A stretch of 64,000 nt of DNA from Nonomuraea jabiensis (GTDB lineage: Bacteria > Actinomycetota > Actinomycetes > Streptosporangiales > Streptosporangiaceae): contig NZ_JACHMB010000001.1 of NCBI RefSeq assembly GCF_014204795.1, forward strand, positions 4,278,001 to 4,342,000, in the 5' to 3' direction. The position numbers and the translations under genes were made by a program. Below are positions 1-64,000 of this stretch, in pieces. The notes under the pieces were generated by a model. It had not been told where the DNA came from. It was given only the letters and a program-made list of their open reading frames with translations, and ran no database searches. Each line of letters opens with the position of its first letter. The first letter of the stretch is position 1.

Positions 1-300
1 GCCCGAGTCGCGCAGGACGTGCTCCAGGTCGGCGGCCCGGTAGCGGACGTTCACCGGCACGGCGACCGCGCCCGCCTTCAGCACGGCCAGCCAGCTCAGC
101 GGCCAGTCGGGGACGTTGTCCATCATGATCGCCACCCGGTCGCCGGGCCGGACGCCCTTGTCGATCAGCGCGGCGGCCAGGCCGTCGGAGCGGGCGTCGG
201 CCTCGGCGAAGGTGAGCGAGGTGTCGGGGAAGCGGAGGAACTCGCGCGTGCCGTACGTGTTAGCGGCGTGCCTCATCAGGTCGGGGATCGTTGCGTGCAT
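1..300 (-). CDS. AMP-dependent acyl-CoA synthetase/ligase, N-terminal fragment
   Basis: Only the first 100 codons are in the window; the gene runs off the left edge. The visible protein starts MHATIPDLMRHAAN and continues with the pattern of the ANL adenylating enzymes: a 'TSLTFAEAD' stretch followed by 'GVRPGDRVAIMM' and 'AVLKAGAVAVPVN', which in this family form the first subdomain before the P-loop. The expected role is ATP-dependent activation of a carboxylic acid to its acyl-CoA. The start at 300 overlaps the last 41 bases of the upstream TetR gene, so the two are very probably co-transcribed. A second ATG eight codons in is an alternative start. The substrate cannot be read from this fragment. 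Confidence 0.85.
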   Translation of the reverse strand, partial: MHATIPDLMRHAANTYGTREFLRFPDTSLTFAEADARSDGLAAALIDKGVRPGDRVAIMMDNVPDWPLSWLAVLKAGAVAVPVNVRYRAADLEHVLRDSG

Positions 301-964
301 CCGGCGGCTCCCATGGGAAGTCGGGCAGCAGGGAGAGATCGAGGGTGGCCCTGGCCGGGGCGGGCGCGCGGACGGCGGCCAGGCCGATCGTGACGAACTC
401 GGCGCACACCTGCTCCAGCGTGGAGTCCCCGTCGGGGCGGTACCACTCGCTGGTGCCGGTGCACATGGACATCAGGGCGAGGCGGGTCAGCTTCTGGTCG
501 GCGACGCGGAACACGCCCTGGGCGACGCCGTCCGCGAGGGCGTCCTTCCAGTGGGCCTCGTACGCGTCGCGCAGGGCGATGATCTCGTCGTGGGCGGCGG
601 AGCCGGGGGTGAGGGAGCGGAGTTCGCCGTCCATGACGCGGCTGGTCATGGGGCTGAGCGCGTGGACCGAGGTGAGGGAGCTGATCAGCAGGGCTAGGCG
701 GTCGGTGGGGCTGCGGACGTCGTCCAGCATGCGTTCCGTGGCGTCGATCAGCCCTTGCTGGGCGACGCGCATGAGGTCGGCGAGCAGGGCTTCCTTGCTC
801 GTCACATGGTGATATATCCCGGCATTGGTCATGCTGACCGCTTTAGCCAGGTCGCGGATGCTCGTGGCCGCGTAGCCCTGCCGGGCGAACAGCAGCACCG
901 CCGCCGTCCTGATCCGCCGGTTCGCATCCTCGCTGGCGATCCTACCGAACGTTCGGTCGCCCAT
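260..964 (-). CDS. TetR/AcrR family transcriptional regulator
   Basis: A 234-residue regulator with an N-terminal TetR DNA-binding domain (residues about 15-62, including 'AVLLFARQGYAATSIRDLAKAV' split around the recognition helix 'MTNAGIYHHVTSKEAL') and a helical ligand domain behind it. It is the first gene of a unit with the acyl-CoA ligase at 1-300, so it may sense an acyl-CoA or fatty-acid-like ligand; this is inference from context. A perfect 14-bp palindrome lies inside codons 3-7 and could be its own operator. The start is kept at the ATG at 964 because helix 1 of the DNA-binding domain needs the residues encoded there. It is divergent from the MerR operon. Confidence 0.88.
   Translation of the reverse strand: MGDRTFGRIASEDANRRIRTAAVLLFARQGYAATSIRDLAKAVSMTNAGIYHHVTSKEALLADLMRVAQQGLIDATERMLDDVRSPTDRLALLISSLTSVHALSPMTSRVMDGELRSLTPGSAAHDEIIALRDAYEAHWKDALADGVAQGVFRVADQKLTRLALMSMCTGTSEWYRPDGDSTLEQVCAEFVTIGLAAVRAPAPARATLDLSLLPDFPWEPPDARNDPRPDEARR
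944..957. promoter_or_regulatory. Perfect 14-bp palindrome, candidate TetR operator
   Basis: ACCGAACGTTCGGT reads the same on both strands. It sits within the first codons of the TetR gene, 5-20 bases after the start codon. Size and symmetry fit a TetR-family operator, and binding here would block either transcription initiation or early elongation. Identity of the binding protein is inference. Confidence 0.45.
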
Positions 965-1004
965 GATGGGAAAAATACCCCATGCATCTAGAAATCGCCA
1001 TAGG

Positions 1005-1035
1005 TTGACCCTGACACCGTGTCAGGCCGTACACC
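1005..1035 (+). promoter_or_regulatory. MerR-type promoter with operator in a 19-bp spacer
   Basis: TTGACC (1005-1010) and TACACC (1030-1035) are separated by 19 bp, the long spacer typical of MerR-controlled promoters. The spacer contains the perfect dyad CTGACAC-C-GTGTCAG (1011-1025). Transcription would begin about 7 bases after the -10, close to 1042, only a few bases before the ATG at 1046, so the mRNA would be nearly leaderless. This excludes the in-frame GTG at 1019 as the start. Confidence 0.8.
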
Positions 1036-1045
1036 TGGAGCCGTT

Positions 1046-1861
1046 ATGTTCAGCATCGGAGATTTCGCCAGGCTCGGGCTGGTCTCGGTACGCATGCTGC
1101 GTCACTACGACGCCATCGGCCTGCTGCGCCCCGCGCACGTGGACCCCGTCACCGGCTACCGCTCCTACCAGGCCGCGCAGCTGTCCCGGCTCAACCGCAT
1201 CGTCGCGATCAAGGACCTCGGCTTCACGCTGGAGCAGGTCAGCGCCATCCTCGACGAGAAGGTGAGCACGGAGGAACTGCACGGCATGGTACGGCTGCGC
1301 CGCGCCCAGCTCGAAGCCCAGATCAGCGCCGACCTGGCCAGGCTCCGGGGCGTCGAGACGCGACTGCGCACCATCGAGACGGAGGGGCACATGAGGACCG
1401 CAGAAGTCCTGCTCAAGAGGGTGGACCCGGTCCGGGTCGCCGAACTCGCCGCCAGGGCGGCCAGCTACGACGGGGAGGACATCGGCCCGGTCATCAAGCC
1501 GCTGTTCCGGGAGATCTGCCGCCGGGTGGAGGCCGCCGGGGTGAGTGTCGTGGCTCCCGGCCTGGCCTATTACGTGCCGGACGACGACGGCTCCGTCATG
1601 GTGCACACGTGCCTGCCGGTTTCCGTGCCGCCCGGCCCGTACGACTTCGAGATCGTCGACCTGCCGCCCATCGAGACCGCGGCCACGATCATCCACGTGG
1701 GGCCGATGGAGGCGGTGGGGCCGACGTTCCAGACGCTGGCCCACTGGATCGAGGAGAACGGCTATCGCTCCCTGAGCCTGGCCAGGGAGATCTCCCTGCA
1801 CTGCCCGGACAACCTCGACGAATGGGTCACAGAGCTGCAGATCGAGGTGACGCCGGCATAG
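1046..1861 (+). CDS. MerR family regulator with C-terminal GyrI-like domain
   Basis: 271 residues. Residues 1-70 are a MerR winged helix ('FSIGDFARLGLVSVRMLRHY' then 'IGLLRP', 'GYRSY'), followed by a dimerisation coiled coil (about 75-120) and a GyrI-like effector domain of the kind found in BmrR and TipA-like regulators (about 125-270). Such proteins activate their own promoter on binding small, often hydrophobic, molecules. The promoter directly upstream has the expected MerR geometry, so autoregulation is likely. The stop codon overlaps the GTG of the sigma factor by one base, so the two are translationally coupled. The ligand is unknown. Confidence 0.92.
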   Translation: MFSIGDFARLGLVSVRMLRHYDAIGLLRPAHVDPVTGYRSYQAAQLSRLNRIVAIKDLGFTLEQVSAILDEKVSTEELHGMVRLRRAQLEAQISADLARLRGVETRLRTIETEGHMRTAEVLLKRVDPVRVAELAARAASYDGEDIGPVIKPLFREICRRVEAAGVSVVAPGLAYYVPDDDGSVMVHTCLPVSVPPGPYDFEIVDLPPIETAATIIHVGPMEAVGPTFQTLAHWIEENGYRSLSLAREISLHCPDNLDEWVTELQIEVTPA

Positions 1862-2772
1862 TGGACACGACGCAGTTCGAACGACACCGGGCCGAGCTGA
1901 CGGGCTACTGCTACCGCATGCTCGGCTCGGGGTTCGAGGCCGAGGACGCGGTGCAGGAGACGTTCGTCAGGGCGTGGCGCACGTACGATGCCGCCCGGGG
2001 GCCGCTGCGCGCGTGGCTCTTCCACCTGGCCACGAACATCTGCCTCGACATGCTGCGGGGCCCGCAGCGCCGCGCCCGCGCCATGGACCTGACCCCGGCC
2101 GCGGTGCCGGGCGCCGACCTCGGCCCGCCGCTCCCTCCCGAGCGCTGGATCCACCCCATCCCGGACAGCCGGCTCAGCCCCGAAGAGCTCGCGGTCGAGA
2201 GGGAGACCGTCCGGCTGGCCTTCGTGGCGGTCCTGCAGCACCTTCCGCCCCGGCAGCGGGCCGTGCTCATCCTCCGCGACGTCCTGAAGTGGACCGCCGC
2301 CGAGACCGCCACCCTCCTGTCCACCACGGTCACGTCCGTCAACAGCAGCCTGCAGCGGGCGCGCGCCCGCCTGCCCGCCGTGGAGCCCGCCGACCCGAAG
2401 GTGGACGAGGACCTGCTCACCCGCTACGTCGCGGCCTTCGAGAGATACGACGTGGACGCCCTGGTGTCGCTCCTGGCCGAGGACGCGACGATGTCGATGC
2501 CGCCGTTCACGTGGTGGCTGCGCGGGCGCGAGCACATCCGGGCGGTCCTGCTCGCCTCGGACGCGCCGTGCGCCGGTGCCCGCCTCCTGCCGGCGCGCGC
2601 CAACGGCTCCCCGGCCTTCGGGCAGTACGCGGACGGCCGGGCCTTCGCCCTGGTCGTCCTGGAGGTCGCGGACGGCCGCATAACGGGCATGACCACCTAC
2701 CTGGACCCCGGCCTGTTCCCTTTCTTCGACCTGCCGATGAGTTTCGACCGCGTGCTCCGTACTGAAGGGTGA
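1861..2772 (+). CDS. ECF sigma factor with C-terminal SnoaL/NTF2-like domain
   Basis: 303 residues from a GTG that overlaps the MerR stop. Region 2 is visible at about residues 10-75 ('YCYRMLGSGFEAEDAVQETFVRAW') and region 4 at about 125-180 ('LPPRQRAVLILRDVLKWTAAE' split by its turn, then 'TSVNSSLQRARARL'). After residue 190 comes an NTF2/SnoaL-like fold ('YVAAFERYDVDALVSLLAED', 'MPPFTWWLRGREHI'), as in the ECF groups with a fused extension that replaces an anti-sigma factor. It lies between two GyrI-like proteins, suggesting that one small-molecule signal sets this alternative sigma factor. Targets cannot be deduced. Confidence 0.9.
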   Translation: MDTTQFERHRAELTGYCYRMLGSGFEAEDAVQETFVRAWRTYDAARGPLRAWLFHLATNICLDMLRGPQRRARAMDLTPAAVPGADLGPPLPPERWIHPIPDSRLSPEELAVERETVRLAFVAVLQHLPPRQRAVLILRDVLKWTAAETATLLSTTVTSVNSSLQRARARLPAVEPADPKVDEDLLTRYVAAFERYDVDALVSLLAEDATMSMPPFTWWLRGREHIRAVLLASDAPCAGARLLPARANGSPAFGQYADGRAFALVVLEVADGRITGMTTYLDPGLFPFFDLPMSFDRVLRTEG

Positions 2773-2786
2773 AGGAGGAACACGAC

Positions 2787-3272
2787 ATGCCACAGATCGT
2801 CGAATTTCCCGAGCGTCCCTACATCGGGATCCGCAAGACCATCACCATGACCAGCTTCGGCCTGGTCGGGGACCGCATCGCCGGGCTGATCGGCTGGCTC
2901 GCCGAGCGCGGGGTGTCCCCGGCCGACGCCCCGTTCTTCAGGTACGACAGCATCAACATGCCGGAGGACCGGCTGGTGGTGCAGGCGGGAGTGCCCGTTC
3001 CGGCGCCGGTGGCGGGGGAGGGCGACATCTTCGCCGACGTCCTGCCCGCGGGCCGCTACGTCACCACCTCCCACCACGGCCACCCGGACCAGCTGATGAG
3101 CGTCACCTCCGGGATGCTGAAGTGGGCCGAGGAGCAGGGCCTGACCTGGGACATGACCGAGAAGGACGGGACGGAGCACTGGGGCTGCCGCCTGGAGTTC
3201 TACCAGACCAACCCCATGGACGAGCCCGACCCGAACAACTGGGACACCGCCCTCCAGTTCCGCCTGGCCTGA
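2787..3272 (+). CDS. GyrI-like small-molecule-binding domain protein
   Basis: 161 residues, starting at the ATG at 2787, which has a strong AAGGAGG site 8 bases upstream. The in-frame GTG at 2769 is itself part of that ribosome binding region and is rejected. The whole protein is a stand-alone GyrI-like (AraC effector-binding/SOUL-like) domain: 'PYIGIRKTITM' at the start, 'LVVQAGVPVPAPV' and 'AGRYVTTSHHGHPDQL' in the middle, and 'WGCRLEFYQTNP' near the end. It has no DNA-binding domain. Third gene of the MerR - sigma operon; it may sequester or sense the same ligand class as the MerR protein. Confidence 0.85.
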   Translation: MPQIVEFPERPYIGIRKTITMTSFGLVGDRIAGLIGWLAERGVSPADAPFFRYDSINMPEDRLVVQAGVPVPAPVAGEGDIFADVLPAGRYVTTSHHGHPDQLMSVTSGMLKWAEEQGLTWDMTEKDGTEHWGCRLEFYQTNPMDEPDPNNWDTALQFRLA

Positions 3273-3291
3273 CCTTCGGGACCTTGAGACA

Positions 3292-3339
3292 ACAACCAAA
3301 TTTGGTTGTCCCGAATGCGGTACAACCAAATTTGGATGT
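3292..3339. promoter_or_regulatory. Two direct copies of an 18-bp palindrome, candidate operator
   Basis: ACAACCAAATTTGGTTGT (3292-3309) is a perfect palindrome. A second copy at 3322-3339 differs by one base in the right arm. Their centres are exactly 30 bp apart, about three helical turns, so two dimers would bind on the same face of the DNA. They are AT-rich against a GC-rich background and end just before the ATPase start at 3353. Confidence 0.65.
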
Positions 3340-3352
3340 CTCGGGAGGGCGC

Positions 3353-4638
3353 ATGTTCATCGGGCGGGAGCGGGAGCTGGCCGCGCTCGGCCGCCACTTC
3401 GCACGGGTGGGCGCGGGTGACCGCCCAGGGCGGGCCGTCCTCATGCGGGGCCGCCGCCGCGTGGGAAAGTCGCGCCTGGCTGAGGAGTTCATCCACCGGA
3501 GCGGCGTGCCCAGCCTCTTCTTCACCGCCGCCCACGAGCCGCTCACCGATCAACTCGCACGTTTTGTCGCGGACGCCGCGGCCTCGGATCTGCCGGACGC
3601 CGCTCTCTTCGAAGGAGTGGCTCCGACCTCCTGGGACGGCGCCCTCCGGCTGCTCGCCCAGGCGGTTCCACAGGACTCGCCCAGCATCGTGGTGCTGGAC
3701 GAGCTGCCCTTCATGATCTCCGAAGACCCGCATCTCGAGGGCAGGTTGCAGCGTCTCTTCGATCGCGAGTTCTCCCGCCGTCCCATGCTGCTCATACTGA
3801 TCGGCTCCGATCTGTCGATCATGGAGGCGATCAACCAGTACGACCGGCCGTTCTACATGCGAGCCTCGGAGATGGTGATCAATCCGCTCACACCCGCCGA
3901 CGTGGCGGAGAAGCTGGGGCTGGCACCCGCGGACGCCATCGACGCCTATCTCGTCACCGGCGGCCTTCCCATGATCCTGGACGAATGGCCCGTCGGCGCG
4001 ACCGTGCCGGAATTCCTGCATGAGGCCATTCCCGACCCGACCTCGGCGCTCACCGTGAGCGGCGAGCGTGCGCTGGCGGCCGAGTTCCCGCCGGAGGCGC
4101 AGGCCAGGATCCTCTTGAAGGCCATCGGCTCCCGCTGTCCGTGCGTCCTTCCAAGGACCGCCGTTACCACATCACGGACACCCACCTGCGATTCTGGCTC
4201 TCCTTCATCGAACCGGGCATGCCGGAGATCGACCGTGGCCGCGGCGACCTCGTGCTGCGACGTATCGAACGCTCCTGGACGGCCTGGCGCGGCGCCGCGG
4301 TGGAGCCCGTCGTCCGCGAGTCCCTCCGGCGGATGGACGGCCTGCCCGAGGAGACCGGGGCCGTCGGCGGTTACTGGACCCGGACCAACAACCCCGAGAT
4401 CGACCTGGTCGGCGCCGACCGGGAGCCGGTCGCCAAGAAGATCACGATGGTCGGCTCCGTGAAGTGGCTCGAGACCCGGCCCTTCGACCACCACGACCTG
4501 GGCGAGCTCATCGTCCACCGCTCCCGGATGCCGGGTGCCGACACCTCCACGCCGCTCTACGTGGTCTCGCGCGGCGGATGCGACGTGGAGGGCGTCAGGC
4601 ACATCACCCCCGAAGAGCTCCTCGAGGTCTGGCGATAG
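3353..4638 (+). pseudogene. Archaeal-type ATPase / DUF234 protein, broken by an internal deletion
   Basis: The first part (3353-4128, frame of the ATG at 3353) encodes an AAA-like NTPase: 'FIGRERELAALGRHF', Walker A 'GRRRVGKS' at residues 33-40, and Walker B 'IVVLDELPF'. At 4128/4129 the frame breaks. The next frame resumes with 'LPLSVRPSKDRRYHITD' and continues to a stop at 4638 with the DUF234-type C-terminal domain ('LRFWLSFIEPGMPEIDRGRG', 'NPEIDLVGAD'). Intact relatives have a winged-helix segment between these two parts, so an internal deletion both removed it and shifted the frame. Transcription would run into the convergent phosphohexomutase gene two bases away. Confidence 0.8.
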
Positions 4639-4640
4639 CG

Positions 4641-6275
4641 TCAGAGATCCAGGCAGGCGGCCAGGTCGGCCTTCAGGGCGGCGAGGTCGCGAGCCGCCTG
4701 CTCGCGGGCCCGCCCGACCTCCCCTGTCACCGGCACCACGACCTCCAGGTAGCACTTCAGCTTGGGCTCCGTGCCCGAAGGGCGGACGACCACGCGGCCG
4801 TCCCCCGACAGCAGGTAGCGCAGCCCGTCCGTGGGCGGCAGGCCGCCGTCGCCCTTGGACAGGTCGTCCGTACGCGTCACCGCCCGGCCGCCCAGCGCGG
4901 TGGGAGGGTGGGCGCGCAGGCGGGCCATGGCGTCGGTGATCAGCGACAGGTCGGACACCCGGAAGGAGAGCTGGGACGTCGCGTGCAGGCCGTAGCGGCG
5001 GGCCTGGTCGTCCAGGAGGTCCAGCAGCGTACGGCCGGAGCGCTTGGCCGCCGCGGCGACGGCCGCGACCGTGAGGGCCGCCCCGATCCCGTCCTTGTCG
5101 CGGACCGGCAGGCCCGCGTCGGAGCCGACGCTGTAGCCGATCGCCTCCTCGTAGCCGAAGACCAGCCCAGGACCCGCCTTGATGATCCACTTGAAGCCCG
5201 TCAGGGTCTCGCCGTAGCGGACCCCGTGCGCTCGGGCGATCTTGCTCAGCAGGGTCGAGGAGACGATGGTGGTGGCCACCATGCGGTCGCCGGTGGTCTG
5301 CGTGATCACGTGCTCGGCCAGCAGGCCGCCGACCTCGTCGCCGGTCAGCATGCGGCACGTCCCGTCCGGCAGCGGGACCCCCACCGCGCACCTGTCGGCG
5401 TCGGGGTCGTTGGCCAGGACCAGATCCGCGTCCAGCTTGGCGGCCAGGGCGACGGCCAGGTCCATCGCGCCGGGCTCCTCCGGGTTGGGGAAGGAGACCG
5501 TGGGGAAGTCGGGGTCGGGGTCGCGCTGCTCCTCGACGGCCGCCGGGGTCTCGAAGCCGGCGGCCAGGAAGGCGCCGGCGAGCGTGGCGGCGCCCACGCC
5601 GTGCAGGGGCGTGTACGCCACGCGCAGGTCGCGGGCCTCGCCCAGGGGCAGGGAGGTCACGGCGGCGAGATAGTCCTCGACGATGTCCTCGCCGAGCTCG
5701 GTGAGCGTGCCGGGGCCGTCCAGCGGGAGCCGGTCCACCCGTCCGACGGCGTCGATGGCCGCCGAGATCTCGCTGTCGACCGGGGGCACGATCTGGGAGC
5801 CGTCGCCCCAGTAGACCTTGTAGCCGTTGTCGCGCGGCGGGTTGTGGCTGGCGGTGACCGTGACCCCGGCGTCCGCGCCGAGGCGGCGTACGGCGAAGGC
5901 CAGCACGGGCGTGGGCAGCGGCCCCGGCAGGAGTGACGCGTGCAGCCCGGCGCCCGTCAGGACGGCGGCCGTGTCACGGGCGAACACGTCGGACTTGTGG
6001 CGGGCGTCGTAGCCGATGACCACGTGCCTGCCCGGCCCGAGGACCTGCGCCAGGCCCGCGGCGGCGCGCATGACGGTGACGCGGTTCATCCGGTTGGGGC
6101 CCGCGCCCAGCTCTCCCCGCAGACCCGCCGTGCCGAACTCCAGCTTGGCCCCGAACCGGTCGCGCAGGGCCTCCAGGTCGCCGCCGTCCAGGAGCCGGGA
6201 GAGCTCGTCGCGGGTCTCCGGGTCCGGATCCTGGGCCAGCCACTCCCGCGCCGCACCCACCAGGTCGCCGTTCAC
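4641..6275 (-). CDS. Phospho-sugar mutase (phosphomannomutase/phosphoglucomutase family)
   Basis: 544 residues, alpha-D-phosphohexomutase superfamily of the longer PgcA type. Key motifs: 'FGTAGLRGELGAGPNRMN' near residue 45, catalytic phosphoserine loop 'TVTASHNPPRDNGYKVYW', metal site 'ANDPDADRCAVG', sugar-binding 'GYEEAIGY', and C-terminal phosphate-binding 'VVVRPSGTEPKLKCYLEV'. It interconverts hexose (or pentose) 1- and 6- (5-) phosphates. The GTG start at 6275 overlaps the stop of the upstream purine nucleoside phosphorylase (GTGA), so the pair is translationally coupled; this favours ribose-1-phosphate isomerisation after nucleoside cleavage, an inference from context. Confidence 0.92.
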   Translation of the reverse strand: MNGDLVGAAREWLAQDPDPETRDELSRLLDGGDLEALRDRFGAKLEFGTAGLRGELGAGPNRMNRVTVMRAAAGLAQVLGPGRHVVIGYDARHKSDVFARDTAAVLTGAGLHASLLPGPLPTPVLAFAVRRLGADAGVTVTASHNPPRDNGYKVYWGDGSQIVPPVDSEISAAIDAVGRVDRLPLDGPGTLTELGEDIVEDYLAAVTSLPLGEARDLRVAYTPLHGVGAATLAGAFLAAGFETPAAVEEQRDPDPDFPTVSFPNPEEPGAMDLAVALAAKLDADLVLANDPDADRCAVGVPLPDGTCRMLTGDEVGGLLAEHVITQTTGDRMVATTIVSSTLLSKIARAHGVRYGETLTGFKWIIKAGPGLVFGYEEAIGYSVGSDAGLPVRDKDGIGAALTVAAVAAAAKRSGRTLLDLLDDQARRYGLHATSQLSFRVSDLSLITDAMARLRAHPPTALGGRAVTRTDDLSKGDGGLPPTDGLRYLLSGDGRVVVRPSGTEPKLKCYLEVVVPVTGEVGRAREQAARDLAALKADLAACLDL

Positions 6276-7075
6276 AGGCGGTCCACCACCTTGGCCAGCA
6301 GGACGCCCATGCGGGCCGCCGTGGCCCGGCCGACCTCCAGGACCTCCTCGTGGTTGAGCGGCTCGCCCGCCAGCCCCGCGCCCGGGTTGGTGACCAGGGA
6401 GACGCCGAGCACCTCCAGCTTCGCCTCCCGGGCGGCGATGGCCTCCAGGACGGTGGACATGCCCACCATGTCGCCGCCCAGCGTGCGCAGCATGCGGATC
6501 TCGGCCGGCGTCTCGTACGTGGGCCCGCGGAAGGCCACGTACACCCCCTCGGCGAGGCTCGGGTCGACCTCGCGCACCAGCTCGCGCAGGCGGCGCGAGT
6601 AGACCTCGGTGAGGTCGATGAACGTGGTGCCGGTGATCGGGTTGGCCCCGGTCAGGTTGATGTGGTCGCTGATCAGGACCGGGTCGCCGACGTTCTGCGT
6701 CTCGGGGCGCAGGCCGCCGGCGGCGTTGGTGAGCACGAGCGTGCGTACGCCGGCCGCGGCCGCCGTACGCACTCCGTGGACGACCGCGTCCACCCCGAGC
6801 CCTTCGTAGAGGTGCGTGCGCCCGAGGAACACCAGCGCGTTCCGCCCCGCCGAGGTGCGCACGACGCGGATCTTGCCGCCGTGCCCCGCCACCGCCGGGG
6901 CGCGGAAACCGGGCAGATCGGTGAACGGGACCTCGCTCACCGTCTCGCCGATGGCATCGGCGGCGGGCACCCACCCCGACCCCATGACGAGCGCCACGTC
7001 GAAGGTGCCGAGGCCGGTCGCGCTCTTGAGAGCCGCGGCGGCCTCATCTGCCAGGGTGTATGCGTCGTTGGTCAC
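6272..7075 (-). CDS. punA: Purine-nucleoside phosphorylase
   Basis: 267 residues. Sequence is typical of the trimeric PNP family: phosphate-binding 'VALVMGSGWVPAAD' near residue 30, 'VAGHGGKIRV', 'FLGRTHLYEG', base-binding 'TNAAGGLRPE', 'FRGPTYETPAEIRML' and 'VGMSTVLEAIAA'. It cleaves purine (deoxy)nucleosides with phosphate to the free base and (deoxy)ribose-1-phosphate. The GTG start at 7075 is three bases after the upstream peptidase stop, and its own stop overlaps the mutase start, placing it third in a four-gene operon. The mutase next door can convert the released sugar phosphate. Confidence 0.93.
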   Translation of the reverse strand: MTNDAYTLADEAAAALKSATGLGTFDVALVMGSGWVPAADAIGETVSEVPFTDLPGFRAPAVAGHGGKIRVVRTSAGRNALVFLGRTHLYEGLGVDAVVHGVRTAAAAGVRTLVLTNAAGGLRPETQNVGDPVLISDHINLTGANPITGTTFIDLTEVYSRRLRELVREVDPSLAEGVYVAFRGPTYETPAEIRMLRTLGGDMVGMSTVLEAIAAREAKLEVLGVSLVTNPGAGLAGEPLNHEEVLEVGRATAARMGVLLAKVVDRL

Positions 7076-7078
7076 AAC

Positions 7079-8383
7079 TCAGTAGTTTAGGAGCAGCCTG
7101 TCCAGCACCCGCACCCCGAACTGCAGGGCGTCCACCGGCACCCGCTCGTCCACGCCGTGGAACATCGAGGCGAAGTCCATGTCGGCGGGCAGCCGCAGCG
7201 GCACGAAACCGAACCCGCGCACTCCCAGGTCCGCGAAGAACGTCTTGTTGTCGGTGCCGCCCGACATGCAGTACGGGATCGCCCGCGCCGCCGGGTCCTC
7301 GGCCTTGAGCGCCGCGATCATCGACTCGACCAGCGCCCCGTCGAAGGTGGTCTCCAGCGCGATGTCGTGGTGCACGAACTCGCGCCGGATCTTCGGCCCG
7401 AGCAGCGAGTCGACGGTCTTGAAGAAGTCCTCCTCGAACCCGGGCAGGAACCGCCCGTCGACCACCGCTGTGGCCTGGCCGGGGATGACGTTCGACTTGT
7501 AGCCGGCGTCGAGCTGGGTCGGGTTGGCGGTGTTGCGCAGCGTCGCGCCGACGAAGCGGACGAGCGGCCCGATCTTGTCCAGGATCGGCTGCGGGTTCTC
7601 CTCGTCGAACGGGATCCCGAACGCGTCCGCGACCTCGGTGAGGAACTGCCGCACGGTCGGCGTGTACGTCAGCGGCCAGTCGTGGGCGCCGATCCTGGCC
7701 ACGGCCTTGGCGACCTCGGTGACGGCGTTGTCGGAGTTGAGCATCGAGCCGTGCCCGGCCGTGCCGTCGGCGATGAGCTTCATCCAGGCCAGGCCCTTCT
7801 GGGCCGTCTCGATCAGGTAGAGCCGCAGCGACGGGTCCACCTCCAGCGAGTAGCCGCCGACCTCGCTGATCGACTCGGTGACGCCCTCGAACAGCTCGGG
7901 GTGGTTCGCGGTGAGGTACTTGGCGCCGTACACGCCGCCGGCCTCCTCGTCGGCCACCCAGGCGAAGACGAGGTCGCGGCGCGGCCGGCGCCCGTCGCGC
8001 TTCAGCCGGCGCAGCACGGCCAGCATCATCGCGTCCATGTCCTTCATGTCCACGGCGCCGCGGCCCCAGATGTAGCCGTCGCGCACCTCGCCGCCGAAGG
8101 GGTCGACGGACCAGTCGGCCGCGTTGGCGGGCACGACGTCCAGGTGCCCGTGGACGAGCAGGGCGGGCAGGGACGGGTCGGTGCCCTCGACGCGGGTGAT
8201 CACGTTGCCGCGGCCGGGCTCGCTCTCGATGTACGTGGCGTCGATCCCGACCTCGGCCAGCCTGGCCATGACGACCTCGGCCGCGGCCCGCTCGCCGGGG
8301 CCGGTGCCGTCCCCGTAGTTGCTGCTGTCCACGCGGATCAGCTCTGCGCAAAGGTCGGCGACCTCATTCTCGGCGGGTGTCAT
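7079..8383 (-). CDS. M20/M25/M40 family metallopeptidase
   Basis: 434 residues. Metal-binding motifs of the M20 family are present: 'LLVHGHLDVVPAN' (first zinc His and catalytic Asp), 'WGRGAVDMKDMDAM' (bridging Asp), 'AWVADEEAGG' (catalytic Glu pair) and a late 'MFHGVDERVP' (His). The lid domain lies between. These enzymes remove N-terminal residues or hydrolyse N-acyl amino acids or dipeptides in the cytoplasm. The ATG at 8383 overlaps the stop of the Lrp gene (ATGA). Together with the Lrp-type regulator and an MHS permease across the divergent promoter, it suggests peptide or amino-acid scavenging. Confidence 0.92.
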   Translation of the reverse strand: MTPAENEVADLCAELIRVDSSNYGDGTGPGERAAAEVVMARLAEVGIDATYIESEPGRGNVITRVEGTDPSLPALLVHGHLDVVPANAADWSVDPFGGEVRDGYIWGRGAVDMKDMDAMMLAVLRRLKRDGRRPRRDLVFAWVADEEAGGVYGAKYLTANHPELFEGVTESISEVGGYSLEVDPSLRLYLIETAQKGLAWMKLIADGTAGHGSMLNSDNAVTEVAKAVARIGAHDWPLTYTPTVRQFLTEVADAFGIPFDEENPQPILDKIGPLVRFVGATLRNTANPTQLDAGYKSNVIPGQATAVVDGRFLPGFEEDFFKTVDSLLGPKIRREFVHHDIALETTFDGALVESMIAALKAEDPAARAIPYCMSGGTDNKTFFADLGVRGFGFVPLRLPADMDFASMFHGVDERVPVDALQFGVRVLDRLLLNY

Positions 8384-9372
8384 GGCGTCTTCTCCCAACG
8401 GTGATCCAACGTGAGCAATCCGGACTTGTGGAGATGGCCGCGCTTGTAGGCGCGGGTGATCAGGGTGAGGTCGCTGTCGGTGATCTCGTCGTACTGCCCG
8501 ACGACACCGGTCATGAAGCGGTAGAGGTCGGCCTCGTGCGCGGCCACGACCTGCACGATGAGGGAATGGGTGCCCGAGGTGGCGGCGCAGTAACGCACGC
8601 TCGGGTGCCCGGCCAGCCGCTGCCCGACCAGGTCCAGCCCGTACGGCCGGACCTTCAGCCACAGCATGGCCTCGACCTCCAGCCCGAGCAGCGCGGGCTC
8701 CACCTCGGCCCGCGGCAGCAGCAGCCGCCGCTCGATCAGCGAGGTCACCCGCCTGCGCGCGGTCGGCACGGAGACGTCGAGGCGCTCGGCGACGGCGGTG
8801 AAGGCGATCCTGCCGTCGTCGGCGAGCAGCCGGGCGATCTCCTCCTCCAGGGGCGACAGGCCCTCCTCGTCGGGCAGGCGCTCGGGGGGCGGCGCGGGCC
8901 GCAGCTCCAGCACCTCCTCCTCGCTGAGGTACGGCGCGTGCCACTCGGCCACGGTCCTGAACGTGTGGAGCACGACCTGGGCCTGCGTCTGCCGCACGCC
9001 GTAGATTTCGGACATCTGCGTGGCCAGCACATGGTGCAGGTCCTCGCGGGACGGGGAGACCAGCTCACAGCCGATGTCGGCGGCGCCGGTCAGCGCGTAG
9101 ACCGAGCGCGTGTCCGGCCGGTCGGCCAGCGCCTCGGCCACCTTGCCCGCCGTGCCGGGGCGTACATGGACGTGCAGGTGGACGGGCCGCCCGTGGCCGG
9201 TGCGCAGGTCGTCGTAGATGGCCGTGACCCGCACGATCCCCTCGGAGATCAGGCGCTGCAGCCTCCTGGCGACCGTACGTTCGTGCTCGCCGACGACCCT
9301 GCCGATCTCGCCCCATGAGGCGCGCGGGCTGACCTGCAGCGCGGCGACGAGGCGCCGGTCGAGAACGTCCAC
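8380..9372 (-). CDS. Lrp/AsnC family regulator, double-domain form
   Basis: 330 residues, about twice the usual Lrp length. Two HTH plus effector-domain repeats are visible: HTH 1 at about 1-45 ('LDRRLVAALQVSPRASWGEI', 'ERTVARRLQRL') with a first RAM-like domain to about 150, then HTH 2 ('LEEEIARLLADDGRIAFTAV', 'VPTARRRVTSLIERRL') and a second RAM-like domain. The start is uncertain; the GTG at 9372 begins just before helix 1, with a TTG two codons upstream as alternative. Reading further upstream would cross the palindrome at 9400-9419. First gene of the minus-strand operon and divergent from the MFS gene, it probably controls both. Confidence 0.85.
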   Translation of the reverse strand: MDVLDRRLVAALQVSPRASWGEIGRVVGEHERTVARRLQRLISEGIVRVTAIYDDLRTGHGRPVHLHVHVRPGTAGKVAEALADRPDTRSVYALTGAADIGCELVSPSREDLHHVLATQMSEIYGVRQTQAQVVLHTFRTVAEWHAPYLSEEEVLELRPAPPPERLPDEEGLSPLEEEIARLLADDGRIAFTAVAERLDVSVPTARRRVTSLIERRLLLPRAEVEPALLGLEVEAMLWLKVRPYGLDLVGQRLAGHPSVRYCAATSGTHSLIVQVVAAHEADLYRFMTGVVGQYDEITDSDLTLITRAYKRGHLHKSGLLTLDHRWEKTP

Positions 9373-9399
9373 CTGCAACCTGTTCTGTGTCGGGTTTGT

Positions 9400-9419
9400 A
9401 AATATCTGGCCAGAGATTT
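9400..9419. promoter_or_regulatory. Palindrome in the Lrp/MFS divergent region
   Basis: A perfect TCTGGCCAGA core (9405-9414) is flanked by AAATA and GATTT, giving 18 symmetric positions of 20. It lies midway between the divergent Lrp and MHS permease genes and is the AT-richest part of the gap. A role as the Lrp operator for both directions is inferred. Confidence 0.5.
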
Positions 9420-9483
9420 GACTGTTTCGGTCGTCCAACTGCACAGTAAGCCATCTCCGCACTTTGCAGCAAAGGAGCCCCCC

Positions 9484-10785
9484 GTGGCGACCTCCCCCGT
9501 GGCACACTCACCGGTCGGCATCCCGAAGAGCCGGGTCCGCCAGCTCATGGCGGCCAGCATCGGCAACGTCGTGGAATGGTACGACTGGTACGCCTATACC
9601 GCCCTCGCGACGGTCTTCTCCGTTCAGGTCTTCCCGAAGGACGCCGGTGGCCTGGTGCCCTTGCTGAGCACGTACGGTGTCTTCGCCGTCGGCTTCTTCA
9701 TGCGCCCGCTGGGCGGCCTGCTGGTGGGCGCGTTCGCCGACCGGTTCGGGCGCAAGGCCGCGATGACGTTCACGATCGTGCTGATGGGTGGCGGGTCGCT
9801 GCTGGTGGGCGTGACTCCGACGTACGAGGCCGTGGGCCTGCTGGCGCCGGTCCTGCTCACCCTGGCCCGTCTCATCCAGGGGCTGTCGGTGGGTGGCGAG
9901 TTCGCCGCCGCGACCACGTTCCTGGTGGAGTCGGCTCCGTCCGGCCGTCGTGGCCTGTTCTCGAGCTTCCAGTACGTCAGCACCACCATCGGCCAGTTGC
10001 TGGCCCTCGGGCTGTCCGCACTGCTGGCCGCCAACCTGGACAAGGCCGACCTGTCCTCCTATGGCTGGCGCATCCCGTTCATCGTGGGTGCCGTGCTGAG
10101 CCTCGTCGGCCTGTGGATCCGCAAGGGCGCGGACGAGACCTCGGCCGTCGCGGAGGAGATCCAGCGCGGTGAGGCCAAGCGGCCGCGGCTGTTCGAGTTC
10201 CTGGTGGGCTACCCGAAGGAGGCCGCCACGATCGTCGGCATCACGATCGCGGGGACCGTGGCGTACTACACCTGGACGACCTTCCTGCCGACCTACGCGC
10301 AGATCACCGTCAACTTCGACGTGGCGGAGTCGCTCGAGATCGGCACGATCTCGCTGTTCTTCTTCATGGTGCTGCAGCCACTGCTCGGCATGCTGTCGGA
10401 CCGCGTCGGGCGCAAGCCCATGCTGATCACCTTCGGCGCGGCCTTCGTGATCCTGCCGGTGCCGCTGCTCAGCACGCTGGGCAACTCGTTCGGGAGCCTG
10501 CTGCTCGTGCAGCTGATCGGCATGGTGTTCCTCGGCTGCTTCACCTCGATCTCGGCCGCGGTGAACTCCGAGCTCTTCCCGACGAGGGTGCGCGCGGCCG
10601 GCGCGGGCTTCCCGTACTCGCTGACCGTGGCGATCTTCGGTGGCACCGCCCCGCTCATCGGCACCGCGCTCAAGGACGCCGGCAACGTCGAGGTGTTCCC
10701 CTATTACATGTCGGCGCTGGCGCTGATCTCCACGCTGGTCTACATCTTCGTGCTGAAGGAGACCAAGGACCAGCCGCTGCGTTAA
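9484..10785 (+). CDS. MFS transporter, metabolite:H+ symporter (MHS) family
   Basis: 433 residues with about 12 membrane segments. The start is the GTG at 9484 behind an AAGGAG site; an upstream in-frame start at 9418 would read through the palindrome. MHS hallmarks: 'GNVVEWYDWYAYT' in helix 1, 'FFMRPLGGLLVGAFADRFGRK' in the helix 2-3 loop, 'RLIQGLSVGGEFAAATTFLVE' in helix 4, and 'LSDRVGRKPML' between the halves. Relatives (KgtP, ProP, citrate and shikimate permeases) import organic acids, proline or betaine. Substrate here is unknown; sharing a control region with the peptidase operon favours an amino acid or carboxylate. Confidence 0.9.
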   Translation: MATSPVAHSPVGIPKSRVRQLMAASIGNVVEWYDWYAYTALATVFSVQVFPKDAGGLVPLLSTYGVFAVGFFMRPLGGLLVGAFADRFGRKAAMTFTIVLMGGGSLLVGVTPTYEAVGLLAPVLLTLARLIQGLSVGGEFAAATTFLVESAPSGRRGLFSSFQYVSTTIGQLLALGLSALLAANLDKADLSSYGWRIPFIVGAVLSLVGLWIRKGADETSAVAEEIQRGEAKRPRLFEFLVGYPKEAATIVGITIAGTVAYYTWTTFLPTYAQITVNFDVAESLEIGTISLFFFMVLQPLLGMLSDRVGRKPMLITFGAAFVILPVPLLSTLGNSFGSLLLVQLIGMVFLGCFTSISAAVNSELFPTRVRAAGAGFPYSLTVAIFGGTAPLIGTALKDAGNVEVFPYYMSALALISTLVYIFVLKETKDQPLR

Positions 10786-11273
10786 CCGCCGTACGAGGTG
10801 CAGGGGCGCTCCCGCAGCTCCTTGACGTAGTCGTCGGGGGCGCCCGCCCGCTCCGCCGCCTCGGCCAGGCTGCCGAGGTAGCGGGCCGACGGCAGGCCGC
10901 CCTCGTAGCCGTCGAGCACGTAGAACCAGGCCACGACCTCCCCGTCGAGGGTCTGCACCCGCAGCCGCACCTTGTGGTACGCCCCGCGCAGCGCGCCCTC
11001 CCACTGGTCGAGCGAGGTCTCCTCCCAGTCGGGCACGTCATAGAGCACCACGAACACGTGCTCGTCGGGATCCTCGACGATCGTGGCGATCGCGCCCTCC
11101 CAGGTGGGGTCGCTCCCGCCGAAGGTCAGCCGCCAGCCCGTGAGCCAGCCGACGCCCCAGATGGGGGAGTGCGGCGCGCGCATGGCCATCTGCTCCGGGT
11201 CCATGTTAGAGCCGTAGGCGGCATAAAGCCTGGGCTCATTCGGCTTTCCTGCAGGACCTGAAAGCCACGCCAC
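10782..11273 (-). CDS. Gamma-glutamylcyclotransferase-like protein
   Basis: 163 residues. The glycine-rich substrate loop of the GGCT fold, 'LYAAYGSNMDPEQM', occurs near the N-terminus, followed by 'WLTGWRLTFGG', 'ATIVEDPDEHVFVVLYDV' and 'AWFYVLDGYEGGLPS'. Family members cleave gamma-glutamyl peptides with release of 5-oxoproline. The GTG at 11273 was chosen because GAGAGGGG lies a few bases upstream; longer readings add low-quality N-terminal sequence. Its stop overlaps the stop of the convergent MFS gene. The general acid Glu could not be assigned with certainty, so activity is provisional. Confidence 0.8.
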   Translation of the reverse strand: MAWLSGPAGKPNEPRLYAAYGSNMDPEQMAMRAPHSPIWGVGWLTGWRLTFGGSDPTWEGAIATIVEDPDEHVFVVLYDVPDWEETSLDQWEGALRGAYHKVRLRVQTLDGEVVAWFYVLDGYEGGLPSARYLGSLAEAAERAGAPDDYVKELRERPCTSYGG

Positions 11274-11511
11274 GGTCCACCCCTCTCGGCGGGTGCTGCA
11301 CGTCATCCAGCTACCGCGCCATCCTGCCACGCTGGGCGGCCGACTCGGTCCATCACTTCAGATGTGGGGACGACGTGTCATCCCTCCGTCACCGAGCGGC
11401 ATCGTACCAGCCATCATGATCTTGAACCTTTTGTCCGCCTTTTATCGGGCGTGTGCGGGTGGCAACGGCCCAGTTGCAGCCTTACCCAGACCATGCGGGA
11501 CAATGGGTTAC

Positions 11512-12900
11512 GTGACGAGGATCGTGATCATCGGTGGCGGGCCCGGCGGCTACGAGGCGGCGCTGGTGGCCGCGCAGCTAGGCGCGCAAGTCACGATGAT
11601 CGAACAGGACGGCCCGGGTGGCGCGTGCGTGCTGACCGACTGCGTGCCCTCCAAGACGCTGATCGCGACCTCGGTCCGCAAGCAGGCGCTGCTCGACGCG
11701 CCGTCGCTGGGCGTGGCGTTCTCCGGGGGGTCCGACGGCGACGCGGGCGTGGTCGGGGTCGATCTGCCGCTGGTCAACAAACGGGTGAAGGAGCTGGCCC
11801 AGGCCCAGTCCGCCGACATCGCCACCAGGGTCGAGGCCGAGGGCGTCGAGATCATCAGGGCGCGCGGGCGGCTGGTCGACCCGCAGGTGGTCCGGGCGGG
11901 CGACCGTACGATCAGGGCCGACGTCGTGATCGTGGCCACCGGCGCGACGCCGCGCGTGCTGCCCGGCGCCGAGCCCGACGGCGAGCGCATCCTCAACTGG
12001 CGCCAGCTCTACGACCTGGAGGAGCTGCCCGAGCACCTGATCGTGGTCGGCTCGGGCGTCACGGGCGCGGAGTTCGCGGGCGCGTACCGCTCGCTCGGCT
12101 CGGAGGTCACGCTCGTCTCCAGCCGCGACCGGATGATGCCCAACGAGGACGCCGACGGCGCCGAGGTCCTCGAAGAGGTCTACCGCCGCCGCGGCATGAA
12201 CGTCATGGGCCGCTCGCGCGCCGCCTCCGTCAAGCGCACCGACGACGGCGTGGTCGTGACCCTGGAGGACGGCCGCACGGCCGAGGGCACCCACGCGCTG
12301 ATGACGGTCGGCATGATCCCCAACACCGCCGGGATCGGCCTGGAGGAGGCCGGGGTCCAGCTCGACAAGGGCGGTTTCATCAAGGTCGACAAGGTCTCGC
12401 GCACGTCCGCGCCCGGCGTCTACGCGGCCGGCGACTGCACGGGCGTGCTCATGCTGGCCTCGGTGGCGGCCATGCAGGGGCGCATCGCGGTCTGGCACGC
12501 GCTCGGGGAGGCCGTCCAGCCGCTGCGGCTGGCCACGGTGGCCTCCAACATCTTCACCGACCCGGAGATCGCCGCCGTCGGGGTCGCCCAGCAGTCCATC
12601 GAGGCGGGCGAGATCGAGGCCAACGTCGTCAAGCTGCCCCTGGCCACCAACGCGCGGGCGAAGATGCAGGGGTTCAACGACGGCTTCGTCAAGCTGTTCT
12701 GCCGCCCGCACACCGGGATCGTGCTGGGCGGCGTGGTGGTGGCGCCGCGCGCTTCGGAGCTGATCCTGGCGGTGTCGGTGGCGGTGCAGCAGCGGCTGAC
12801 CGTCGACCAGCTCGCGCACACGTTCGCCGTCTACCCGTCGCTCTCGGGCTCCATCACCGAGGCCGCCCGCCGCCTCATGCAGCCGGGCGTCTCCATCTAA
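11512..12900 (+). CDS. LpdA-type NAD(P)H-quinone dehydrogenase (pyridine nucleotide-disulfide oxidoreductase)
   Basis: 462 residues of the flavoprotein disulfide reductase family. Rossmann 'VIIGGGPGGYEA' starts at residue 5, a Cys pair C39/C44 sits in 'GGACVLTDCVPSK', the NAD motif is 'VVGSGVTGAEFAGA', and FAD-binding 'YAAGDCTG' is near residue 305. The C-terminus has 'YPSLSGSITEAARRL' where lipoamide dehydrogenases carry the catalytic His-Glu pair, so that His is missing. This resembles mycobacterial LpdA, which acts as a quinone reductase and not as a pyruvate dehydrogenase component. GTG at 11512 is preferred over the ATG three codons earlier. A monocistronic gene, convergent with the P450. 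Confidence 0.88.
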   Translation: MTRIVIIGGGPGGYEAALVAAQLGAQVTMIEQDGPGGACVLTDCVPSKTLIATSVRKQALLDAPSLGVAFSGGSDGDAGVVGVDLPLVNKRVKELAQAQSADIATRVEAEGVEIIRARGRLVDPQVVRAGDRTIRADVVIVATGATPRVLPGAEPDGERILNWRQLYDLEELPEHLIVVGSGVTGAEFAGAYRSLGSEVTLVSSRDRMMPNEDADGAEVLEEVYRRRGMNVMGRSRAASVKRTDDGVVVTLEDGRTAEGTHALMTVGMIPNTAGIGLEEAGVQLDKGGFIKVDKVSRTSAPGVYAAGDCTGVLMLASVAAMQGRIAVWHALGEAVQPLRLATVASNIFTDPEIAAVGVAQQSIEAGEIEANVVKLPLATNARAKMQGFNDGFVKLFCRPHTGIVLGGVVVAPRASELILAVSVAVQQRLTVDQLAHTFAVYPSLSGSITEAARRLMQPGVSI

Positions 12901-12919
12901 CCCCGTCAGCCCTCCCCGG

Positions 12920-12936
12920 CCAGGCGATCGGCCTGG
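12920..12936. terminator. Short hairpin between convergent genes
   Basis: CCAGGC-GATCG-GCCTGG forms a 6-bp stem with a 5-base loop between the ends of the LpdA-type gene and the P450 gene. No U-tract follows, so terminator function is tentative. Confidence 0.3.
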
Positions 12937-12979
12937 GCGCAGGAGCACGCGGCCGCCTTCAGGCCCTGACGACAGCAGG

Positions 12980-14194
12980 TCACCAGGTGACCGGGAGCTC
13001 GTGGGCGCCGTAGATGGCGGCGTCCGTCTTGAACGGCAGGTCCTCGACCGGTGCGGCGAGCCGCAACGTGGGGATGCGGCGGAACAGCGTGTCGAAGACG
13101 ATCTGCAGCTCCATCCGGGCCAGGTTCTGGCCCAGGCACTGGTGCGGGCCGAACCCGAAGGCGAGGTGGTGGCGGGCCCCGCGCTCGATGTCCAGTTCGG
13201 CCGGATCCTTGAACACCGCCGGGTCCCAGTTGGCCGACAGTGTCGAGACGATGACGCCCTCGCCGGCCTTGATGCTGACCCCGCCGATCTCCACGTCCTC
13301 GGTGGCCACCCGGGAGGTGACCCCGTCGGCGATGGCGAAGAAGCGCAGCAGCTCCTCCACGGCCAGGGGCGTCCTGCCCGGGTCGGCCGTGATCAGGGCC
13401 AGTTGCTCCGGGTGGGTGAGCAGCCCGACCACGCCGAGCGAGATCATGTTGGCCGTGGTCTCGTGGCCGGCGGTCAGCAGCAGGAAGGCCAGGCTCACCA
13501 GGCCCTCGTGGTCGAGCGTGCCCTCCTGGCGTTGCCGGGCGATCTGCCGGCCGAACAGGTCGTCGCCGGGTTCGGCCTCCTTGCGGGTGATCAGGTCGTC
13601 GATGTAGGCACGAAGTTCGGCGAGGGCTCGCCCGCGGTCCTCCGGCGAGGAGGTCCGGCGCACCGCCACCGCCGTACGGCTCTGGAAGAAGTCGTGGTCG
13701 GTGTAGGGCACACCGAGCAGTTCGCTGATGACCAGTGAGGGCACCGGCAGGGACAGCGCTTGCACCAGGTCGACCGGGCGCTCGTCGGTGGCGAGCAGGT
13801 CGTCGATGAAGTGGTCGACGATGGCCTGGATCCGCGGGCGCAGTGCGGCCAGCCGCCTCACGGTGAACTCGCCGATCACCGGACGCCGGGCCGCGGCATG
13901 TTCGGCGCCGTCCATGCCGACCATCAACGGCGGTTGGCTGCGGAACTGCTCCAGGGTCTTCGCGTCGATGTTGAAGAGCGGGAAGCCGTCCTTGCGCCGG
14001 TCGGAGGAGAATCGGCCGTCGGCGAGGACGGCACGGCCCTCCTCGTGCCCGGACACCCACCACGCCTCGGTGCCGCTGGTCAGGTGGATCTTGCTGATCG
14101 GCGCCCGCTCGCGCAGCCGCTCGTACTCGGCCGGCGGGGCGAACGGGCAGCCGCGTTCGACCGGCAACCGCAGGCCGGTAACGCTCTTCGTCAT
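12980..14194 (-). CDS. Cytochrome P450 (CYP105-like)
   Basis: 404 residues, a soluble class I bacterial P450. The I-helix oxygen-activation motif AGHETT is at 242-247, the K-helix ExxR at 281-284 (ELLR), and the haem loop FGFGPHQCLG contains the axial Cys353. A GGGAGG site precedes the ATG at 14194. It is the last gene of an SDR - ECF41 sigma - P450 operon, 26 bases after the sigma factor stop. No ferredoxin or reductase gene is adjacent, so electron partners must come from elsewhere. Substrate is unknown; the context suggests an oxidation under control of the ECF41 factor. Confidence 0.93.
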   Translation of the reverse strand: MTKSVTGLRLPVERGCPFAPPAEYERLRERAPISKIHLTSGTEAWWVSGHEEGRAVLADGRFSSDRRKDGFPLFNIDAKTLEQFRSQPPLMVGMDGAEHAAARRPVIGEFTVRRLAALRPRIQAIVDHFIDDLLATDERPVDLVQALSLPVPSLVISELLGVPYTDHDFFQSRTAVAVRRTSSPEDRGRALAELRAYIDDLITRKEAEPGDDLFGRQIARQRQEGTLDHEGLVSLAFLLLTAGHETTANMISLGVVGLLTHPEQLALITADPGRTPLAVEELLRFFAIADGVTSRVATEDVEIGGVSIKAGEGVIVSTLSANWDPAVFKDPAELDIERGARHHLAFGFGPHQCLGQNLARMELQIVFDTLFRRIPTLRLAAPVEDLPFKTDAAIYGAHELPVTW

Positions 14195-14220
14195 GAACGA
14201 CCTCCCAGTAATAGGTCTTT

Positions 14221-15117
14221 TCAGTGCAGGGTGAGCGGGGTCTCGGAGGCGATGCGGGTCAGCTTGTGCGGGTTGCGGACGTAGTAGAGGCCGGTGATGC
14301 GGCCGTCCCCGACGCCGATCGCGACGACGCCGTCGACCTCGCCGTCCACGCGGAGGATGAGCGCCGGGTTGCCGTTGACCACGGTGGGCTCACCGGTGAG
14401 CGCGACGCCGGCCTTGCCGATGCCGCCGACGATGAAGCGGGCCACCTTGCCGGCGCTGACGACGGGCCGGGGCGCGGCCTGCTTGATGCCGCCGCCGTCG
14501 CTCACCAGGACGACGTCGGGGGCCAGCACGTCCAGCAGGCCCTGCAGGTCGCCGGCTTCGAGCGCGCGCCGGAACGACTCCAGGGCCGCCCGGGTCTGGT
14601 CCGCGGAGACCGCCTCGCGCGGGCGGCGGGCTTCCACGTGCTGGCGGGCGCGGTAGGCGATCTGGCGGACGGCCGCGGGGCTCTTGCCGACGGCGGCCGC
14701 TATCTCGTCGTAGCCGACGGCGAAGGCCTCGTGCAGCACGAAGACGGCGCGCTCGGTCGGCGACAGCGTCTCCAGGACGAGCATGAGCGCCATCGACACG
14801 CTCTCGGCGAGCTCGACGTCCTCGGCCACGTCCGGCGTGGTGAGCAGCGGCTCGGGCAGCCACGGGCCCACGTATGCCTCCTTGCGGCTCTTCATGCTGC
14901 GCAGGCGGTTGAGCGCCTGCCGGGTGGTGATCCGGATCAGGTAGGCGCGCTGGTCGAGCACCTGATCGAGGTCGGCCTTGACCCAGCGCAGCCAGGTTTC
15001 CTGCAGGACGTCTTCGGCGTCGGCCGCCGAGCCGAGCATCTCGTAGGCGACGGTGAAGAGCAGGTTGCGGTAGGAGAGGAAGATCTCCGTCGCCGGGTTG
15101 GTGGTCTGATCGCTCAT
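14221..15117 (-). CDS. ECF41-group sigma factor with NTF2-like C-terminal domain
   Basis: 298 residues. Regions 2 and 4 are at about 15-75 ('VAYEMLGSAADAEDVLQETW') and 120-170 ('LSPTERAVFVLHEAFAVGYDE', minus one residue for quoting, 'AVRQIAYRARQHV'). ECF41 marks are visible: 'WLPEP' in the linker between regions 2 and 4, 'DGGGI' and 'RNPHKL' in the C-terminal SnoaL/NTF2-like domain, matching the group's WLPEP, DGGGK and NPDKL signatures. In this group the C-terminal domain modulates activity and no separate anti-sigma factor is used. ECF41 genes usually sit beside an oxidoreductase-type gene; here the SDR 14 bases upstream fills that place. Confidence 0.92.
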   Translation of the reverse strand: MSDQTTNPATEIFLSYRNLLFTVAYEMLGSAADAEDVLQETWLRWVKADLDQVLDQRAYLIRITTRQALNRLRSMKSRKEAYVGPWLPEPLLTTPDVAEDVELAESVSMALMLVLETLSPTERAVFVLHEAFAVGYDEIAAAVGKSPAAVRQIAYRARQHVEARRPREAVSADQTRAALESFRRALEAGDLQGLLDVLAPDVVLVSDGGGIKQAAPRPVVSAGKVARFIVGGIGKAGVALTGEPTVVNGNPALILRVDGEVDGVVAIGVGDGRITGLYYVRNPHKLTRIASETPLTLH

Positions 15118-15131
15118 CTGTCGTCTTTCTC

Positions 15132-15980
15132 CTACATGGCAGGGCGCTGGGTGCCCTGCGCCTGTGCCGAGAGATCCTGCCAGTCGTCCCAGGTCTTGAG
15201 CCGGTCGGCGTAGGCCCGCTGGATCATCGGGTAGAAGCCCTGGCCGAAGAGCACCCGCAGGGGCGGGTTGTCGGAGTCGACGAGCTTGAGGAGTGCCTGG
15301 GCCGCGGCGGCCGGGTCGCCGGCGGGCTGCTTTCCGGCGATCGCGCCGAGGCGCCGGCGCAGGCCGTCGTAGGCCGGGTCGGGCTGGGCCACGTGGCCGT
15401 TGGCGAGCGGGTCGGGGTTCTTGCCGTCCCTGGTGGCGAATCCGCCGGGCTCGATGATGGTCACCTTCACGCCGAAGTCGGCGACCTCGCCGGCGAGGGC
15501 TTCGTTCAGGCCCTCGAGGGCCCACTTGGAGGCGTGGTACGCGCCGCCGAGCGGCATGGCGATGACCCCGGCCGCCGACGACAGCTGGATGATGTGCCCG
15601 GAGCGCTGCTCGCGCAGGTAGGGCAGCGCGGCCTGGACCACCCACACCGCGCCGAACAGGTTCGTCTCCATCTGGTCGCGCAACTGCTGCTCGGCCAGCT
15701 CCTCGATGGCGCCGATCTGGGCGTAGCCGGCGTTGTTCACGATGACGTCCAGACGGCCGAAGTGCTCCCTGGCCCGCTGCACGCTCTCGAAGACGGCCGC
15801 CTTGTCGGTCACGTCCATCGCGAGCGGGAGCACCGCGTCGCCGTAGGCGGTGACCAGCTCGTCAAGGCTGCCGGTGGTCCGCGCGGTCGCGGCCACCTTG
15901 TCGCCGCGCGAGAGGGCGGCCTCGACGAAGTTGCGGCCGAGGCCCCGCGACGAACCGGTGACGAACCAGACCTTGCTCAT
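15132..15980 (-). CDS. Short-chain dehydrogenase/reductase, ECF41 partner
   Basis: 282 residues, classical SDR. Cofactor motif 'VTGSSRGLGRNF' at about residues 8-19, 'NNAGYAQIG' near 85, catalytic Ser in 'IIQLSSAAGV' and the YxxxK pair in 'YHASKWALEG'. The ATG at 15980 is preceded by GGAAAG. It is the first gene of the SDR - ECF41 - P450 operon. Epimerase/oxidoreductase genes next to ECF41 factors are known targets of the factor, so this gene is probably both part of the regulated unit and its physiological output. Substrate unknown. Confidence 0.9.
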   Translation of the reverse strand: MSKVWFVTGSSRGLGRNFVEAALSRGDKVAATARTTGSLDELVTAYGDAVLPLAMDVTDKAAVFESVQRAREHFGRLDVIVNNAGYAQIGAIEELAEQQLRDQMETNLFGAVWVVQAALPYLREQRSGHIIQLSSAAGVIAMPLGGAYHASKWALEGLNEALAGEVADFGVKVTIIEPGGFATRDGKNPDPLANGHVAQPDPAYDGLRRRLGAIAGKQPAGDPAAAAQALLKLVDSDNPPLRVLFGQGFYPMIQRAYADRLKTWDDWQDLSAQAQGTQRPAM

Positions 15981-16038
15981 GATGTCTTTCCGTTCTCTCT
16001 TGCCTGCTGTTACGCCCCTAAGACACGCGGCGAGGCAG

Positions 16039-16064
16039 CGACATAACGCCCATCCGATGTGACC
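16039..16064 (-). promoter_or_regulatory. Possible ECF41-type promoter
   Basis: On the minus strand GGTCACA (16064-16058) matches six of seven positions of the TGTCACA -35 element described for ECF41 targets, and ATGTCG (16044-16039) lies about a normal spacer downstream. The -10 match to CGTC is imperfect. If real, the operon is autoregulated. Confidence 0.3.
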
Positions 16065-16110
16065 TGCGTCTCTCCCGCGCTCACGGATGCGTAGAGCGAC
16101 ACCGTTGACG

Positions 16111-16137
16111 TTTGTTGGTATGGACAGCAAACTAATT
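16111..16137. promoter_or_regulatory. ROK-type operator A, before the GH31-ABC-GH3 operon
   Basis: An imperfect dyad with half-sites TTTGTTGG and (reverse strand) TTAGTTTG. It lies directly behind a -35-like TTGACG (16105-16110), so a bound protein would cover the promoter. Over 27 positions it matches the element at 45929-45955 at 21, including the invariant GTTGGTAT and CAAAC blocks. The second copy is beside the ROK regulator gene, which is therefore the likely binder. Confidence 0.7.
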
Positions 16138-16171
16138 CACGAGTTGGCGCAGCCGTTCATAAGGAGCCTCC

Positions 16172-18460
16172 ATGCCCTATCGCCCCCCATTGGTCGCGCA
16201 CGAGTACTTTGTCGCGGACCCGCCCGAGCTGCCGGTTCGCGGACGAGGCGAGGGTGGTCTGTCGGCGGTGACCGCCGCGGAGCTGGTCGCGGCGGACGGT
16301 GCCGAGGTGATGGTGAAAGCGGTCACCACGGCGGAGGAGACGCTGGTCGTCCAGGTCGGAGTGGCCGGTGAGGGCGTCATCCGGGTGCGGCTGTCGGAGG
16401 ACCCGACCGCCAGGCCGCGCTCGGAAGGGGCCATCTCCCTGGTGACCCCCGGCACGTATCCAGGGGCACGTGCCGGAGTCGCCCCGGGCGAGCCGATCGT
16501 GATCGACGCGGGCTCGCTGCGGGCCGAGATCAGCTTGGCGCCGTGGCACCTGAGGTTCACGGACGCGACCGGCAGGACGCTGGTCGAGCAGGATCGGGGG
16601 CACACCGACATCAGCGGACGGCTGCGTACGCTGCCCTTCGGCCGCTCCAGCGTCAACGGCGCCCCCGTCGCCTACCACGAGAGCTTCGCCGCCGCTCCCG
16701 ACGAGGCCTTCAGCGGGTTCGGGGAGTCGTTCACGCGGTTGGACAAGCGCGGCCAGCGCCCGCTCATGTGGAACTTCGACGCGTTCGGCGCCGAGTCGCA
16801 GCGCGCGTACAAGAACATCCCCCTGTACGTCTCCAGCAAGGGCTACGGGCTGCTCGTCGACAGCGGCGCCCCGACGGAGTTCGACGTGTGCCAGTCCACG
16901 CACAGCGTCGTGCAGATCCTCGTGCCGGACGACGTGATGGACTACTACGTGATCGCCGGGCCGACGCCGCCGGAGGTCCTGGACCGTTACGACCTGCTGA
17001 CCAGCCGCCCGTCGCTGCCGCCGAAGTGGGCGTTCGGGACGTGGATCTCGTCGGGGTTCTGCGTGGACAGCCAGGAGCGGGTGCTGGCCAGGGCGCGGAC
17101 GATCAGGGAGCGCGGCATCCCGTGCGACGTGCTGCACCTGGACACGTACTGGCAGAGCGACGGGCACTGGTCGGACCTGCGGTGGGATCCCGTGAACTTC
17201 CCCGACCCGGACGCGATGCTGGCCGAGCTCAAGGGGATGGGGTTCCGGGTCTGCCTGTGGATGAATCCATATATTTCCCACCTGAGCCCCGCCTTCGCGG
17301 AGGCCTCCGATGCCGGATATTTCTTGAAGAATCGGGCGGGGGAGACCTACGTCGCCGACTGCTGGCACGGGTCGTTCCCGGCGTGCGGGATCGTGGACCT
17401 CACCAACCCGCAGGCCGTCGCCTGGTTCCAGGGCCTGCTGCGCGACCTCCTGCGCCAGGGCGTGGACACGTTCAAGACCGACTTCGCCGAGGGCGTGCCC
17501 GCCGACTCCGTCGCCTTCAACGGCATGAGCGGCACCGACCTGCACAACGTCTACACCCTGCTGTTCAACGACGCCGTCGCCGCCGTGACCCGTGAGGTGC
17601 ACGGCCACGACCTCGTCTGGGCCCGCTCCTCCTACCTCGGGGGCCAGCGCCACAGCGCCCAGTGGGGCGGCGACACCTACACCAGCTACGCCGCCATGGG
17701 CAGCACGATCCGGGGCGGCCTCGCGCACGGCCTGTCCGGCGTGCCGTTCTGGAGCCACGACGCCGGCGGCTTCACCGGCCGGCCCACCGACGACCTGTAC
17801 GTGCGCTGGACCCAGTTCGGCGCGCTCTCCCCGCTGCTGCGCCTGCACGGCACCACCACCCGCGAGCCGTGGGAGTTCCCGGCCGTCGAGGAGCAGGCCG
17901 TCAGCGCGCTGAAGCTGCGTTACCGGCTGATGCCCTACATCTACACGGCGGCCGTCGAGGCGGCCCGCACCGGCGCGCCCATGATGCGGGCCCTGTGCGT
18001 GGACCACCCGGACGACCCCGTGGCCTGGCAGGCCGACCTGCAGTACCTGCTCGGCCGGGACCTGCTCGTCGCCCCCATGACCGCGCCCGAGGGCGCCCGC
18101 CAGGTGTACCTGCCGCGCGGCACGTGGGTCGACTACTGGACGGGCGAGGTGCTCGAAGGCTCCCGCTACGTCACGGTCGGCAAGCCGCTCGACCAGATCC
18201 CCCTCTTCGTCCGGCACGGCGCCCTCATCCCGGTGGTCACCGACCCGGGGGACACGGTGGACGTGCCGGCCGAGATCACCCTCGTCGCCTTCGGGGGCGG
18301 CGACGGGACTGCGGAAATCCACGACGCGGACGGCGTGACGGTCGCCGTCGCCACCAGGGACGGCGACGTGCTGCGTGTCGCCGTCACCGGCCCGAAGCGC
18401 GTCACCGGGGTCGAGATCGCCCCGGTGGCCGGTGCTCCCGCGCGGGCCGAAATCTCGTAA
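16172..18460 (+). CDS. GH31 alpha-xylosidase-like glycoside hydrolase (YicI type)
   Basis: 762 residues without a signal peptide, so cytoplasmic. Start ATG follows AAGGAG. Domain order is that of YicI: N-terminal beta-sandwich (about 1-270), catalytic barrel (about 280-600) and C-terminal beta domains. The nucleophile is D437 in 'FKTDFAEGV' and the acid/base is D501 in 'QWGGDTYTSY'. Other matches: 'WAFGTWISSGFC', 'LHLDTYWQ' and 'VPFWSHDAGGF'. Alpha-xylosidases remove xylose from the non-reducing end of xyloglucan oligosaccharides, which fits the importer downstream and the GH74 enzyme nearby. An alpha-glucosidase activity cannot be excluded from sequence alone. Confidence 0.9.
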   Translation: MPYRPPLVAHEYFVADPPELPVRGRGEGGLSAVTAAELVAADGAEVMVKAVTTAEETLVVQVGVAGEGVIRVRLSEDPTARPRSEGAISLVTPGTYPGARAGVAPGEPIVIDAGSLRAEISLAPWHLRFTDATGRTLVEQDRGHTDISGRLRTLPFGRSSVNGAPVAYHESFAAAPDEAFSGFGESFTRLDKRGQRPLMWNFDAFGAESQRAYKNIPLYVSSKGYGLLVDSGAPTEFDVCQSTHSVVQILVPDDVMDYYVIAGPTPPEVLDRYDLLTSRPSLPPKWAFGTWISSGFCVDSQERVLARARTIRERGIPCDVLHLDTYWQSDGHWSDLRWDPVNFPDPDAMLAELKGMGFRVCLWMNPYISHLSPAFAEASDAGYFLKNRAGETYVADCWHGSFPACGIVDLTNPQAVAWFQGLLRDLLRQGVDTFKTDFAEGVPADSVAFNGMSGTDLHNVYTLLFNDAVAAVTREVHGHDLVWARSSYLGGQRHSAQWGGDTYTSYAAMGSTIRGGLAHGLSGVPFWSHDAGGFTGRPTDDLYVRWTQFGALSPLLRLHGTTTREPWEFPAVEEQAVSALKLRYRLMPYIYTAAVEAARTGAPMMRALCVDHPDDPVAWQADLQYLLGRDLLVAPMTAPEGARQVYLPRGTWVDYWTGEVLEGSRYVTVGKPLDQIPLFVRHGALIPVVTDPGDTVDVPAEITLVAFGGGDGTAEIHDADGVTVAVATRDGDVLRVAVTGPKRVTGVEIAPVAGAPARAEIS

Positions 18461-18477
18461 CACCCCCTGGAGGGATC

Positions 18478-19785
18478 ATGGTGAAATCAAGAGCCGCGGC
18501 GGCGCTGGCCGTCGCGGTCCTGCTCCTGTCGGCGTGCGGCTCGGGAGGCTCGGAGACCCCGTCCGCCCAGAACAGCAGCCAGCCCCGCACTCTCAAACTC
18601 TGGCACTACGAGTCGGCCGAGGGCGCCATGGGCAAGGCGTGGGCCGAGGCGATCAAGAAGTTCGAGGCGTCGCACCCGAACGTGAAGATCAAGTTCGAGG
18701 CCAAGGGCTTCGAGCAGATCCAGAAGACGGCGAGCATGGTGCTCAACTCCGACGAGGCGCCCGACATCATGGAGTACAACAAGGGCAACGCCACCGCCGG
18801 CCTGCTGTCCAAGCAGGGGCTGCTCACCGACCTGAGCGAGGAGGCCGCCAAGCGCGGCTGGGACAAGCTGCTGCCCGGCGGCCTGCAGACCACCGCCAAG
18901 TACGACGACCGCGGCGTCATGGGCTCCGGCAAGTGGTACGGCGTGCCGAACTACGGCGAGTTCGTGATGGTCTATTACAACAAGGACCTGTTCGACAAGC
19001 ACAAGGTCCAGGTGCCGACGACGTTCGAGCAGTTCACGGCCGCGATGGACACGTTCGTCAAGGCAGGGGTGACCCCCCTCGGCACCGCCGGCGCCGAGTA
19101 CCCGGCCCAGCAGATCTTCTACCAGCTCGCGCTGACCAAGGCGCAGAAGCCGTGGCTGGAGGCCTTCCAGTCCTACAAGGGCAAGGTCGACTTCCACGGC
19201 CCCGAGTTCACCTACGGCGCCGACACGTTCGCCGACTGGGTGAAGAAGGGCTACATCGCCAAGAACTCGTCCGGGCTGAAGGCCGAGGACATGGGCGTGG
19301 CGTTCATGAACGGCAAGTTCCCCATGATGATCAGCGGTAGCTGGTGGTACGGCCGCTTCGCCTCGGAGATCAAGAAGTTCGAGTGGGGCCACTTCCTCTT
19401 CCCCGGCGCCACGATGTCCCCGGGATCGAGCGGCAACCTCTGGGTCGTGCCCGAGAAGTCGGAGAACAAGGACCTGGCCTACGACTTCATCGACATCACG
19501 ATGAGCAAGGACATCCAGAACCTCCTGGGCAACTCCGGCGGCGTCCCCGTGGCCGCCGACCCGGCCGCGATCACCGACGCGAAGAGCAAGGAGCTCATCG
19601 AGTCGTTCAACAAGCTCACCAGCCAGGACGGCCTGGCCTTCTACCCCGACTGGCCCGCGCCCGGCTACTACGACGTGCTGGTGGCCGGGATCCAGAACCT
19701 CATCAACGGCAGCAAGGCACCGGCGGCGGTGCTGGACGAGATCGCCAAGCCGTACGAGGACAACCTCGCCGACATTGGCAACTAG
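18478..19785 (+). CDS. ABC sugar-binding lipoprotein (CUT1 family)
   Basis: 435 residues. Signal peptide with lipobox 'LLLSAC', lipidated Cys20, followed by a short Gly/Ser linker. The mature part is a cluster D sugar-binding protein: 'TLKLWHYESAEGAMGKAW' at the start, 'DEAPDIMEYN', 'YGVPNYGEFVMVYYNKDLF' in the hinge region and 'PMMISGSWWYGRF'. It would capture oligosaccharides outside the membrane and deliver them to the two permeases. It starts 17 bases after the GH31 stop with a GGAG site, and its TAG is immediately followed by the ATG of the first permease. Confidence 0.93.
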   Translation: MVKSRAAAALAVAVLLLSACGSGGSETPSAQNSSQPRTLKLWHYESAEGAMGKAWAEAIKKFEASHPNVKIKFEAKGFEQIQKTASMVLNSDEAPDIMEYNKGNATAGLLSKQGLLTDLSEEAAKRGWDKLLPGGLQTTAKYDDRGVMGSGKWYGVPNYGEFVMVYYNKDLFDKHKVQVPTTFEQFTAAMDTFVKAGVTPLGTAGAEYPAQQIFYQLALTKAQKPWLEAFQSYKGKVDFHGPEFTYGADTFADWVKKGYIAKNSSGLKAEDMGVAFMNGKFPMMISGSWWYGRFASEIKKFEWGHFLFPGATMSPGSSGNLWVVPEKSENKDLAYDFIDITMSKDIQNLLGNSGGVPVAADPAAITDAKSKELIESFNKLTSQDGLAFYPDWPAPGYYDVLVAGIQNLINGSKAPAAVLDEIAKPYEDNLADIGN

Positions 19786-20649
19786 ATGAGGGTGCGCACG
19801 AGGGGGTACTGGCTCTACCTGGCCCCCAGCCTGCTGCTGTTCCTGGTCGTCATCGTCGTGCCGTTCCTCATGAACGTGGGCGCGAGCTTCACCCGCTGGT
19901 CGGGGGTCGGCACGCCCAGGTGGATCGGGTTCGACAACTACACCAGGCTGCTGAAGGACGAGCGGTTCTGGCAGTCGTTCCAGCACAACGTGGGCCTGAT
20001 CGTGGCCATGGCCATCGTGCCGACCGCGATCGGCCTCGTGCTGGCGGCGGCCCTGTTCGACTACATCGGCAAGAGGTTCGGGCCGCGCACGGCCTCGGCG
20101 CTGCGGGCCATGTACTACCTGCCGCAGGTGCTGCCGGTGGCGGTGGCCGGCGTGGTGTGGGGCTGGATGCTGCACCCGTCGTACGGCGCGATCAACCAGA
20201 TCTTCGGCCTCGACCTCGACTGGCTCGGAGATCCCGACCTGGCGCTGGCCACGGTCATGGCGGTCATGGTCTGGTTCCAGCTCGGCTACCCGGTGGTGAT
20301 CTTCATGGCGGGCCTGCAGCGCGTCGACCCGGCCTACTACGAGGCGGCCGAGATCGACGGGGCCTCGTGGTGGCGCAGGTTCTGGCACATCACGATCCCG
20401 CAGATCCGGCCGGAGATCTTCGTGGTGCTGCTGACGTGCACGATCGCCGCGCTCAAGGTGTTCGGGCCGATCTTCGTGCTGACCCGCGGAGGGCCCGGCA
20501 ACGCGACGATGGTGCCGTCGTACTTCTCGTACCTGAACTTCTTCCAGAAGAGCAACGTCGGGTACGGCTCCGCGATCGCCACCGTGCTGGCCCTGATCAT
20601 CATCGTGGTGACGTTCCTGTTCCTGCGGATCCAGGAGCGTGAGCAATGA
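19786..20649 (+). CDS. ABC sugar transporter permease, MalF/UgpA type
   Basis: 287 residues with six predicted membrane segments, beginning 'YWLYLAPSLLLFLVVIVVP'. The inner-membrane permease signature for contact with the ATPase is 'YYEAAEIDGASWWRRFWHIT' near residues 184-203. Start codon directly abuts the binding-protein stop. Partners are the binding lipoprotein upstream and the permease downstream, which overlaps it by four bases. No ATP-binding subunit is encoded here. Confidence 0.92.
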   Translation: MRVRTRGYWLYLAPSLLLFLVVIVVPFLMNVGASFTRWSGVGTPRWIGFDNYTRLLKDERFWQSFQHNVGLIVAMAIVPTAIGLVLAAALFDYIGKRFGPRTASALRAMYYLPQVLPVAVAGVVWGWMLHPSYGAINQIFGLDLDWLGDPDLALATVMAVMVWFQLGYPVVIFMAGLQRVDPAYYEAAEIDGASWWRRFWHITIPQIRPEIFVVLLTCTIAALKVFGPIFVLTRGGPGNATMVPSYFSYLNFFQKSNVGYGSAIATVLALIIIVVTFLFLRIQEREQ

Positions 20650-21467
20650 GGGGGCCGGGGCGCTGGGCGGTGCTGTTCTCGCTGGTCGTGCTGGCGATCG
20701 TGATGGTGTTCCCGTTCGCGATCGTGGCGATCAACGCGGTCAAGTCGCCGGCCGAGTACAGCTCCGACGGGCCGCTGAGCCTGCCCGACGGGCTCTACCT
20801 CCAGGGGCTCGTCGACTTCTGGAACCGGGTGGAGTTCGGCACGAAGCTCTGGAACAGCTTCCTGATCAGCGCGTCCGTGGCCGTGCTCGCCGTCGTGCTG
20901 TCGGTGCTCAACGCGTACGCGCTGGGCATCGGCAGGGTGAAGGGCCGGCTGTCGATCCTCGCGCTGTTCCTGGTGGCCAACACGCTGCCGCAGGAGGCGC
21001 TGGCCTACCCGCTGTACTACCTGGCCAAGGCCGTCGGGCTCTATGACACGCAGCTGTCGGTGATCATCGTCATGACGGTGATCCAGGCGGCGTTCGGCAC
21101 GTACCTGCTGAGCGCGGTCCTGGGCCAGTTCCCGAAGGAGATCCTGGAGGCGGCGGCGATCGACGGCGCGGGGCGGCTGCGGTCCCTGTGGCGGATCGTG
21201 GTGCCGATCAGCCGGCCCACGCTCAACGTGCTGCTGATCTTCTTCTTCATCTGGACCTGGAACGAGTTCTTCCTGCCGCTGATCTTCCTGATCTCGAACG
21301 ACACCCAGACGGTGCCCGTCGCGCTCGCCGTGCTGCAGGGCGAGAAGTACATGGACGCGACGATGTCCAGCGCCTCGGCGCTGCTCGGCCTCCTGCCGGC
21401 GGTCGCCTTCTTCCTGATCTTCCAGCGCACGCTGACCCGAGGTGTGACGGTCGGCGCCATCAAATGA
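20646..21467 (+). CDS. ABC sugar transporter permease, MalG type
   Basis: 273 residues, six membrane segments. EAA loop 'ILEAAAIDGAGRLRSLWRIV' and the typical C-terminal end 'FQRTLTRGVTVGAIK', which reaches into the MalK-type ATPase in this family. Its ATG overlaps the stop of the MalF-type gene (ATGA), indicating coupled translation. Fourteen bases separate it from the secreted GH3 gene, so all five genes from 16172 to 24360 form one operon. Confidence 0.92.
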   Translation: MRGPGRWAVLFSLVVLAIVMVFPFAIVAINAVKSPAEYSSDGPLSLPDGLYLQGLVDFWNRVEFGTKLWNSFLISASVAVLAVVLSVLNAYALGIGRVKGRLSILALFLVANTLPQEALAYPLYYLAKAVGLYDTQLSVIIVMTVIQAAFGTYLLSAVLGQFPKEILEAAAIDGAGRLRSLWRIVVPISRPTLNVLLIFFFIWTWNEFFLPLIFLISNDTQTVPVALAVLQGEKYMDATMSSASALLGLLPAVAFFLIFQRTLTRGVTVGAIK

Positions 21468-21480
21468 TGGAGAACCATTG

Positions 21481-24360
21481 ATGCGAAAAATCCCGTTACT
21501 AGCCACCCTCACGCTGGCGGCCTCGCTGCTGGCCGTACCTCCCGCGCAGGCCGACGGCTTCCCGTTCCAGAACCCGGCCCTGCCGGTGGAGCAGCGGGTC
21601 GACGACCTGCTCGGCCGGCTCACGCTCCAGGAGAAGCTGGGCCTGCTGCACCAGTCGCAGGCGGCCATCCCGCGGCTGGGCATCGCCTACCACAAGAACG
21701 GCACCGAGGCGCTGCACGGCGTCGCCTGGTCCAACGACTTCAACGACAAGTGGAGCCAGAAGCTCGCAAGCGGCACCATGTTCCCGCAGGCCGTGGGGCT
21801 GGCCAGCACGTGGGACCCGGCGCTGATCAAGAAGGTGGGCTCCGCCGTCGGCGACGAGGCCCGCGGCTACAACGCCGTGGACCCGACCGTGTGGGGCCTG
21901 CAGGTGTGGGCGCCCGTCGTGGACCTGCTGCGCGACCCGCGGGCGGGCCGTAACGAGGAGGGCTACTCGGAGGACCCGCTCCTGACCGGGGCGATCTCCA
22001 CTGCCTACGGCAAGGGCCTGCAGGGTGACGACCCCTTCTACCTGAAGACCGCGCCCGTGCTGAAGCACTACCTCGCGTACAACAACGAGAGCAACCGCAG
22101 CCTCAGCTCCTCCAACCTGACGCCGAAGCTCAAGCACGAGTACTACGAGCAGGCGTTCAAGGCGGCCATCTCGGCCAACGCCGCGACCGGGGTCATGGCG
22201 TCGTACAACCTGGTCAACGGGCGGCCCAACCACGTCAACCCCGATCTCGGCACCACGGTCAGGTCGTGGACGGACAAGACGCTCTACAACGTCAGCGACG
22301 CCTGGGGGCCGCACGCGCTCACCGACCTGGAGAAGTACTACGACACCAAGCCCGAGGCGTTCGCCGCGGTGCTCAAGGCCGGGCTCGACAGCTTCACCAT
22401 CGACGACAACAACCCCGGGCCGCTGGCCGAGCACCTCACGGCCGCGCTGAACCAGGGGCTCATCACGCAGGCCGACGTGGACCGGGCCGTACGGAACGTC
22501 CTGACCATCCGCACCCGGCTGGGGCACTTCGACCCGGACGGAGGGCCGTACAAGAAGATCACCAAGGACGTGATCAACAGCCCGGCCAACCAGAAGCTCA
22601 ACCGGGAGGCGGCGGGCAAGGCGGCGGTGCTGCTGCGCAACTCCGGCGCCCTGCCGTTCAAGGGGCCGAAGTCGGCGGCCGTGGTCGGGCCGCTGGCCGG
22701 GACGCTGTACCACGACTGGTACGGGGGCACCATGCCCTACCAGGTGACGCCGCTCGACGGGATCAAGGAGCGCGTCGCCGACGTCAGCACCGGCACCGGG
22801 CTGGAGCGGATCGCGCTCAAGCACCTGGCCTCCGGCAAGTACATCACCGCCACCGGCACCGGGCCCGACGACAACGCGGCCCTGGTCGACACGGCGCCCA
22901 CCGCGGCCTCCGAGTGGGACCTGACCGACTGGACCAGCGGCGTGTCCACGCTGCGCAACGCGGGCAACGGCAAGCTGCTCGGCGGCGACTGGCGCTCGCT
23001 CGACACCGACGACGACCAGCCCCACGGCTGGTACGTGCAGCAGCAATTCGAGCTCCAAGCACAGGCCGACGGCAGCTACCTGATCAGGTACGCCGGTTAT
23101 GAGACCGGCGATGACTGGTACGGCCTGCGCGAGCCGTACGTCACGGTCTCCGCCGACGGCACGCTCGGCCTGGGCACCAAGGAGCAGGCGGCGAAGTTCG
23201 GCAAGGAAGTCGTCTCGGACGGCGTCGCCGAGGCCGCCGCGCAGGCCGCCAAGGCCGAGGTGGCGGTCGTGGTGGTGGGCAGCAACCCGTTCGTCGCGGG
23301 ACGTGAGGTCCACGACCGCGCCAACCTGCAGCTCGGCGAGGGGCAGCGGCGGCTGATCGAGGCCGTGCGCAAGGCCAACCCGCGCACGGTCGTCGTCCTG
23401 GAGACCAGCTACCCGGTCATCGTGGACGCCCCGAACCTGCTGTGGACCACGCACGCGGGCCCGGAGACCGGCCACGCGGTCGCCGACGTGCTCTTCGGCG
23501 CCGTCAACCCGGCCGGCCGGCTCACGCAGACCTGGCCCGCCACCGACAACCTGCCGAGCATCTACGACTACGACCTGGCCAAGACCGGGATGACGTACCT
23601 GTACGGGAAGGGCAAGCCGCTCTACGCGTTCGGGCACGGCCTGAGCTACACCACGTTCGGCTACCAGGGCCTGACCGTCCGGGGCGACAAGGTGAGCGTC
23701 AAGGTCACCAACACCGGCAAGGTCAAGGGCGACGAGGTGGTCCAGCTCTACACCCACCAGCGCGAGTCCCGCTTCAAGCAGCCGGTCAAGCAGCTGCGCG
23801 GCTTCCAGCGGGTCACGCTGAACCCGGGCGAGACCCGTACGGTGACCTTCACCCTGAAGAAGTCCGACCTGGCGGTCTGGGACTACACCCGGGGCAGGTG
23901 GGCCGTGGAGAGCGCCACCCATGACGTCCTCGTCGGCTCGGCGTCCGACAGGATCCGCCAGTCCACCACGCTGCGGGTCTCCGGCGAGACCATCCCCGCG
24001 CGTGACCTGGCGAAGACCACGCGGGCGATGGACTTCGACGACTACGCGGGCGTGACGTTCGCGGACGAGACCAAGGCCGGCGGCGAGGCCGTGGAAGGGT
24101 CGGCGGGGGACTGGATCTCCTTCACCGGCGCCTCCTTCGGCTCCCGCTTCACGGCCGGCGTGTCGTCGGTGAGCGGCGGCTCGCTGGAGCTGCGCTCCGG
24201 CTCGCCGACCGGCGCCCTGCTGGGCACCGTCCAGGTGCCCGCCACCGGCGGCGTCTACCAGTGGGGTACGGCGACCGCCACGGTCAAGGCGGGCGGCGGG
24301 AACCTGTACCTCGTGTTCAAGGGTGACCTGCGGATCAAGGACTTCGCGCTCGCCCGATGA
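21481..24360 (+). CDS. Secreted GH3 glycoside hydrolase (beta-glucosidase/beta-xylosidase type)
   Basis: 959 residues with a signal peptide (about 1-25, 'LAVPPAQA'). The (beta/alpha)8 domain begins with 'VDDLLGRLTLQEKLGLLHQ' and holds 'KNGTEALHGVAW', 'GRNEEGYSEDP' and the nucleophile D273 in 'NVSDAWGP'. The second GH3 domain is interrupted by a ricin/fascin-like beta-trefoil insert at about 440-560 ('LKHLASGKYITATGTG'), then resumes at 'VVVVGSNPFVAGREVHDR'. A fibronectin-III-like domain follows ('VKVTNTGKVKGDEVVQLYTH'), then a beta-sandwich C-terminus resembling CBM6-like modules. It would trim glucose or xylose from oligosaccharides outside the cell. It shares this layout with the intracellular enzyme at 47403. 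ATG 21481 chosen over TTG 21478. Confidence 0.9.
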   Translation: MRKIPLLATLTLAASLLAVPPAQADGFPFQNPALPVEQRVDDLLGRLTLQEKLGLLHQSQAAIPRLGIAYHKNGTEALHGVAWSNDFNDKWSQKLASGTMFPQAVGLASTWDPALIKKVGSAVGDEARGYNAVDPTVWGLQVWAPVVDLLRDPRAGRNEEGYSEDPLLTGAISTAYGKGLQGDDPFYLKTAPVLKHYLAYNNESNRSLSSSNLTPKLKHEYYEQAFKAAISANAATGVMASYNLVNGRPNHVNPDLGTTVRSWTDKTLYNVSDAWGPHALTDLEKYYDTKPEAFAAVLKAGLDSFTIDDNNPGPLAEHLTAALNQGLITQADVDRAVRNVLTIRTRLGHFDPDGGPYKKITKDVINSPANQKLNREAAGKAAVLLRNSGALPFKGPKSAAVVGPLAGTLYHDWYGGTMPYQVTPLDGIKERVADVSTGTGLERIALKHLASGKYITATGTGPDDNAALVDTAPTAASEWDLTDWTSGVSTLRNAGNGKLLGGDWRSLDTDDDQPHGWYVQQQFELQAQADGSYLIRYAGYETGDDWYGLREPYVTVSADGTLGLGTKEQAAKFGKEVVSDGVAEAAAQAAKAEVAVVVVGSNPFVAGREVHDRANLQLGEGQRRLIEAVRKANPRTVVVLETSYPVIVDAPNLLWTTHAGPETGHAVADVLFGAVNPAGRLTQTWPATDNLPSIYDYDLAKTGMTYLYGKGKPLYAFGHGLSYTTFGYQGLTVRGDKVSVKVTNTGKVKGDEVVQLYTHQRESRFKQPVKQLRGFQRVTLNPGETRTVTFTLKKSDLAVWDYTRGRWAVESATHDVLVGSASDRIRQSTTLRVSGETIPARDLAKTTRAMDFDDYAGVTFADETKAGGEAVEGSAGDWISFTGASFGSRFTAGVSSVSGGSLELRSGSPTGALLGTVQVPATGGVYQWGTATATVKAGGGNLYLVFKGDLRIKDFALAR

Positions 24361-24365
24361 CGTTT

Positions 24366-24399
24366 CGCGGCGGCCGTGAGCATGGTCATGGCCGCCGCG
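24366..24399 (+). terminator. Hairpin after the GH31-ABC-GH3 operon
   Basis: CGCGGCGGCC (24366-24375) and GGCCGCCGCG (24390-24399) form a perfect 10-bp stem with a 14-base loop, six bases after the GH3 stop. There is no U-tract, as is common in actinomycete terminators. Confidence 0.6.
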
Positions 24400-24420
24400 G
24401 AACACTCACTTGCCTCCGTT

Positions 24421-24461
24421 GGATAGTCGTGCTATCTGTTATCTAGATAATTCGACTATCC
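24421..24461. promoter_or_regulatory. Nested palindromes upstream of the DoxX-like gene
   Basis: GGATAGTCG (24421-24429) is repeated inverted as CGACTATCC (24453-24461). Inside lie a second dyad GATAG-TCGTG-CTATC (24422-24436) and the perfect palindrome TTATCTAGATAA (24439-24450). Such clustering of GATAG/CTATC half-sites indicates a repressor operator over the promoter. No regulator gene is adjacent, so the binding protein is not known. Confidence 0.6.
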
Positions 24462-24474
24462 AATGGAGGCTCCG

Positions 24475-24978
24475 GTGATCGTGATCGTTCTGCTGGTCGC
24501 CACGCTGGCGTTCCGGCTGCTGGGCGCGCTGGGTGTGGCCAGGTTCGCCACCTGGGGGGTCAGCGCCGCCCACGGGCTGGCGGTCATGCTGGTGATGACG
24601 GCCAGCGCGCATTTCGTCCCGGCGGGCGTGACGTTCATGCCCAACCAGGCCGACATGGTGGCCATGGTGCCGCCGTTCGTGCCGTTCCCGGCCCTGGTGG
24701 TCTATCTGACCGGCGTGCTGGAGCTGGCCGGCGCGGCCGGGCTCGTGCTCGAAAGGACCCGCCGGGCCGCCGGGATCTGCCTGGCGCTGCTCTTCGTGTT
24801 CCTGCTGCCGGCCAACGTGTACGCCGCCCTCGCCGGCCAGGACGTGACCCCGCTCTGGCAGCGGATCCCCGAGCAGGTCCTCTACATCGCGATCGCGCTG
24901 TGGGCCGCCGCGCGCGGCCACAAGCGCCTTAATTCGTTGTCCATCCAAACTATTGACCGTCAGCGCGCCCGTGTGTGA
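24475..24978 (+). CDS. DoxX-like membrane protein
   Basis: 167 residues with four hydrophobic helices ('VIVIVLLVATLAFRLLGAL', 'GLAVMLVMTASAHF', 'FPALVVYLTGVLELAGAAGL', 'ICLALLFVFLLPANVYAAL'). This is the DoxX-like four-helix pattern including the charged/polar 'TGVLELAGAAGLVLER' segment. The GTG at 24475 is preferred because GGAGG lies 5 bases upstream; the ATG at 24463 would place the ribosome site inside the gene. Function of the family is ill defined (quinone or redox related in some members). It is the only gene behind the palindrome cluster. Confidence 0.75.
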   Translation: MIVIVLLVATLAFRLLGALGVARFATWGVSAAHGLAVMLVMTASAHFVPAGVTFMPNQADMVAMVPPFVPFPALVVYLTGVLELAGAAGLVLERTRRAAGICLALLFVFLLPANVYAALAGQDVTPLWQRIPEQVLYIAIALWAAARGHKRLNSLSIQTIDRQRARV

Positions 24979-25104
24979 GCCTTCTTGAGTAGCTCATGCG
25001 CGAAGGCGCGGTGACGGTCAGGGTCCCTGCACTCTGCTCGTGCATGGCGGTCATCTGAAGCCTTTGGGGCGCCTGCTGGCGTGCCTGGAAAGGGAGAGCC
25101 GCGC

Positions 25105-27774
25105 ATGCGAAGAAGATTATCGGTCATGTTCACGGTCGCCGCCGTCCTGCTCGTGGCGGCGATCGTGCGGATGTCGCCGGTCTCGGCGGTCGCCTCGGAC
25201 CCGTACGCGTACAAGAACGTCAGGATCGACGGCGGCGGCTTCGTACCCGGCATCATCTTCAACCCCACGGAGAAGAACCTCATCTACGCCCGCACCGACA
25301 TCGGCGGGGCCTACCGGTGGAACCAGTCCACCAAGTCCTGGACCCCGTTGCTGGACTGGGCCGGCTGGGACAAGTGGGGCTACAACGGCGTGATCAGCCT
25401 CGCCACCGACCCCGTGCAGACCAACCGGGTGTACGCCGCCGTCGGCATGTACACCAACAGCTGGGACCCCAACAACGGCGCGATCCTGCGTTCGACGGAC
25501 AAGGGCGACAACTGGCAGGTCACGCCGCTGCCCTTCAAGCTGGGCGGCAACATGCCCGGCCGCGGCATGGGCGAGGCGCTGTCGGTGGACCCGAACAACA
25601 ACAGCGTCCTCTACCTGGGCACCCCCAACGGCAACGGGCTCTGGCGCAGCACCGACTACGGCGCCACCTGGGCGAAGGTGGCCAGCTTCCCGAACCCGGG
25701 CAACTACGCCCAGGACCCGAACGACTCCAACGGCTACCTCAGCCACAAGCCGGGCGTGGTCTGGGTGACCTACGACCCGCGCTCGTCCACCAAGGGCACC
25801 GCCACCAAGACCATCTACGTGGGCGTCGCCGACAAGGAGAACAGCGTCTACCGCACCACCGACGCGGGCGCCACCTGGTCGCGCGTGGCCGGCCAGCCGA
25901 CCGGCTACCTCGCCCACAAGGGCGTGCTGGACACCACCAACGGCTACCTCTACATCGCGACCAGCGACACCGGCGGCCCGTACGACGGCGCCAAGGGCGA
26001 CGTGTGGCGCTACGCCACCGCGACCGGCACCTGGACCCAGATCAGCCCCATCCCGTCGTCCAGCTCCGACGACTACTTCGGCTACAGCGGCCTGACCGTC
26101 GACCGGCAGAAGCCGGGCACGATCATGGTGGCCACGCAGATCTCCTGGTGGCCGGACGTGATCTTCTTCCGGTCCACGGACTCCGGCGCGACCTGGACCC
26201 GCGTGTGGGACTGGACCTCGTACCCGAACCGCAGCTTCCGCTACAAGCAGGACATCTCGGAGAACCCGTGGCTGAGCTTCGGCGCCAACCCGCAGCCCCC
26301 TGAGGTCACGCCCAAGCTCGGCTGGATGACGGAGTCCCTGGAGATCGACCCGTTCGACTCCAACAGGATGATGTACGGCACCGGCGCCACGATCTACGGC
26401 ACCGAGGACCTGACCAAGTGGGACTCGGGCACCCAGTTCACCATCAAGCCCATGGCCAAGGGCCTGGAGGAGACGGCCGTCCTGGACCTGATCAGCCCGC
26501 CGAGCGGCGCGCCCCTGGTCAGCGCCCTGGGCGACATCGGCGGCTTCCGCCACACGAACCTGGACGCCGTGCCGTCGACGATGTTCACGGCCCCGGTCTT
26601 CACCACGACCACCAGCCTGGACTACGCGGAGAAGTCCCCGTCGATCATGGTCCGGGCAGGCAGCTTCAAGGACTCCGACCGCCCGAACGACAGCCACGTG
26701 GCCTTCTCCACGGACGGCGGCGCCAACTGGTTCCAGGGCACGGAGCCGGGCGGCATCGACGAGGGCGGCACGGTGGCCGCCGCCGCCGACGGCTCCCGCT
26801 TCGTCTGGGCGCCCAAGGGCGTCACGCCGGTCTACTCGGTCGGGTACGGCAACTCCTGGCAGCAGGCGTCCGGCCTGCCCACGGGGGCGATCGTGGAGTC
26901 GGACCGCGTCAACGCCACGAAGTTCTACGGCTTCAACGGCGGACGCCTCTACGTCAGCACCAACGGCGGCGCGACCTTCACCGCCACCGCCGCCTCGGGC
27001 CTGCCTGCCACCGGCAAGCTCAAGGCGGTGCCGGGCAAGGAGGGCGACCTGTGGCTGGCCGGCGACGGCGGCCTGTGGCACTCCACCGACAGCGGCGCGT
27101 CCTTCACGAAGCTGGCGGGCATCACCAACTCGGTGAACGTCGGCTTCGGCAAGGCGGCGCCCGGCGGCACGTACATGGCGGTCTTCGCGGTGGCCACGAT
27201 CGGCGGCGTCACCGGCCTGTACCGCTCGGACGACGCCGGGGCGAACTGGGCGCGCATCAACGACGACAAACACCAGTGGGGCAACATGGGCGAGGCCCTG
27301 ACGGGCGACCCCAGGGTGTACGGCCGCGTCTACGTCGGCACCAACGGCCGCGGCATCCTGTACGGCGACCGCACCGGCCCGCCGGTAACCGTCACCCCCA
27401 CCGTGACCCCGACGGTCACCCCCACCGTCACACCCACCGTGACCCCGACCGTCACCCCCACCACGGGATCGGGCTGCGCGGCGACCTACAAGGGAGTCAA
27501 CGAGTGGTCGGGCGGCTTCCAGTCGGAGGTCACCGTCAAGAACACGGGCGCAGCGCAGATCACGGGCTGGAAGGTGACCTGGACCTGGCCGGGTAACCAG
27601 AAGATCAGCCAGCTCTGGGGCGGCACCCCGACCCAGACGGGCACCGGGGTGAGCGTCGTCAACGCCGGCTACAACGGCACCCTGGCACCGAACGGGACGA
27701 CGTCGTTCGGCTTCACGGGCACCTACACCGGCACCAACACCCCACCCGCCACCCTCACCTGCGCCCCGGCGTAA
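25105..27774 (+). CDS. GH74 xyloglucanase with C-terminal CBM2
   Basis: 889 residues, secreted (signal peptide about 1-30). The catalytic part (about 32-755) is a double seven-bladed propeller with many 'STDxGxxW' repeats. The two catalytic Asp of GH74 are recognisable: D65 in 'YARTDIGGAYRW' and D477 in 'SALGDIGGFRHT'. A Thr-Pro-Val linker (about 762-790) built of 'TVTP' repeats leads to a CBM2 cellulose-binding module ('YKGVNEWSGGFQSEVTV', 'WTWPGNQKISQLW') to the end. It is expected to cut the xyloglucan backbone while anchored to plant cell wall cellulose, feeding oligosaccharides to the importer at 18478-21467. No ROK or LacI site of the forms seen elsewhere precedes it. Confidence 0.94.
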   Translation: MRRRLSVMFTVAAVLLVAAIVRMSPVSAVASDPYAYKNVRIDGGGFVPGIIFNPTEKNLIYARTDIGGAYRWNQSTKSWTPLLDWAGWDKWGYNGVISLATDPVQTNRVYAAVGMYTNSWDPNNGAILRSTDKGDNWQVTPLPFKLGGNMPGRGMGEALSVDPNNNSVLYLGTPNGNGLWRSTDYGATWAKVASFPNPGNYAQDPNDSNGYLSHKPGVVWVTYDPRSSTKGTATKTIYVGVADKENSVYRTTDAGATWSRVAGQPTGYLAHKGVLDTTNGYLYIATSDTGGPYDGAKGDVWRYATATGTWTQISPIPSSSSDDYFGYSGLTVDRQKPGTIMVATQISWWPDVIFFRSTDSGATWTRVWDWTSYPNRSFRYKQDISENPWLSFGANPQPPEVTPKLGWMTESLEIDPFDSNRMMYGTGATIYGTEDLTKWDSGTQFTIKPMAKGLEETAVLDLISPPSGAPLVSALGDIGGFRHTNLDAVPSTMFTAPVFTTTTSLDYAEKSPSIMVRAGSFKDSDRPNDSHVAFSTDGGANWFQGTEPGGIDEGGTVAAAADGSRFVWAPKGVTPVYSVGYGNSWQQASGLPTGAIVESDRVNATKFYGFNGGRLYVSTNGGATFTATAASGLPATGKLKAVPGKEGDLWLAGDGGLWHSTDSGASFTKLAGITNSVNVGFGKAAPGGTYMAVFAVATIGGVTGLYRSDDAGANWARINDDKHQWGNMGEALTGDPRVYGRVYVGTNGRGILYGDRTGPPVTVTPTVTPTVTPTVTPTVTPTVTPTTGSGCAATYKGVNEWSGGFQSEVTVKNTGAAQITGWKVTWTWPGNQKISQLWGGTPTQTGTGVSVVNAGYNGTLAPNGTTSFGFTGTYTGTNTPPATLTCAPA

Positions 27775-27831
27775 GCACGGCCTTTCACGAGGGGGGCGCT
27801 GCGCGCCTTGGGATTTCAGACAGCGCCTCCC

Positions 27832-27850
27832 AAGGGGGCTCCGCCCCCTT
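27832..27850 (+). terminator. Hairpin after the GH74 gene
   Basis: AAGGGGG-CTCCG-CCCCCTT: 7-bp stem, 5-base loop, followed by TTCGAT. Just upstream GGCGCTG and CAGCGCC (about 27795-27827) can form a further stem. Both lie within 80 bases of the GH74 stop. Confidence 0.6.
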
Positions 27851-27890
27851 TCGATCCCCCCTCAACCCCCCGCTCGCTGCGCTCGCCAGC

Positions 27891-27946
27891 ACCCGCCCGT
27901 TGCCTGGTTACCGGCTGGGGCTGCTGGAGCCCGCCCCGAGCGGCCC
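27891..27946 (+). repeat. Dispersed 56-bp repeat, copy 1
   Basis: Matches the reverse complement of 42216-42271 at 52 of 56 positions. It begins ACCCGCCCGTTGCC and ends CCCGCCCCGAGCGGCCC. Both copies lie downstream of the last gene of a glycan operon and have the same orientation relative to that gene. The core contains the near-palindrome CTGGT-T-ACCGG. It is a REP-like intergenic element; function unknown. Confidence 0.75.
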
Positions 27947-28079
27947 TCGCTGGCGCTCGGACGTGTCCATCGGCGTCTCGCGGCTTCGCCACGAGCCCCC
28001 AGGCGAGAGGGCTTCCCAGCCCTCTCGCGCTCTCCCGGTCCTGGGCCTTCAGCCGGAGAATCGGCTGCGTGCATTTCGT

Positions 28080-28257
28080 CCGTGGTAATGAGCATCGTCT
28101 CCCACGGGAACGCCACGGCCACGATCGCTGCCACGTACAGGATCAGGATGGAGGCTCCGACCAGGGCCCGCCCCCTGAACCTGTCGCGCAGCGCCAGGGC
28201 TGCCACCAGCCCGATCGCGATCGACAGCGCGCCGGCCGGCTCGTGAGGGGTCCCCAT
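28080..28257 (-). pseudogene. Fragment of a small membrane protein gene
   Basis: From the ATG at 28257 the minus strand encodes about 58 residues with good GC-rich codon usage and two hydrophobic helices ('ALSIAIGLVAALALRDRF' and 'ALVGASILILYVAAIVAVAF'). After 'ETMLITTDEMHAADSPA' the reading frame runs into low-quality Arg/Gly/Pro sequence and the dispersed repeat region. No complete family could be recognised, so this is read as a remnant of a membrane protein gene; a functional small protein is less likely. Confidence 0.4.
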
Positions 28258-28505
28258 GAAGTTGGCTCCGAAACGATTCGGTAGCCCCCGCCGTGCTCTA
28301 CGGCGGTCGGCCAATGCCGGTCTACAGCGAGTCCAGCGGGCCAGAGGCGCGCATCACGACGACCAATCCGAGGGGGTTCCCAAAAGGTTTTTGAGGGGTT
28401 CGAGGGAAACTCATCACATGGCCGGATGCGTCGCGACCGTAGGTGATGGAGATCATGACGCCCAAGCCAAGACACCAAGCTGCGGATGACGCGGGCAAGA
28501 AAGCC
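28258..28505. other. Intergenic stretch without a recognised gene
   Basis: About 250 bases between the membrane-protein remnant and the CYTH gene stop. It contains lower-GC segments such as AAAAGGTTTTTGAGG near 28382 and no open frame with coding character. It marks the left edge of the accessory block 28506-32067. Confidence 0.5.
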
Positions 28506-29099
28506 TCATGAGCTGGTGGCTTGATGGTGGTCGCGGTGCTCTGTGACGGCTTCGGTGTAGTCCATGGTCGATAGATCGTCTTCGGTGATCCCGAGGTCGT
28601 ACATCTGCAATCTGACCGCTTCAAGCGCGGCCGGAAGCTGATCGAGGCTATCAACGATCGTCTCGATCTCCAGGAAAGTACCGTCCAGTTCGGGGACAGT
28701 AACCATGGTTGCCAGCATGGCGCGTCCCCTCGCTCGAAACTGCCAATTGACGCAGTGCTTTTCGAACGAGATGTACGGGTTGTAGCCAAGGCTCCTCAGG
28801 ATGGTGTCGATCGCCTCAGCGTCGGCAACTTCCGTCTCGTCCTCGGGCTTGGAATGGCTGGCTTCGTCCACCATGGGCGACTTGTGGGTCAGCAGAACGC
28901 GACGTCCCTCGTTGCTGGTCACCGTGCGGACGCGCAACTCACGGCCGATGGCAGTGAGGGAGCCGTCCGAGCAGTCGTAGTAGGTGTCGCGGTAGATGCT
29001 GGTCGCGCTCGTGGCTTGATGGTCCAGTGTCTCCCGGACCAGGTCAGGATCGCGGAGTCGGGCCTTCAGCTCGGCTTCGATGCGCACAGATGTCCTCAC
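28506..29099 (-). CDS. CYTH-domain protein (class IV adenylate cyclase / triphosphatase family)
   Basis: 197 residues forming one CYTH triphosphate tunnel domain. The diagnostic ExExK motif is E8-A-E10-L-K12 near the N-terminus. Further strands carry charged residues expected in the tunnel: 'RDTYYDCSDGSLTAIGRELRV' (trimmed), 'RVLLTHKSP', 'FEKHCVNWQFR' and 'TFLEIETIVD'. Family members either make cAMP or hydrolyse thiamine or inorganic triphosphates; the sequence does not decide between them. The GTG at 29099 is two bases after the stop of the HTH regulator, so the two genes form an operon. The start one ExExK-proximal GTG later is an alternative. Confidence 0.82.
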   Translation of the reverse strand: MRTSVRIEAELKARLRDPDLVRETLDHQATSATSIYRDTYYDCSDGSLTAIGRELRVRTVTSNEGRRVLLTHKSPMVDEASHSKPEDETEVADAEAIDTILRSLGYNPYISFEKHCVNWQFRARGRAMLATMVTVPELDGTFLEIETIVDSLDQLPAALEAVRLQMYDLGITEDDLSTMDYTEAVTEHRDHHQATSS

Positions 29100-29101
29100 T
29101 T

Positions 29102-29953
29102 TCAGATGACGCGTTGAGCGGTGCGAAGAGTTTGCTCGAACAGACGACGAAACCCTCGGTGGAGAGCCCCTTGGGGAGTAGGTGCGATCTTGTAAACGGC
29201 GGATTCGTGCCCCTCCCACTTCTGGCCGAATGCTGACACGTACTGGATCTCATCCAAGGTGATCAGCCGCCAAACGGGGAAGACGTTGTACCTGTAAACC
29301 TCAACGGTGAGCGATGGGGCGATGGTGCTCAGTTCCCTCAAGCGGGCCTCAGCAAGCTGGATACCGGCAGAGAAGGATTCGGGGGTTTCGTTGATCTCCT
29401 CGGCCCTGCGAGCCGCAGCCTGACCCTCAGGGGAGAGAAGTAGCACACGAAGAGTGCGAGGGACATCGGGTTCCCCGATCAACTCGGGGCGCAAGAGGGA
29501 GTCGTTGAGACCGAGTATTCCCAGTCCCCGGACGGCGAGGACGTCGATAGCGGTGACCTGGCGCGCGGCAGTACGGATGTCCTGGGCCGCCATTGACTGG
29601 GATGGGAATGTTTGGATGATCTCCGCTCGCCCGACCGGGCCTAGGTGATCAAGTCCAGCCGGGTGCTGGGGAGCAAGCCCAAACATCATTCGCGCCTCGT
29701 CGGGCATCCCTAGACCCTCGGCTACCCGCTCGTACGTCTCCATCGCTGTGATCGTTCGGACGCCGCTCATTACTTCGCTGACCCTGCCTTGCAGCATCCC
29801 GGTCGCGATTGCAATGCGCGTTTGAGTTGCGCCGTGATGCTTTGCGAGGGCGAACAACGCGCGTACGTCCCTTGCCTGAAGTGCGGCTCTGGTGCTCGGG
29901 AGTCTCCACGACCGGAGGGGGATGACGATTGGCTCATACGACGGAGGGCTCAC
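29102..29953 (-). CDS. XRE-like helix-turn-helix regulator with C-terminal sensor-like domain
   Basis: 283 residues. The GTG at 29953 follows AGGAG with a 5-base gap. An HTH lies at about 27-80 ('ARDVRALFALAKHHGATQTR', 'TGMLQGRVSEVMSG', 'YERVAEGLGMPDEAR'). The C-terminal 200 residues include 'FPSQSMAAQDIRTAARQVTA' and 'LTVEVYRYNVFPVWRLITLDE', a domain seen in actinomycete regulators of unknown signal. It precedes the CYTH gene in an operon, so it may respond to or control the product of that enzyme. A near-perfect palindrome lies 33 bases upstream of its start. Confidence 0.75.
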   Translation of the reverse strand: MSPPSYEPIVIPLRSWRLPSTRAALQARDVRALFALAKHHGATQTRIAIATGMLQGRVSEVMSGVRTITAMETYERVAEGLGMPDEARMMFGLAPQHPAGLDHLGPVGRAEIIQTFPSQSMAAQDIRTAARQVTAIDVLAVRGLGILGLNDSLLRPELIGEPDVPRTLRVLLLSPEGQAAARRAEEINETPESFSAGIQLAEARLRELSTIAPSLTVEVYRYNVFPVWRLITLDEIQYVSAFGQKWEGHESAVYKIAPTPQGALHRGFRRLFEQTLRTAQRVI

Positions 29954-29985
29954 GCTGACTCCTGTCCCGGAAGCAAGTGAGCAGA

Positions 29986-30004
29986 GTATCTCACCATGAG
30001 ATAC
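29986..30004. promoter_or_regulatory. Palindrome upstream of the HTH-CYTH operon
   Basis: GTATCTCA-CCA-TGAGATAC: two perfect 8-base arms with a 3-base centre. A further TGAGAT half-site follows at about 30011. The position, 33 bases upstream of the HTH gene start, suggests autoregulation. Confidence 0.6.
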
Positions 30005-30329
30005 CACGCGTGAGATGGCAGCGCACGCCCTTCACGGGGATCGTCATTACGCAGTACGACGAAGGGTTGGGCGTGAGGTAGAGCGTTTGTGCCCGCCAAC
30101 AAGCCCATCCAGTCAGGGGCGAGAGAACGCCACAAAGGCGGGAGCCGCAGGCGCTAGCACGCCGTACGGCTCCCTTGATCAGGAATCGAGGTCCTGACCC
30201 ATGGCACAGGATACGGCGAATCGGGCGCGAGGAAGCGACTGCGAGAGCGGCCTAGGCCACGCTGAACAGGGCACGCCGAACGCGTGGCCAGTCCTGGACA
30301 CGCTGTCGAAGGGGCAGCAGGAGCCAAGG
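30005..30329. other. Divergent intergenic region, HTH-CYTH versus DUF574 operon
   Basis: About 325 bases. The frame upstream of the methyltransferase start can be extended to 30201 but lacks a ribosome site and has poor similarity, so it is treated as leader. No RNA gene was recognised here. Confidence 0.4.
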
Positions 30330-31115
30330 ATGTCGCGGTCGGTGATTGATCTGAATGTGCCGAATGTGGCGCGTATGTACGACTGCTTCCTTGGCGGCAA
30401 GGACAATTACGAGGCGGACCGGGCGGCAGCTGCGGAAGCGTTGCGGCTGAATCCGGACGCGGCGCGGTGCCCGCGAGAGAACCGGGCGTTCCTGGGTCGG
30501 GCGGTGCGGTTCGTCGCTCACTCGGGGGTGCGGCAGTTCCTGGACGTCGGGACGGGTTTCCCCTCGATGGGCAATGTGCACGAAGTAGCCCAGAGCGTCC
30601 ATGGTGACGCTCGGACGGTGTACGTGGACTATGACCCGGTCGTGGTTCAGCACGGGCGGGCGCTGCTGGCCACGGACGAGCGCACCGTGATGGTGGAAGA
30701 GGACCTACGCAAGCCGGGACGGATCCTTGAGCAGGCGGCCGATCTGCTGGACTTCGGTAGGCCGGTATGCGTGCTGCTGGTGGCGTGCCTGCACTTCGTC
30801 ACGGCGACGGAAGACCCGTACCGGGTCGTGAAACGGCTGATGCGGTCCACAGCGCCGGGAAGCTACCTGGTCATCTCGCATGTGATCAAGACGCCACAGA
30901 CGATCGCGGCTGCTGCTGCCTATCGGGGCGCGTCTGCGCCGGTGGTGCTGCGAACGGAAGAGCAGGTCGGCAGGATTTTCACAGCGGCGGGCGTGGAACT
31001 GGTGGAGCCGGGGCTGGTACGGGTGCCGTCATGGCGTCCCGACCTGGACCATGCACTTGCCGAAGAGGACGCCGCGAGGGCGGACTTCCTGGGCGGGGTT
31101 GGGAGGAAGGCGTGA
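30330..31115 (+). CDS. SAM-dependent methyltransferase, DUF574 family
   Basis: 261 residues, start ATG with AGGAG six bases upstream. The family opening 'NVARMYDCFLGGKDNYEADR' (trimmed) and the SAM-binding 'QFLDVGTGFPSMGNVHEVA' are clear, followed by 'TVYVDYDPVVVQHGRALL' and 'YLVISHV'. DUF574 proteins are very numerous in actinomycetes, usually beside small regulators; substrates are unknown. Its stop overlaps the GTG of the next gene (GTGA), and that gene overlaps the third, so the three are translated as a coupled unit. Confidence 0.88.
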   Translation: MSRSVIDLNVPNVARMYDCFLGGKDNYEADRAAAAEALRLNPDAARCPRENRAFLGRAVRFVAHSGVRQFLDVGTGFPSMGNVHEVAQSVHGDARTVYVDYDPVVVQHGRALLATDERTVMVEEDLRKPGRILEQAADLLDFGRPVCVLLVACLHFVTATEDPYRVVKRLMRSTAPGSYLVISHVIKTPQTIAAAAAYRGASAPVVLRTEEQVGRIFTAAGVELVEPGLVRVPSWRPDLDHALAEEDAARADFLGGVGRKA

Positions 31116-31450
31116 ACGCGAGGGCGGGGGTGGACAGCCCTGCGGAGAGCCTGGCGCGAAAGCTGGCTGAGGAACTGGAGCGGTACGGGATCGCATCGCA
31201 GGTCTCCGAGTGCCAGGGGGTCGCGCTGGTGGGAATCTGGTCGGTCCGGCTGGCGGTCTGGTGCGAGTGGGGGTCGCAGGGCTGGCGTTTTCGCTGGTGC
31301 CTGAACGATACGAGTGAGCGGTGGACGTATACCTCGTGCCCCTGCTCAGCGATGGAGACGGCGGTGCGGCGGCTGGTGCACCGCTACCAGATGCGGCACA
31401 TACAGGTGTACGGGACGGACCCCTTCGCCACGGGTGAGGTGCGGTCGTGA
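31112..31450 (+). CDS. Unknown small protein
   Basis: 112 residues, no recognised family. An N-terminal helix ('ESLARKLAEELERYGIASQV') is followed by a Trp-rich beta-looking segment ('VALVGIWSVRLAVWCEWG', 'GWRFRWCLND', 'RWTYTSCPC') and a basic helix ('TAVRRLVHRYQMRHIQ'). Start GTG overlaps the methyltransferase stop and its stop overlaps the next start, which supports it being a real gene. Probably a partner of the DUF574 protein. Confidence 0.65.
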   Translation: MNARAGVDSPAESLARKLAEELERYGIASQVSECQGVALVGIWSVRLAVWCEWGSQGWRFRWCLNDTSERWTYTSCPCSAMETAVRRLVHRYQMRHIQVYGTDPFATGEVRS

Positions 31451-32067
31451 GCGGCCCCGGGAACGCGGCGGCGACGGGGTTCCGGTATCCGTACGTTATC
31501 GGCTGGACGGGCGAGGCTGAGAGGCATCGCCTGATGTGGGTGCCTCGGCCGCTGGGCGGGGTGCGGTTGTGCTACGTCGATTCGCGGCCGGGTGATCACG
31601 AGCTGGGTGTGCTCCGTCTGCGGCAGAACGGCAGGCGGGCGGGGCGGCCGGACTTTACGACGGTGAACACGCGTCGGCAGTGGCGCTGCATGACCCGGTC
31701 GTGGTGCCAGGTGTGCGGGGGGTCGGCGGTGGACGCGGAGACGGGACGGATCTGGTGGCTGTTGTCGTCGGATCAGGGTGAAGGCGGGGACGGCTACACC
31801 AACGCGCCTCCGACGTGCCGGGCGTGCATCCCTGAGGCGATTCGGCAGTGTTCGCATCTGCGTCGTCATGCGGCGGTGTTCACGGTGGCGGAGTGTGCTC
31901 CGTTCGGGGTTCGGGGGGATGTGTTCCTGCCGGGCTTGCCGCCGATGGTGCCGTTGGCTGTGAACCGGGTGGTGCGTCTGGACGATGCGGAGTTGCCGCA
32001 CTGCTTGGCCCGAGAACTGTTGATGCGGGTGGTCGATGTGCGGGAGGAGACAGCCATCGATCACTAA
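31447..32067 (+). CDS. Unknown protein with Cys-rich putative zinc site
   Basis: 206 residues, third gene of the DUF574 unit. It carries 'CQVCGG' near residue 86 and 'CRACIPEAIRQC' near 127, a spacing consistent with a zinc-binding knuckle. Other parts are 'RHRLMWVPRPLGGVRLCYVD' and 'VNRVVRLDDAELPHCLAREL' (both trimmed to the quoting limit). No enzyme motif was recognised. Its stop is only 20 bases from the truncated SARP gene. Confidence 0.65.
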   Translation: MSGPGNAAATGFRYPYVIGWTGEAERHRLMWVPRPLGGVRLCYVDSRPGDHELGVLRLRQNGRRAGRPDFTTVNTRRQWRCMTRSWCQVCGGSAVDAETGRIWWLLSSDQGEGGDGYTNAPPTCRACIPEAIRQCSHLRRHAAVFTVAECAPFGVRGDVFLPGLPPMVPLAVNRVVRLDDAELPHCLARELLMRVVDVREETAIDH

Positions 32068-32086
32068 CCCTTGAGCGCCCCCGGTT

Positions 32087-32374
32087 GTACCCGCCCGCGC
32101 CCCGGAGCAGCCAGCCGCCCTCCGCTCTGGGCGGCAGCCCCGGCTCCAGCAGCAGGCGCAGGTTGCCCACATACCTGTGGACGACGTTGACCGAGCTGGA
32201 CGGCGGGTCCTGGCCCCAGAGGACGTCGACCATCTCGTCCAGGCTCACGGGCCGTCCCGCGTACGCCAGCAGGAGGGCGAGCAGGGCTCGTTGCTGCGGA
32301 GGACCGGAGTTCAGCTCGACGTCTCCCCGCCAGAGGCGCACAGGCCCCAGCACCGCGAACCGCATCCGTCGCAT
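32087..32374 (-). pseudogene. SARP/AfsR-family regulator, N-terminal fragment
   Basis: The minus strand encodes 'MRFAVLGPVRLWRGD', 'PPQQRALLALLLAYAGRPVS' and 'VNVVHRYVGNLRLLLEPG', the OmpR-like DNA-binding domain of SARP regulators, ending at 'LLRGAGGY' (32087). The bacterial transcriptional activator domain that should follow is absent and the frame continues into unrelated sequence from the neighbouring cluster. Truncation exactly where the DUF574 cluster ends suggests that insertion of that block destroyed the gene. Confidence 0.75.
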
Positions 32375-32603
32375 CCCCCTCCGCCGACACTGACATTTGG
32401 GAGTATTTTTAACCGGCCATGCAATCGGATTGCAGCGGGCTGAACGCCCCAAGGGCTCGAGGGTGCGCGTTTCGGGCGTGTCCGAGCTGGGGAATGGTTC
32501 TCGGAGTAATGTGGCTATAAGAGTGATATGCCCGAATAGATGGTTGAGGGATGTGCGCTCCAGTCCCGCGACCGCTCCATCACCTTCTCGAGAGGAGCGA
32601 GTC

Positions 32604-32750
32604 ATGATCTTCCCGCGTTACATGTCCGCTGCGAGGATCCTGCCCGTGGCCATGGAGCCCCCTGGGCCCAATCCACTGGGGCCGAAGAAGAGGATCAACA
32701 GCGACAGCAGCAGCCGTTCCAACCGCCGTCGCAGCCGCCGTCGCCGGTGA
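32604..32750 (+). CDS. Small Arg-rich protein of unknown function
   Basis: 48 residues. An AGGAG site lies seven bases before the ATG. The sequence has a hydrophobic N-terminus ('MIFPRYMSAARILPVAM'), a Pro/Gly middle ('EPPGPNPLGPKKR') and a Ser/Arg C-terminus ending in eight residues mostly Arg. A TATAAG hexamer sits about 90 bases upstream at 32515-32520. A hairpin terminator follows 27 bases after the stop. The combination of ribosome site and terminator argues for a real transcript, but no family is known. Confidence 0.5.
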   Translation: MIFPRYMSAARILPVAMEPPGPNPLGPKKRINSDSSSRSNRRRSRRRR

Positions 32751-32776
32751 GCGAGGCATAGTTCAGACCTGATGAC

Positions 32777-32803
32777 GACCTGGCCGCCCGTAGTGGCCAG
32801 GTC
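32777..32803. terminator. Bidirectional hairpin terminator
   Basis: GACCTGGCC and GGCCAGGTC form a perfect 9-bp stem with a 9-base loop, followed by TTCGTCTT. It lies between the small plus-strand gene and the convergent TetR gene. Confidence 0.7.
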
Positions 32804-32817
32804 TTCGTCTTGCGCGG

Positions 32818-33501
32818 TCATCCGCGGCGTTCGCGGTCCAGCTCGTTGAGGATGCCGGCCAGGCCCAGCTCGAAGCGGCGGGTGAGGCCGGGGGTGCCGG
32901 TGAGCTCGTCGGCGACGGCCGTCACGTGGGGGTAGCGGTCGGCGGGCAGCTCCTGCAGGAAACGGGTGATCTGGGCGAGGCGGGTGGGGTTGTCGGGTCC
33001 CTTGCCGAAGGCGATCTCATGGCCGGCGAAACCGGTGACGTAGAACAGCAGCAGCAGGTAGCCGTAGCCGGCCAGCCGGTTGTCGAACCCGGCCTGGCGC
33101 AGGACGCCGATGATATGGTCGGCCAGCCGCAGCCCGTTCGGCCCGAACGGCACCCTGCCCGGCAGGAGCCGGGTGGCCGCGGGGTGGGCGAGAAGGACCT
33201 GCCGGAGTTCGAGCCCGATGCCGGCCAGCCGTTCGGCCCAGGGGCGGTCGTCCTCGGGCGGCAGCCGGCACTTGCCCAGGACCACGTCGATCAGCAGGTC
33301 GAACAGCTCGTCCTTGCTGCGTACGTGCCAGTAGAGCGACGGCGACTTGATGTCGAGCGCCACGGCGAGCTTGCGCATGCTGAACGCGTCGAAGCCGTGT
33401 TCGTCCAGGAGGTCGAGCGCCGCCCGGGCGATCTGGGCGCGGTCCAGCCTCGGCCCGGTCTCCTCGATGCCGCCCGGGAAGCCGGGATCTTGACGTGCCA
33501 T
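32818..33501 (-). CDS. TetR family regulator with TetR_C-type ligand domain
   Basis: 227 residues. HTH at about 22-66 ('IARAALDLLDEHGFDAFSMR' trimmed, 'LDIKSPSLYWHVRSKDEL'), very close to the true tetracycline-repressor subfamily; the C-terminal part ('GYGYLLLLFYVTGFAGHEIA', trimmed) fits the TetR_C class. The gene is divergent from a Tet(X)-like FAD monooxygenase, and three operator-like sites lie between them. It is expected to repress both genes and release on binding a drug-like or aromatic compound. Confidence 0.9.
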   Translation of the reverse strand: MARQDPGFPGGIEETGPRLDRAQIARAALDLLDEHGFDAFSMRKLAVALDIKSPSLYWHVRSKDELFDLLIDVVLGKCRLPPEDDRPWAERLAGIGLELRQVLLAHPAATRLLPGRVPFGPNGLRLADHIIGVLRQAGFDNRLAGYGYLLLLFYVTGFAGHEIAFGKGPDNPTRLAQITRFLQELPADRYPHVTAVADELTGTPGLTRRFELGLAGILNELDRERRG

Positions 33502-33533
33502 GCGCGAAACCCCTCCATCTGCCGCGCACCAAT

Positions 33534-33586
33534 CTAGCAGTGCAAGGCTTTCCCTAGCAGTGTTAGGGTTTCCCTTGCACTGCTAG
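33534..33586. promoter_or_regulatory. Three tandem TetR operator sites
   Basis: Site 1 CTAGCAGTGCAAGG (33534-33547), site 2 CTAGCAGTGTTAGG (33554-33567) and site 3 CCTTGCACTGCTAG (33573-33586). Site 3 is the exact inverse of site 1, and each is itself an imperfect palindrome around a single central base. Starts are 20 and 19 bp apart. They fill the gap between the TetR gene and the monooxygenase gene. Confidence 0.8.
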
Positions 33587-33613
33587 GGACGACTGGACGA
33601 GAGGCAGCGGACA

Positions 33614-34765
33614 ATGCACGTGATCGTCATCGGCGCGGGGCTGGGCGGGCTGTGCCTGGCGCAGGGGCTGCGGCGCAAGAACATCGGCGTCACCGTGTAC
33701 GAGAGCGACGACGCCCTGACCTCGCGGCAGCAGGGCTACCGCATCCACATCGACGAGCACGGCGACCGGGCGCTGGCCGCGAACCTGCCCGAGCGGCTGC
33801 ACCGGTTGTTCCGCGCCACGGCCGGACTGCCGCGTACCAGCACGCCTGTCTTCGACCACCGGCTGGAGCGGCTCACGGTCCTGGAGCCGTCCGACGGCGG
33901 CGTGCACCTGGCGGTCGACCGGCTGACGCTGCGGCGGATCCTGCTCTCGGGCCTGACGGACGCGGTCCGGTTCGGCAAGCGGTTCACGCACTACCGCGCC
34001 GGCGCCGGCGACCGGGTCACCGCGTACTTCGCCGACGGCAGCACCGCGACCGGCGACGTGCTCGTGGCGGCGGACGGCGTGAACTCCCCGGTGCGCGGGC
34101 AGTACCTGCCGCACGCGCGCGTGGTGGACACGGGGCTGCGGCAGCTGTACGGCAAGGTGCCGCTCACGGCGCGGACCCGCGAGCTGTTCCTGGACGACAT
34201 GTTCGCCGTGTTCACCCCGATCATCGGCCCGGACGGCAGCTTCGTCGGCGTCGCCCCGGTGGAGTTCCCCGAGCCCGTGCCGGCGGAATGGGGCGTCACC
34301 CAGGACTACATGACCTGCTCCTTCGGCGCCCGCCGCGAACTCCTGCCGCCCGACGACGAACTGCGCGCCATGCCGGGGACCGAACTGCGCGCCCTGACCC
34401 TGCGGGCGATCGAGGACTGGCACCCCCGGGTCCGGGCGATCGTCGAGCACTGGGACACGTCCACGGTCTTCGCCCTGGTGCTCCGTACCAGCGTGCCGAT
34501 CGAGCCCTGGCCGACCACCAACGTCACGCTGCTCGGGGACGCCATCCACGCGATGAGCCCCGCGGGCGGGGTCGGCGCGAACACCGCCCTGCGCGACGCG
34601 AGCGCGCTCGCCGCCGCGCTCGGCGCGGCCGCCACAGGCCGGCCGCTCCTGCAGGCGCTGGCCGGGTACGAGTCCGCGATGATCGCCTACGGCTTCGCCG
34701 CCGTACGCGCCTCCGCCGAGAACGGCCACCGCCTGCTCGGCCAGGACCCCCTGCCCGCCGCCTGA
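33614..34765 (+). CDS. FAD-dependent monooxygenase (Tet(X)/PHBH-like)
   Basis: 383 residues, group A flavin monooxygenase. FAD Rossmann 'VIVIGAGLGGLCLAQGLRRK' at the N-terminus (trimmed), the DG motif 'VLVAADGVNSPVRGQY' near 155, and 'VTLLGDAIHAMSPAGGVGAN' near 300. Such enzymes hydroxylate aromatic compounds or antibiotics with NAD(P)H and oxygen. The control by a tetracycline-repressor-like protein across the divergent operators supports a detoxification role; the actual substrate is unknown. Confidence 0.9.
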   Translation: MHVIVIGAGLGGLCLAQGLRRKNIGVTVYESDDALTSRQQGYRIHIDEHGDRALAANLPERLHRLFRATAGLPRTSTPVFDHRLERLTVLEPSDGGVHLAVDRLTLRRILLSGLTDAVRFGKRFTHYRAGAGDRVTAYFADGSTATGDVLVAADGVNSPVRGQYLPHARVVDTGLRQLYGKVPLTARTRELFLDDMFAVFTPIIGPDGSFVGVAPVEFPEPVPAEWGVTQDYMTCSFGARRELLPPDDELRAMPGTELRALTLRAIEDWHPRVRAIVEHWDTSTVFALVLRTSVPIEPWPTTNVTLLGDAIHAMSPAGGVGANTALRDASALAAALGAAATGRPLLQALAGYESAMIAYGFAAVRASAENGHRLLGQDPLPAA

Positions 34766-34768
34766 CGG

Positions 34769-35875
34769 TCAGCGCCGGCTGCTGTCGTCCGGGGCAGGTG
34801 TTCGCGGGAACACCACGACGAGTTCCAACCCGCCCCCCGGGTTGGGGCTCGCTCGTACGTCGGCCCCGTGAGCCTTCGCGATCGACGCGACGATCGACAA
34901 CCCGAGCCCGGCACCCTGTCCACGGGTCGTCTGCAGCCGGCGGAAGGGCTCGAAGAGATCGCCGAAACGTTCCTGGGGCACGTGCGGGCCGGTGTTACGG
35001 ACCGTCAGAACACCGCCGGAGAGCGTCACCTCAACGGTTCCGTCAGGATGGTTGTAGCGAACCGCGTTGTCGAGGAGGTTGGTGACGAGCCGGTTCAGCA
35101 GGACAGGGTCCCCATCGACGGTGAACGGCTCCACCCGCCCCGTCACGGTGACGCCGTCCGGATCTCTTTCCGCCAGGACGAGCCGTACCACCTGGTCCAG
35201 GGCCACCGGGCTCCTGTTGTCCAGGCCGTGTTCCGCCTGGGCCAGGACCAGCAGGGCGTCGATGAGGTTCTCGGCGCGGCGGTTGTGGAGCAGGAGCGTG
35301 TCGCGGATCTCGCCGACGTCCTCGGGGAGCCCGATCTCGATGGCCGCCCGCTGGACGGCCAGCGGGGTCCGCAACTCGTGGGACGCGTTCGCGATGAACC
35401 GCCGCTGCCCCGCGACGGAGCGTTCGAGCCGGTCGAGCATCGCGTCGAAGGTGTCGGCCAGTTCCTTCAGCTCGTCCTTCGGCCCGGCGAGCGCGATCCG
35501 TTCGTGCAGGGTCGAGAGGGACAGCCGCTGCGCGGTGGCGGTGATCCGGTGGACGGGCCGCAGGATCCGTCCGGCGACCAGCCATCCGACGACCAACGAG
35601 ACCAGCGCCAGGACCCCGACCGTCACCGTGGTCACGTCCCACTGGTAGCCGATCACGTCGTCCACCAGCGCGGGCAGCTGCGGCTGCGGCGGGAGCCGAT
35701 CGACCGGCACGCCCTGGAGCGGGGCCGTCGGCGCCACCGGTCCTCCGGACAGGCGCGCGATCCGCGTGTCCAGCGCCCGGCGCAGCAGGAGATTGACCGT
35801 GACCAGCAACACGACCGAGGTCAGCAGGAACAGCCCGGAGTAGGTCAGCGTGAGCCGTACCCGGATTGTCGTCAC
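34769..35875 (-). CDS. Sensor histidine kinase
   Basis: 368 residues. Two membrane helices (about 8-30 and 82-102) flank an extracytoplasmic loop of about 50 residues, then HAMP (about 103-155), the H-box 'FIANASHELRTPLA' with H166, and an HATPase domain with N box 'LVTNLLDNAVRYN', G boxes 'GQGAGLGLSIVASIAKAHG'. The GTG at 35875 overlaps the stop of the response regulator gene (GTGA). The signal is not known. The S41 protease gene upstream of the regulator is a plausible target or partner. Confidence 0.93.
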   Translation of the reverse strand: MTTIRVRLTLTYSGLFLLTSVVLLVTVNLLLRRALDTRIARLSGGPVAPTAPLQGVPVDRLPPQPQLPALVDDVIGYQWDVTTVTVGVLALVSLVVGWLVAGRILRPVHRITATAQRLSLSTLHERIALAGPKDELKELADTFDAMLDRLERSVAGQRRFIANASHELRTPLAVQRAAIEIGLPEDVGEIRDTLLLHNRRAENLIDALLVLAQAEHGLDNRSPVALDQVVRLVLAERDPDGVTVTGRVEPFTVDGDPVLLNRLVTNLLDNAVRYNHPDGTVEVTLSGGVLTVRNTGPHVPQERFGDLFEPFRRLQTTRGQGAGLGLSIVASIAKAHGADVRASPNPGGGLELVVVFPRTPAPDDSSRR

Positions 35876-36525
35876 AGCAGGTATCCCGCGCCGGGAATCG
35901 TCTGGATGCACGGCGGGTCGCCCAGCTTGCCGCGCAGGCGGCTGACCAGGACCCGCACCACCGTCGTGAACGGGTCGGCGTTCTCGTCCCATGCCTCTTC
36001 GAGCAGCCGTTCGGAGCTCACGACCGCGCCGTCCGCCCTCATCAGCACCTCAAGGACGGCGAACTCCTTGAGCGACAGGTGCAGGTGCCGCCCGTCCCGC
36101 GAGGCCTGCATCCGGTGAGTGTCGAGCACGATCCCGTGCCGCGCCAGCACCGGCGGCACCGGCGACTGGCTGCGCCGCCCCAGTGCCTGCACCCGCGCGA
36201 CCAGCTCGGCGTAGTCGAACGGTTTGGGCAGGTAGTCGTCGGCCCCCATCCCGAGACCCGCGACCCGCTCCGGCACCGACGCCGCCGCCGTCATCATCAG
36301 GATCCGCGTACGGCTCCCGCGCGCCACCAGCTCACGGCACACAAGGTCGCCGTGCGTCTCGGGCAGGTCCCGATCCAGCACGAGAACGTCGTAGTCGTGC
36401 ACCGCCAGCCGCTCCATCGCGGCGGCCCCGTCGTACACCACGTCAACGGCCATGGCATGGCGGCGCAACCCCACCGCCACGAGATCGGCCAGGTCGCGTT
36501 CGTCCTCCGCCACCAGGATCCGCAT
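35872..36525 (-). CDS. OmpR-family response regulator
   Basis: 217 residues. Receiver domain with acidic pair E7/D8, phospho-acceptor D51 in 'VLVLDRDLPE', Thr in 'ILMMTAAAS' and Lys in 'YLPKPFDY'. The OmpR winged helix is at about 125-217 ('LSLKEFAVLEVLMRADGAVV', 'VVRVLVSRLRGKLG'). It is the first gene of the two-component operon and divergent from the S41 protease gene; repeats in the 88-base gap may be its binding sites. Confidence 0.93.
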   Translation of the reverse strand: MRILVAEDERDLADLVAVGLRRHAMAVDVVYDGAAAMERLAVHDYDVLVLDRDLPETHGDLVCRELVARGSRTRILMMTAAASVPERVAGLGMGADDYLPKPFDYAELVARVQALGRRSQSPVPPVLARHGIVLDTHRMQASRDGRHLHLSLKEFAVLEVLMRADGAVVSSERLLEEAWDENADPFTTVVRVLVSRLRGKLGDPPCIQTIPGAGYLL

Positions 36526-36559
36526 GCTGATGTTCGTACCCGAACCGGGGTAACAACGG

Positions 36560-36587
36560 CGTTAACGAATCCGTTCACGACCGTGAA
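36560..36587. promoter_or_regulatory. Repeats between the two-component system and the S41 gene
   Basis: CGTTAACG (36560-36567) and CGTTCACG (36572-36579) are direct repeats with a 12-bp period, followed by CGTGAA, which is inverted to TTCACG. OmpR-type regulators bind repeats of about this spacing. Binding is inferred. Confidence 0.4.
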
Positions 36588-36613
36588 ACGCGCTTCAGGC
36601 CACGCTGGCGACC

Positions 36614-37966
36614 ATGATCAGAGCCTTATGCGCCGCCGTCCTGGTGACGGCCTGCTCCATGTACGCACCCGCGTCCGCCCTCGCATCGACGCCGGCGACC
36701 CCATCGGCCACCACCCCGGGCGGGGGCTGCACCGCCATCACGGCGCCACCGCCGGAATCGGCGCCGCCGACCACGGTGAACACGCTCCGGCAGGCGTACT
36801 TCTGCGTGCTGGACAACTATTACAGCGGTCCGGCCATGGATCCGAAGGCGCTGCTGAAGAGCGCCTTCGCCGCCTACACCCAGAACCTGATGCGGCGCGG
36901 CGCCGACCGGGCCGACCTCAGGCTGCCCGCCCTGACCGGGAACCGCGACACCGACTGGGCCGCCTTCGCGAAAGTCCTCGGCGCCGGTGACCCCGCCGCC
37001 CTGCGCGCCGCGATCACCGGCATGGTCGCCGGACTGCACGACAACCACGCCCGCTGGGTCAGGCCGACCCCGCCGCCGGAGGGCGGGCCAACCGGAACGG
37101 GCATCGTGGGCGCGTCGGCCATGCAGGGACCGCAGCTCGACCCCGCGGCCCGGCCGCCGCTGTTCATCACCCGCGTCCTGCCCGGCAGCCCCGCCGCCAA
37201 GGCCGACATCAGAGCCGGCGACATCGTCGTCAAGGTCAACGGCATGCCGGCGTTCATCGGGGACACCGTGAATCAAGGGCTCATCGACGCCTTCGCCTCC
37301 GGCACGGTACGGCTCACGCTCAAGCGCCCCACTACGGGACGGACCCGCGTCGTCGAGCTCGAAGAGGGCCCTGTCACGCAGCAGCCTCCGGCGGTGACGT
37401 CGCGGGAGCTCGCCGACGGCGTCACGTACGTCCAACTGCCCGGTTTCTACGGGGGCGCCGCCGACCAGGTCATCGCCAAGCTGCAGGACAAACCGAAGGC
37501 AGTGGTCCTCGACCTGCGCGGCAACGGCGGCGGGTCCCCTCGCGAGGTGACGCGGCTGCTCGGCGCGTTCGCGCACGGCAAGATCACAAGCTACTTCTGC
37601 CCGCTCAAGGGCGACTGCGTGCCCAACCGGACCGACGACAGCGTCCCGCTGCTCGGCTCGCGCCTGATCGTCCTCACCGACCGCGGATGCGCCTCGGCCT
37701 GCGAGGACTTCAGCGCGGCGGTCAAGGACAACGGCCTGGGCACCCTCATCGGGACCCGCACCGCCGGTGCCGTCTCCGGCCCCAGCGAGGGATACCTCCT
37801 CGACGACGGCAGCGTCCTGCTCCTGCCCAGGGTCCGGCACCTCGGGCCCGCCCGCGAAATCATCGACACGATCGGCGTGCCGGTCGACCACTACGCCCCC
37901 ATGACCGCCCTGGACCTGGCCACCGGGCGCGACCCGGGCGTGGCCAAGGCGCTCACGCTTCTTTGA
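36614..37966 (+). CDS. S41 family (C-terminal processing) peptidase with PDZ domain
   Basis: 450 residues. An export signal covers the first 25 residues and contains a possible lipobox 'VTAC' (C14). A helical N-terminal region is followed by a PDZ domain at about 175-250 ('FITRVLPGSPAAKADIRAGD', 'IVVKVNG') and the S41 core: 'AVVLDLRGNGGGSPREV' and the nucleophile S361 in 'DRGCASACEDF'. The family cleaves proteins near their C-termini outside the membrane. Divergent from the two-component system, which may control it in a cell-envelope stress response (inference). Confidence 0.9.
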   Translation: MIRALCAAVLVTACSMYAPASALASTPATPSATTPGGGCTAITAPPPESAPPTTVNTLRQAYFCVLDNYYSGPAMDPKALLKSAFAAYTQNLMRRGADRADLRLPALTGNRDTDWAAFAKVLGAGDPAALRAAITGMVAGLHDNHARWVRPTPPPEGGPTGTGIVGASAMQGPQLDPAARPPLFITRVLPGSPAAKADIRAGDIVVKVNGMPAFIGDTVNQGLIDAFASGTVRLTLKRPTTGRTRVVELEEGPVTQQPPAVTSRELADGVTYVQLPGFYGGAADQVIAKLQDKPKAVVLDLRGNGGGSPREVTRLLGAFAHGKITSYFCPLKGDCVPNRTDDSVPLLGSRLIVLTDRGCASACEDFSAAVKDNGLGTLIGTRTAGAVSGPSEGYLLDDGSVLLLPRVRHLGPAREIIDTIGVPVDHYAPMTALDLATGRDPGVAKALTLL

Positions 37967-38023
37967 CGTGCTTGCCGCGGCGGCGGCATGTGAGAAGTAC
38001 TGGACCTGTCGAAGGAGCGGATC

Positions 38024-38591
38024 GTGAGCAATGCCGCCCACGCGCCCGTACTGAGCGCCCGCGGGTTACGAAAGGAGTACGGCAAGGGGGGAGGTGCTGG
38101 TACACGCCGTCGACGCGTCGAGCTGTCGGCGCTGCTCGCCGGACGCTCGCCGCGGGCCGCCCGGCGGCGCGCGGAGGAGCTGCTGGATCAGCTCGGGCTC
38201 GCCGGCCGGTCGCGTTTCCTGCCCTCCGCGCTCTCCGGAGGCCAGCGGCAGCGGGTCGCGGTCGGATCGCGGCCACCGCGGACCGGACGTTGTCGATGCG
38301 CGACGGCGCGCTCGTGGACGAGACCCGGCTGGCCGGCGGCACCACCGGCCAGCTCGGCGCGCCGCGCAGGTGCTGCCCGCGCTCGTCGGCGCCGTGCTGG
38401 GCGTCTTCCCGGGAGGCTGGGCGCTGTTCGCCGCCGTCAACGCGATCACCGGTGGCGACAGCGACAAGGCCACGCTCCCCGCGCCCTGGCAGCTGATCGC
38501 CATGGTGCTGGTCATTGTGGCGGCGGTGGCGGCGCTCACCGCTGTTCCCGCCCACCTCGGCGGCCGCCGTCCCGTGACCGCGACCCTCTGA
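38024..38591 (+). pseudogene. Decayed ABC exporter: ATPase plus permease remnants
   Basis: A GAAGGAG site and GTG at 38024 open an ATPase-like frame ('VLSARGLRKEYGKG') but Walker A is missing: it jumps to 'RRRAEELLDQLGLAGRSRFL' and the signature 'ALSGGQRQRVAV'. A different frame then gives the ATPase tail 'ATADRTLSMRDGALVDE', and from about 38366 a third frame encodes two hydrophobic helices typical of an FtsX-like permease C-terminus ('LVGAVLGVFPGGWALFAAV', 'LIAMVLVIVAAVAALTAV') to a stop at 38591. At least three deletions are needed to explain this, so the MacB-like exporter pair is non-functional. Confidence 0.8.
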
Positions 38592-38638
38592 GCGTCGCTA
38601 GGTAGCGAGCCTTCCTGCGATCTGGCGAGAATGCGGTA

Positions 38639-39349
38639 GTGCTGGAGAACGAGGACCGGACGTCCGACTCGCCCTACATCGAGCGGGTCTACCGCAGCGA
38701 AGGCGTCACCACGGTGAAGCGGATGCACTCGGTCGCCAACTCCAACTGGGAGCTGGTGGTCTGGGAGCATCGCGGGCGCGCGCACGTCGCGATCCGCGGG
38801 CCGGAGACCAGGCCGACCACGGTGGACGTGAGCCCGGAGGGGTCCGCGTTCGGGATCATCTTCGCCCACGGCGCGGCCATGTCGCACCTGCCGGTCCAGG
38901 GCCTGGTCGACTCGGCCGTGCTGTCCCCGCACGTGACCTCGGACACGTTCGTGCTGCAGGGGCAGGAGTGGGAGCTGCCGGGCTTCGGCAACGCCGAGGT
39001 CTTCGTGAACCGGCTCGTACGGGCCGGCGTCCTGGTGCGCGACCCCCTGGTGACCGACGTCGTCGCGGGCGACGACGCCCCGCGGCTGAGCGCCCGCTCG
39101 GTGCAGCGCCGGGTGGTCGCCGCCACCGGGCTCACGCAGGGGGCGATCCGGCAGATCGAGCGCGCCCGGGAGGCGGCCATGCTCCTCGGCGAGGGCGTCG
39201 CGCCGCTGGACGTGGTACACCGGCTCGGCTACTACGACCAGCCGCACCTCGCCCGCTCGCTCACCCGCTTCATGGGCCGTACGGCGACCGAGCTGCAGCA
39301 CCCGGACCCGGACGAGCCCCTGTCGCTTCTGTACAAGTCCGGCCAGTGA
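38639..39349 (+). CDS. AraC family transcriptional regulator
   Basis: 236 residues. The N-terminal 150 residues are a cupin-like sensing region ('VKRMHSVANSNWELVVWEH' trimmed). The C-terminal AraC domain has both HTH motifs, the second with 'APLDVVHRLGYYDQPHLARS' and 'FMGRTATEL'. The GTG at 38639 has no clear ribosome site. It precedes a YciI-like gene by 54 bases in the same direction, and probably activates it. Confidence 0.82.
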   Translation: MLENEDRTSDSPYIERVYRSEGVTTVKRMHSVANSNWELVVWEHRGRAHVAIRGPETRPTTVDVSPEGSAFGIIFAHGAAMSHLPVQGLVDSAVLSPHVTSDTFVLQGQEWELPGFGNAEVFVNRLVRAGVLVRDPLVTDVVAGDDAPRLSARSVQRRVVAATGLTQGAIRQIERAREAAMLLGEGVAPLDVVHRLGYYDQPHLARSLTRFMGRTATELQHPDPDEPLSLLYKSGQ

Positions 39350-39403
39350 ATCCCTCGTAGCGTGCGACCACCTACCCACCTCAGTGAGCACAGGAGCGGG
39401 AGC

Positions 39404-39745
39404 ATGCCGAAGTTCGCCCTCATCTACCAGTACGACCCCATGGCGACGGGCCCGACCGAGGGAGAGGAGCCGGACTGGTTCGCCTACGACCAGGAAGTGC
39501 GCGAGGCCGGCGTGCTCGTGTACGAGGCCGGCTTCCACGAGGCCGGCACCGGCCGGACGGTGAGCGTGCGCGACGGCGCCACGGTCGTGGACGACGGGGC
39601 CGCGCCGACGTCCGGCGCCGTCGTCGCCGGCCTGTACGTCGTCGACGTCGCGAACATCAACGCCGCCACCTCGTGGGCGGAGAAGATCCCCACCGCCCGC
39701 TACGGCAGCGTGGACGTGCGCCCCGTCGTCGAGTACGAGGGCTGA
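39404..39745 (+). CDS. YciI-like domain protein
   Basis: 113 residues. The YciI/DGPF ferredoxin-like fold is seen in 'KFALIYQYDPMATGP', 'YEAGFHEAGTGRTVSVRDG' and 'VVAGLYVVDVANINAATSWA' followed by 'VDVRPVVEY'. Related YCII proteins next to sigma factors or AraC regulators are often small dehydrochlorinase-like or isomerase-like enzymes; activity here is not known. Start at 39404 follows GGGAG. It forms a pair with the AraC gene. Confidence 0.8.
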   Translation: MPKFALIYQYDPMATGPTEGEEPDWFAYDQEVREAGVLVYEAGFHEAGTGRTVSVRDGATVVDDGAAPTSGAVVAGLYVVDVANINAATSWAEKIPTARYGSVDVRPVVEYEG

Positions 39746-39793
39746 GCGCACGAGCGTGCGGGGGCTCGCCATGCGGTCGCTTATGGTGTGTTC

Positions 39794-40624
39794 GTGACTG
39801 CCAGCCAAGGCCGCCGTGACCAGCTCAAAGAGTTCCTGCGTGGCAAGCGGGAGGCCCTCACCCCCGCCGACGCCGGCATGCCCGCTGGAGGGCGCCGCCG
39901 CACCCCGGGACTGCGCCGGGAAGAGGTCGCGGTGCTCGCCGGGGTGGGGGTGTCCTGGTACACCTGGCTGGAGCAGGGACGCGACATCAAGGTCTCCGAC
40001 GCCGTGCTCGACGCGGTCGCCCGCGCGCTGCGGCTCGACGAGGCCGAGCGGGCGCACCTGTACGTGCTCGCCGGGCTGAACCCGCCGGACCCCGCAGGCC
40101 GGCCCGGCGCGCCGGTGAGCGAGCAGCTGCGCGCGGTGCTGGACGCATGGATGCCCAACCCGGCGCACGTGCTGGACCGGCACTACAACCTGGTGGCGAT
40201 GAACGACGCGGCCAGGTGGGTGTTCGGATTCGACGGCGAGGTCCGCAACTGCATGATGGCGTTCTTCACCCATCCGATCTACCGCGGCAGGTTCACCGAG
40301 TGGCAGGAGTTCGCCCCGGACATGGTGGCCGACTTCCGCGCCAGCGCGGCCCGCTACCACGACGATCCGGTCTTCGGGCAGATCGCCGAAGAGCTGTGCG
40401 GCGCCAGCGCGGAGTTCGCCGAGTTGTGGGCCCGGCCGGACGTCCGTTCCCGCTCCCAGGGGATCAAGGCGATCACGCACCCCGAAGCCGGGGACCTCGT
40501 CTTCGAGTACTCGCTGTTCCGGCTGCCGGATCGTGCGGACCTCAACGTGGTGCTGCACACGCCGCACCCCGACACCGACACCAAGGCGAAGGTGGAAAGC
40601 CTGGTGGTGGCACACCCAGGATGA
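39794..40624 (+). CDS. XRE family regulator with MmyB-like ligand-binding domain
   Basis: 276 residues. The HTH lies at about 30-85 ('RRTPGLRREEVAVLAGVGVS' then 'WYTWLEQGRDIKVSD'), followed by an MmyB-type ligand domain ('LDAWMPNPAHVLDRHYNLVA', 'WVFGFDGEVRN'). A TATGGT hexamer at 39782-39787 would place the transcript start at about 39794, so a leaderless GTG start there is preferred over the GTG two codons earlier. The next gene, an oxidoreductase 35 bases downstream, is the likely target. Confidence 0.85.
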   Translation: MTASQGRRDQLKEFLRGKREALTPADAGMPAGGRRRTPGLRREEVAVLAGVGVSWYTWLEQGRDIKVSDAVLDAVARALRLDEAERAHLYVLAGLNPPDPAGRPGAPVSEQLRAVLDAWMPNPAHVLDRHYNLVAMNDAARWVFGFDGEVRNCMMAFFTHPIYRGRFTEWQEFAPDMVADFRASAARYHDDPVFGQIAEELCGASAEFAELWARPDVRSRSQGIKAITHPEAGDLVFEYSLFRLPDRADLNVVLHTPHPDTDTKAKVESLVVAHPG

Positions 40625-40668
40625 GCTGACACTGCCTCACCGGGAGCCGTCCCAGCACGATGGACGGC

Positions 40669-41631
40669 ATGAAGGCAATCACGATTCCCGAATTCGGCAG
40701 CGCCGACGTCCTCCGCCTCGACGAGGTCGAGCTCCCCGAGCCCGGGCCGGGGCAGGTCTCCATCGACGTGGCCTACGCGGGCGCCAACTTCGCCGAGATC
40801 CTCTACCGGCAGGGCGTGGTCGACGTACCGCTGCCCTTCGTGCCCGGCATCGAGGTGTCCGGCCGCATCCGGGCGCTCGGCCCCGGCGTCGAGGGGCTGC
40901 GCGTGGGCCAGCCGGTCGCCGCCCTGACGATCGTCGACAGCGGCGGCTACGCGGAGGTGGCGGTCACCTCCGCTGACCTGGTGGCCCCGCTGGACGGGCA
41001 CGACCTGGAGCCGGGCATCGCGGCGGCACTGCCCTCCAACAGCACCACCGCGTTCCTCGTGCTCGACCGGGTGGCCCGCATCGAACCCGGGGAAAGCGTC
41101 CTCGTGCACGCCGCCGCCGGAGGCGTGGGCAGCCAGCTCGGCCAGGCCGCCCGGTTGCTGGGGGCGGGCCGCGTGGTGGGCACCGTCGGCAGCCCCGCCA
41201 AGATCGAGACCGCCAAGGCGTTCGGCTACGACGAGGTCGTCCTGCGCGAGCAGGTGTCCGAGGCCGGCCACTTCGACGTCGTGGTGGACATGGTCGGCGG
41301 CCCGGCCCGACGCGGCAGCCTGGACCTGCTCGCGCCGATGGGCCGGATGGTGGTGATGGGCAACGCCTCCGGCGCCGAGGACGTCGGGATCTCGGCCAAC
41401 GAACTGTGGTTCACCAACAAGACGGTCTCCGGCTTCAACCTGGCCGCCTTCTCCGCCGCCTTCCCCGCGGAGGCAGGCCGGGCGCTGCGCCGGGCCGTCG
41501 CCGCGGCCGCCGGTGGGGAGCTTCGGGTGCGGGTGGAGTCGCTACGGCTGGAGCAGGCCGCCCAGGCCCACCACCGCATCGAGTCCGGCCACACCACCGG
41601 CAAGCTGGTGCTCGAAGTCGAACGAAGCTGA
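40669..41631 (+). CDS. Quinone oxidoreductase-type zinc-independent MDR
   Basis: 320 residues of the medium-chain dehydrogenase/reductase superfamily, QOR branch: 'MKAITIPEFG' start, 'VPGIEVSGRIRALGPGVEG', cofactor motif 'VLVHAAAGGVGSQLGQAARL' and 'YDEVVLRE'. The zinc ligands of alcohol dehydrogenases are missing. NADPH-dependent reduction of quinones or enones is expected. An ATG three codons earlier (40660) is an alternative start. Pair with the MmyB-like regulator; convergent with the DUF402 gene. Confidence 0.88.
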   Translation: MKAITIPEFGSADVLRLDEVELPEPGPGQVSIDVAYAGANFAEILYRQGVVDVPLPFVPGIEVSGRIRALGPGVEGLRVGQPVAALTIVDSGGYAEVAVTSADLVAPLDGHDLEPGIAAALPSNSTTAFLVLDRVARIEPGESVLVHAAAGGVGSQLGQAARLLGAGRVVGTVGSPAKIETAKAFGYDEVVLREQVSEAGHFDVVVDMVGGPARRGSLDLLAPMGRMVVMGNASGAEDVGISANELWFTNKTVSGFNLAAFSAAFPAEAGRALRRAVAAAAGGELRVRVESLRLEQAAQAHHRIESGHTTGKLVLEVERS

Positions 41632-41642
41632 GGTGTCCTCCG

Positions 41643-42158
41643 TCAGCTCCCGAAGGGCGGCAGCTCAGCCAGCTCCAGGACGGCTGCCGGCGGGAAGTCC
41701 GGCCACGAGCTCGGCGGGTCCTGGCTCAGGTCGCGCAGGTGCTTGTCGATGAAGCGCTGAGCATTGCGCAGGACCCTGACCGCGGTGGCGGCATCGATGG
41801 CGCCGTCCTGCAGCGCGTCAGCAAGCTCGTCGAGGTCCAGGACTTCGTAGCGCCGGCTGACCGGGGGCACGACGATGTCCACGTAGAGGTCGTGGACCAC
41901 CAGCCGCTTCGGGCCCGCTTCCGCCAGCTCGACCAGGTCGATGTACCAACCGCCTTCGAGCGCGTCGACGAAGGTGACCGGCCTTCGGATCTGTATCCCT
42001 TCGTCGGCGATCACGAAGCAGCGGTCGGTCGTGGGCCGGCCGGGAACCCGCCACGGGGGAAGGATCTCGACGTCGTAGGCCACGATGTTGTCGCCGGTCC
42101 GGACACCGGGGCACCATTGCCCAGTGCGGTGGCGGACACGTACCTCTTCAAGGGTCAC
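41643..42158 (-). CDS. DUF402 (FomD/Ntdp-like) protein
   Basis: 171 residues. The DUF402 core is 'WRVPGRPTTDRCFVIADEG', 'WYIDLVELAEAGPKRLVVHD' (trimmed) and 'LYVDIVVPP', the last carrying the conserved Asp pair for metal binding. Characterised relatives hydrolyse nucleoside diphosphates or, in FomD, cytidylyl phosphonates. The protein is probably a cytoplasmic metal-dependent phosphohydrolase. It is a single gene. Confidence 0.8.
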   Translation of the reverse strand: MTLEEVRVRHRTGQWCPGVRTGDNIVAYDVEILPPWRVPGRPTTDRCFVIADEGIQIRRPVTFVDALEGGWYIDLVELAEAGPKRLVVHDLYVDIVVPPVSRRYEVLDLDELADALQDGAIDAATAVRVLRNAQRFIDKHLRDLSQDPPSSWPDFPPAAVLELAELPPFGS

Positions 42159-42215
42159 GAAACGCAGTATGACCGCGCCGGGACGCAGCGCGCCCCGGCA
42201 CCCGCCATCTTGAAG

Positions 42216-42271
42216 GGGCCGCTCGGGGCGGGCTCCGGCAGGCCAAGCCGGTAACCGGGCAACGGGCGGGT
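42216..42271 (-). repeat. Dispersed 56-bp repeat, copy 2
   Basis: Inverse-oriented copy of 27891-27946 (52 of 56 identical). It lies 62 bases after the stop of the LplC-type permease, again downstream of a carbohydrate operon. Here the core CCGGT-T-ACCGG is a perfect inverted repeat. Confidence 0.75.
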
Positions 42272-42333
42272 GCGGTGGGCGCCGGCTGGGGTCCGGAGGT
42301 GCGCGGCGCCCACCTTGTGGGAGGGCAGGGTGG

Positions 42334-43245
42334 TCAGCCCTTGATGGCGCCGACGATCACGCCCTTGGTGAAGTGGCGTTGGACGAAGGGGTAGATGATC
42401 AGGGCGGGGATCACCGCGATGACCACGATGGCCATCTTGATGGCGAGTGTCGGCGGCGCGTCGCCGGTCACGCCCGCCGTGGCGCTGGGCAAGGGGTTGG
42501 AGTCCACCACGTACTGGCGCAGGATCAACGCCAGCGGCCACTTCCTGGTGTCGTCGATGTAGAGCATCGCGTTGAACCAGGCGTTCCAGTAGCCGACCGC
42601 GTAGAACATCGCCACCACGGCCGTGACCGCCTTCGACATGGGCAGGACGATGCGCCACAGGATGCGGAACTCGCCCGCCCCGTCGATGCGGGCGCTGTCC
42701 AGGACCTCTCCCGGGATGCTCATGAAGAACGAGCGCAGCACCACCACGTTGAACGCCGAGACGGCCGTCGGGAGGATCAGCGACCAGTAGCTGTCCTTCA
42801 GGCCCAGGCCGCTGACCATCAGGTAGACCGGGATGATGCCGGGGAAGAAGACGAACATCAGCAGCACGCTGAACAGCAGCGGGCGGTGGAGGAACGAGCC
42901 CGGGCGCGACAGCGAGTACGCGCCCAGGATGCTCACGCCGGCGCTGATGAGCGTCCCGACCACCGTGACGCCCGTGCTGACCAGGACGGCCCTGCTGACG
43001 ACCGTGTCGGAGAAGATCTGCTCGTACGCCTCGAACGTGATCCCCTCCGGCACCAGCACCAGCCCGCCCGCGCGGTTGACCGTGGCGGCCGAGCTGAGGC
43101 TGGTCAGGACGATGGTGTAGAGGGGGCCGAGGATCGCCACGACGATCAGCGTGATCAGCGTGCCCTTGCCGAGCTGGCCGAACGGCGAGGGGCGTTCCTC
43201 CCATGGCGCCAGCCGGGAGGGCTTGCGGGAGGTGAGTACGGTCAT
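42334..43245 (-). CDS. ABC carbohydrate permease, LplC type
   Basis: 303 residues, six membrane helices. EAA loop 'VLDSARIDGAGEFRILWRIV' and C-terminal 'QRHFTKGVIVGAIKG' are standard for the family. Its ATG overlaps the stop of the LplB-type gene (ATGA). Third gene of the binding protein - LplB - LplC operon, with no ATPase gene attached. Confidence 0.92.
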   Translation of the reverse strand: MTVLTSRKPSRLAPWEERPSPFGQLGKGTLITLIVVAILGPLYTIVLTSLSSAATVNRAGGLVLVPEGITFEAYEQIFSDTVVSRAVLVSTGVTVVGTLISAGVSILGAYSLSRPGSFLHRPLLFSVLLMFVFFPGIIPVYLMVSGLGLKDSYWSLILPTAVSAFNVVVLRSFFMSIPGEVLDSARIDGAGEFRILWRIVLPMSKAVTAVVAMFYAVGYWNAWFNAMLYIDDTRKWPLALILRQYVVDSNPLPSATAGVTGDAPPTLAIKMAIVVIAVIPALIIYPFVQRHFTKGVIVGAIKG

Positions 43246-44219
43246 GATCGCGAATACACCCCTCGCTCGCCGAACGCGTGCGCGACCCGGTTGGCCGCCA
43301 CGATGAGCAGCAGCCCGACCAGGCCCTTGAACAGCCCGGCCGCCGCCCCGTACCCCAGGTCCCCGGTACGCAGGCCCGACCAGTACACGAACGTGTCGAA
43401 GACTTCGGACGCCTCGCTGCCGACGGCGCTGCGCTGCAGCATGAACTGCTCGAACCCGACGTTCAGCGCGTCCCCGAGCCGCAGGATCAGCAGGAGCACG
43501 ATCACCGGACGCAGCCCGGGCAGCGTGATGTGCCACATGCGACGCCAGCGCCGGGCCCCGTCCACGGCGGCGGCCTCGTACAGGTTGGGGTCGATGGTGC
43601 TGAGGGCGGCGAGGAAGATGATCGCCCCCCAGCCGGCGTCCTTCCAGACGGTCTGGGACGTGATCAGCAGGATGAACGTGTCCGAGTTCGTCATCCAGTC
43701 GACGCCCTCGTGGCCGCGCTCCCGCAGGATCTGGGCCAGCAGCCCCGCCCCGCCGAACATCTGCTGGAAGATGGCGATGACCAGCACCCAGGAGAAGAAG
43801 AACGGCATGTAGACCACGCCCTGCACGAACGCCCGCAGCTTGGCCGAGACGATGCTGTTGAGCAGCAGCGCCAGCATGATCGGCACGGGGAAGTAGAAGA
43901 CGAGCTGGAAGGCCGTGATGGACAGGGTGTTCGCGATGGCCCGGAGGAACTGAGGGTCCTGGAAGAGCAGCGCGAAGTTGGTGAAGCCGATGATCGGGGA
44001 GCCGGCGATCCCGTCGGTGTACGGGTTGTAGTCCTGGAACGCGATGACGTTGCCCAGGGCGGGGATCCACCAGAAGGCGAGGACGAGCAGCAGCATCGGC
44101 AGGTTCATCACGAGCAGCGGCCAGTCCCGCCGGAGCTTGGCCCGCCAGGTCAGTTCGTGGGGCTTGGCCGTGGCGTTCAGGGGGCGCCGGGCCGTCCGCC
44201 TGGCCGTCGTCACGCCCAT
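43242..44219 (-). CDS. ABC carbohydrate permease, LplB type
   Basis: 325 residues. A cytoplasmic N-terminal stretch of about 35 residues precedes six membrane helices; the typical opening 'VMNLPMLLLVLAFWWIPALG' (trimmed) and 'YNPYTDGIAGSP' plus the EAA loop 'LYEAAAVDGARRWRRMWHIT' are present. It starts 28 bases after the binding-protein stop. It forms the membrane channel together with the LplC-type protein. Confidence 0.92.
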   Translation of the reverse strand: MGVTTARRTARRPLNATAKPHELTWRAKLRRDWPLLVMNLPMLLLVLAFWWIPALGNVIAFQDYNPYTDGIAGSPIIGFTNFALLFQDPQFLRAIANTLSITAFQLVFYFPVPIMLALLLNSIVSAKLRAFVQGVVYMPFFFSWVLVIAIFQQMFGGAGLLAQILRERGHEGVDWMTNSDTFILLITSQTVWKDAGWGAIIFLAALSTIDPNLYEAAAVDGARRWRRMWHITLPGLRPVIVLLLILRLGDALNVGFEQFMLQRSAVGSEASEVFDTFVYWSGLRTGDLGYGAAAGLFKGLVGLLLIVAANRVAHAFGERGVYSRS

Positions 44220-44247
44220 GACAGGCCCCTTGTGGTACCCGACAACG

Positions 44248-45888
44248 TCACAGCCTGCCGTTCTCCCGCGCGACCTTCATGTAGAACTCGCGCGCCTCGT
44301 TCCCGCCCTGCTCCTGCCACTCCTTGACGATCTTCGGCCACTCGGACACCGGCCGCTTGCCCCGGAAGATCTCCTGCATCTTGTCCTCGGTGGGCGTGAC
44401 CAGCCCGGCCATCTTGGAGGGCGTCTCCACCCGGATCCCCACGAACGGGTCGTTGTCCAGGATCTTCGAGGCCTGCGTCTGCCAGTCGTACAGCGCCTGG
44501 ACCAGGCCCTTGTACTGGCTCTTCTCGTTGGCGTTCGGCCGGCCCGACAGGAACAGGTACGTGGGCGCGACCTCCTTGCGCCCGAGCGCCGTCTGCTCGA
44601 TCTTGCCGTCCTTGACGTTGTAGTGCTTGCCCTCGACACCGTTGAAGACCAGCTCGTACTCCTGGGTGCCGAACGGCGCCGAGCACCAGTTGGACAGGGC
44701 GAGCAGCTCGCGGGTGCGGGCGTCGCCGAGGCCCTTCTTGATGAAGACGAACATGCTGGCGGGCTCGTTGCGCCACATGATGGTCTTGCCGCCGGGCTTG
44801 GCCGGGTAGGGGGCGACGATCTGCATGTCGAACTTGGGGTTGTCGGGCTGGAACCGGCCCAGGTTCTCGTGCCAGGCGCCGAGCCCGTCCCGGTAGATGA
44901 TCATCTGGCCGCTGCCGAAGATGGCTTTGTTGTCGGCGTCCTTGTTGGCGGCGATGTCGGGGTGGACCCACCCGGCCTCGAAGACCTTGGTCATGAACTC
45001 GATCGAGGCGGCGAACTCGGCGGTCTCGTACTTGTACTCGAGGGTGCCGTCGCTCTTCTTGCGCCACTCGCGCGGAGCGCCGAAGGCCCGCTGCATCTCC
45101 TCCTCCATGCCGCCGCCGAACGCCCAGCGCTTCTTCTTGGGGTCGGTGATGGCCTTGCCGAGCGCCAGCAGGTCGTCGCCGCTCTTGGGCTGCTGCAGGC
45201 CCAGCTCGTTCAGGATGTCCTGGCGGACGAAGGTGGCGAACGGGAACGGGTCGTTCTGCCAGGGGATGCCCTGCAGGACGCCGCCGAAGACGCCGTACTG
45301 CCAGGCCGCGGTGTCGTAGTTGGCCAGCAGCGGGAACTCCTTGGCCTTGTCCCCGGCCAGGAAGGGGGACAGGTCGGCGAAGAGCTTGTTGGCGGCCTCG
45401 GTGAAGTGGGCGATCTTGATGAGCTCCCAGTTCGGCACCATGAGCATGTCGGGCACGTCACCGCTGGCCAGCAGGGTGCTGAGCTTCTGCCCGTAGGTGT
45501 TGCCGTCGGAGATGTTGAAGCGCACGACGCCGCCGAGCCGGTCGTTGACGTAGTCGTAGTAGGAGTTGCTGCCCAGTCCGGGCGGCACCGTGCCCCACAG
45601 CGGAGTCATCGCGGTCACTTCCTTGCCGCTGGTCAGCGGCTTGGTGGTGACGGCCTGCACCATGGTGGCCGGGCGGGTCAGGAAGCCGGGCGAGACGAAC
45701 TCGGCGCCGGGCAGATCGGGTTTGAGCCCGGGGATCTCGAACGGGATCCGCGTGGGCACCAGGCTCTTGAGCTTGTCGGCCGCCACGGCCGTACCCTTGG
45801 ACAGCTGCTTCTTCTCGGCGCAGCCGGCCACCAGGACGCTCGCACCGACCAGGCCGAGGAATCCGCGGCGGGACGTGTAGGTTGCCAT
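44248..45888 (-). CDS. LplA-type sugar-binding lipoprotein, Tat-type signal
   Basis: 546 residues, longer than CUT1 binding proteins and typical of the LplA/YtcQ group that takes large or complex oligosaccharides. The signal peptide has the twin-arginine motif 'SRRGFLG' and the lipobox 'LVAGC' (C23), so it is probably exported folded by Tat and lipidated. Mature motifs: 'SGDVPDMLMVPNWE' and 'GIPWQNDPFPFATFVRQDIL' (trimmed). ATG 45888 follows GGGAG. It is divergent from the ROK regulator with the ROK-type operator between them. Confidence 0.9.
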   Translation of the reverse strand: MATYTSRRGFLGLVGASVLVAGCAEKKQLSKGTAVAADKLKSLVPTRIPFEIPGLKPDLPGAEFVSPGFLTRPATMVQAVTTKPLTSGKEVTAMTPLWGTVPPGLGSNSYYDYVNDRLGGVVRFNISDGNTYGQKLSTLLASGDVPDMLMVPNWELIKIAHFTEAANKLFADLSPFLAGDKAKEFPLLANYDTAAWQYGVFGGVLQGIPWQNDPFPFATFVRQDILNELGLQQPKSGDDLLALGKAITDPKKKRWAFGGGMEEEMQRAFGAPREWRKKSDGTLEYKYETAEFAASIEFMTKVFEAGWVHPDIAANKDADNKAIFGSGQMIIYRDGLGAWHENLGRFQPDNPKFDMQIVAPYPAKPGGKTIMWRNEPASMFVFIKKGLGDARTRELLALSNWCSAPFGTQEYELVFNGVEGKHYNVKDGKIEQTALGRKEVAPTYLFLSGRPNANEKSQYKGLVQALYDWQTQASKILDNDPFVGIRVETPSKMAGLVTPTEDKMQEIFRGKRPVSEWPKIVKEWQEQGGNEAREFYMKVARENGRL

Positions 45889-45928
45889 GGCCCGCTCCCT
45901 TCTCCAAGTGGGGATGACCTCGTTAAAA

Positions 45929-45955
45929 TTAGTTGGTATTGCGACCAAACAAATT
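45929..45955. promoter_or_regulatory. ROK-type operator B, between LplA and ROK genes
   Basis: Half-sites TTAGTTGG and (reverse strand) TTTGTTTGG around a central TATTGCGA. It matches operator A (16111-16137) at 21 of 27 positions with identical spacing of GTTGGTAT and CAAAC. The position suits control of both the importer operon and the ROK gene. A TAGACT hexamer lies just downstream on the plus strand. Confidence 0.75.
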
Positions 45956-46098
45956 AGTAGACTGTGACCGTGGCCACAAGGGATCGCGACGTCACAGGTT
46001 GGTGCCGATGAGAAGGTTCGCGGCACCGACTCCTGTTGGTGAAGGGAGCCCGGGATGCGGCATGCTGGGGTCATCTCTTGGCGGGAACGGGGCTGATT

Positions 46099-47298
46099 TT
46101 GATCACTTCTACGACCGGCCCTCAGCCGGCCGACTTCGCCGACGTACGGGCCACCAACCTCGCGGTCGTGCTGCGGTTCGTCCGGGAGCACGCGCCCTGC
46201 TCGCGGGCCGACATCGCGGCCTCCACCGGGCTCAACAAGGCGACGGTCTCCAGCCTCGTCGCGGACCTCATCGACCGGCGGCTGGTCCGTGAGACGGGGC
46301 TGACCGAAAACCGGGTCGGGCGGCCGGCCACGATGCTGGTGCTGGACGGCTCGCCGTACGCCGCCATCGGGGTCGAGATCAACGTCGACTACGTGTCCGC
46401 CGTGGCCACCGACCTGGCGGGGGAGCGGCTGCTGACGTGGCGGCGCTCGTTCGGCGGCGGCGAGTCCGTCAACCAGGGGGTCGCGGGCGTCGGCGCGATC
46501 ATCCGGCGGGTGGTCAACCGCATGGCCAAGGAGGAGCGCCAGGTCCTGGGCCTGGCCGTGGCCGTGCCGGGGCTGGTCGACGTGCAGGGCGCCGTACGCA
46601 TCGCGCCCAACCTCGGCTGGCGCGACGCCGACCTCGGCGCAGACCTGACCAAGGCGCTGCGCGATCCCGGCTTCCCGATCCAGGTCGACAACGACGCCAA
46701 CCTCGCCGCCCTGGCCGAGCAGCGCTTCGGCGCGCACGCGGGGGCCTCCGACCTCGTCTACCTCACCGGCGAGATCGGCGTCGGCGCGGGCATCATCCTC
46801 GACGGGCGGCTGCGCCGCGGCCGCCTCGGCTACAGCGGCGAGATCGGCCACGTCCAGCTCGATCCCGACGGTCCCGAGTGCCACTGCGGGCGGCGCGGCT
46901 GCCTGGAGGTCATGGCCGGGATCGGCGCCGTGCTGGGCAAGGACCCCTCTCCCGCCGAGATCCAGATGGAGATCGAGGAGTCCGTACGCCTGGCCCGCGC
47001 CGGCGACCCGGCCACCCTGGCCACGCTGGAGTCGGTGGGCCGGAGCCTGGGCAAGGGCGTGTCGATCCTGGCGAACCTGCTCAATCCCGAGGTGGTGATC
47101 CTCGGCGGCTACTACGTCCCGCTGGCGCCGTGGCTGCTGCCCGCCGTCCAGGAGGAGATGGACGACCGCGTGATCGCCTCCGGGTCGGGCGGTTGCCAGG
47201 TCGTCGCCTCGACGCTGGGCCACGACGCGGCCGCGCTGGGCGGTGCCGCGAGGGTGCTCGACTCCATAGATTCGGGGAGATTGCCCCGAGTCCCTTGA
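46099..47298 (+). CDS. ROK family transcriptional regulator
   Basis: 399 residues. N-terminal winged helix at about 15-80 ('LAVVLRFVREHAPCSRADIA', 'TGLNKATVSSLVADLIDRRL'), then an actin-like ROK sugar-binding domain with 'LAVAVPGLVDVQGAV', 'VDNDANLAALAEQRFG' and the zinc motif 'CHCGRRGCLEV'. ROK repressors release their operators when a sugar or sugar phosphate binds. The start is uncertain: TTG 46099 is preferred because upstream codons (to a GTG at 46036) look non-coding. It is divergent from the LplA importer and probably also controls the GH31 operon. Confidence 0.9.
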   Translation: MITSTTGPQPADFADVRATNLAVVLRFVREHAPCSRADIAASTGLNKATVSSLVADLIDRRLVRETGLTENRVGRPATMLVLDGSPYAAIGVEINVDYVSAVATDLAGERLLTWRRSFGGGESVNQGVAGVGAIIRRVVNRMAKEERQVLGLAVAVPGLVDVQGAVRIAPNLGWRDADLGADLTKALRDPGFPIQVDNDANLAALAEQRFGAHAGASDLVYLTGEIGVGAGIILDGRLRRGRLGYSGEIGHVQLDPDGPECHCGRRGCLEVMAGIGAVLGKDPSPAEIQMEIEESVRLARAGDPATLATLESVGRSLGKGVSILANLLNPEVVILGGYYVPLAPWLLPAVQEEMDDRVIASGSGGCQVVASTLGHDAAALGGAARVLDSIDSGRLPRVP

Positions 47299-47368
47299 CC
47301 TTGCCCACCGGGGAGTGCACTCTTCAGTCAACCCACCGAAATGTCCGTGTAACTTCCCCAGGCCGGTC

Positions 47369-47384
47369 GTCGAAGCGCTTCGAC
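47369..47384. promoter_or_regulatory. LacI-family operator before the GH3 gene
   Basis: GTCGAAGCGCTTCGAC is a perfect 16-bp palindrome with the central CG typical of LacI-family sites. It lies 19 bases before the GH3 start; the LacI gene is the next gene in the same operon. Confidence 0.8.
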
Positions 47385-47402
47385 ACTCTCAGAGGGATGA
47401 CC

Positions 47403-50168
47403 ATGCAAGAACCCTTCCGCGACCCAGCGATCCCGATTTCCGACCGGATCGACGACCTGGTGCGCCGGCTCACCCTTGAGGAGAAGGTGGGACTGCTGCA
47501 CCAGTACCAGGCGCCGGTCGAGCGGCTGGGCCTCGGCGCGTTCCGCACCGGCACCGAGGCGCTGCACGGGCTGGCCTGGCTGGGACCGGCGACCGTGTTC
47601 CCGCAGGCCGTGGGGCTGGCCTCGACGTGGGATCCCGACCTCGTACGCCGGGTGGGCGAGGCCACCAGCGACGAGGTGCTGGCCTTCCACCACAAGGACC
47701 CGGCGGGCGCGGGGCGCAACGTGTGGGCCCCGGTGGTCAACCCGCTGCGCGACCCCCGCTGGGGGCGCAACGAGGAGGGTTACTCCGAGGATCCGTGGCT
47801 GACCGGCGTGATGGCCACGGCTTATGCGCGCGGACTGCGTGGGAGCGCTCCCGAAGTCCTCAAGACGGCCCCCACGCTCAAGCACTTCCTGGCCTACAAC
47901 AACGAGACCGACCGCTGCACGACCTCCAGCAACCTGCCGCCGCGGGTGCTGCGCGAGTACGAGCTGCCCTCCTTCCGGCCCCCCATCGAGGCGGGCGTGG
48001 CGGTGGCGGTCATGCCGTCGTACAACCTGGTCAACGGCCGCCCCGCGCACCTCAGCCCGCTGATCGGCGAGGCGCTGCGGGCGTGGGCGCCCGACGACCT
48101 GCTGGTGGTCAGCGACGCGTACGCGCCGGGCAACCTCACCGCGCTCCAGGGCTACCACGACACGCTGCCCGAGGCGTACGCGCACGCGATCAAGGCGGGG
48201 CTCGACAGCTTCACCCAGGACGACGACCGCTCCGAGGCCACGCTCGGCCACGTGCGCGACGCCCTCTCCCAGGGGCTGCTGGCCGAGGAGGACGTGGACC
48301 AGGCCGTGCGGCACGCGTTGTCGATCAGGTTCCGGCTGGGGGAGTTCGACCCGGCGACGCCGTACGACGACATCAGCGACAACGTGGTCAACTGCCCCGA
48401 ACACCAGGCGCTGGCCAGGGAGGCGGCGCGGCGCTCGTTCGTGCTGCTGAAGAACGACGGGCTGCTGCCGCTCGACGGCGTGACCAAGGTCGCGGTGATC
48501 GGCCAGCTCGGCGACGCGCTCCTGGAGGACTGGTACAGCGGCACCCTCCCGTACGCCGTCACCGCCCGCCAGGGGCTGGGCGAGCGGTGCGAGACGGTGT
48601 TCTGCGAGGCCGTGGACCGGGTGACGCTGACCGCCGAGGCCGGGCCGGTGGCCGCCGATCCCGCGGGCGGGCCGCTGAGCGTGGACCCCGGCTCCGGGGC
48701 GGGCCTGTTCGACCTGTTCGACTGGGGCGGCGGGGCCTACGCGCTGCGGGCCGTGACGACCGGCCGGTTCGTGTCGGTGGACGGCGTCACGCTGGTGAAC
48801 GACCAGCCGGGACCCAACGGGTGGGAGGTGCGCCAGACGTTCCGGATGGAGGAACGGCCGCGCGGCACGCTCGCCCTGCGCCACATCTCGACCGGCTGCT
48901 ACGTCGGCGCCGCCGACGACGGCGTGCTGCGCCTGGTCGACGACGCCGACCAGGCGGTCTGGCTGGCCATGGACGTGGTCAGGAGCGGCACCGACCAGGC
49001 CGCCCGCCTGGCCGCCGCGGCCGACGTGGCGGTCGTCGTGGTCGGCGACCACCCCCTCGTGAACGGCCGCGAGACCGAGGACCGCATGACGCTGGCCCTG
49101 GCCCCCGGGCAGGACGCCGTGGTGCGGGCCGTCCGCGAGGCGAACCCCCGTACCGTCATGGTCATCACCAGCGGCTACCCGCTCACCTGGACCGACGACG
49201 AGGTCCCGGCCGTGCTGTGGTCGGCCCACGGCGGCCAGGAGTACGGCCACGCCCTGGCCGAGGTGCTCTTCGGCGACGCCGACCCGGAGGGCCGCCTCAC
49301 CCAGACGTGGTACCGCTCCGAGCAGGAGCTGCCCGACCTGCTCGACTACGACATCATCGCCTCCGACGCCACCTACCTGTACTTCCGCGGCGTCCCGCTC
49401 CACCCGTTCGGCCACGGCCTGAGCTACACCACGTTCGAGTACGCCGACCTGCGCGTACAGCGGGACGGCGACCTGGTGCGGGCCCGCGTCACCGTGACGA
49501 ACACCGGCCCGCGGCCCGGCGTGGAGGTCGTCCAGTTCTACACCCACCAGCAGCGCTCCCGCGTCAAGCAGCCGCTGCGCCGCCTGCGCGGCTTCGAGAA
49601 GGTCCGCCTGGCGCCCGGCGAGAGCCGCGCCGTCAGCCTGACCCTGCCCGTGTCGGAGCTGGCGTTCTGGGACGTGACCAGGAGCAGGTTCGTCGTGGAG
49701 AGCGCGCCGCACCAGCTCATGGTCGGCCGCAGCGCCACCGACCTGCGCCTGAGCGCCCGCTTCGAGGTGGACGGCGAGACCGTGCCGCCCCAGTCGGGGC
49801 TGCTGCACGCGGCGGCGCACGACGAGTACGACGCGATCACGTTCGTGGACGAGACCAAGGTGGACGGCGACGCCGTCAGGTCCGACGCGGAGGGCGCCTG
49901 GATCCTCTTCCGGCAGGTCGACCTCAGCGGGGCCACGACGTGCGTGGCGACGGCGGGCAGCGTGGAGGGCGGCATGATCACCCTGCGCCGCGGCGACCCC
50001 CTCTACGGGGAGGCCCTCGCCACCTTCCCCGTCCCCAGGACCGGCCGCTACGCCTACCACGCCGTCACGGCCTCGCTGGCGCCCGCGGACGGCGTGCACG
50101 ACCTTTACGCCGTGTTCGAGAACGACGGCGTGACGCTGGCCCGGCTCGACTTCGGAGCCGGGGCTTGA
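47403..50168 (+). CDS. Intracellular GH3 glycoside hydrolase
   Basis: 921 residues without a signal peptide. Layout equals that of the secreted enzyme at 21481: GH3 barrel ('RIDDLVRRLTLEEKVGLLHQ', 'GTEALHGLAW', 'GRNEEGYSEDPW', nucleophile D238 in 'LVVSDAYAPG'), second domain with a beta-trefoil-like insert ('ALRAVTTGRFVSVDG', 'LRHISTGCYVGAADDG'), fibronectin-III-like domain ('ARVTVTNTGPRPGVEVVQFY') and a C-terminal beta-sandwich. ATG 47403 has AGAGGG six bases upstream; the ATG at 47397 has no spacing. It would hydrolyse imported beta-linked oligosaccharides. Its stop overlaps the TTG of the LacI gene. Confidence 0.9.
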   Translation: MQEPFRDPAIPISDRIDDLVRRLTLEEKVGLLHQYQAPVERLGLGAFRTGTEALHGLAWLGPATVFPQAVGLASTWDPDLVRRVGEATSDEVLAFHHKDPAGAGRNVWAPVVNPLRDPRWGRNEEGYSEDPWLTGVMATAYARGLRGSAPEVLKTAPTLKHFLAYNNETDRCTTSSNLPPRVLREYELPSFRPPIEAGVAVAVMPSYNLVNGRPAHLSPLIGEALRAWAPDDLLVVSDAYAPGNLTALQGYHDTLPEAYAHAIKAGLDSFTQDDDRSEATLGHVRDALSQGLLAEEDVDQAVRHALSIRFRLGEFDPATPYDDISDNVVNCPEHQALAREAARRSFVLLKNDGLLPLDGVTKVAVIGQLGDALLEDWYSGTLPYAVTARQGLGERCETVFCEAVDRVTLTAEAGPVAADPAGGPLSVDPGSGAGLFDLFDWGGGAYALRAVTTGRFVSVDGVTLVNDQPGPNGWEVRQTFRMEERPRGTLALRHISTGCYVGAADDGVLRLVDDADQAVWLAMDVVRSGTDQAARLAAAADVAVVVVGDHPLVNGRETEDRMTLALAPGQDAVVRAVREANPRTVMVITSGYPLTWTDDEVPAVLWSAHGGQEYGHALAEVLFGDADPEGRLTQTWYRSEQELPDLLDYDIIASDATYLYFRGVPLHPFGHGLSYTTFEYADLRVQRDGDLVRARVTVTNTGPRPGVEVVQFYTHQQRSRVKQPLRRLRGFEKVRLAPGESRAVSLTLPVSELAFWDVTRSRFVVESAPHQLMVGRSATDLRLSARFEVDGETVPPQSGLLHAAAHDEYDAITFVDETKVDGDAVRSDAEGAWILFRQVDLSGATTCVATAGSVEGGMITLRRGDPLYGEALATFPVPRTGRYAYHAVTASLAPADGVHDLYAVFENDGVTLARLDFGAGA

Positions 50169-51169
50169 GCGGGCGCACGGTCACGATCGCCCAGGTCGCC
50201 AAGCACGCGGGCGTGGCCGTCAGCACGGTCTCCTACGTGCTCAGCGGCAAGCGGACGATCTCGGCCGACACCAGGCGCCGGGTGCTCGACAGCATCAGCG
50301 CGCTCGGCTACCACCCCAACGCCGGCGCCCGCGCCCTGGCGAGCAAGCGCTCCAACGTGATCGCGCTGGTGCTGCCGCTGCGGGCGGGCATGCACGTGCC
50401 CGTCCTGATGCGCTTCGCCAGCGCCGTGGTGACGGCCGCGCGCCGGTTCGACCACGACGTGCTGCTGCTGACCGCCGACGAGGGCACCGAGGGCATCCGG
50501 CGGGTGGCCGCGAGCGCGCTGGTGGACGCGCTGGTGCTCATGGACGTCGAGCTGGACGACCGCAGGGTGCCGCTGCTGCGCGAGCTGGCCGAGCCCAGCG
50601 TCCTCATCGGCTTCCCCGCCGAGCCCGCCGGGCTGACGTGCGTCGACCTCGACTTCGCCGCCGCGGGCGCGCGGTGCGTGGACCACCTGGCCGAACGCGG
50701 CCACGAGGAGATCGCGCTGCTCGGGGCGCCCACGGTGGTGTACGAGCGGGGGACCGGGTTCGCCCGGCGGACGCGCGAGGGGTTCGTGGAGGCCGTGGCC
50801 GCCCACGGTCTGCTGGGCGTCGCGCTGCCGTGCGAGGAGACGTTCGACGAGGTGTACGAGACCGTACGCGGCCTGCTCCTCGACCGCCCCGGCCTGTCCG
50901 GGCTGGTCGTGCACAACGAGGCGGCGGTCGGCCATGTGCTGGCGGCGCTGCGGCAGCTCGGCCGGCGGGTGCCGCACGACGTGGCGGTGATGGCGATCTG
51001 CCCCGACGACGTGGCCGAGCGGGCCAGCCCGCCGCTGTCCTCCGTGCTGATCCCGGCCGAAGAGGTGGGCAGGGAGGCGGTCCGCCTCGTCATGGACAAG
51101 CTCGAAGGCCGCGTGGTGCCCGACTCCACCCTCCTCACCCCGCTGCTGGCCGTCCGCGCCAGCACCTGA
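50165..51169 (+). CDS. LacI family transcriptional regulator
   Basis: 334 residues. The HTH with hinge helix is at residues 7-60 ('TIAQVAKHAGVAVSTVSYVL', 'NAGARALASKRSNVIALVLP'), followed by a periplasmic-binding-protein-like sugar domain ('LVDALVLMDVEL', 'CVDLDFAAAGARCVDHLAER', 'PPLSSVLIPAEEVGREAV'). The TTG start at 50165 overlaps the GH3 stop (TTGA), and GGAG lies upstream. It most likely binds the palindrome at 47369-47384 and so controls its own operon. Confidence 0.92.
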   Translation: MSGRTVTIAQVAKHAGVAVSTVSYVLSGKRTISADTRRRVLDSISALGYHPNAGARALASKRSNVIALVLPLRAGMHVPVLMRFASAVVTAARRFDHDVLLLTADEGTEGIRRVAASALVDALVLMDVELDDRRVPLLRELAEPSVLIGFPAEPAGLTCVDLDFAAAGARCVDHLAERGHEEIALLGAPTVVYERGTGFARRTREGFVEAVAAHGLLGVALPCEETFDEVYETVRGLLLDRPGLSGLVVHNEAAVGHVLAALRQLGRRVPHDVAVMAICPDDVAERASPPLSSVLIPAEEVGREAVRLVMDKLEGRVVPDSTLLTPLLAVRAST

Positions 51170-51191
51170 CCGGTGATCTAGCATCGGGTGC

Positions 51192-51239
51192 GTGGACGAC
51201 CTTGGGGCGGAGGTGTTCGAGGGGCAGCGGGCGCGGCTG
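51192..51239 (+). pseudogene. Possible remnant of an ECF sigma factor N-terminus
   Basis: A GTG opens 'VDDLGAEVFEGQRARLFG', which resembles the first residues of ECF sigma factors, then loses any similarity. The rest of the gap to 51313 shows no coding character, apart from a GCCAGA/TCTGGC stem. Short and uncertain. Confidence 0.25.
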
Positions 51240-51313
51240 TTCGGGCGGACGCCGCGGCGGGCCAGATTCCGGTACGTCTGGCAGAACATCAGCCTGGGCC
51301 GGCACGATCTGGG

Positions 51314-51856
51314 CTATGCGCCACCCGGGCCCGTACCGGCCGTGACGGCCCATCGCTCGTGGTCCCGCCACGCCCCGTCGATGAACTGGAAGTCCGGCGA
51401 GTATCCCTCTCGCCGGAAGCCGACCCGCTTGATCAGGTTCAGGGAGGGGGTGTTGGACGGCTGGATGTTGGCTTCGACGCGGTGCAGGTCCAGCTCGCCG
51501 AACGCGTACCGGACGAGCAGCCGCAGCCCCTCGGTCATGTAGCCGCGGCCGGTCGTGGCGGAGTAGGCGCAGTATCCCAGGGTGCCGTCCTGGCGGGTGC
51601 CGCGGATGATGTTGTTCAGGTTGGCCCGGCCGACGATCGCGCCGGTGTCGACCCGGCAGATCACGAACCCTTCGTTCGCCGGGTCGTCGAAGCGCGCCAG
51701 GTACCCGTCGAAGGCCTCGTCGGTGGTGATGGGGGCGCCGGGCATCCAGCGGGCGAGCAGGTCGGCGCTGTCCCGGTTGAGAGTCAGGAATTCCGTACGG
51801 TCACCGTGGTCGATGCGGCGGAGGCCGACGCGGGCGCCCTGGGCGAGGTAGGTCAC
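51314..51856 (-). CDS. GNAT acetyltransferase, RimJ/RimL-like
   Basis: 180 residues. GNAT motif A is seen as 'GTLGYCAYSATTGRGYMTEG' with 'LRLLVRYAFGELDLHRVEAN' following and 'NTPSLNLIKRVGFRREGY' at the end, a RimJ/RimL (N-alpha or Ser/Ala acetyl) subgroup pattern. The GTG start at 51856 directly abuts the stop of the histidine phosphatase gene, so the two are co-transcribed. Acceptor substrate unknown. Confidence 0.9.
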   Translation of the reverse strand: MTYLAQGARVGLRRIDHGDRTEFLTLNRDSADLLARWMPGAPITTDEAFDGYLARFDDPANEGFVICRVDTGAIVGRANLNNIIRGTRQDGTLGYCAYSATTGRGYMTEGLRLLVRYAFGELDLHRVEANIQPSNTPSLNLIKRVGFRREGYSPDFQFIDGAWRDHERWAVTAGTGPGGA

Positions 51857-52492
51857 TCATCGATCTTGTCGCAGAGCCGGCCACGACGCGCACCGCCAGG
51901 ACCGGCCGTCCCATTCGACCGGGAACGGCACCGCGTGCGGGAGCGGCGTCCCCCAGACCCGCTCACCCAGCCCGTGGCACAGCACGCTGAGCCCGGCGGT
52001 GAGGCTGCCCACATGCCCGACCAGCGCGACCGTCCCGCCGTCACGGGCGGCCGTCTGGGCCGGGTGGGTGGCTGCGATGGAGGCGAAGGCGGCGGCCATC
52101 CGGGTCACGACGGCGTGTCCGGTCTCGCCGTCCGCCACCGCCTCGTCCAAGCGCCCCTCCACGACCCAGGAACGCAGCACCTCGGCGGTACGCGCCCGGA
52201 CCGCCGGGTCGGCGGTACCCTCCAACCGCCCGATCCCGAACTCCACGAGCTCCTCCAGCGCCACCACCTCCCGCACACCCAGCGCCCGCGCGATGATCCC
52301 GGCCGTCTGCCGGGCGCGCACCGCCGTACTGGCGTAAATGCGGATGACACCCTCGCCCACCAGGCGCTCGGCCGTCTCCGCCGCCTGTGCCCGCCCCCTC
52401 GGGGTCAGCTCCGCCGACGGCAGCGCCCCGGACACCCGGGTGACGACGTTCTCGGACTCGGCATGGCGCAGGCACAGCACGCGGACACCCAT
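51857..52492 (-). CDS. Histidine phosphatase family protein
   Basis: 211 residues. Catalytic 'CLRHAESEN' (phospho-His) is near the N-terminus, 'LTPRGRAQAAETAERL' and 'YASTAVRARQTAGIIA' follow, and the second His is in 'VALVGHVGSLTAGL'. The catalytic Glu is in 'FGIGRLEG'. Likely a broad phosphomonoesterase of the phosphoglycerate-mutase-like superfamily. ATG 52492 lies 10 bases after the stop of the P-loop kinase gene, giving a three-gene minus-strand operon. Confidence 0.9.
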   Translation of the reverse strand: MGVRVLCLRHAESENVVTRVSGALPSAELTPRGRAQAAETAERLVGEGVIRIYASTAVRARQTAGIIARALGVREVVALEELVEFGIGRLEGTADPAVRARTAEVLRSWVVEGRLDEAVADGETGHAVVTRMAAAFASIAATHPAQTAARDGGTVALVGHVGSLTAGLSVLCHGLGERVWGTPLPHAVPFPVEWDGRSWRCASWPALRQDR

Positions 52493-52502
52493 GCGCCCGA
52501 CC

Positions 52503-53030
52503 CTACGATCCGGAGCCCCCGACGCGCTCGAGACCCCGCAGGAGAACGTCCAGCGACTCCTCAGGGGCCTGCCCGGCGGTGTCGACGAGGAGGCGTTCGC
52601 GCTCCCACGGCTCGTACTCACGCTCGACGACCTCCCGCCACTCGGGCGGCCGCAGGCCGGGGATGTCGATCGAGCGCGAAGTGACGCGGTGCCGATGCTC
52701 GGCGGGATCGGAGCAGACCACCTCCACCTCGGCCACCGGAACGCCCGCCTTCGCGCCCACGTCCCGCCAGGCGTCGCGGGTGACGGCCAGCGGGTTCACC
52801 GACTCCGCGATCACCGTCAGCCCCTGCCGCAGGTGCTCCTCGGCCAGCGCGTAACCGACGACGTATCCGGCGGGGCCGATGGGGTGGCGGGCCAGACCGG
52901 AGCGGACGATCGCCTGCTCGATGGTGTCGATCCGCACGTGTACCCCGCCGACGCGGGCGGCGAGGAGCCGGGCGAGCGTCGTCTTGCCTGTCGCGGGCAG
53001 GCCGCCGATGACGATGAGCACGCACTCCAT
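52503..53030 (-). CDS. P-loop kinase-like ATP-binding protein
   Basis: 175 residues. Walker A 'GGLPATGKTTLARLLA' starts near residue 8, followed by 'VHVRIDTIEQAIVRSGL', a lid-like 'CSDPAEHRHRVTSR' and 'WREVVEREYEPW'. This is the AAA_33 / chloramphenicol-phosphotransferase-like group of small-molecule or zeta-toxin-like kinases. No antitoxin gene is adjacent, so a metabolic or resistance kinase is more likely than a toxin. First gene of the kinase - phosphatase - GNAT operon. Confidence 0.85.
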   Translation of the reverse strand: MECVLIVIGGLPATGKTTLARLLAARVGGVHVRIDTIEQAIVRSGLARHPIGPAGYVVGYALAEEHLRQGLTVIAESVNPLAVTRDAWRDVGAKAGVPVAEVEVVCSDPAEHRHRVTSRSIDIPGLRPPEWREVVEREYEPWERERLLVDTAGQAPEESLDVLLRGLERVGGSGS

Positions 53031-53119
53031 CCTACGAACGCCCCCCTCGGCGAACGCGGAAAATGTCACCCCCGTAGGCCAAGCTGGAGCCCGTCCGCTC
53101 TCGTGAAGGGGTGCCGTCC

Positions 53120-53677
53120 ATGCCGATCCAGGTCGCCGGCCGCCGCCGTTCGGCTGCCTCGCTCGCCAAGGCCTTCCCCGGGGCCGAGGTCATCGACGTG
53201 ACCTCCAGAGCGGACGAGCCGTGGGTGCGGCTGAGCCCGTTCTACCCGCACGGCGGCATCCCCGTGCCGCAGACCCCGGGCGTCACCAGCCAGAGCGTCG
53301 AGGGGATCTGGCAGGCGCTCAAAGTCTTCGAGACCGCCGACGTCGACCCGGCCAAGCTCGCGATCACCACCATGACCGGCCTCAAACGCACCGTGCGCAA
53401 ACACGGACCGGTGCGCGGCCACCGCGACGGCCTGCACGGGGACCGGCTGCTGCCCTACCGGGCCGCGCGGCGCCGCATCTACCTCCCGGCCTACCGCTGG
53501 GTCCTGGAGCACAGGACCGGCGATCTCGTGGAGCGCCTGCGCCTGCTCGCGGCCGACCGCGAGGTCGTCCTGCTCGACTACACCACCAACGGCGACGTCG
53601 ACGATCCCGCCACCCCGCTCTCCCACGCCGCGCTGATCTGCCTGCACCTCCAGGGGAAGTGGCCCGAGGAAGACTGA
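53120..53677 (+). CDS. DUF6939-like conserved protein of unknown function
   Basis: 185 residues. The conserved core 'VTSRADEPWVRLSPFYPHGG' (trimmed), 'IPVPQTPG', 'SVEGIWQALKVFE' and 'TVRKHGPVRGHRDGLHG' marks a small, widely distributed but uncharacterised family. It ends 'EVVLLDYTTNGDVDDPATPL'. No catalytic motif is evident. ATG 53120 has GGGG nine bases upstream. It stands alone, divergent from the kinase gene. Confidence 0.75.
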   Translation: MPIQVAGRRRSAASLAKAFPGAEVIDVTSRADEPWVRLSPFYPHGGIPVPQTPGVTSQSVEGIWQALKVFETADVDPAKLAITTMTGLKRTVRKHGPVRGHRDGLHGDRLLPYRAARRRIYLPAYRWVLEHRTGDLVERLRLLAADREVVLLDYTTNGDVDDPATPLSHAALICLHLQGKWPEED

Positions 53678-53820
53678 CCCGCTGGGTCACCAACAGGTTC
53701 CCCAGTCACCAAAAAGTGCGTTCTTCCATGTCAGGGCACACTCTCTTATGGTTTCTGAGTAACTGCAAGAGACCACCGGCGTCTCGGTTCGCCGGATGTC
53801 CGGACAAGGAGGCAGGCAGC

Positions 53821-54228
53821 ATGGCCATCACCCTCGTGAACCCCAACGGATTGCCCAAGATCGACGTCTACCGGCAGGTGTCGATCGCATCGGGGACGAA
53901 GCTCGTCTTCATCGCCGGACAGGTCGCCTGGGACGCCGACGGGACCACGGTCGGCGAAGGCGACCTCGCCGCGCAGGTCGAGCAGTGCTACCTCAACATC
54001 GCCACCGCCCTGGCCGAGGTGGGCGGTTCCTTCGACGACGTGGCGAAACTGAACGTCCACGTCGTCGACTGGACCCCCGACAAGATGCCCGCGCTCCTGG
54101 AGGGCATCTCCCGGGCGGCCGCGAAGCTGGGGGTCACTCCGACTCCACCGGCCACGCTGCTGGGTGTTGCGGCACTGGACATCCCGGACCACCTGGTAGA
54201 GATCGAAGCCACCGCGGTCCTCGACTGA
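53821..54228 (+). CDS. RidA family protein
   Basis: 135 residues. RidA/YjgF fold with 'KLVFIAGQVAWDADGTTVGE', 'AAQVEQCYLNIATALAEVGG', 'AKLNVHVVDW' and the C-terminal 'ALDIPDHLVEIEATAVL'. The Arg that binds the imine substrate in canonical RidA is not at the usual place, so it may belong to the Rid subgroups without deaminase activity. A strong AAGGAGG site precedes the ATG. Monocistronic. Confidence 0.88.
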   Translation: MAITLVNPNGLPKIDVYRQVSIASGTKLVFIAGQVAWDADGTTVGEGDLAAQVEQCYLNIATALAEVGGSFDDVAKLNVHVVDWTPDKMPALLEGISRAAAKLGVTPTPPATLLGVAALDIPDHLVEIEATAVLD

Positions 54229-54291
54229 GCAGCTGCTCCGTCCCGTAAAAAGGGGATGAACCTCTCCAGGTTCCGGTGCGAGGCTGGGCTG

Positions 54292-54858
54292 GTGATCGAT
54301 ACGCGAACCGTGGTCCTGGTCGAGGGCGTCAGCGACAAGTCGGCCGTCGAAGCGCTGGCCGAGCGCCATGGCCGGAACCTGGCGGCCGAAGGCATCTCCC
54401 TGGTGGCGATGGGTGGCGCCACGAACATCGGGACGTATGTCGGCAAGTTCGGCCCCGCCGGTCGCGATCTCCGCCTGGCCGGTCTGGTTGACGTCGGGGA
54501 GGAAGGCGACTACCGGAGGAGCCTCGAGCGCGCAGGGCTCGGATCCAACCTCAGCAGAAGCGATCTGGAGGCGCTCGGGTTCTTCGTGTGCGTCGCCGAC
54601 CTGGAGGACGAGCTGATCCGCGCCCTCGGCACCGCCATGGTCGAGGAAGTCATCGACGCAGAGGGCGAGCTCGGCTCGTTCCGGTCGCTCCAGAAGCAAC
54701 CCGCGTGGCGCGGGCGGGCCACTCACGACCAGCTGCGCCGGTTCATGGGGGCAGGCAGCGGCCGCAAGATCCGCTATTCCGCCCGGCTCGTCGCGGCCCT
54801 CGATCTCGATCGCGTGCCGCGCCCGCTGGACAGGCTGCTGGCCCACATCGCCGGATGA
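54292..54858 (+). CDS. Stand-alone TOPRIM domain protein (OLD-type)
   Basis: 188 residues. The TOPRIM Glu is in 'VVLVEGVSDKSAVEALAERH', followed by 'VAMGGATNIGTYVGKFGP' and 'AGLVDVGEEGDYRRSLERAG', where the acidic residues of the DxD motif would lie (here D-V-G-E-E). OLD-family nucleases carry this domain after an ATPase; here the ATPase is absent. The GTG at 54292 is preferred to the ATG at 54256, which has no room for a ribosome site. Function unknown, possibly nucleic-acid cleavage. Confidence 0.8.
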   Translation: MIDTRTVVLVEGVSDKSAVEALAERHGRNLAAEGISLVAMGGATNIGTYVGKFGPAGRDLRLAGLVDVGEEGDYRRSLERAGLGSNLSRSDLEALGFFVCVADLEDELIRALGTAMVEEVIDAEGELGSFRSLQKQPAWRGRATHDQLRRFMGAGSGRKIRYSARLVAALDLDRVPRPLDRLLAHIAG

Positions 54859-54909
54859 GGCGGACTCGCCGGCGGAACCGGCGGGTGCGGGCAGCCAGGC
54901 GGATGATGG

Positions 54910-54934
54910 CGCCGCTGCATCTTCGGCAGCGGCG
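54910..54934. terminator. Hairpin after the TOPRIM gene
   Basis: CGCCGCTGC and GCAGCGGCG, a perfect 9-bp stem with a 7-base loop ATCTTCG, about 50 bases after the TOPRIM stop. Confidence 0.55.
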
Positions 54935-54977
54935 TGGATCGGCGCCGGGCGGAGGCCGCGACGTGGCGCCTGACGCG

Positions 54978-55019
54978 CGAGCGCTCCCCGCGGGCTCGCA
55001 GGCCCAGGGGGAGCGCTCG
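54978..55019. terminator. Hairpin after the TPM-domain gene
   Basis: CGAGCGCTCCCC (54978-54989) and GGGGAGCGCTCG (55008-55019) form a perfect 12-bp stem, 32 bases beyond the TPM gene stop on the minus strand. Confidence 0.6.
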
Positions 55020-55050
55020 TTGTGCTGATCGGTTTCAGCCGGGCTCGGGG

Positions 55051-56445
55051 TTACCAGTCGCCGCCGCCGAAGTCTCCGCCGCCGAAGTCGCCTCCGCCAC
55101 CGAAGTCGCCCCAGCCGCCGCCGTCTCCGCCGCCACCGAAGTCGCCGCCACCGCCGAAGTCGCCTCCGCCGCCGTCAGCGTAACCCTCGGCGTAGCCGGC
55201 GCCGTAGCCGCCGTAGCCGAAGCCGCCGCTGAGCATGCTGCCCATCATGGTGCCGATGAACATGCCGGTCATGATGTCGCCGAAGCCGCCGTAGTAGCCG
55301 TACGCGTACGGCTGGTACGCGGGCCCCGCGTCGTAGTAGGGGCGGCGCTGGCCGTCGACCATGACCTCGCGCATCTGCGGGTCGAAGCCGCGCTCCACGG
55401 CCTCGGCGTCCATCTTGCAGGCGGGCACGTCGCGGACGGCGCCACCGGGCGGGGCCCAGCGGACGTCGCGGGCGGACGGGCCGTGCTGCGGGTTGAAGAA
55501 GCAGGGGGCACGCCGCTCGGGGACCGGGTCGTTGTGGACCTTGGCCTTCACCACGGCCAGCGCGTAGCGGCCGTCCTCGAGGGTCTGGGTGACCTCGCGG
55601 ACCTGGTCGGCGCGCTGGACGTTGGCCAGCTGGGTCTTGGCCTTCTCGTAGGAGTCGAGCGCCTGCTGCCACTCCTCGATGTGCGCACCGCCCTGGCCGG
55701 CGAGCGTCACGTCGGTGTCGAGGGCGGTGATCTCCTCGCCCAGCTTGGTGACGTCCTCGTCCACGGTCTGCTTGACGGCCGCCAGGTCCTTGGCCTCCTG
55801 GATGGCCTTCTTCTTCTTGCGGTTGCTGGAGTAGAGGAAGTAGCCGCCACCGCCGACCACGACCAGGCCGCCCAGGGCGATCAGCGCGGCGGTGCCGCCG
55901 GCGCCGGGGTTGGCCTGGCTGCCGCTGTCGAGGGCGGAGCGCTTGCCGTCGACGGCGAGGTCAACGCGGTTGACGAAGTCCTTCATGCCGTCCACGACGT
56001 TGCCGGAGTTGGCGCTCACCGCGAGGTCGGCCAGCCTGCCCGCGACACCCGACTGGCGGAAGGCGCTCGAGGCCGCGAACAGCGTCTGGCCGTCGAGCAC
56101 GACGAACGTGGCGCGGTTGCGGCCGGCCTTCGTGAGCTCGGAGTTGAGCGAGCTCATGTAGGGCGCAATCGTGGAGTTGTCCAGCGTGCCGTCGGGGAGC
56201 GCCACGGTGTAGATCTTGCTCTTGGCCCCCTTCAGCGCGTCACGGATCTCATCCTGCTGGTCTGACGACAGTGGTGAACCGGACTGCACGAAGAGCGGGT
56301 CCTTCTTGTCCTTCCAGTAGGACACCACCGACTGAGCATCAGGGGGTGCCGCCGCGTTGGCGGCAGGGGACAGCGCAAGCACGACGAATAGACCGGCGAT
56401 CAGAGCCGCAAACGCGGCCCCTGCTCGGCGCAGCGAGTGGGTCAT
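55051..56445 (-). CDS. TPM-domain membrane protein with Gly-rich C-terminus
   Basis: 464 residues. Signal sequence (about 1-37, ending 'SPAANAA'), extracytoplasmic TPM domain (about 45-175: 'SSDQQDEIRDALKGAKSKIY', 'ATFVVLDGQTLFAASSAF'), one membrane helix at about 198-222 ('TAALIALGGLVVVGGGGYFL'), a cytoplasmic coiled-coil region (about 225-315) and a C-terminal tail of YG and GGGDFGG repeats. TPM domains occur in phosphatase-like and photosystem II repair proteins; the repeats suggest a surface or assembly role. GGAGG precedes the ATG at 56445. Confidence 0.82.
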   Translation of the reverse strand: MTHSLRRAGAAFAALIAGLFVVLALSPAANAAAPPDAQSVVSYWKDKKDPLFVQSGSPLSSDQQDEIRDALKGAKSKIYTVALPDGTLDNSTIAPYMSSLNSELTKAGRNRATFVVLDGQTLFAASSAFRQSGVAGRLADLAVSANSGNVVDGMKDFVNRVDLAVDGKRSALDSGSQANPGAGGTAALIALGGLVVVGGGGYFLYSSNRKKKKAIQEAKDLAAVKQTVDEDVTKLGEEITALDTDVTLAGQGGAHIEEWQQALDSYEKAKTQLANVQRADQVREVTQTLEDGRYALAVVKAKVHNDPVPERRAPCFFNPQHGPSARDVRWAPPGGAVRDVPACKMDAEAVERGFDPQMREVMVDGQRRPYYDAGPAYQPYAYGYYGGFGDIMTGMFIGTMMGSMLSGGFGYGGYGAGYAEGYADGGGGDFGGGGDFGGGGDGGGWGDFGGGGDFGGGDFGGGDW

Positions 56446-56565
56446 TGGCAGCAAGCCTCCTTCGCCCATGAGGACGAACGAGCGGTGGGCAAAGTTCCTC
56501 ACTGCGCACGTTACCTGTCCGCGAGCGCGCGGGCGCACACCGTGGCGAAGATGCCGGGATCTCCG

Positions 56566-58317
56566 TCAGGTGTCCTTGATCTCACAGATGGTCGCGCCCG
56601 ACGTGACCGTCTGCCCGATCGCGGCCGTGAGCCCCGTAATTGTGCCCGGTTTGTGGGCGGCCAGCGGCTGCTCCATCTTCATGGCCTCCAGCACCACGAC
56701 CGTGTCGCCCTCGCTCACCACGTCCCCGTCCGTGGCGACGACCTTGACGATCGTTCCCTGCATGGGGCTGACCAGCGCGTCGCCGCCCGCCGCCGACGCC
56801 TTCCTGGCGCCGGCGCCGCCGCGTCGCGGCGCCTTCGCTGGTGCCGGGGCGGACGCGCCGAGCCCGGCGGGCAGCACCACTTCGAGACGCTTGCCCCCGA
56901 CCTCGACCGTCACCGTCTCGCGGGCGGGGGCGGCGGCGTCCGGGCCCGAGGCGATCTCCTCCTCGTACGGCGCGACCGAGTTCTCCCATTCCGTCTCGAT
57001 CCACCGCGTGTGCACCGAGAACGGCGAGGCGACGAACGCCGGATCGGCCACGACGGCCCGGTGGAAGGGCAGCACGGTGGGCATCCCCGAGATCTCGAAC
57101 TCGGCCAGCGCCCGCCGCGAGCGCTCCAGCGCCTCCTGCCGCGTCCGGCCCGTGACGATCAGCTTCGCCACCAGCGAGTCGAACGTCTGCGGCACCGTCA
57201 TCCCCGCCTCGTAGCCGGCGTCGAGGCGCACCCCGGGCCCGGCGGGCGGGCGCATGACGGTCAGCGTCCCGGGGGCGGGCAGGAAGTTGCGGCCGGCGTC
57301 CTCCGCGTTGATCCGGAACTCGATCGAGTGCCCGCGCAGCTCCGGGTCGCCGTACTCCAGCGCCTCCCCGTCGGCGATCCTGAACATCTCCCGCACCAGG
57401 TCGATCCCCGACACCTCCTCGGTGACCGGGTGCTCGACCTGCAGCCGGGTGTTCACCTCGAGGAACGAGATCGTCCCGTCCTGCCCCACGAGGAACTCGC
57501 ACGTGCCGGCCCCGACGTAGCCCGCCTCCTTCAGGATGGCCTTGGAGCTGGAGTAGAGGATCTCGACCTGCTCCCGCGACAGGAACGGCGCCGGCGCCTC
57601 CTCCACCAGCTTCTGGTGGCGGCGCTGGAGCGAGCAGTCGCGCGTGCTGACCACGACCACGTTGCCGTGCGTGTCGGCCAGGCACTGCGTCTCGACGTGG
57701 CGCGGCCGGTCGAGGTAGCGCTCCACGAAGCACTCGCCCCGCCCGAACGACGCGACGGCCTCGCGCACGGCCGACTCGTACAGCTCGGCGACCTCCTCCA
57801 GGCCGCGCGCCACCTTGATGCCGCGCCCGCCGCCGCCGTACGCCGCCTTGATCGCGATCGGCAGCCCGTGCTCCTCCGCGAACGCCACGACCTCGGCCGC
57901 CCCGGAGACGGGGTCCTTGGTGCCCGCGACCAGCGGCGCGCCGACCTGCTGCGCGATGTGCCTGGCCCGCACCTTGTCGCCGAGCGCGGCGATGGCCTCG
58001 GGCGGCGGGCCGATCCAGATCAGGCCGGCGTCGATGACGGCCTGCGCGAAGGCGGCGTTCTCGGCCAGGAAGCCGTAGCCGGGATGCACGGCGTCGGCGC
58101 CGGAGCGCCGCGCGACGTCGAGCAGCTTGGCGATGTCGAGGTAGGTCTCCGCGGGGGACCGGCCACCCAGCGCGTACGCCTCGCCGGCGACCTTGACGTG
58201 CAGGGCGTCGAGGTCCTGGTCGGCGTAGACGGCCACACTCCCGATCCCGGCGTCCTGGCACGCGCGGGCCACCCGTACGGCGATCTCGCCGCGATTGGCG
58301 ATCAGAACCTTCCGCAC
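56566..58317 (-). CDS. Acyl-CoA carboxylase alpha subunit: biotin carboxylase plus BCCP
   Basis: 583 residues. Biotin carboxylase ATP-grasp domain (about 1-445: '[20 protein letters not shown]', '[14 protein letters not shown]', '[13 protein letters not shown]', '[14 protein letters not shown]') followed by an Ala/Pro linker and a BCCP domain (about 510-583) with the biotinylated Lys547 in 'EAMKMEQ'. Actinomycete acyl-CoA carboxylases (AccA-type) combine with a separate beta subunit to make malonyl-CoA or methylmalonyl-CoA. No beta subunit is in the window. It is followed closely upstream by an SDR gene (24 bases), probably co-transcribed. Confidence 0.95.
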
Positions 58318-58341
58318 CGACCTAAGTCCTTCCTGAGAGGT

Positions 58342-59061
58342 TCAGCGGCCCAGGTACGCGCCGCCGTTCACATGGAGCACCTGCCCGGTCACATGCCTGG
58401 CTCCCGCGGAGGCCAGGAACAGAACGGTATCGGCGACGTCGGAGGGGGTGCCGGGGCGCCCGTTGCGCGTGTTCTCCACCCGTGCCCTGATGCCGTCGTC
58501 GGTCAGCCGGCCCCGGAAGAACTCGGTGTCCAGGACGAGGCCGGGGGCGACCACGTTCGCGGTGACGCGCCGGGGGCCGAGCTCGGCGGCCAGGTCGGCG
58601 GTCCAGGACTCCAGGGCGGCCTTGGCGGCGCCGTACGAGCCGGAGCCCGTGCCGCGCGCGGCGATGGAGCCGATGGAGACGATCCGGCCGCCCTCCCGCA
58701 GGCGCGGCGTCAGCGCGGTCGTGACGAGGACGGCGGACATGAGGTTGGCGTTGAGGTTGGCCCACCAGGCCTCGGCCACGTCCACCAGCTCGCCGGGCTG
58801 CCTGCGGTCGAGGTTGGTGTTGCCGCCGGCGTTGTTGACCAGCACGTCCACGTGCGGCGGCAGGCTGTCGAGCGCCTCTTTCACGGCGGCGGGACTGGAG
58901 GCGTCGAACGCCACGTGCGCCGCCCCGAGCCGGGCCGCGGCCTCCTTCAGCACGTGCTCGCGGCGGCCGGTGATGGTCACGCGGTCGCCGAGCGAGACGA
59001 ACGCGGCCGCGACGGCGTATCCGATGCCGGTGCCTCCGCCGGTCACCACAACCTCGCGCAT
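58342..59061 (-). CDS. SDR family oxidoreductase (FabG-like)
   Basis: 239 residues. Cofactor motif 'VVTGGGTGIGYAVAAAF' near residue 4, 'LVNNAGGNTN', catalytic Ser in 'RIVSIGSIAARG', YxxxK in 'SYGAAKAALESW', and the C-terminal 'FLASAGARHVTGQVLHVNGG' (trimmed) typical of FabG-type reductases. It is upstream of, and close to, the biotin carboxylase gene, so a role in fatty-acid or polyketide-related metabolism is plausible. ATG 59061 begins directly before the beta-alpha-beta fold. Confidence 0.92.
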   Translation of the reverse strand: MREVVVTGGGTGIGYAVAAAFVSLGDRVTITGRREHVLKEAAARLGAAHVAFDASSPAAVKEALDSLPPHVDVLVNNAGGNTNLDRRQPGELVDVAEAWWANLNANLMSAVLVTTALTPRLREGGRIVSIGSIAARGTGSGSYGAAKAALESWTADLAAELGPRRVTANVVAPGLVLDTEFFRGRLTDDGIRARVENTRNGRPGTPSDVADTVLFLASAGARHVTGQVLHVNGGAYLGR

Positions 59062-59192
59062 GACCCGAGTGCTCCCCGAGACGAATCCGAACAATCCTCG
59101 GGTAGACCATAGCCGCTCGGTATAACTCAGGCGACGGTAGGTGGTCACACCTTAGGTTGAGGGCGCTTTCCCCCATGTTCCAGGAGGTATGC

Positions 59193-59465
59193 ATGAGCCA
59201 GAGCATGTTCGGCGGCGACCTCGCCGAGATGCAGCAGATGGCCGGCCAGTTCACGCAGCAGGCGGAGGCGGTCCGCACCACGATGACCGCGCTCGACCGC
59301 GAGGCCGCCAAGGTCGGCACAGCGTGGACGGGGCCGGGCGCCAACCGTTTCCAACAGTCGTGGCAGAACTACCGCACGGCCTTCCAGCGCATGGCAGAGG
59401 AACTCCAGGAGGCCTCGCGGGTCATCGGTACCTACCGTCAGAACATCGAGTCCGCGACGCAGTGA
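59193..59465 (+). CDS. WXG100 family (ESX-like) protein
   Basis: 90 residues, two-helix hairpin with W45-T-G47 at the turn ('GTAWTGPGANRFQQSWQNYR' trimmed). These small proteins are secreted as dimers by type VII secretion systems. A strong AGGAGG site precedes the ATG at 59193. It opens the group WXG100 - mycosin - pseudokinase, which resembles one side of an actinobacterial T7SS cluster. A single WXG100 gene without an obvious partner here may form homodimers. Confidence 0.9.
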   Translation: MSQSMFGGDLAEMQQMAGQFTQQAEAVRTTMTALDREAAKVGTAWTGPGANRFQQSWQNYRTAFQRMAEELQEASRVIGTYRQNIESATQ

Positions 59466-59524
59466 GCGACGGATCGGGGCCCTGGCAAGGGAGCCGGGGC
59501 TTCCTTCCGAGGAATCAAGGCTGA

Positions 59525-59552
59525 TTTCGGCGGCCCGCGCCGCCGTCCGAAA
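59525..59552 (+). terminator. Possible hairpin between WXG100 and mycosin genes
   Basis: TTTCGGCGGC pairs with GCCGTCCGAAA with one bulged base; a TTTTT run follows 17 bases later, shortly before the mycosin start. It could terminate or attenuate read-through from the WXG100 gene. Confidence 0.4.
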
Positions 59553-59575
59553 CCGGCAGGCTACGCTTTTTCCCC

Positions 59576-60715
59576 ATGATTGGTCGCGCGTTGGTGGCGA
59601 GCGTGCTCGCTCTGCAGGTTCCCCTGGCGCCCGCGGCCGTGAAGGACGAGTGCCGGCCGCCCAGGGGCACCATGCAGGTGGGCGAGTCCTGGGCGCAGAA
59701 GCGGCTCGACCCCAAACGCGTCTGGTCGCTGTCCACCGGCGCGGGCGTGAAAGTGGCCATCATCGACAGCGGCGTCGACCTGCAGCATCCGCAGATCCGC
59801 CTGGCGGGCCGGGCCGACCTCACCGGCACCGGCTACCGCGACTGCGTGGGCCACGGGACCGCGGTGGCGGGCATCATCGGCGCCCAGTACATGCAGGGCG
59901 TGCTCTTCTACGGCATGGCGCCGGGCGCGCGGCTGCTGTCGTACAAGCAGACCGTCTCCGAGCGGGACGGCGACCCGGAGCTGCTGGTCAAGGCCATCAA
60001 GGCGGCCGCCGACGAGGGCGCCAAGGTCATCAACGTGTCGGTGTCGACGAGCGACCTGCCCTCGCTGCGCGAGGTGGTGCAGTACGCGCTCGCCAAGGAC
60101 GCGGTGATCGTGGCCGCGGCCGGCAACGTCACGAAGGAGGACGGCACCCCCGTACCGGCCTACCCGGCCGCCTACGAGGGGGTGCTCGCGGTGGGCGCGG
60201 CGGGCCCGAACGGCATCCTGTCCAACTTCTCCAACGTCAAGACCCCCGTCGCCGTGCTCGGCCCCGGCCAGGGCGTCACGTCCACCTGGCCCGGCCGCTC
60301 CTACTTCAAGGACCTCAACGGCACCAGCTACGCCGCCCCCTACGTCGCCGGGGTGGCCGCGCTCGTCCGGGCCCGCTTCCCGAAGCTGGACGAGGCCCAG
60401 GTGCGCCAGCGCATCATCGCCACCGCCGACGGTGCCACGGGTGGCGGCAAGGGCGCGGGCATGGTCAACCCGATGCTCGCGCTCAGCGCGATCCTCCCGT
60501 ACGAGCCCGCCGACGCCCCCGTGGTCGCGCCCCCTCCGCCCAGCCCGCTCTCGGCCGACGCCGTGGCCAAGGTCCCGCCCGTGGACCACGACGCGGTCAA
60601 CCTGGCCCTGATCGTCGCGGGCTCGGCGCTCGGGCTGGCGCTGCTGATGGCGGTCGCCCGCGTCGTGGTCCCGATGGGCCGCCGCAGGGGCTGGCGGCCC
60701 GGCCGGCCCGAGTGA
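59576..60715 (+). CDS. Mycosin-type S8 serine protease (T7SS-associated)
   Basis: 379 residues. Signal peptide (about 1-20), subtilase domain with the triad D64 ('AIIDSGVD'), H93 ('CVGHGTAVAG') and S251 ('NGTSYAAPYVAG'), oxyanion Asn in 'AAAGN', a Pro-rich linker and one C-terminal membrane helix (about 342-365, 'LALIVAGSALGLALLMAVA') with a basic tail. This is the MycP layout: protease anchored to the outer side of the membrane, needed for ESX secretion stability. The neighbouring WXG100 gene supports that assignment. Confidence 0.92.
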   Translation: MIGRALVASVLALQVPLAPAAVKDECRPPRGTMQVGESWAQKRLDPKRVWSLSTGAGVKVAIIDSGVDLQHPQIRLAGRADLTGTGYRDCVGHGTAVAGIIGAQYMQGVLFYGMAPGARLLSYKQTVSERDGDPELLVKAIKAAADEGAKVINVSVSTSDLPSLREVVQYALAKDAVIVAAAGNVTKEDGTPVPAYPAAYEGVLAVGAAGPNGILSNFSNVKTPVAVLGPGQGVTSTWPGRSYFKDLNGTSYAAPYVAGVAALVRARFPKLDEAQVRQRIIATADGATGGGKGAGMVNPMLALSAILPYEPADAPVVAPPPPSPLSADAVAKVPPVDHDAVNLALIVAGSALGLALLMAVARVVVPMGRRRGWRPGRPE

Positions 60716-60833
60716 CTCGGGCTGCAAGGAAACAAAACGGTGAATTGTCGGGTACGGCCCGAAACTTCTGATGCTGAAGTGAAAGATCTGGTTCAATGTG
60801 ACTAGATCATGCTTTGCCGTGAAAGGTTTAGTC

Positions 60834-63020
60834 ATGCACGCTTTGCGCCCTGGTGATCCAGAGCGGATCGGCGATCTCAGCATTGTTGGCCGGCTGGGAG
60901 AGGGGCCGCGGGGCGAGGTGTTCCTTGGCCGCGAGTCCGAGGACGCCCCCATAGTCGCGGTGAAGCTGCTCCCGGCGGACCCGGACGCCGGCGCCGACGC
61001 GCCGGCCAAGCACCTGGCGGCCAAGCAGGTCTCCAGCTCGTACGTGGCCAGGGTGCTGGACGCCGGGATGCACGAGGACCGCCCGTACGTCGTCAGAGAA
61101 CACGTCGAGGGCAAGAGCCTGGCCCAGGCGGTGGCCGACGAAGGGCCGCTGACCGGGGACGCGCTCGAGCGGGTCGCGGTCGGGGTGCTGACCGCCCTGT
61201 CGGCCATCCACCTCGCCGGCCGTTCGCACAAGTCCCTCACGCCCCACAACGTGATCCTCGGCCCCGAGGGCCCGCGGGTCACCGACGCCGGGATCGGCGA
61301 GCCGGTGGGCGAGATCGCCTACCAGGCTCCCGAGCAGCTGCTCGGCCTGCAGTACGGCCCCTACGCGGACGTGTTCGCCTGGGCGGCGACCATCGCGTTC
61401 GCGGCCACGGGCAAGGCGCCGTTCGCCGACCGTGACGCGGTGCTGACCGGCGAGCCCGAGGTGGACATCGAGGCCGAGCCGGTGCGCAGGGTGGTGCTGG
61501 CGGCGCTGTCCAAGGAGGTCGGCAAGCGGCCGACCACGTACAGCGCGCTCATGCAGCTGCTCGGCGGCAACGCCAAGCCGCCCGCGGCCTCGCAGACCGC
61601 CATCGAGGGCGTGCCGATCCAGGGCATCCCCGTCCCGGGCGTGCCCGGCGTGCCCGGCCAGGCCGGCCCACAGGACACGCTGGTGGCCGGCCCGCCGACG
61701 CTGCACGAGGGCCCGCCGCCCGTCCAGGGCCCGCCGTTCGTGCCGGGACCCCCGATGCAGGGTCCCCCCATGCAGGGTCCGCCCATGCAGGGTCCGCCCA
61801 TGCAGGGCCCCCCGATGCAGGGCCTGCCGGTGCCGCATCAGCACCAGTCCGAGGCGCCGATGTGGGGCCCGCCGGAGCCGGACCACCAGCCGCAGCACAT
61901 CAGGCTCGAGGCCGAGCCCTCCGGGGCCGCCGCCCGGCCGCGCCGGGGCTTCCCGCTGGGACTGGTCGCCGGGGTCGCCGTGGTCGCGCTCATCTCGGCC
62001 CTGGGCCTGTGGGGCGCGAACAGGTACGTGAAGCTGCAGCAGGTCAACCCGGCCTCCATGGCGCAGGCCAACGCGGACGAGATCCCGGTGCCCGCCAGCG
62101 CCCCGGTGACCCCCGGCGCTCAGGGCACGGACCCCCTCGGCGGCGGCGCCGATCCGCAGCAGACGCAGCCCGAGGCCACGGTGCCCTGGGGCGCCACGGC
62201 CGCCCCTGACGACTCGGGCGTCGGGCCGCTGACGCTGCCCACCGAGTGGTCCTCGACCGCGCCGCAGGTGCCCCAGGTGCCCGAGCTGACCACCGTGCCC
62301 ACGACCCCGGCCGCGGTCCCGACCCAGCCGGTCCCGACGCAGCCGGTCCCCACCGCCACGCAGCCGGCCGCGACCAACACGGCCGAGTCGACGCCCACGC
62401 CGAGCAAGAAGCGGCACGCCAAGCCGACGGCGACCGTCACGAAGACGGTGGACAGGACGCCCACTCCGACGCCCACGCCGACGCCCACGCCGACGCCCAC
62501 GCCGACCGAGGAGCCCACGAAGGAGCCGACGCCGACGAAGGAGCCGGAGCCGACCCCGACGCCGACTCCGACGAAGACGACGGCCAAGCCGACGCCCACG
62601 AAGACCACGGCCAAGCCGACTCCGACCAAGACCACGGCCAAGCCGACGCCCACGAAGACGACGGCCAAGCCGACGCCGAGCCCGACCAGGACCACGAACC
62701 CGTACTCGCCCACCCAGGTGTGCGGCCCCGGCTTCTCGGTCCAGCGGTCCAGCCCCTTCGGCGGTGGGGTGACGTACCAGCTCTGGAGCAACAGCACCGG
62801 CGAGAACTGCGTGGTCACCATGAAGACCACTGACATCGGCAAGAAGACGTCGGTCAGCGCGACCCTGGAGGTCCAGGGCGGCGGCAGCAAGACGGAATCC
62901 GGCAGCTTCGATTACTACGCCGGCCCGGTCAAGCTGCCCGCCAGGGGCAAGTGCGTGCGTTTCTCCGGCAGCGCCGGTGGCACGAGCACCAGCGCGGGCT
63001 GGGGCAACTGCGGAGCCTGA
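60834..63020 (+). CDS. Membrane pseudokinase with Pro/Thr-rich repeats
   Basis: 728 residues. The N-terminal PASTA-kinase-like domain (about 10-255) keeps P-loop 'GEGPRGEVF', Lys44 in 'VAVKLL' and 'VTDAG' (D151), but the catalytic HRD loop reads 'SHKSLTPHN': Asp is replaced by S134 and the loop Lys by T136. It is predicted to be inactive. A Pro-rich segment with 'GPPMQ' repeats (about 305-335), one membrane helix (about 375-395), a long extracellular Thr/Pro/Lys stalk and a Cys-containing beta domain ('CVVTMKTTD', 'GKCVRFSGSAG') follow. The start at 60834 has GAAAGG upstream. Context suggests a T7SS or cell-wall regulatory scaffold. Confidence 0.85.
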   Translation: MHALRPGDPERIGDLSIVGRLGEGPRGEVFLGRESEDAPIVAVKLLPADPDAGADAPAKHLAAKQVSSSYVARVLDAGMHEDRPYVVREHVEGKSLAQAVADEGPLTGDALERVAVGVLTALSAIHLAGRSHKSLTPHNVILGPEGPRVTDAGIGEPVGEIAYQAPEQLLGLQYGPYADVFAWAATIAFAATGKAPFADRDAVLTGEPEVDIEAEPVRRVVLAALSKEVGKRPTTYSALMQLLGGNAKPPAASQTAIEGVPIQGIPVPGVPGVPGQAGPQDTLVAGPPTLHEGPPPVQGPPFVPGPPMQGPPMQGPPMQGPPMQGPPMQGLPVPHQHQSEAPMWGPPEPDHQPQHIRLEAEPSGAAARPRRGFPLGLVAGVAVVALISALGLWGANRYVKLQQVNPASMAQANADEIPVPASAPVTPGAQGTDPLGGGADPQQTQPEATVPWGATAAPDDSGVGPLTLPTEWSSTAPQVPQVPELTTVPTTPAAVPTQPVPTQPVPTATQPAATNTAESTPTPSKKRHAKPTATVTKTVDRTPTPTPTPTPTPTPTPTEEPTKEPTPTKEPEPTPTPTPTKTTAKPTPTKTTAKPTPTKTTAKPTPTKTTAKPTPSPTRTTNPYSPTQVCGPGFSVQRSSPFGGGVTYQLWSNSTGENCVVTMKTTDIGKKTSVSATLEVQGGGSKTESGSFDYYAGPVKLPARGKCVRFSGSAGGTSTSAGWGNCGA
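61752..61825 (+). repeat. In-gene tandem repeat, GPPMQ units
   Basis: Five tandem 15-bp units encode 'GPPMQ' inside the pseudokinase. Third-position differences between units show the array is not a very recent expansion. Confidence 0.8.
62460..62695 (+). repeat. In-gene tandem repeats, TPTP and KTTAKPTPT units
   Basis: A six-base TPTP-coding array is followed by four units of about 30 bp encoding 'KTTAKPTPT'. They form the extracellular stalk of the pseudokinase and probably vary in length between strains. Confidence 0.8.
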
Positions 63021-63040
63021 GCGCTCTTTGAAAGACAGAT

Positions 63041-63067
63041 GGGCCCGGATCGCTTGGATCCGGGCCC
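63041..63067. terminator. Bidirectional hairpin terminator
   Basis: GGGCCCGGATC and GATCCGGGCCC form a perfect 11-bp stem with loop GCTTG, followed by GTTTGT. It separates the convergent pseudokinase and transglycosylase genes. Confidence 0.8.
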
Positions 63068-63076
63068 GTTTGTCGT

Positions 63077-64000
63077 TCAGTAGCCGACGTAGTCCAGGCC
63101 GCGCTTGGAGTTGACCACGCCGGGCACGTTCGACACCGAGCCGTAGCGCGAGATCGCGTAGCGCACGCCCGCGATGATGTTGTCCACCGGGTCGTAGATG
63201 TTCTTGTGCCCGGCCAGCGAGTACGAGTTGAACGTCGGGTCGATGGTCTGCATGAGGCCCTTGGACGGCGTGCCGTTGGCCGCGTTGGAGTCCCAGTTGT
63301 TGATCGCGTTGGGATTCCCGCCGGACTCGTGCTGGATGATCATCCAGATGTCGCTGGCGTTCATCTTCGAGGCCGGCACGCCGTTCTTCTCCAGGATCGC
63401 GATGGCCTGCTCGATCCACTCCTTGACCTGGCCCGTCGGCGCGGGACCGCCTCCGGCGGGCGGGGGGCCGCTGGGGCCGTAGCCCCCGAAACCGGACGTG
63501 CCGCCGCTGCCGCCGCCGGGCCCGTTCCCGCCGGCCCCCTGCAGGGTGGTACGCGGCTGGTACTCGGGATCCGGCTTCCAGTCGATCTTCCGCCCGGGCG
63601 CCGGCGTGAACTCCTGCGTGGAGACGTCCGGGATCGCGTGGAAAGTGAGCGTGCGATCGTTGAGGAACCCGTTGATGTCTTTCTGGGCCTTGCTGACCGC
63701 CTTGTCCGCGGCGTCCACCCACGGCTGGGCCTCGGTCTTGGCCTGGTTGACCAGCTTCCTCAGCCCGGGCTCCACGTCCGCCTCCTTGGCGTCGGGGTGC
63801 TCGCGGTAGTAGGCGGTCTTGTAGTTGGCGGCGCTGGTGGTCAGGTCCCGGCAGATGGAGCTGATCTCGGTGTGCGAGGTACGCAGCGCCGAGGCGGCGG
63901 CCTCGAGCGAGGACGCGGAGTTGGACAGCGCCAGCTTCAGGTCCTCGGCCGCGGTGCCGTACTTGCGCATGTAAGTGGCGAACTGGTTGGAGGAGTGGCC
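63077..64000 (-). CDS. Lytic transglycosylase (SLT)-domain protein, partial
   Basis: 308 codons are visible and the frame stays open to the window edge, reading 'GHSSNQFATYMRKYG' at the top, so the N-terminus is missing. The visible N-terminal part is helical and resembles WXG/LXG-like substrate domains ('SSLEAAASALRTSHTEISSI'). A Gly/Pro linker leads to an SLT domain (last 115 residues): catalytic Glu in 'IIQHESGGNPNAIN', 'GTPSKGLMQTIDPTF' and 'NIIAGVRYAISRYG'. It probably cleaves peptidoglycan, possibly as a type VII secretion substrate. Convergent with the pseudokinase. Confidence 0.87.
   Translation of the reverse strand, partial: GHSSNQFATYMRKYGTAAEDLKLALSNSASSLEAAASALRTSHTEISSICRDLTTSAANYKTAYYREHPDAKEADVEPGLRKLVNQAKTEAQPWVDAADKAVSKAQKDINGFLNDRTLTFHAIPDVSTQEFTPAPGRKIDWKPDPEYQPRTTLQGAGGNGPGGGSGGTSGFGGYGPSGPPPAGGGPAPTGQVKEWIEQAIAILEKNGVPASKMNASDIWMIIQHESGGNPNAINNWDSNAANGTPSKGLMQTIDPTFNSYSLAGHKNIYDPVDNIIAGVRYAISRYGSVSNVPGVVNSKRGLDYVGY

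Follow-up and report, generated by a model that had tools for sequence, protein, structure and literature searches.

The 64,000-nucleotide stretch of Nonomuraea jabiensis DNA analyzed here (the window) contained two adjacent genes, one for an HTH regulator and one for a CYTH protein. Their coupling was strongly supported by sequence comparison across genomes, and the pair appears to be a dedicated two-gene unit that travels together among actinobacteria. With moderate confidence, the unit is interpreted as a self-regulated, partly mobile operon, in which the regulator would repress itself and the CYTH gene and sense a ligand, and in which the CYTH protein would be a triphosphatase rather than a cyclase.

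Both genes were on the minus strand. The regulator gene (29953–29102, with its stop codon at 29104–29102) encoded 283 residues, comprising an N-terminal XRE-type HTH and a predicted phospholipase D/TrmB-like C-terminal domain, and was followed by the CYTH gene (29087–28506), encoding a probable triphosphatase of 193 residues with the triphosphate tunnel metalloenzyme (TTM) fold. An earlier note on this DNA had described a regulator followed after two bases by a CYTH gene, behind a perfect palindrome. The gene pair proved to be real. The two-base gap holds if the CYTH gene starts at GTG 29099 and does not hold for GTG 29087, which lies 14 bases after the regulator stop codon and is the better start, because a putative ribosome-binding site (GAGGA, 29093–29097, minus strand) sits five bases upstream of it. 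For the regulator, the most likely start is GTG 29953, which is 3′ of the palindrome, an arrangement also seen in relatives; the upstream GTG 30007 is a less likely start. The palindrome, GTATCTCA-TGG-TGAGATAC (29986–30004, no strand), is indeed perfect, with 8-bp arms and a 3-base spacer; position 30004, where the stretch in the earlier note ended, is its edge.

A scan of named genomes yielded 145 CYTH relatives, the best 80 of which were taken as loci for comparison. Hosts of these best 80 of 145 included Nonomuraea, Microtetraspora, Acrocarpospora, Streptomyces, Nocardia, Actinomadura, Nocardioides, Catenulispora, Kitasatospora and others. The C-terminal part of the regulator was encoded directly upstream and on the same strand at 67 of these 80 loci, as one open frame with the HTH part (57 loci), as a frameshifted gene (5) or with the C-terminal part alone found (5); the 57 open frames include two (L101 and L111) whose matches begin only at residues 53 and 32, and a frameshift in a draft genome may be a sequencing error. 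The other 13 loci had no such regulator. Within the family of the host, 200 genomes including its own contained CYTH relatives in eight and near-full-length regulators in six, all six of which adjoined CYTH; other XRE-type regulators stood alongside the two remaining CYTH loci. A class-level sample had CYTH in 4 of 394 genomes, namely the host's own, two with the pair (G165 and G465) and one with a broken regulator (G332). Among 246 Streptomyces genomes, CYTH occurred in 27 and was nearly full length in 19, and near-full-length regulators occurred in 11, each beside CYTH (11/11); two of the other eight near-full-length CYTH genes were accompanied by a broken regulator (G332 and G733).

Protein distances of the regulator and of CYTH were strongly correlated (Spearman 0.91, n = 58 pairs, host kinship left in), with none of 999 permutations giving as high a value. 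This correlation and the residue counts over 58 and 81 proteins below were based on the 57 open regulators and the 80 CYTH proteins plus the window sequences, while the alignments comprised 45 of the 57 regulators (A3) and 44 of the 80 CYTH proteins (A4), each plus the window sequence. The search for conserved co-occurrence in other actinomycetes that the earlier note had proposed therefore came out in favor of the pairing, which held at 67/80 loci, for 11/11 Streptomyces regulators and for 6/6 in the host's own family; a lack of conserved pairing across genomes, named there as the outcome that would speak against the coupling, was looked for and was not what the genomes contained.

Outside this core, no cluster of neighboring genes occurred at more than 8 of the 80 loci, save one at 13 loci, which consisted of opposite-strand frames, most of them overlying the core. 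In the window, a divergent plus-strand set (30201–32067) comprised a SAM methyltransferase (PF04672, 30201–31115) and frames of 112 and 206 residues. The methyltransferase was in the same place at only three of the 80 loci (L061, L062, and L063) and was rejected as a core component; L061 and L062 also had matches to the 112-residue frame, and L061 and L063 to the 206-residue one. These would be lineage-specific neighbors having the intergenic region in common with the operator. On the other side, two large secreted-looking glycoside hydrolase-like frames of 960 and 897 residues (21478–27774, plus strand; by eye) adjoin the cassette, the 897-residue frame having a carbohydrate-binding-like C-terminal end (by eye).

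Since the window contained 27 palindromes with 8-bp arms and spacers of ≤5 bases, the palindrome is unremarkable alone and was rejected as evidence by itself; its weight comes from its conservation. The conserved core, ATCTCAnnnTGAGAT, was searched for with ≤1 mismatch from -120 to +10 of the extrapolated regulator start and was found before the regulator in 57 of the 62 loci having the HTH part; the five others at this threshold were L075 and L129 (each with two mismatches), and L101, L111, and L133. No further match with ≤1 mismatch was found in 794,048 bp, over which the reversed pattern also gave 0. With ≤1 mismatch, the site was absent from all five loci with the C-terminal part alone; from the 1.3 kb upstream of CYTH in all 13 regulator-less loci it was absent even at two mismatches. 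Of 17 Streptomyces genomes searched in full, all 11 that have the regulator carried a longer form of the site at their cassette, and all six with CYTH only lacked it. The genome of N. jabiensis (13.17 Mb) had the site with ≤1 mismatch at this cassette only; at two mismatches there were three other sites, as many as with the reversed control. That the palindrome is the operator of the regulator is, by inference from these sequences, strongly supported. The tie between site and regulator presence suggests a dedicated self-regulator with one site, in its own promoter region. A wider regulon was seen neither in the host genome (≤1 mismatch) nor in the 17 Streptomyces genomes, aside from one additional two-mismatch site in G669, the only extra site among the 17. 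In the host genome, at about 11.09 Mb (L003/L144), a two-mismatch operator-like site lies about 60 bases upstream of another XRE-type gene, whose product has a TPR-like C-terminal part and whose frame looks broken; this product may be a relative reading a similar site.

The CYTH protein of the window matched the Pfam CYTH family (PF01928) with 60.2 bits (cut-off 23.2), and its structure model (pLDDT 95) had a predicted eight-stranded tunnel fold, matching PH1819 (2EEN) at Z 23.6, class IV cyclases and one putative cyclase at Z about 22, and SaTTM at Z about 21. Because these Z scores are similar, fold alone cannot separate a cyclase from a triphosphatase. The ExExK motif, intact as the earlier note had stated (E4-A-E6-L-K8), was present in 81 of 81 CYTH proteins, and by its sequence and modeled fold the window protein is a member of the CYTH/TTM superfamily. 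PADLOC gave no match for it, and PHROGs at E 0.01 no family.

The earlier note had also proposed cAMP as a possible signal of the regulator, which would make the CYTH protein a class IV adenylyl cyclase. The nearest NCBIfam model was indeed cyaB (TIGR00318, E 1.1e-14), the solved class IV cyclases matched the model, and plasmid and phage copies, among them those in the phage mu1/6 and S. melanogenes plasmid records (L208, L209, and L211), bear the database name ‘class IV adenylate cyclase.’ However, the cyaB score of 54.7 bits was below the cut-off of 57.95, the non-cyclases PH1819 and SaTTM reached the same fold score, and no cyclic-nucleotide-binding domain was seen in profile searches of the regulator. 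As given in PMC8233210, class IV cyclases are marked by HF before ExExK, by a small residue in place of the first Arg of RxR, and by Ala in place of the second Glu of ExE. None of these three marks was found: the HF motif (HFxxxxExExK) was absent in the window protein (by eye) and in frame in 0 of 80 relatives, and R52 (first Arg of RxR) and E142 (second Glu of ExE) were kept in 81 of 81, so that RxR and ExE are each complete in the window protein. On these motifs cAMP signaling was rejected, and we regard it as very improbable; the naming of subfamily members as class IV adenylate cyclases is likely a misannotation.

We read the CYTH protein instead as a triphosphatase of changed specificity, the activity of which may itself be changed or lost. 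The four Glu of the ExE motifs at both ends, which are the metal ligands in TTM proteins according to PMC8233210, were present in 81 of 81 (E4, E6, E140, and E142), and D34 and Y36 of DxY, K8, K69, and K110 were invariant. In SaTTM, the triphosphate is held by five basic residues, R56, R58, K69, K110, and R112 (PMC8233210), four of which are kept here as R52, R54 (80/81), K69, and K110, while the fifth is Cys112 (81/81). This replacement of a triphosphate-binding Arg means that activity may be altered or lost. At the tunnel gate, Glu50 was present in 81 of 81, where SaTTM has Ala54 and thiamine triphosphatase has Trp; the Trp of the thiamine triphosphatase motif WxRxR was thus absent. Glu50 and Cys112 are invariant oddities that mark off this CYTH subfamily in the sequences compared. 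The same two residues would also fit a CYTH fold that has lost catalysis and forms, as the ligand-binding half, a two-part sensor with the regulator, and CYTH-like folds in Mediator were among the fold matches. The CYTH-like folds of Mediator are not known to be enzymatic. We consider such a sensor unlikely, since the four metal-binding Glu and the five invariant residues named above are kept and CYTH persists without the regulator.

The HTH part of the window regulator scored 20 bits against HTH_31, below the cut-off of 27, and HTH_31 was matched by 46 of 46 aligned regulators (E up to 1, best E 4.8e-11). PADLOC gave only RmrA (E 0.005, across the HTH), and the PHROGs families matched at E 0.01 were all weak and of HTH type (best E 6.2e-4). 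The C-terminal domain, which the earlier note had left unassigned, can be placed by its structure model (mean pLDDT 85, pTM 0.68 for the regulator), which matched 2f5t, the sensor domain of TrmB, with Z 12.2 (rmsd 2.5, 128 residues) and 1byr, a single-lobe phospholipase D nuclease, with Z 11.3 (rmsd 3.0, 137 residues); profile searches of the regulator gave no sequence match to TrmB. DUF5919 (PF19319), a C-terminal domain of HTH proteins named by no paper in the open-access literature searched, was a weak match in 16 of 46 regulators (best E 3.2e-4) and not in the window protein. Placed by strand order, our own assignment, Val227-x-Arg229-x4-Asp234 falls on the HxKxxxxD motif, with Thr, Val or Ile at the position of the catalytic His in 58 of 58 regulators. 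The domain is thus modeled as a phospholipase D-like fold that lacks the catalytic His and is near the TrmB sensor domain. R142, R229, and H249 were invariant in 58 of 58 regulators and R169, R183, and R270 in 46 of 46, which suggests a candidate site for a phosphate-bearing ligand.

Judging from the frames that were found, CYTH outlives the regulator. Open CYTH frames stood behind broken regulators, and in a Nocardia locus (L073), the flanks of which match four sister loci retaining the regulator, a MerR-type gene led directly into CYTH. The reverse case was found only as decay: in G103 and G630 the regulator frame was decayed and CYTH was not found, and in G166 both genes were fragments. This persistence of CYTH next to broken regulators or after regulator loss points to CYTH as the working part and against its being a toxin. 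It bears on a toxin–antitoxin reading, in which CYTH would be a toxin that consumes a nucleotide, with the HTH protein as its antitoxin and autoregulator, as might fit two adjacent, mobile genes with a self-site and an HTH resembling the antitoxins HigA (31 of 46 members) and HipB (12 of 46), with weak E-values. However, this likeness is to common HTH families, and a free toxin would not be expected to keep an open frame at loci whose regulator is frameshifted, reduced or missing, as CYTH does, which makes the reading highly improbable.

Other XRE genes stood by regulator-less CYTH genes: upstream genes of the DUF5753 type in L100, L126, and L135, an upstream TPR-type gene in L112, and divergent TPR-type genes in L070 and L080. 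Both XRE families are very common in Streptomyces. Further neighbors of regulator-less CYTH were an HD-domain gene (L125) and NUDIX genes (L126, L134, and L210), named by eye unless annotated, a nucleotide-handling setting.

The pair was also found on mobile elements. In the temperate phage mu1/6 it is gp2-gp1, near the integrase gp5 and with the site, and the viral collection held seven further contigs, all with regulator, site, and CYTH (7/7), and an eighth with an HTH match only. In the stretches read, contigs L214, L216, and L218 had integrases according to PHROGs, and L214, L217, and L219 had endolysins; for L215, one neighbor was checked, giving no PHROGs match, and its phage nature rests on its presence in the viral collection. 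The two mu1/6 proteins belonged to no PHROGs family at E 0.001. Eight records of a plasmid collection had CYTH and four the regulator, in each case next to CYTH by coordinates, two of the four being replicons of >2 Mb. Two S. melanogenes plasmids had the pair with the site in full context, and a Kitasatospora plasmid had CYTH followed by a NUDIX gene, without the regulator. Phage-like genes were near chromosomal copies at 4 of the 80 loci (best 80 of 145), which does not support every copy being a prophage remnant. Phage carriage is thus recurrent in these sequences and not the rule.

These occurrences could reflect phage-type defense or lysogenic-conversion cargo, with CYTH destroying a nucleotide or RNA 5′-triphosphate that a competing phage needs and the regulator turning CYTH on during infection. 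The cassettes of mu1/6 and of the seven viral contigs (three with integrase, three with endolysin) and the patchy distribution (CYTH in 8/200 and 27/246 genomes) are consistent with such a role, but the scarcity of phage-like genes near chromosomal copies and the PADLOC search, which gave nothing beyond a weak HTH match, speak against it, and we hold it to be rather unlikely.

The component parts are of known kinds. In the open-access literature searched (titles and abstract starts), neither the gene pair nor its site nor the tunnel residues Glu50 and Cys112 were found to be described. The CYTH protein resembles the archaeal TTM proteins SaTTM and PH1819 (PDB 7NS9 and 2EEN) in fold, in ExExK, RxR, ExE, and DxY, in its single domain and in its similar length; SaTTM, a triphosphatase according to PMC8233210, differs in having Arg112 and Ala54 where Cys112 and Glu50 occur here (81/81), and the protein studied here is accompanied by a regulator of its own. 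The regulator resembles the archaeal TrmB and TrmBL2, which have an HTH (winged or other) and a phospholipase D-like C-terminal domain, with which TrmB binds sugars according to the title of 2f5t, but it differs in its XRE-type HTH and single self-site operator. The mu1/6 gp2-gp1 genes agree in number, order, and site, and their proteins are 50% and 54% identical to those of the window, but they are phage-borne, two small genes from the integrase, and recorded only as an HTH protein and a ‘class IV adenylate cyclase.’

In the self-regulated operon that we favor, the regulator would bind the single operator 5′ of its own gene and, once bound, would repress, rather than activate, its own gene and the CYTH gene. 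The phospholipase D/TrmB-type domain of the regulator, being catalytically dead, would sense a small, probably phosphate-bearing ligand, the binding of which would release repression. CYTH would act as a two-metal triphosphatase hydrolyzing a particular triphosphate, and the regulator may, as a guess, sense either this CYTH substrate or a related compound. A triphosphate as the signal, the other proposal of the earlier note, is thereby kept as a hypothesis. The pair would pass as a unit among actinobacteria, partly via temperate phages and plasmids. It is tentatively conceivable that a new triphosphatase specificity, marked by the invariant Glu50 and Cys112, and a dead phospholipase D-fold sensor reading the same triphosphate make up a closed loop by which a specific signaling or damage triphosphate is removed, and that as cargo of temperate phages this loop alters or protects the lysogen.

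The physiological role of CYTH proteins is described as largely elusive in section 11 of PMC8233210. For a CYTH subfamily that is paired with a sensor and has one site, the ligand could be sought via the regulator. Because the cyclase name is contradicted by the published motif rule, cAMP production may be wrongly inferred for such bacteria, and carriage by temperate phages would make the effect of the pair testable in lysogens.
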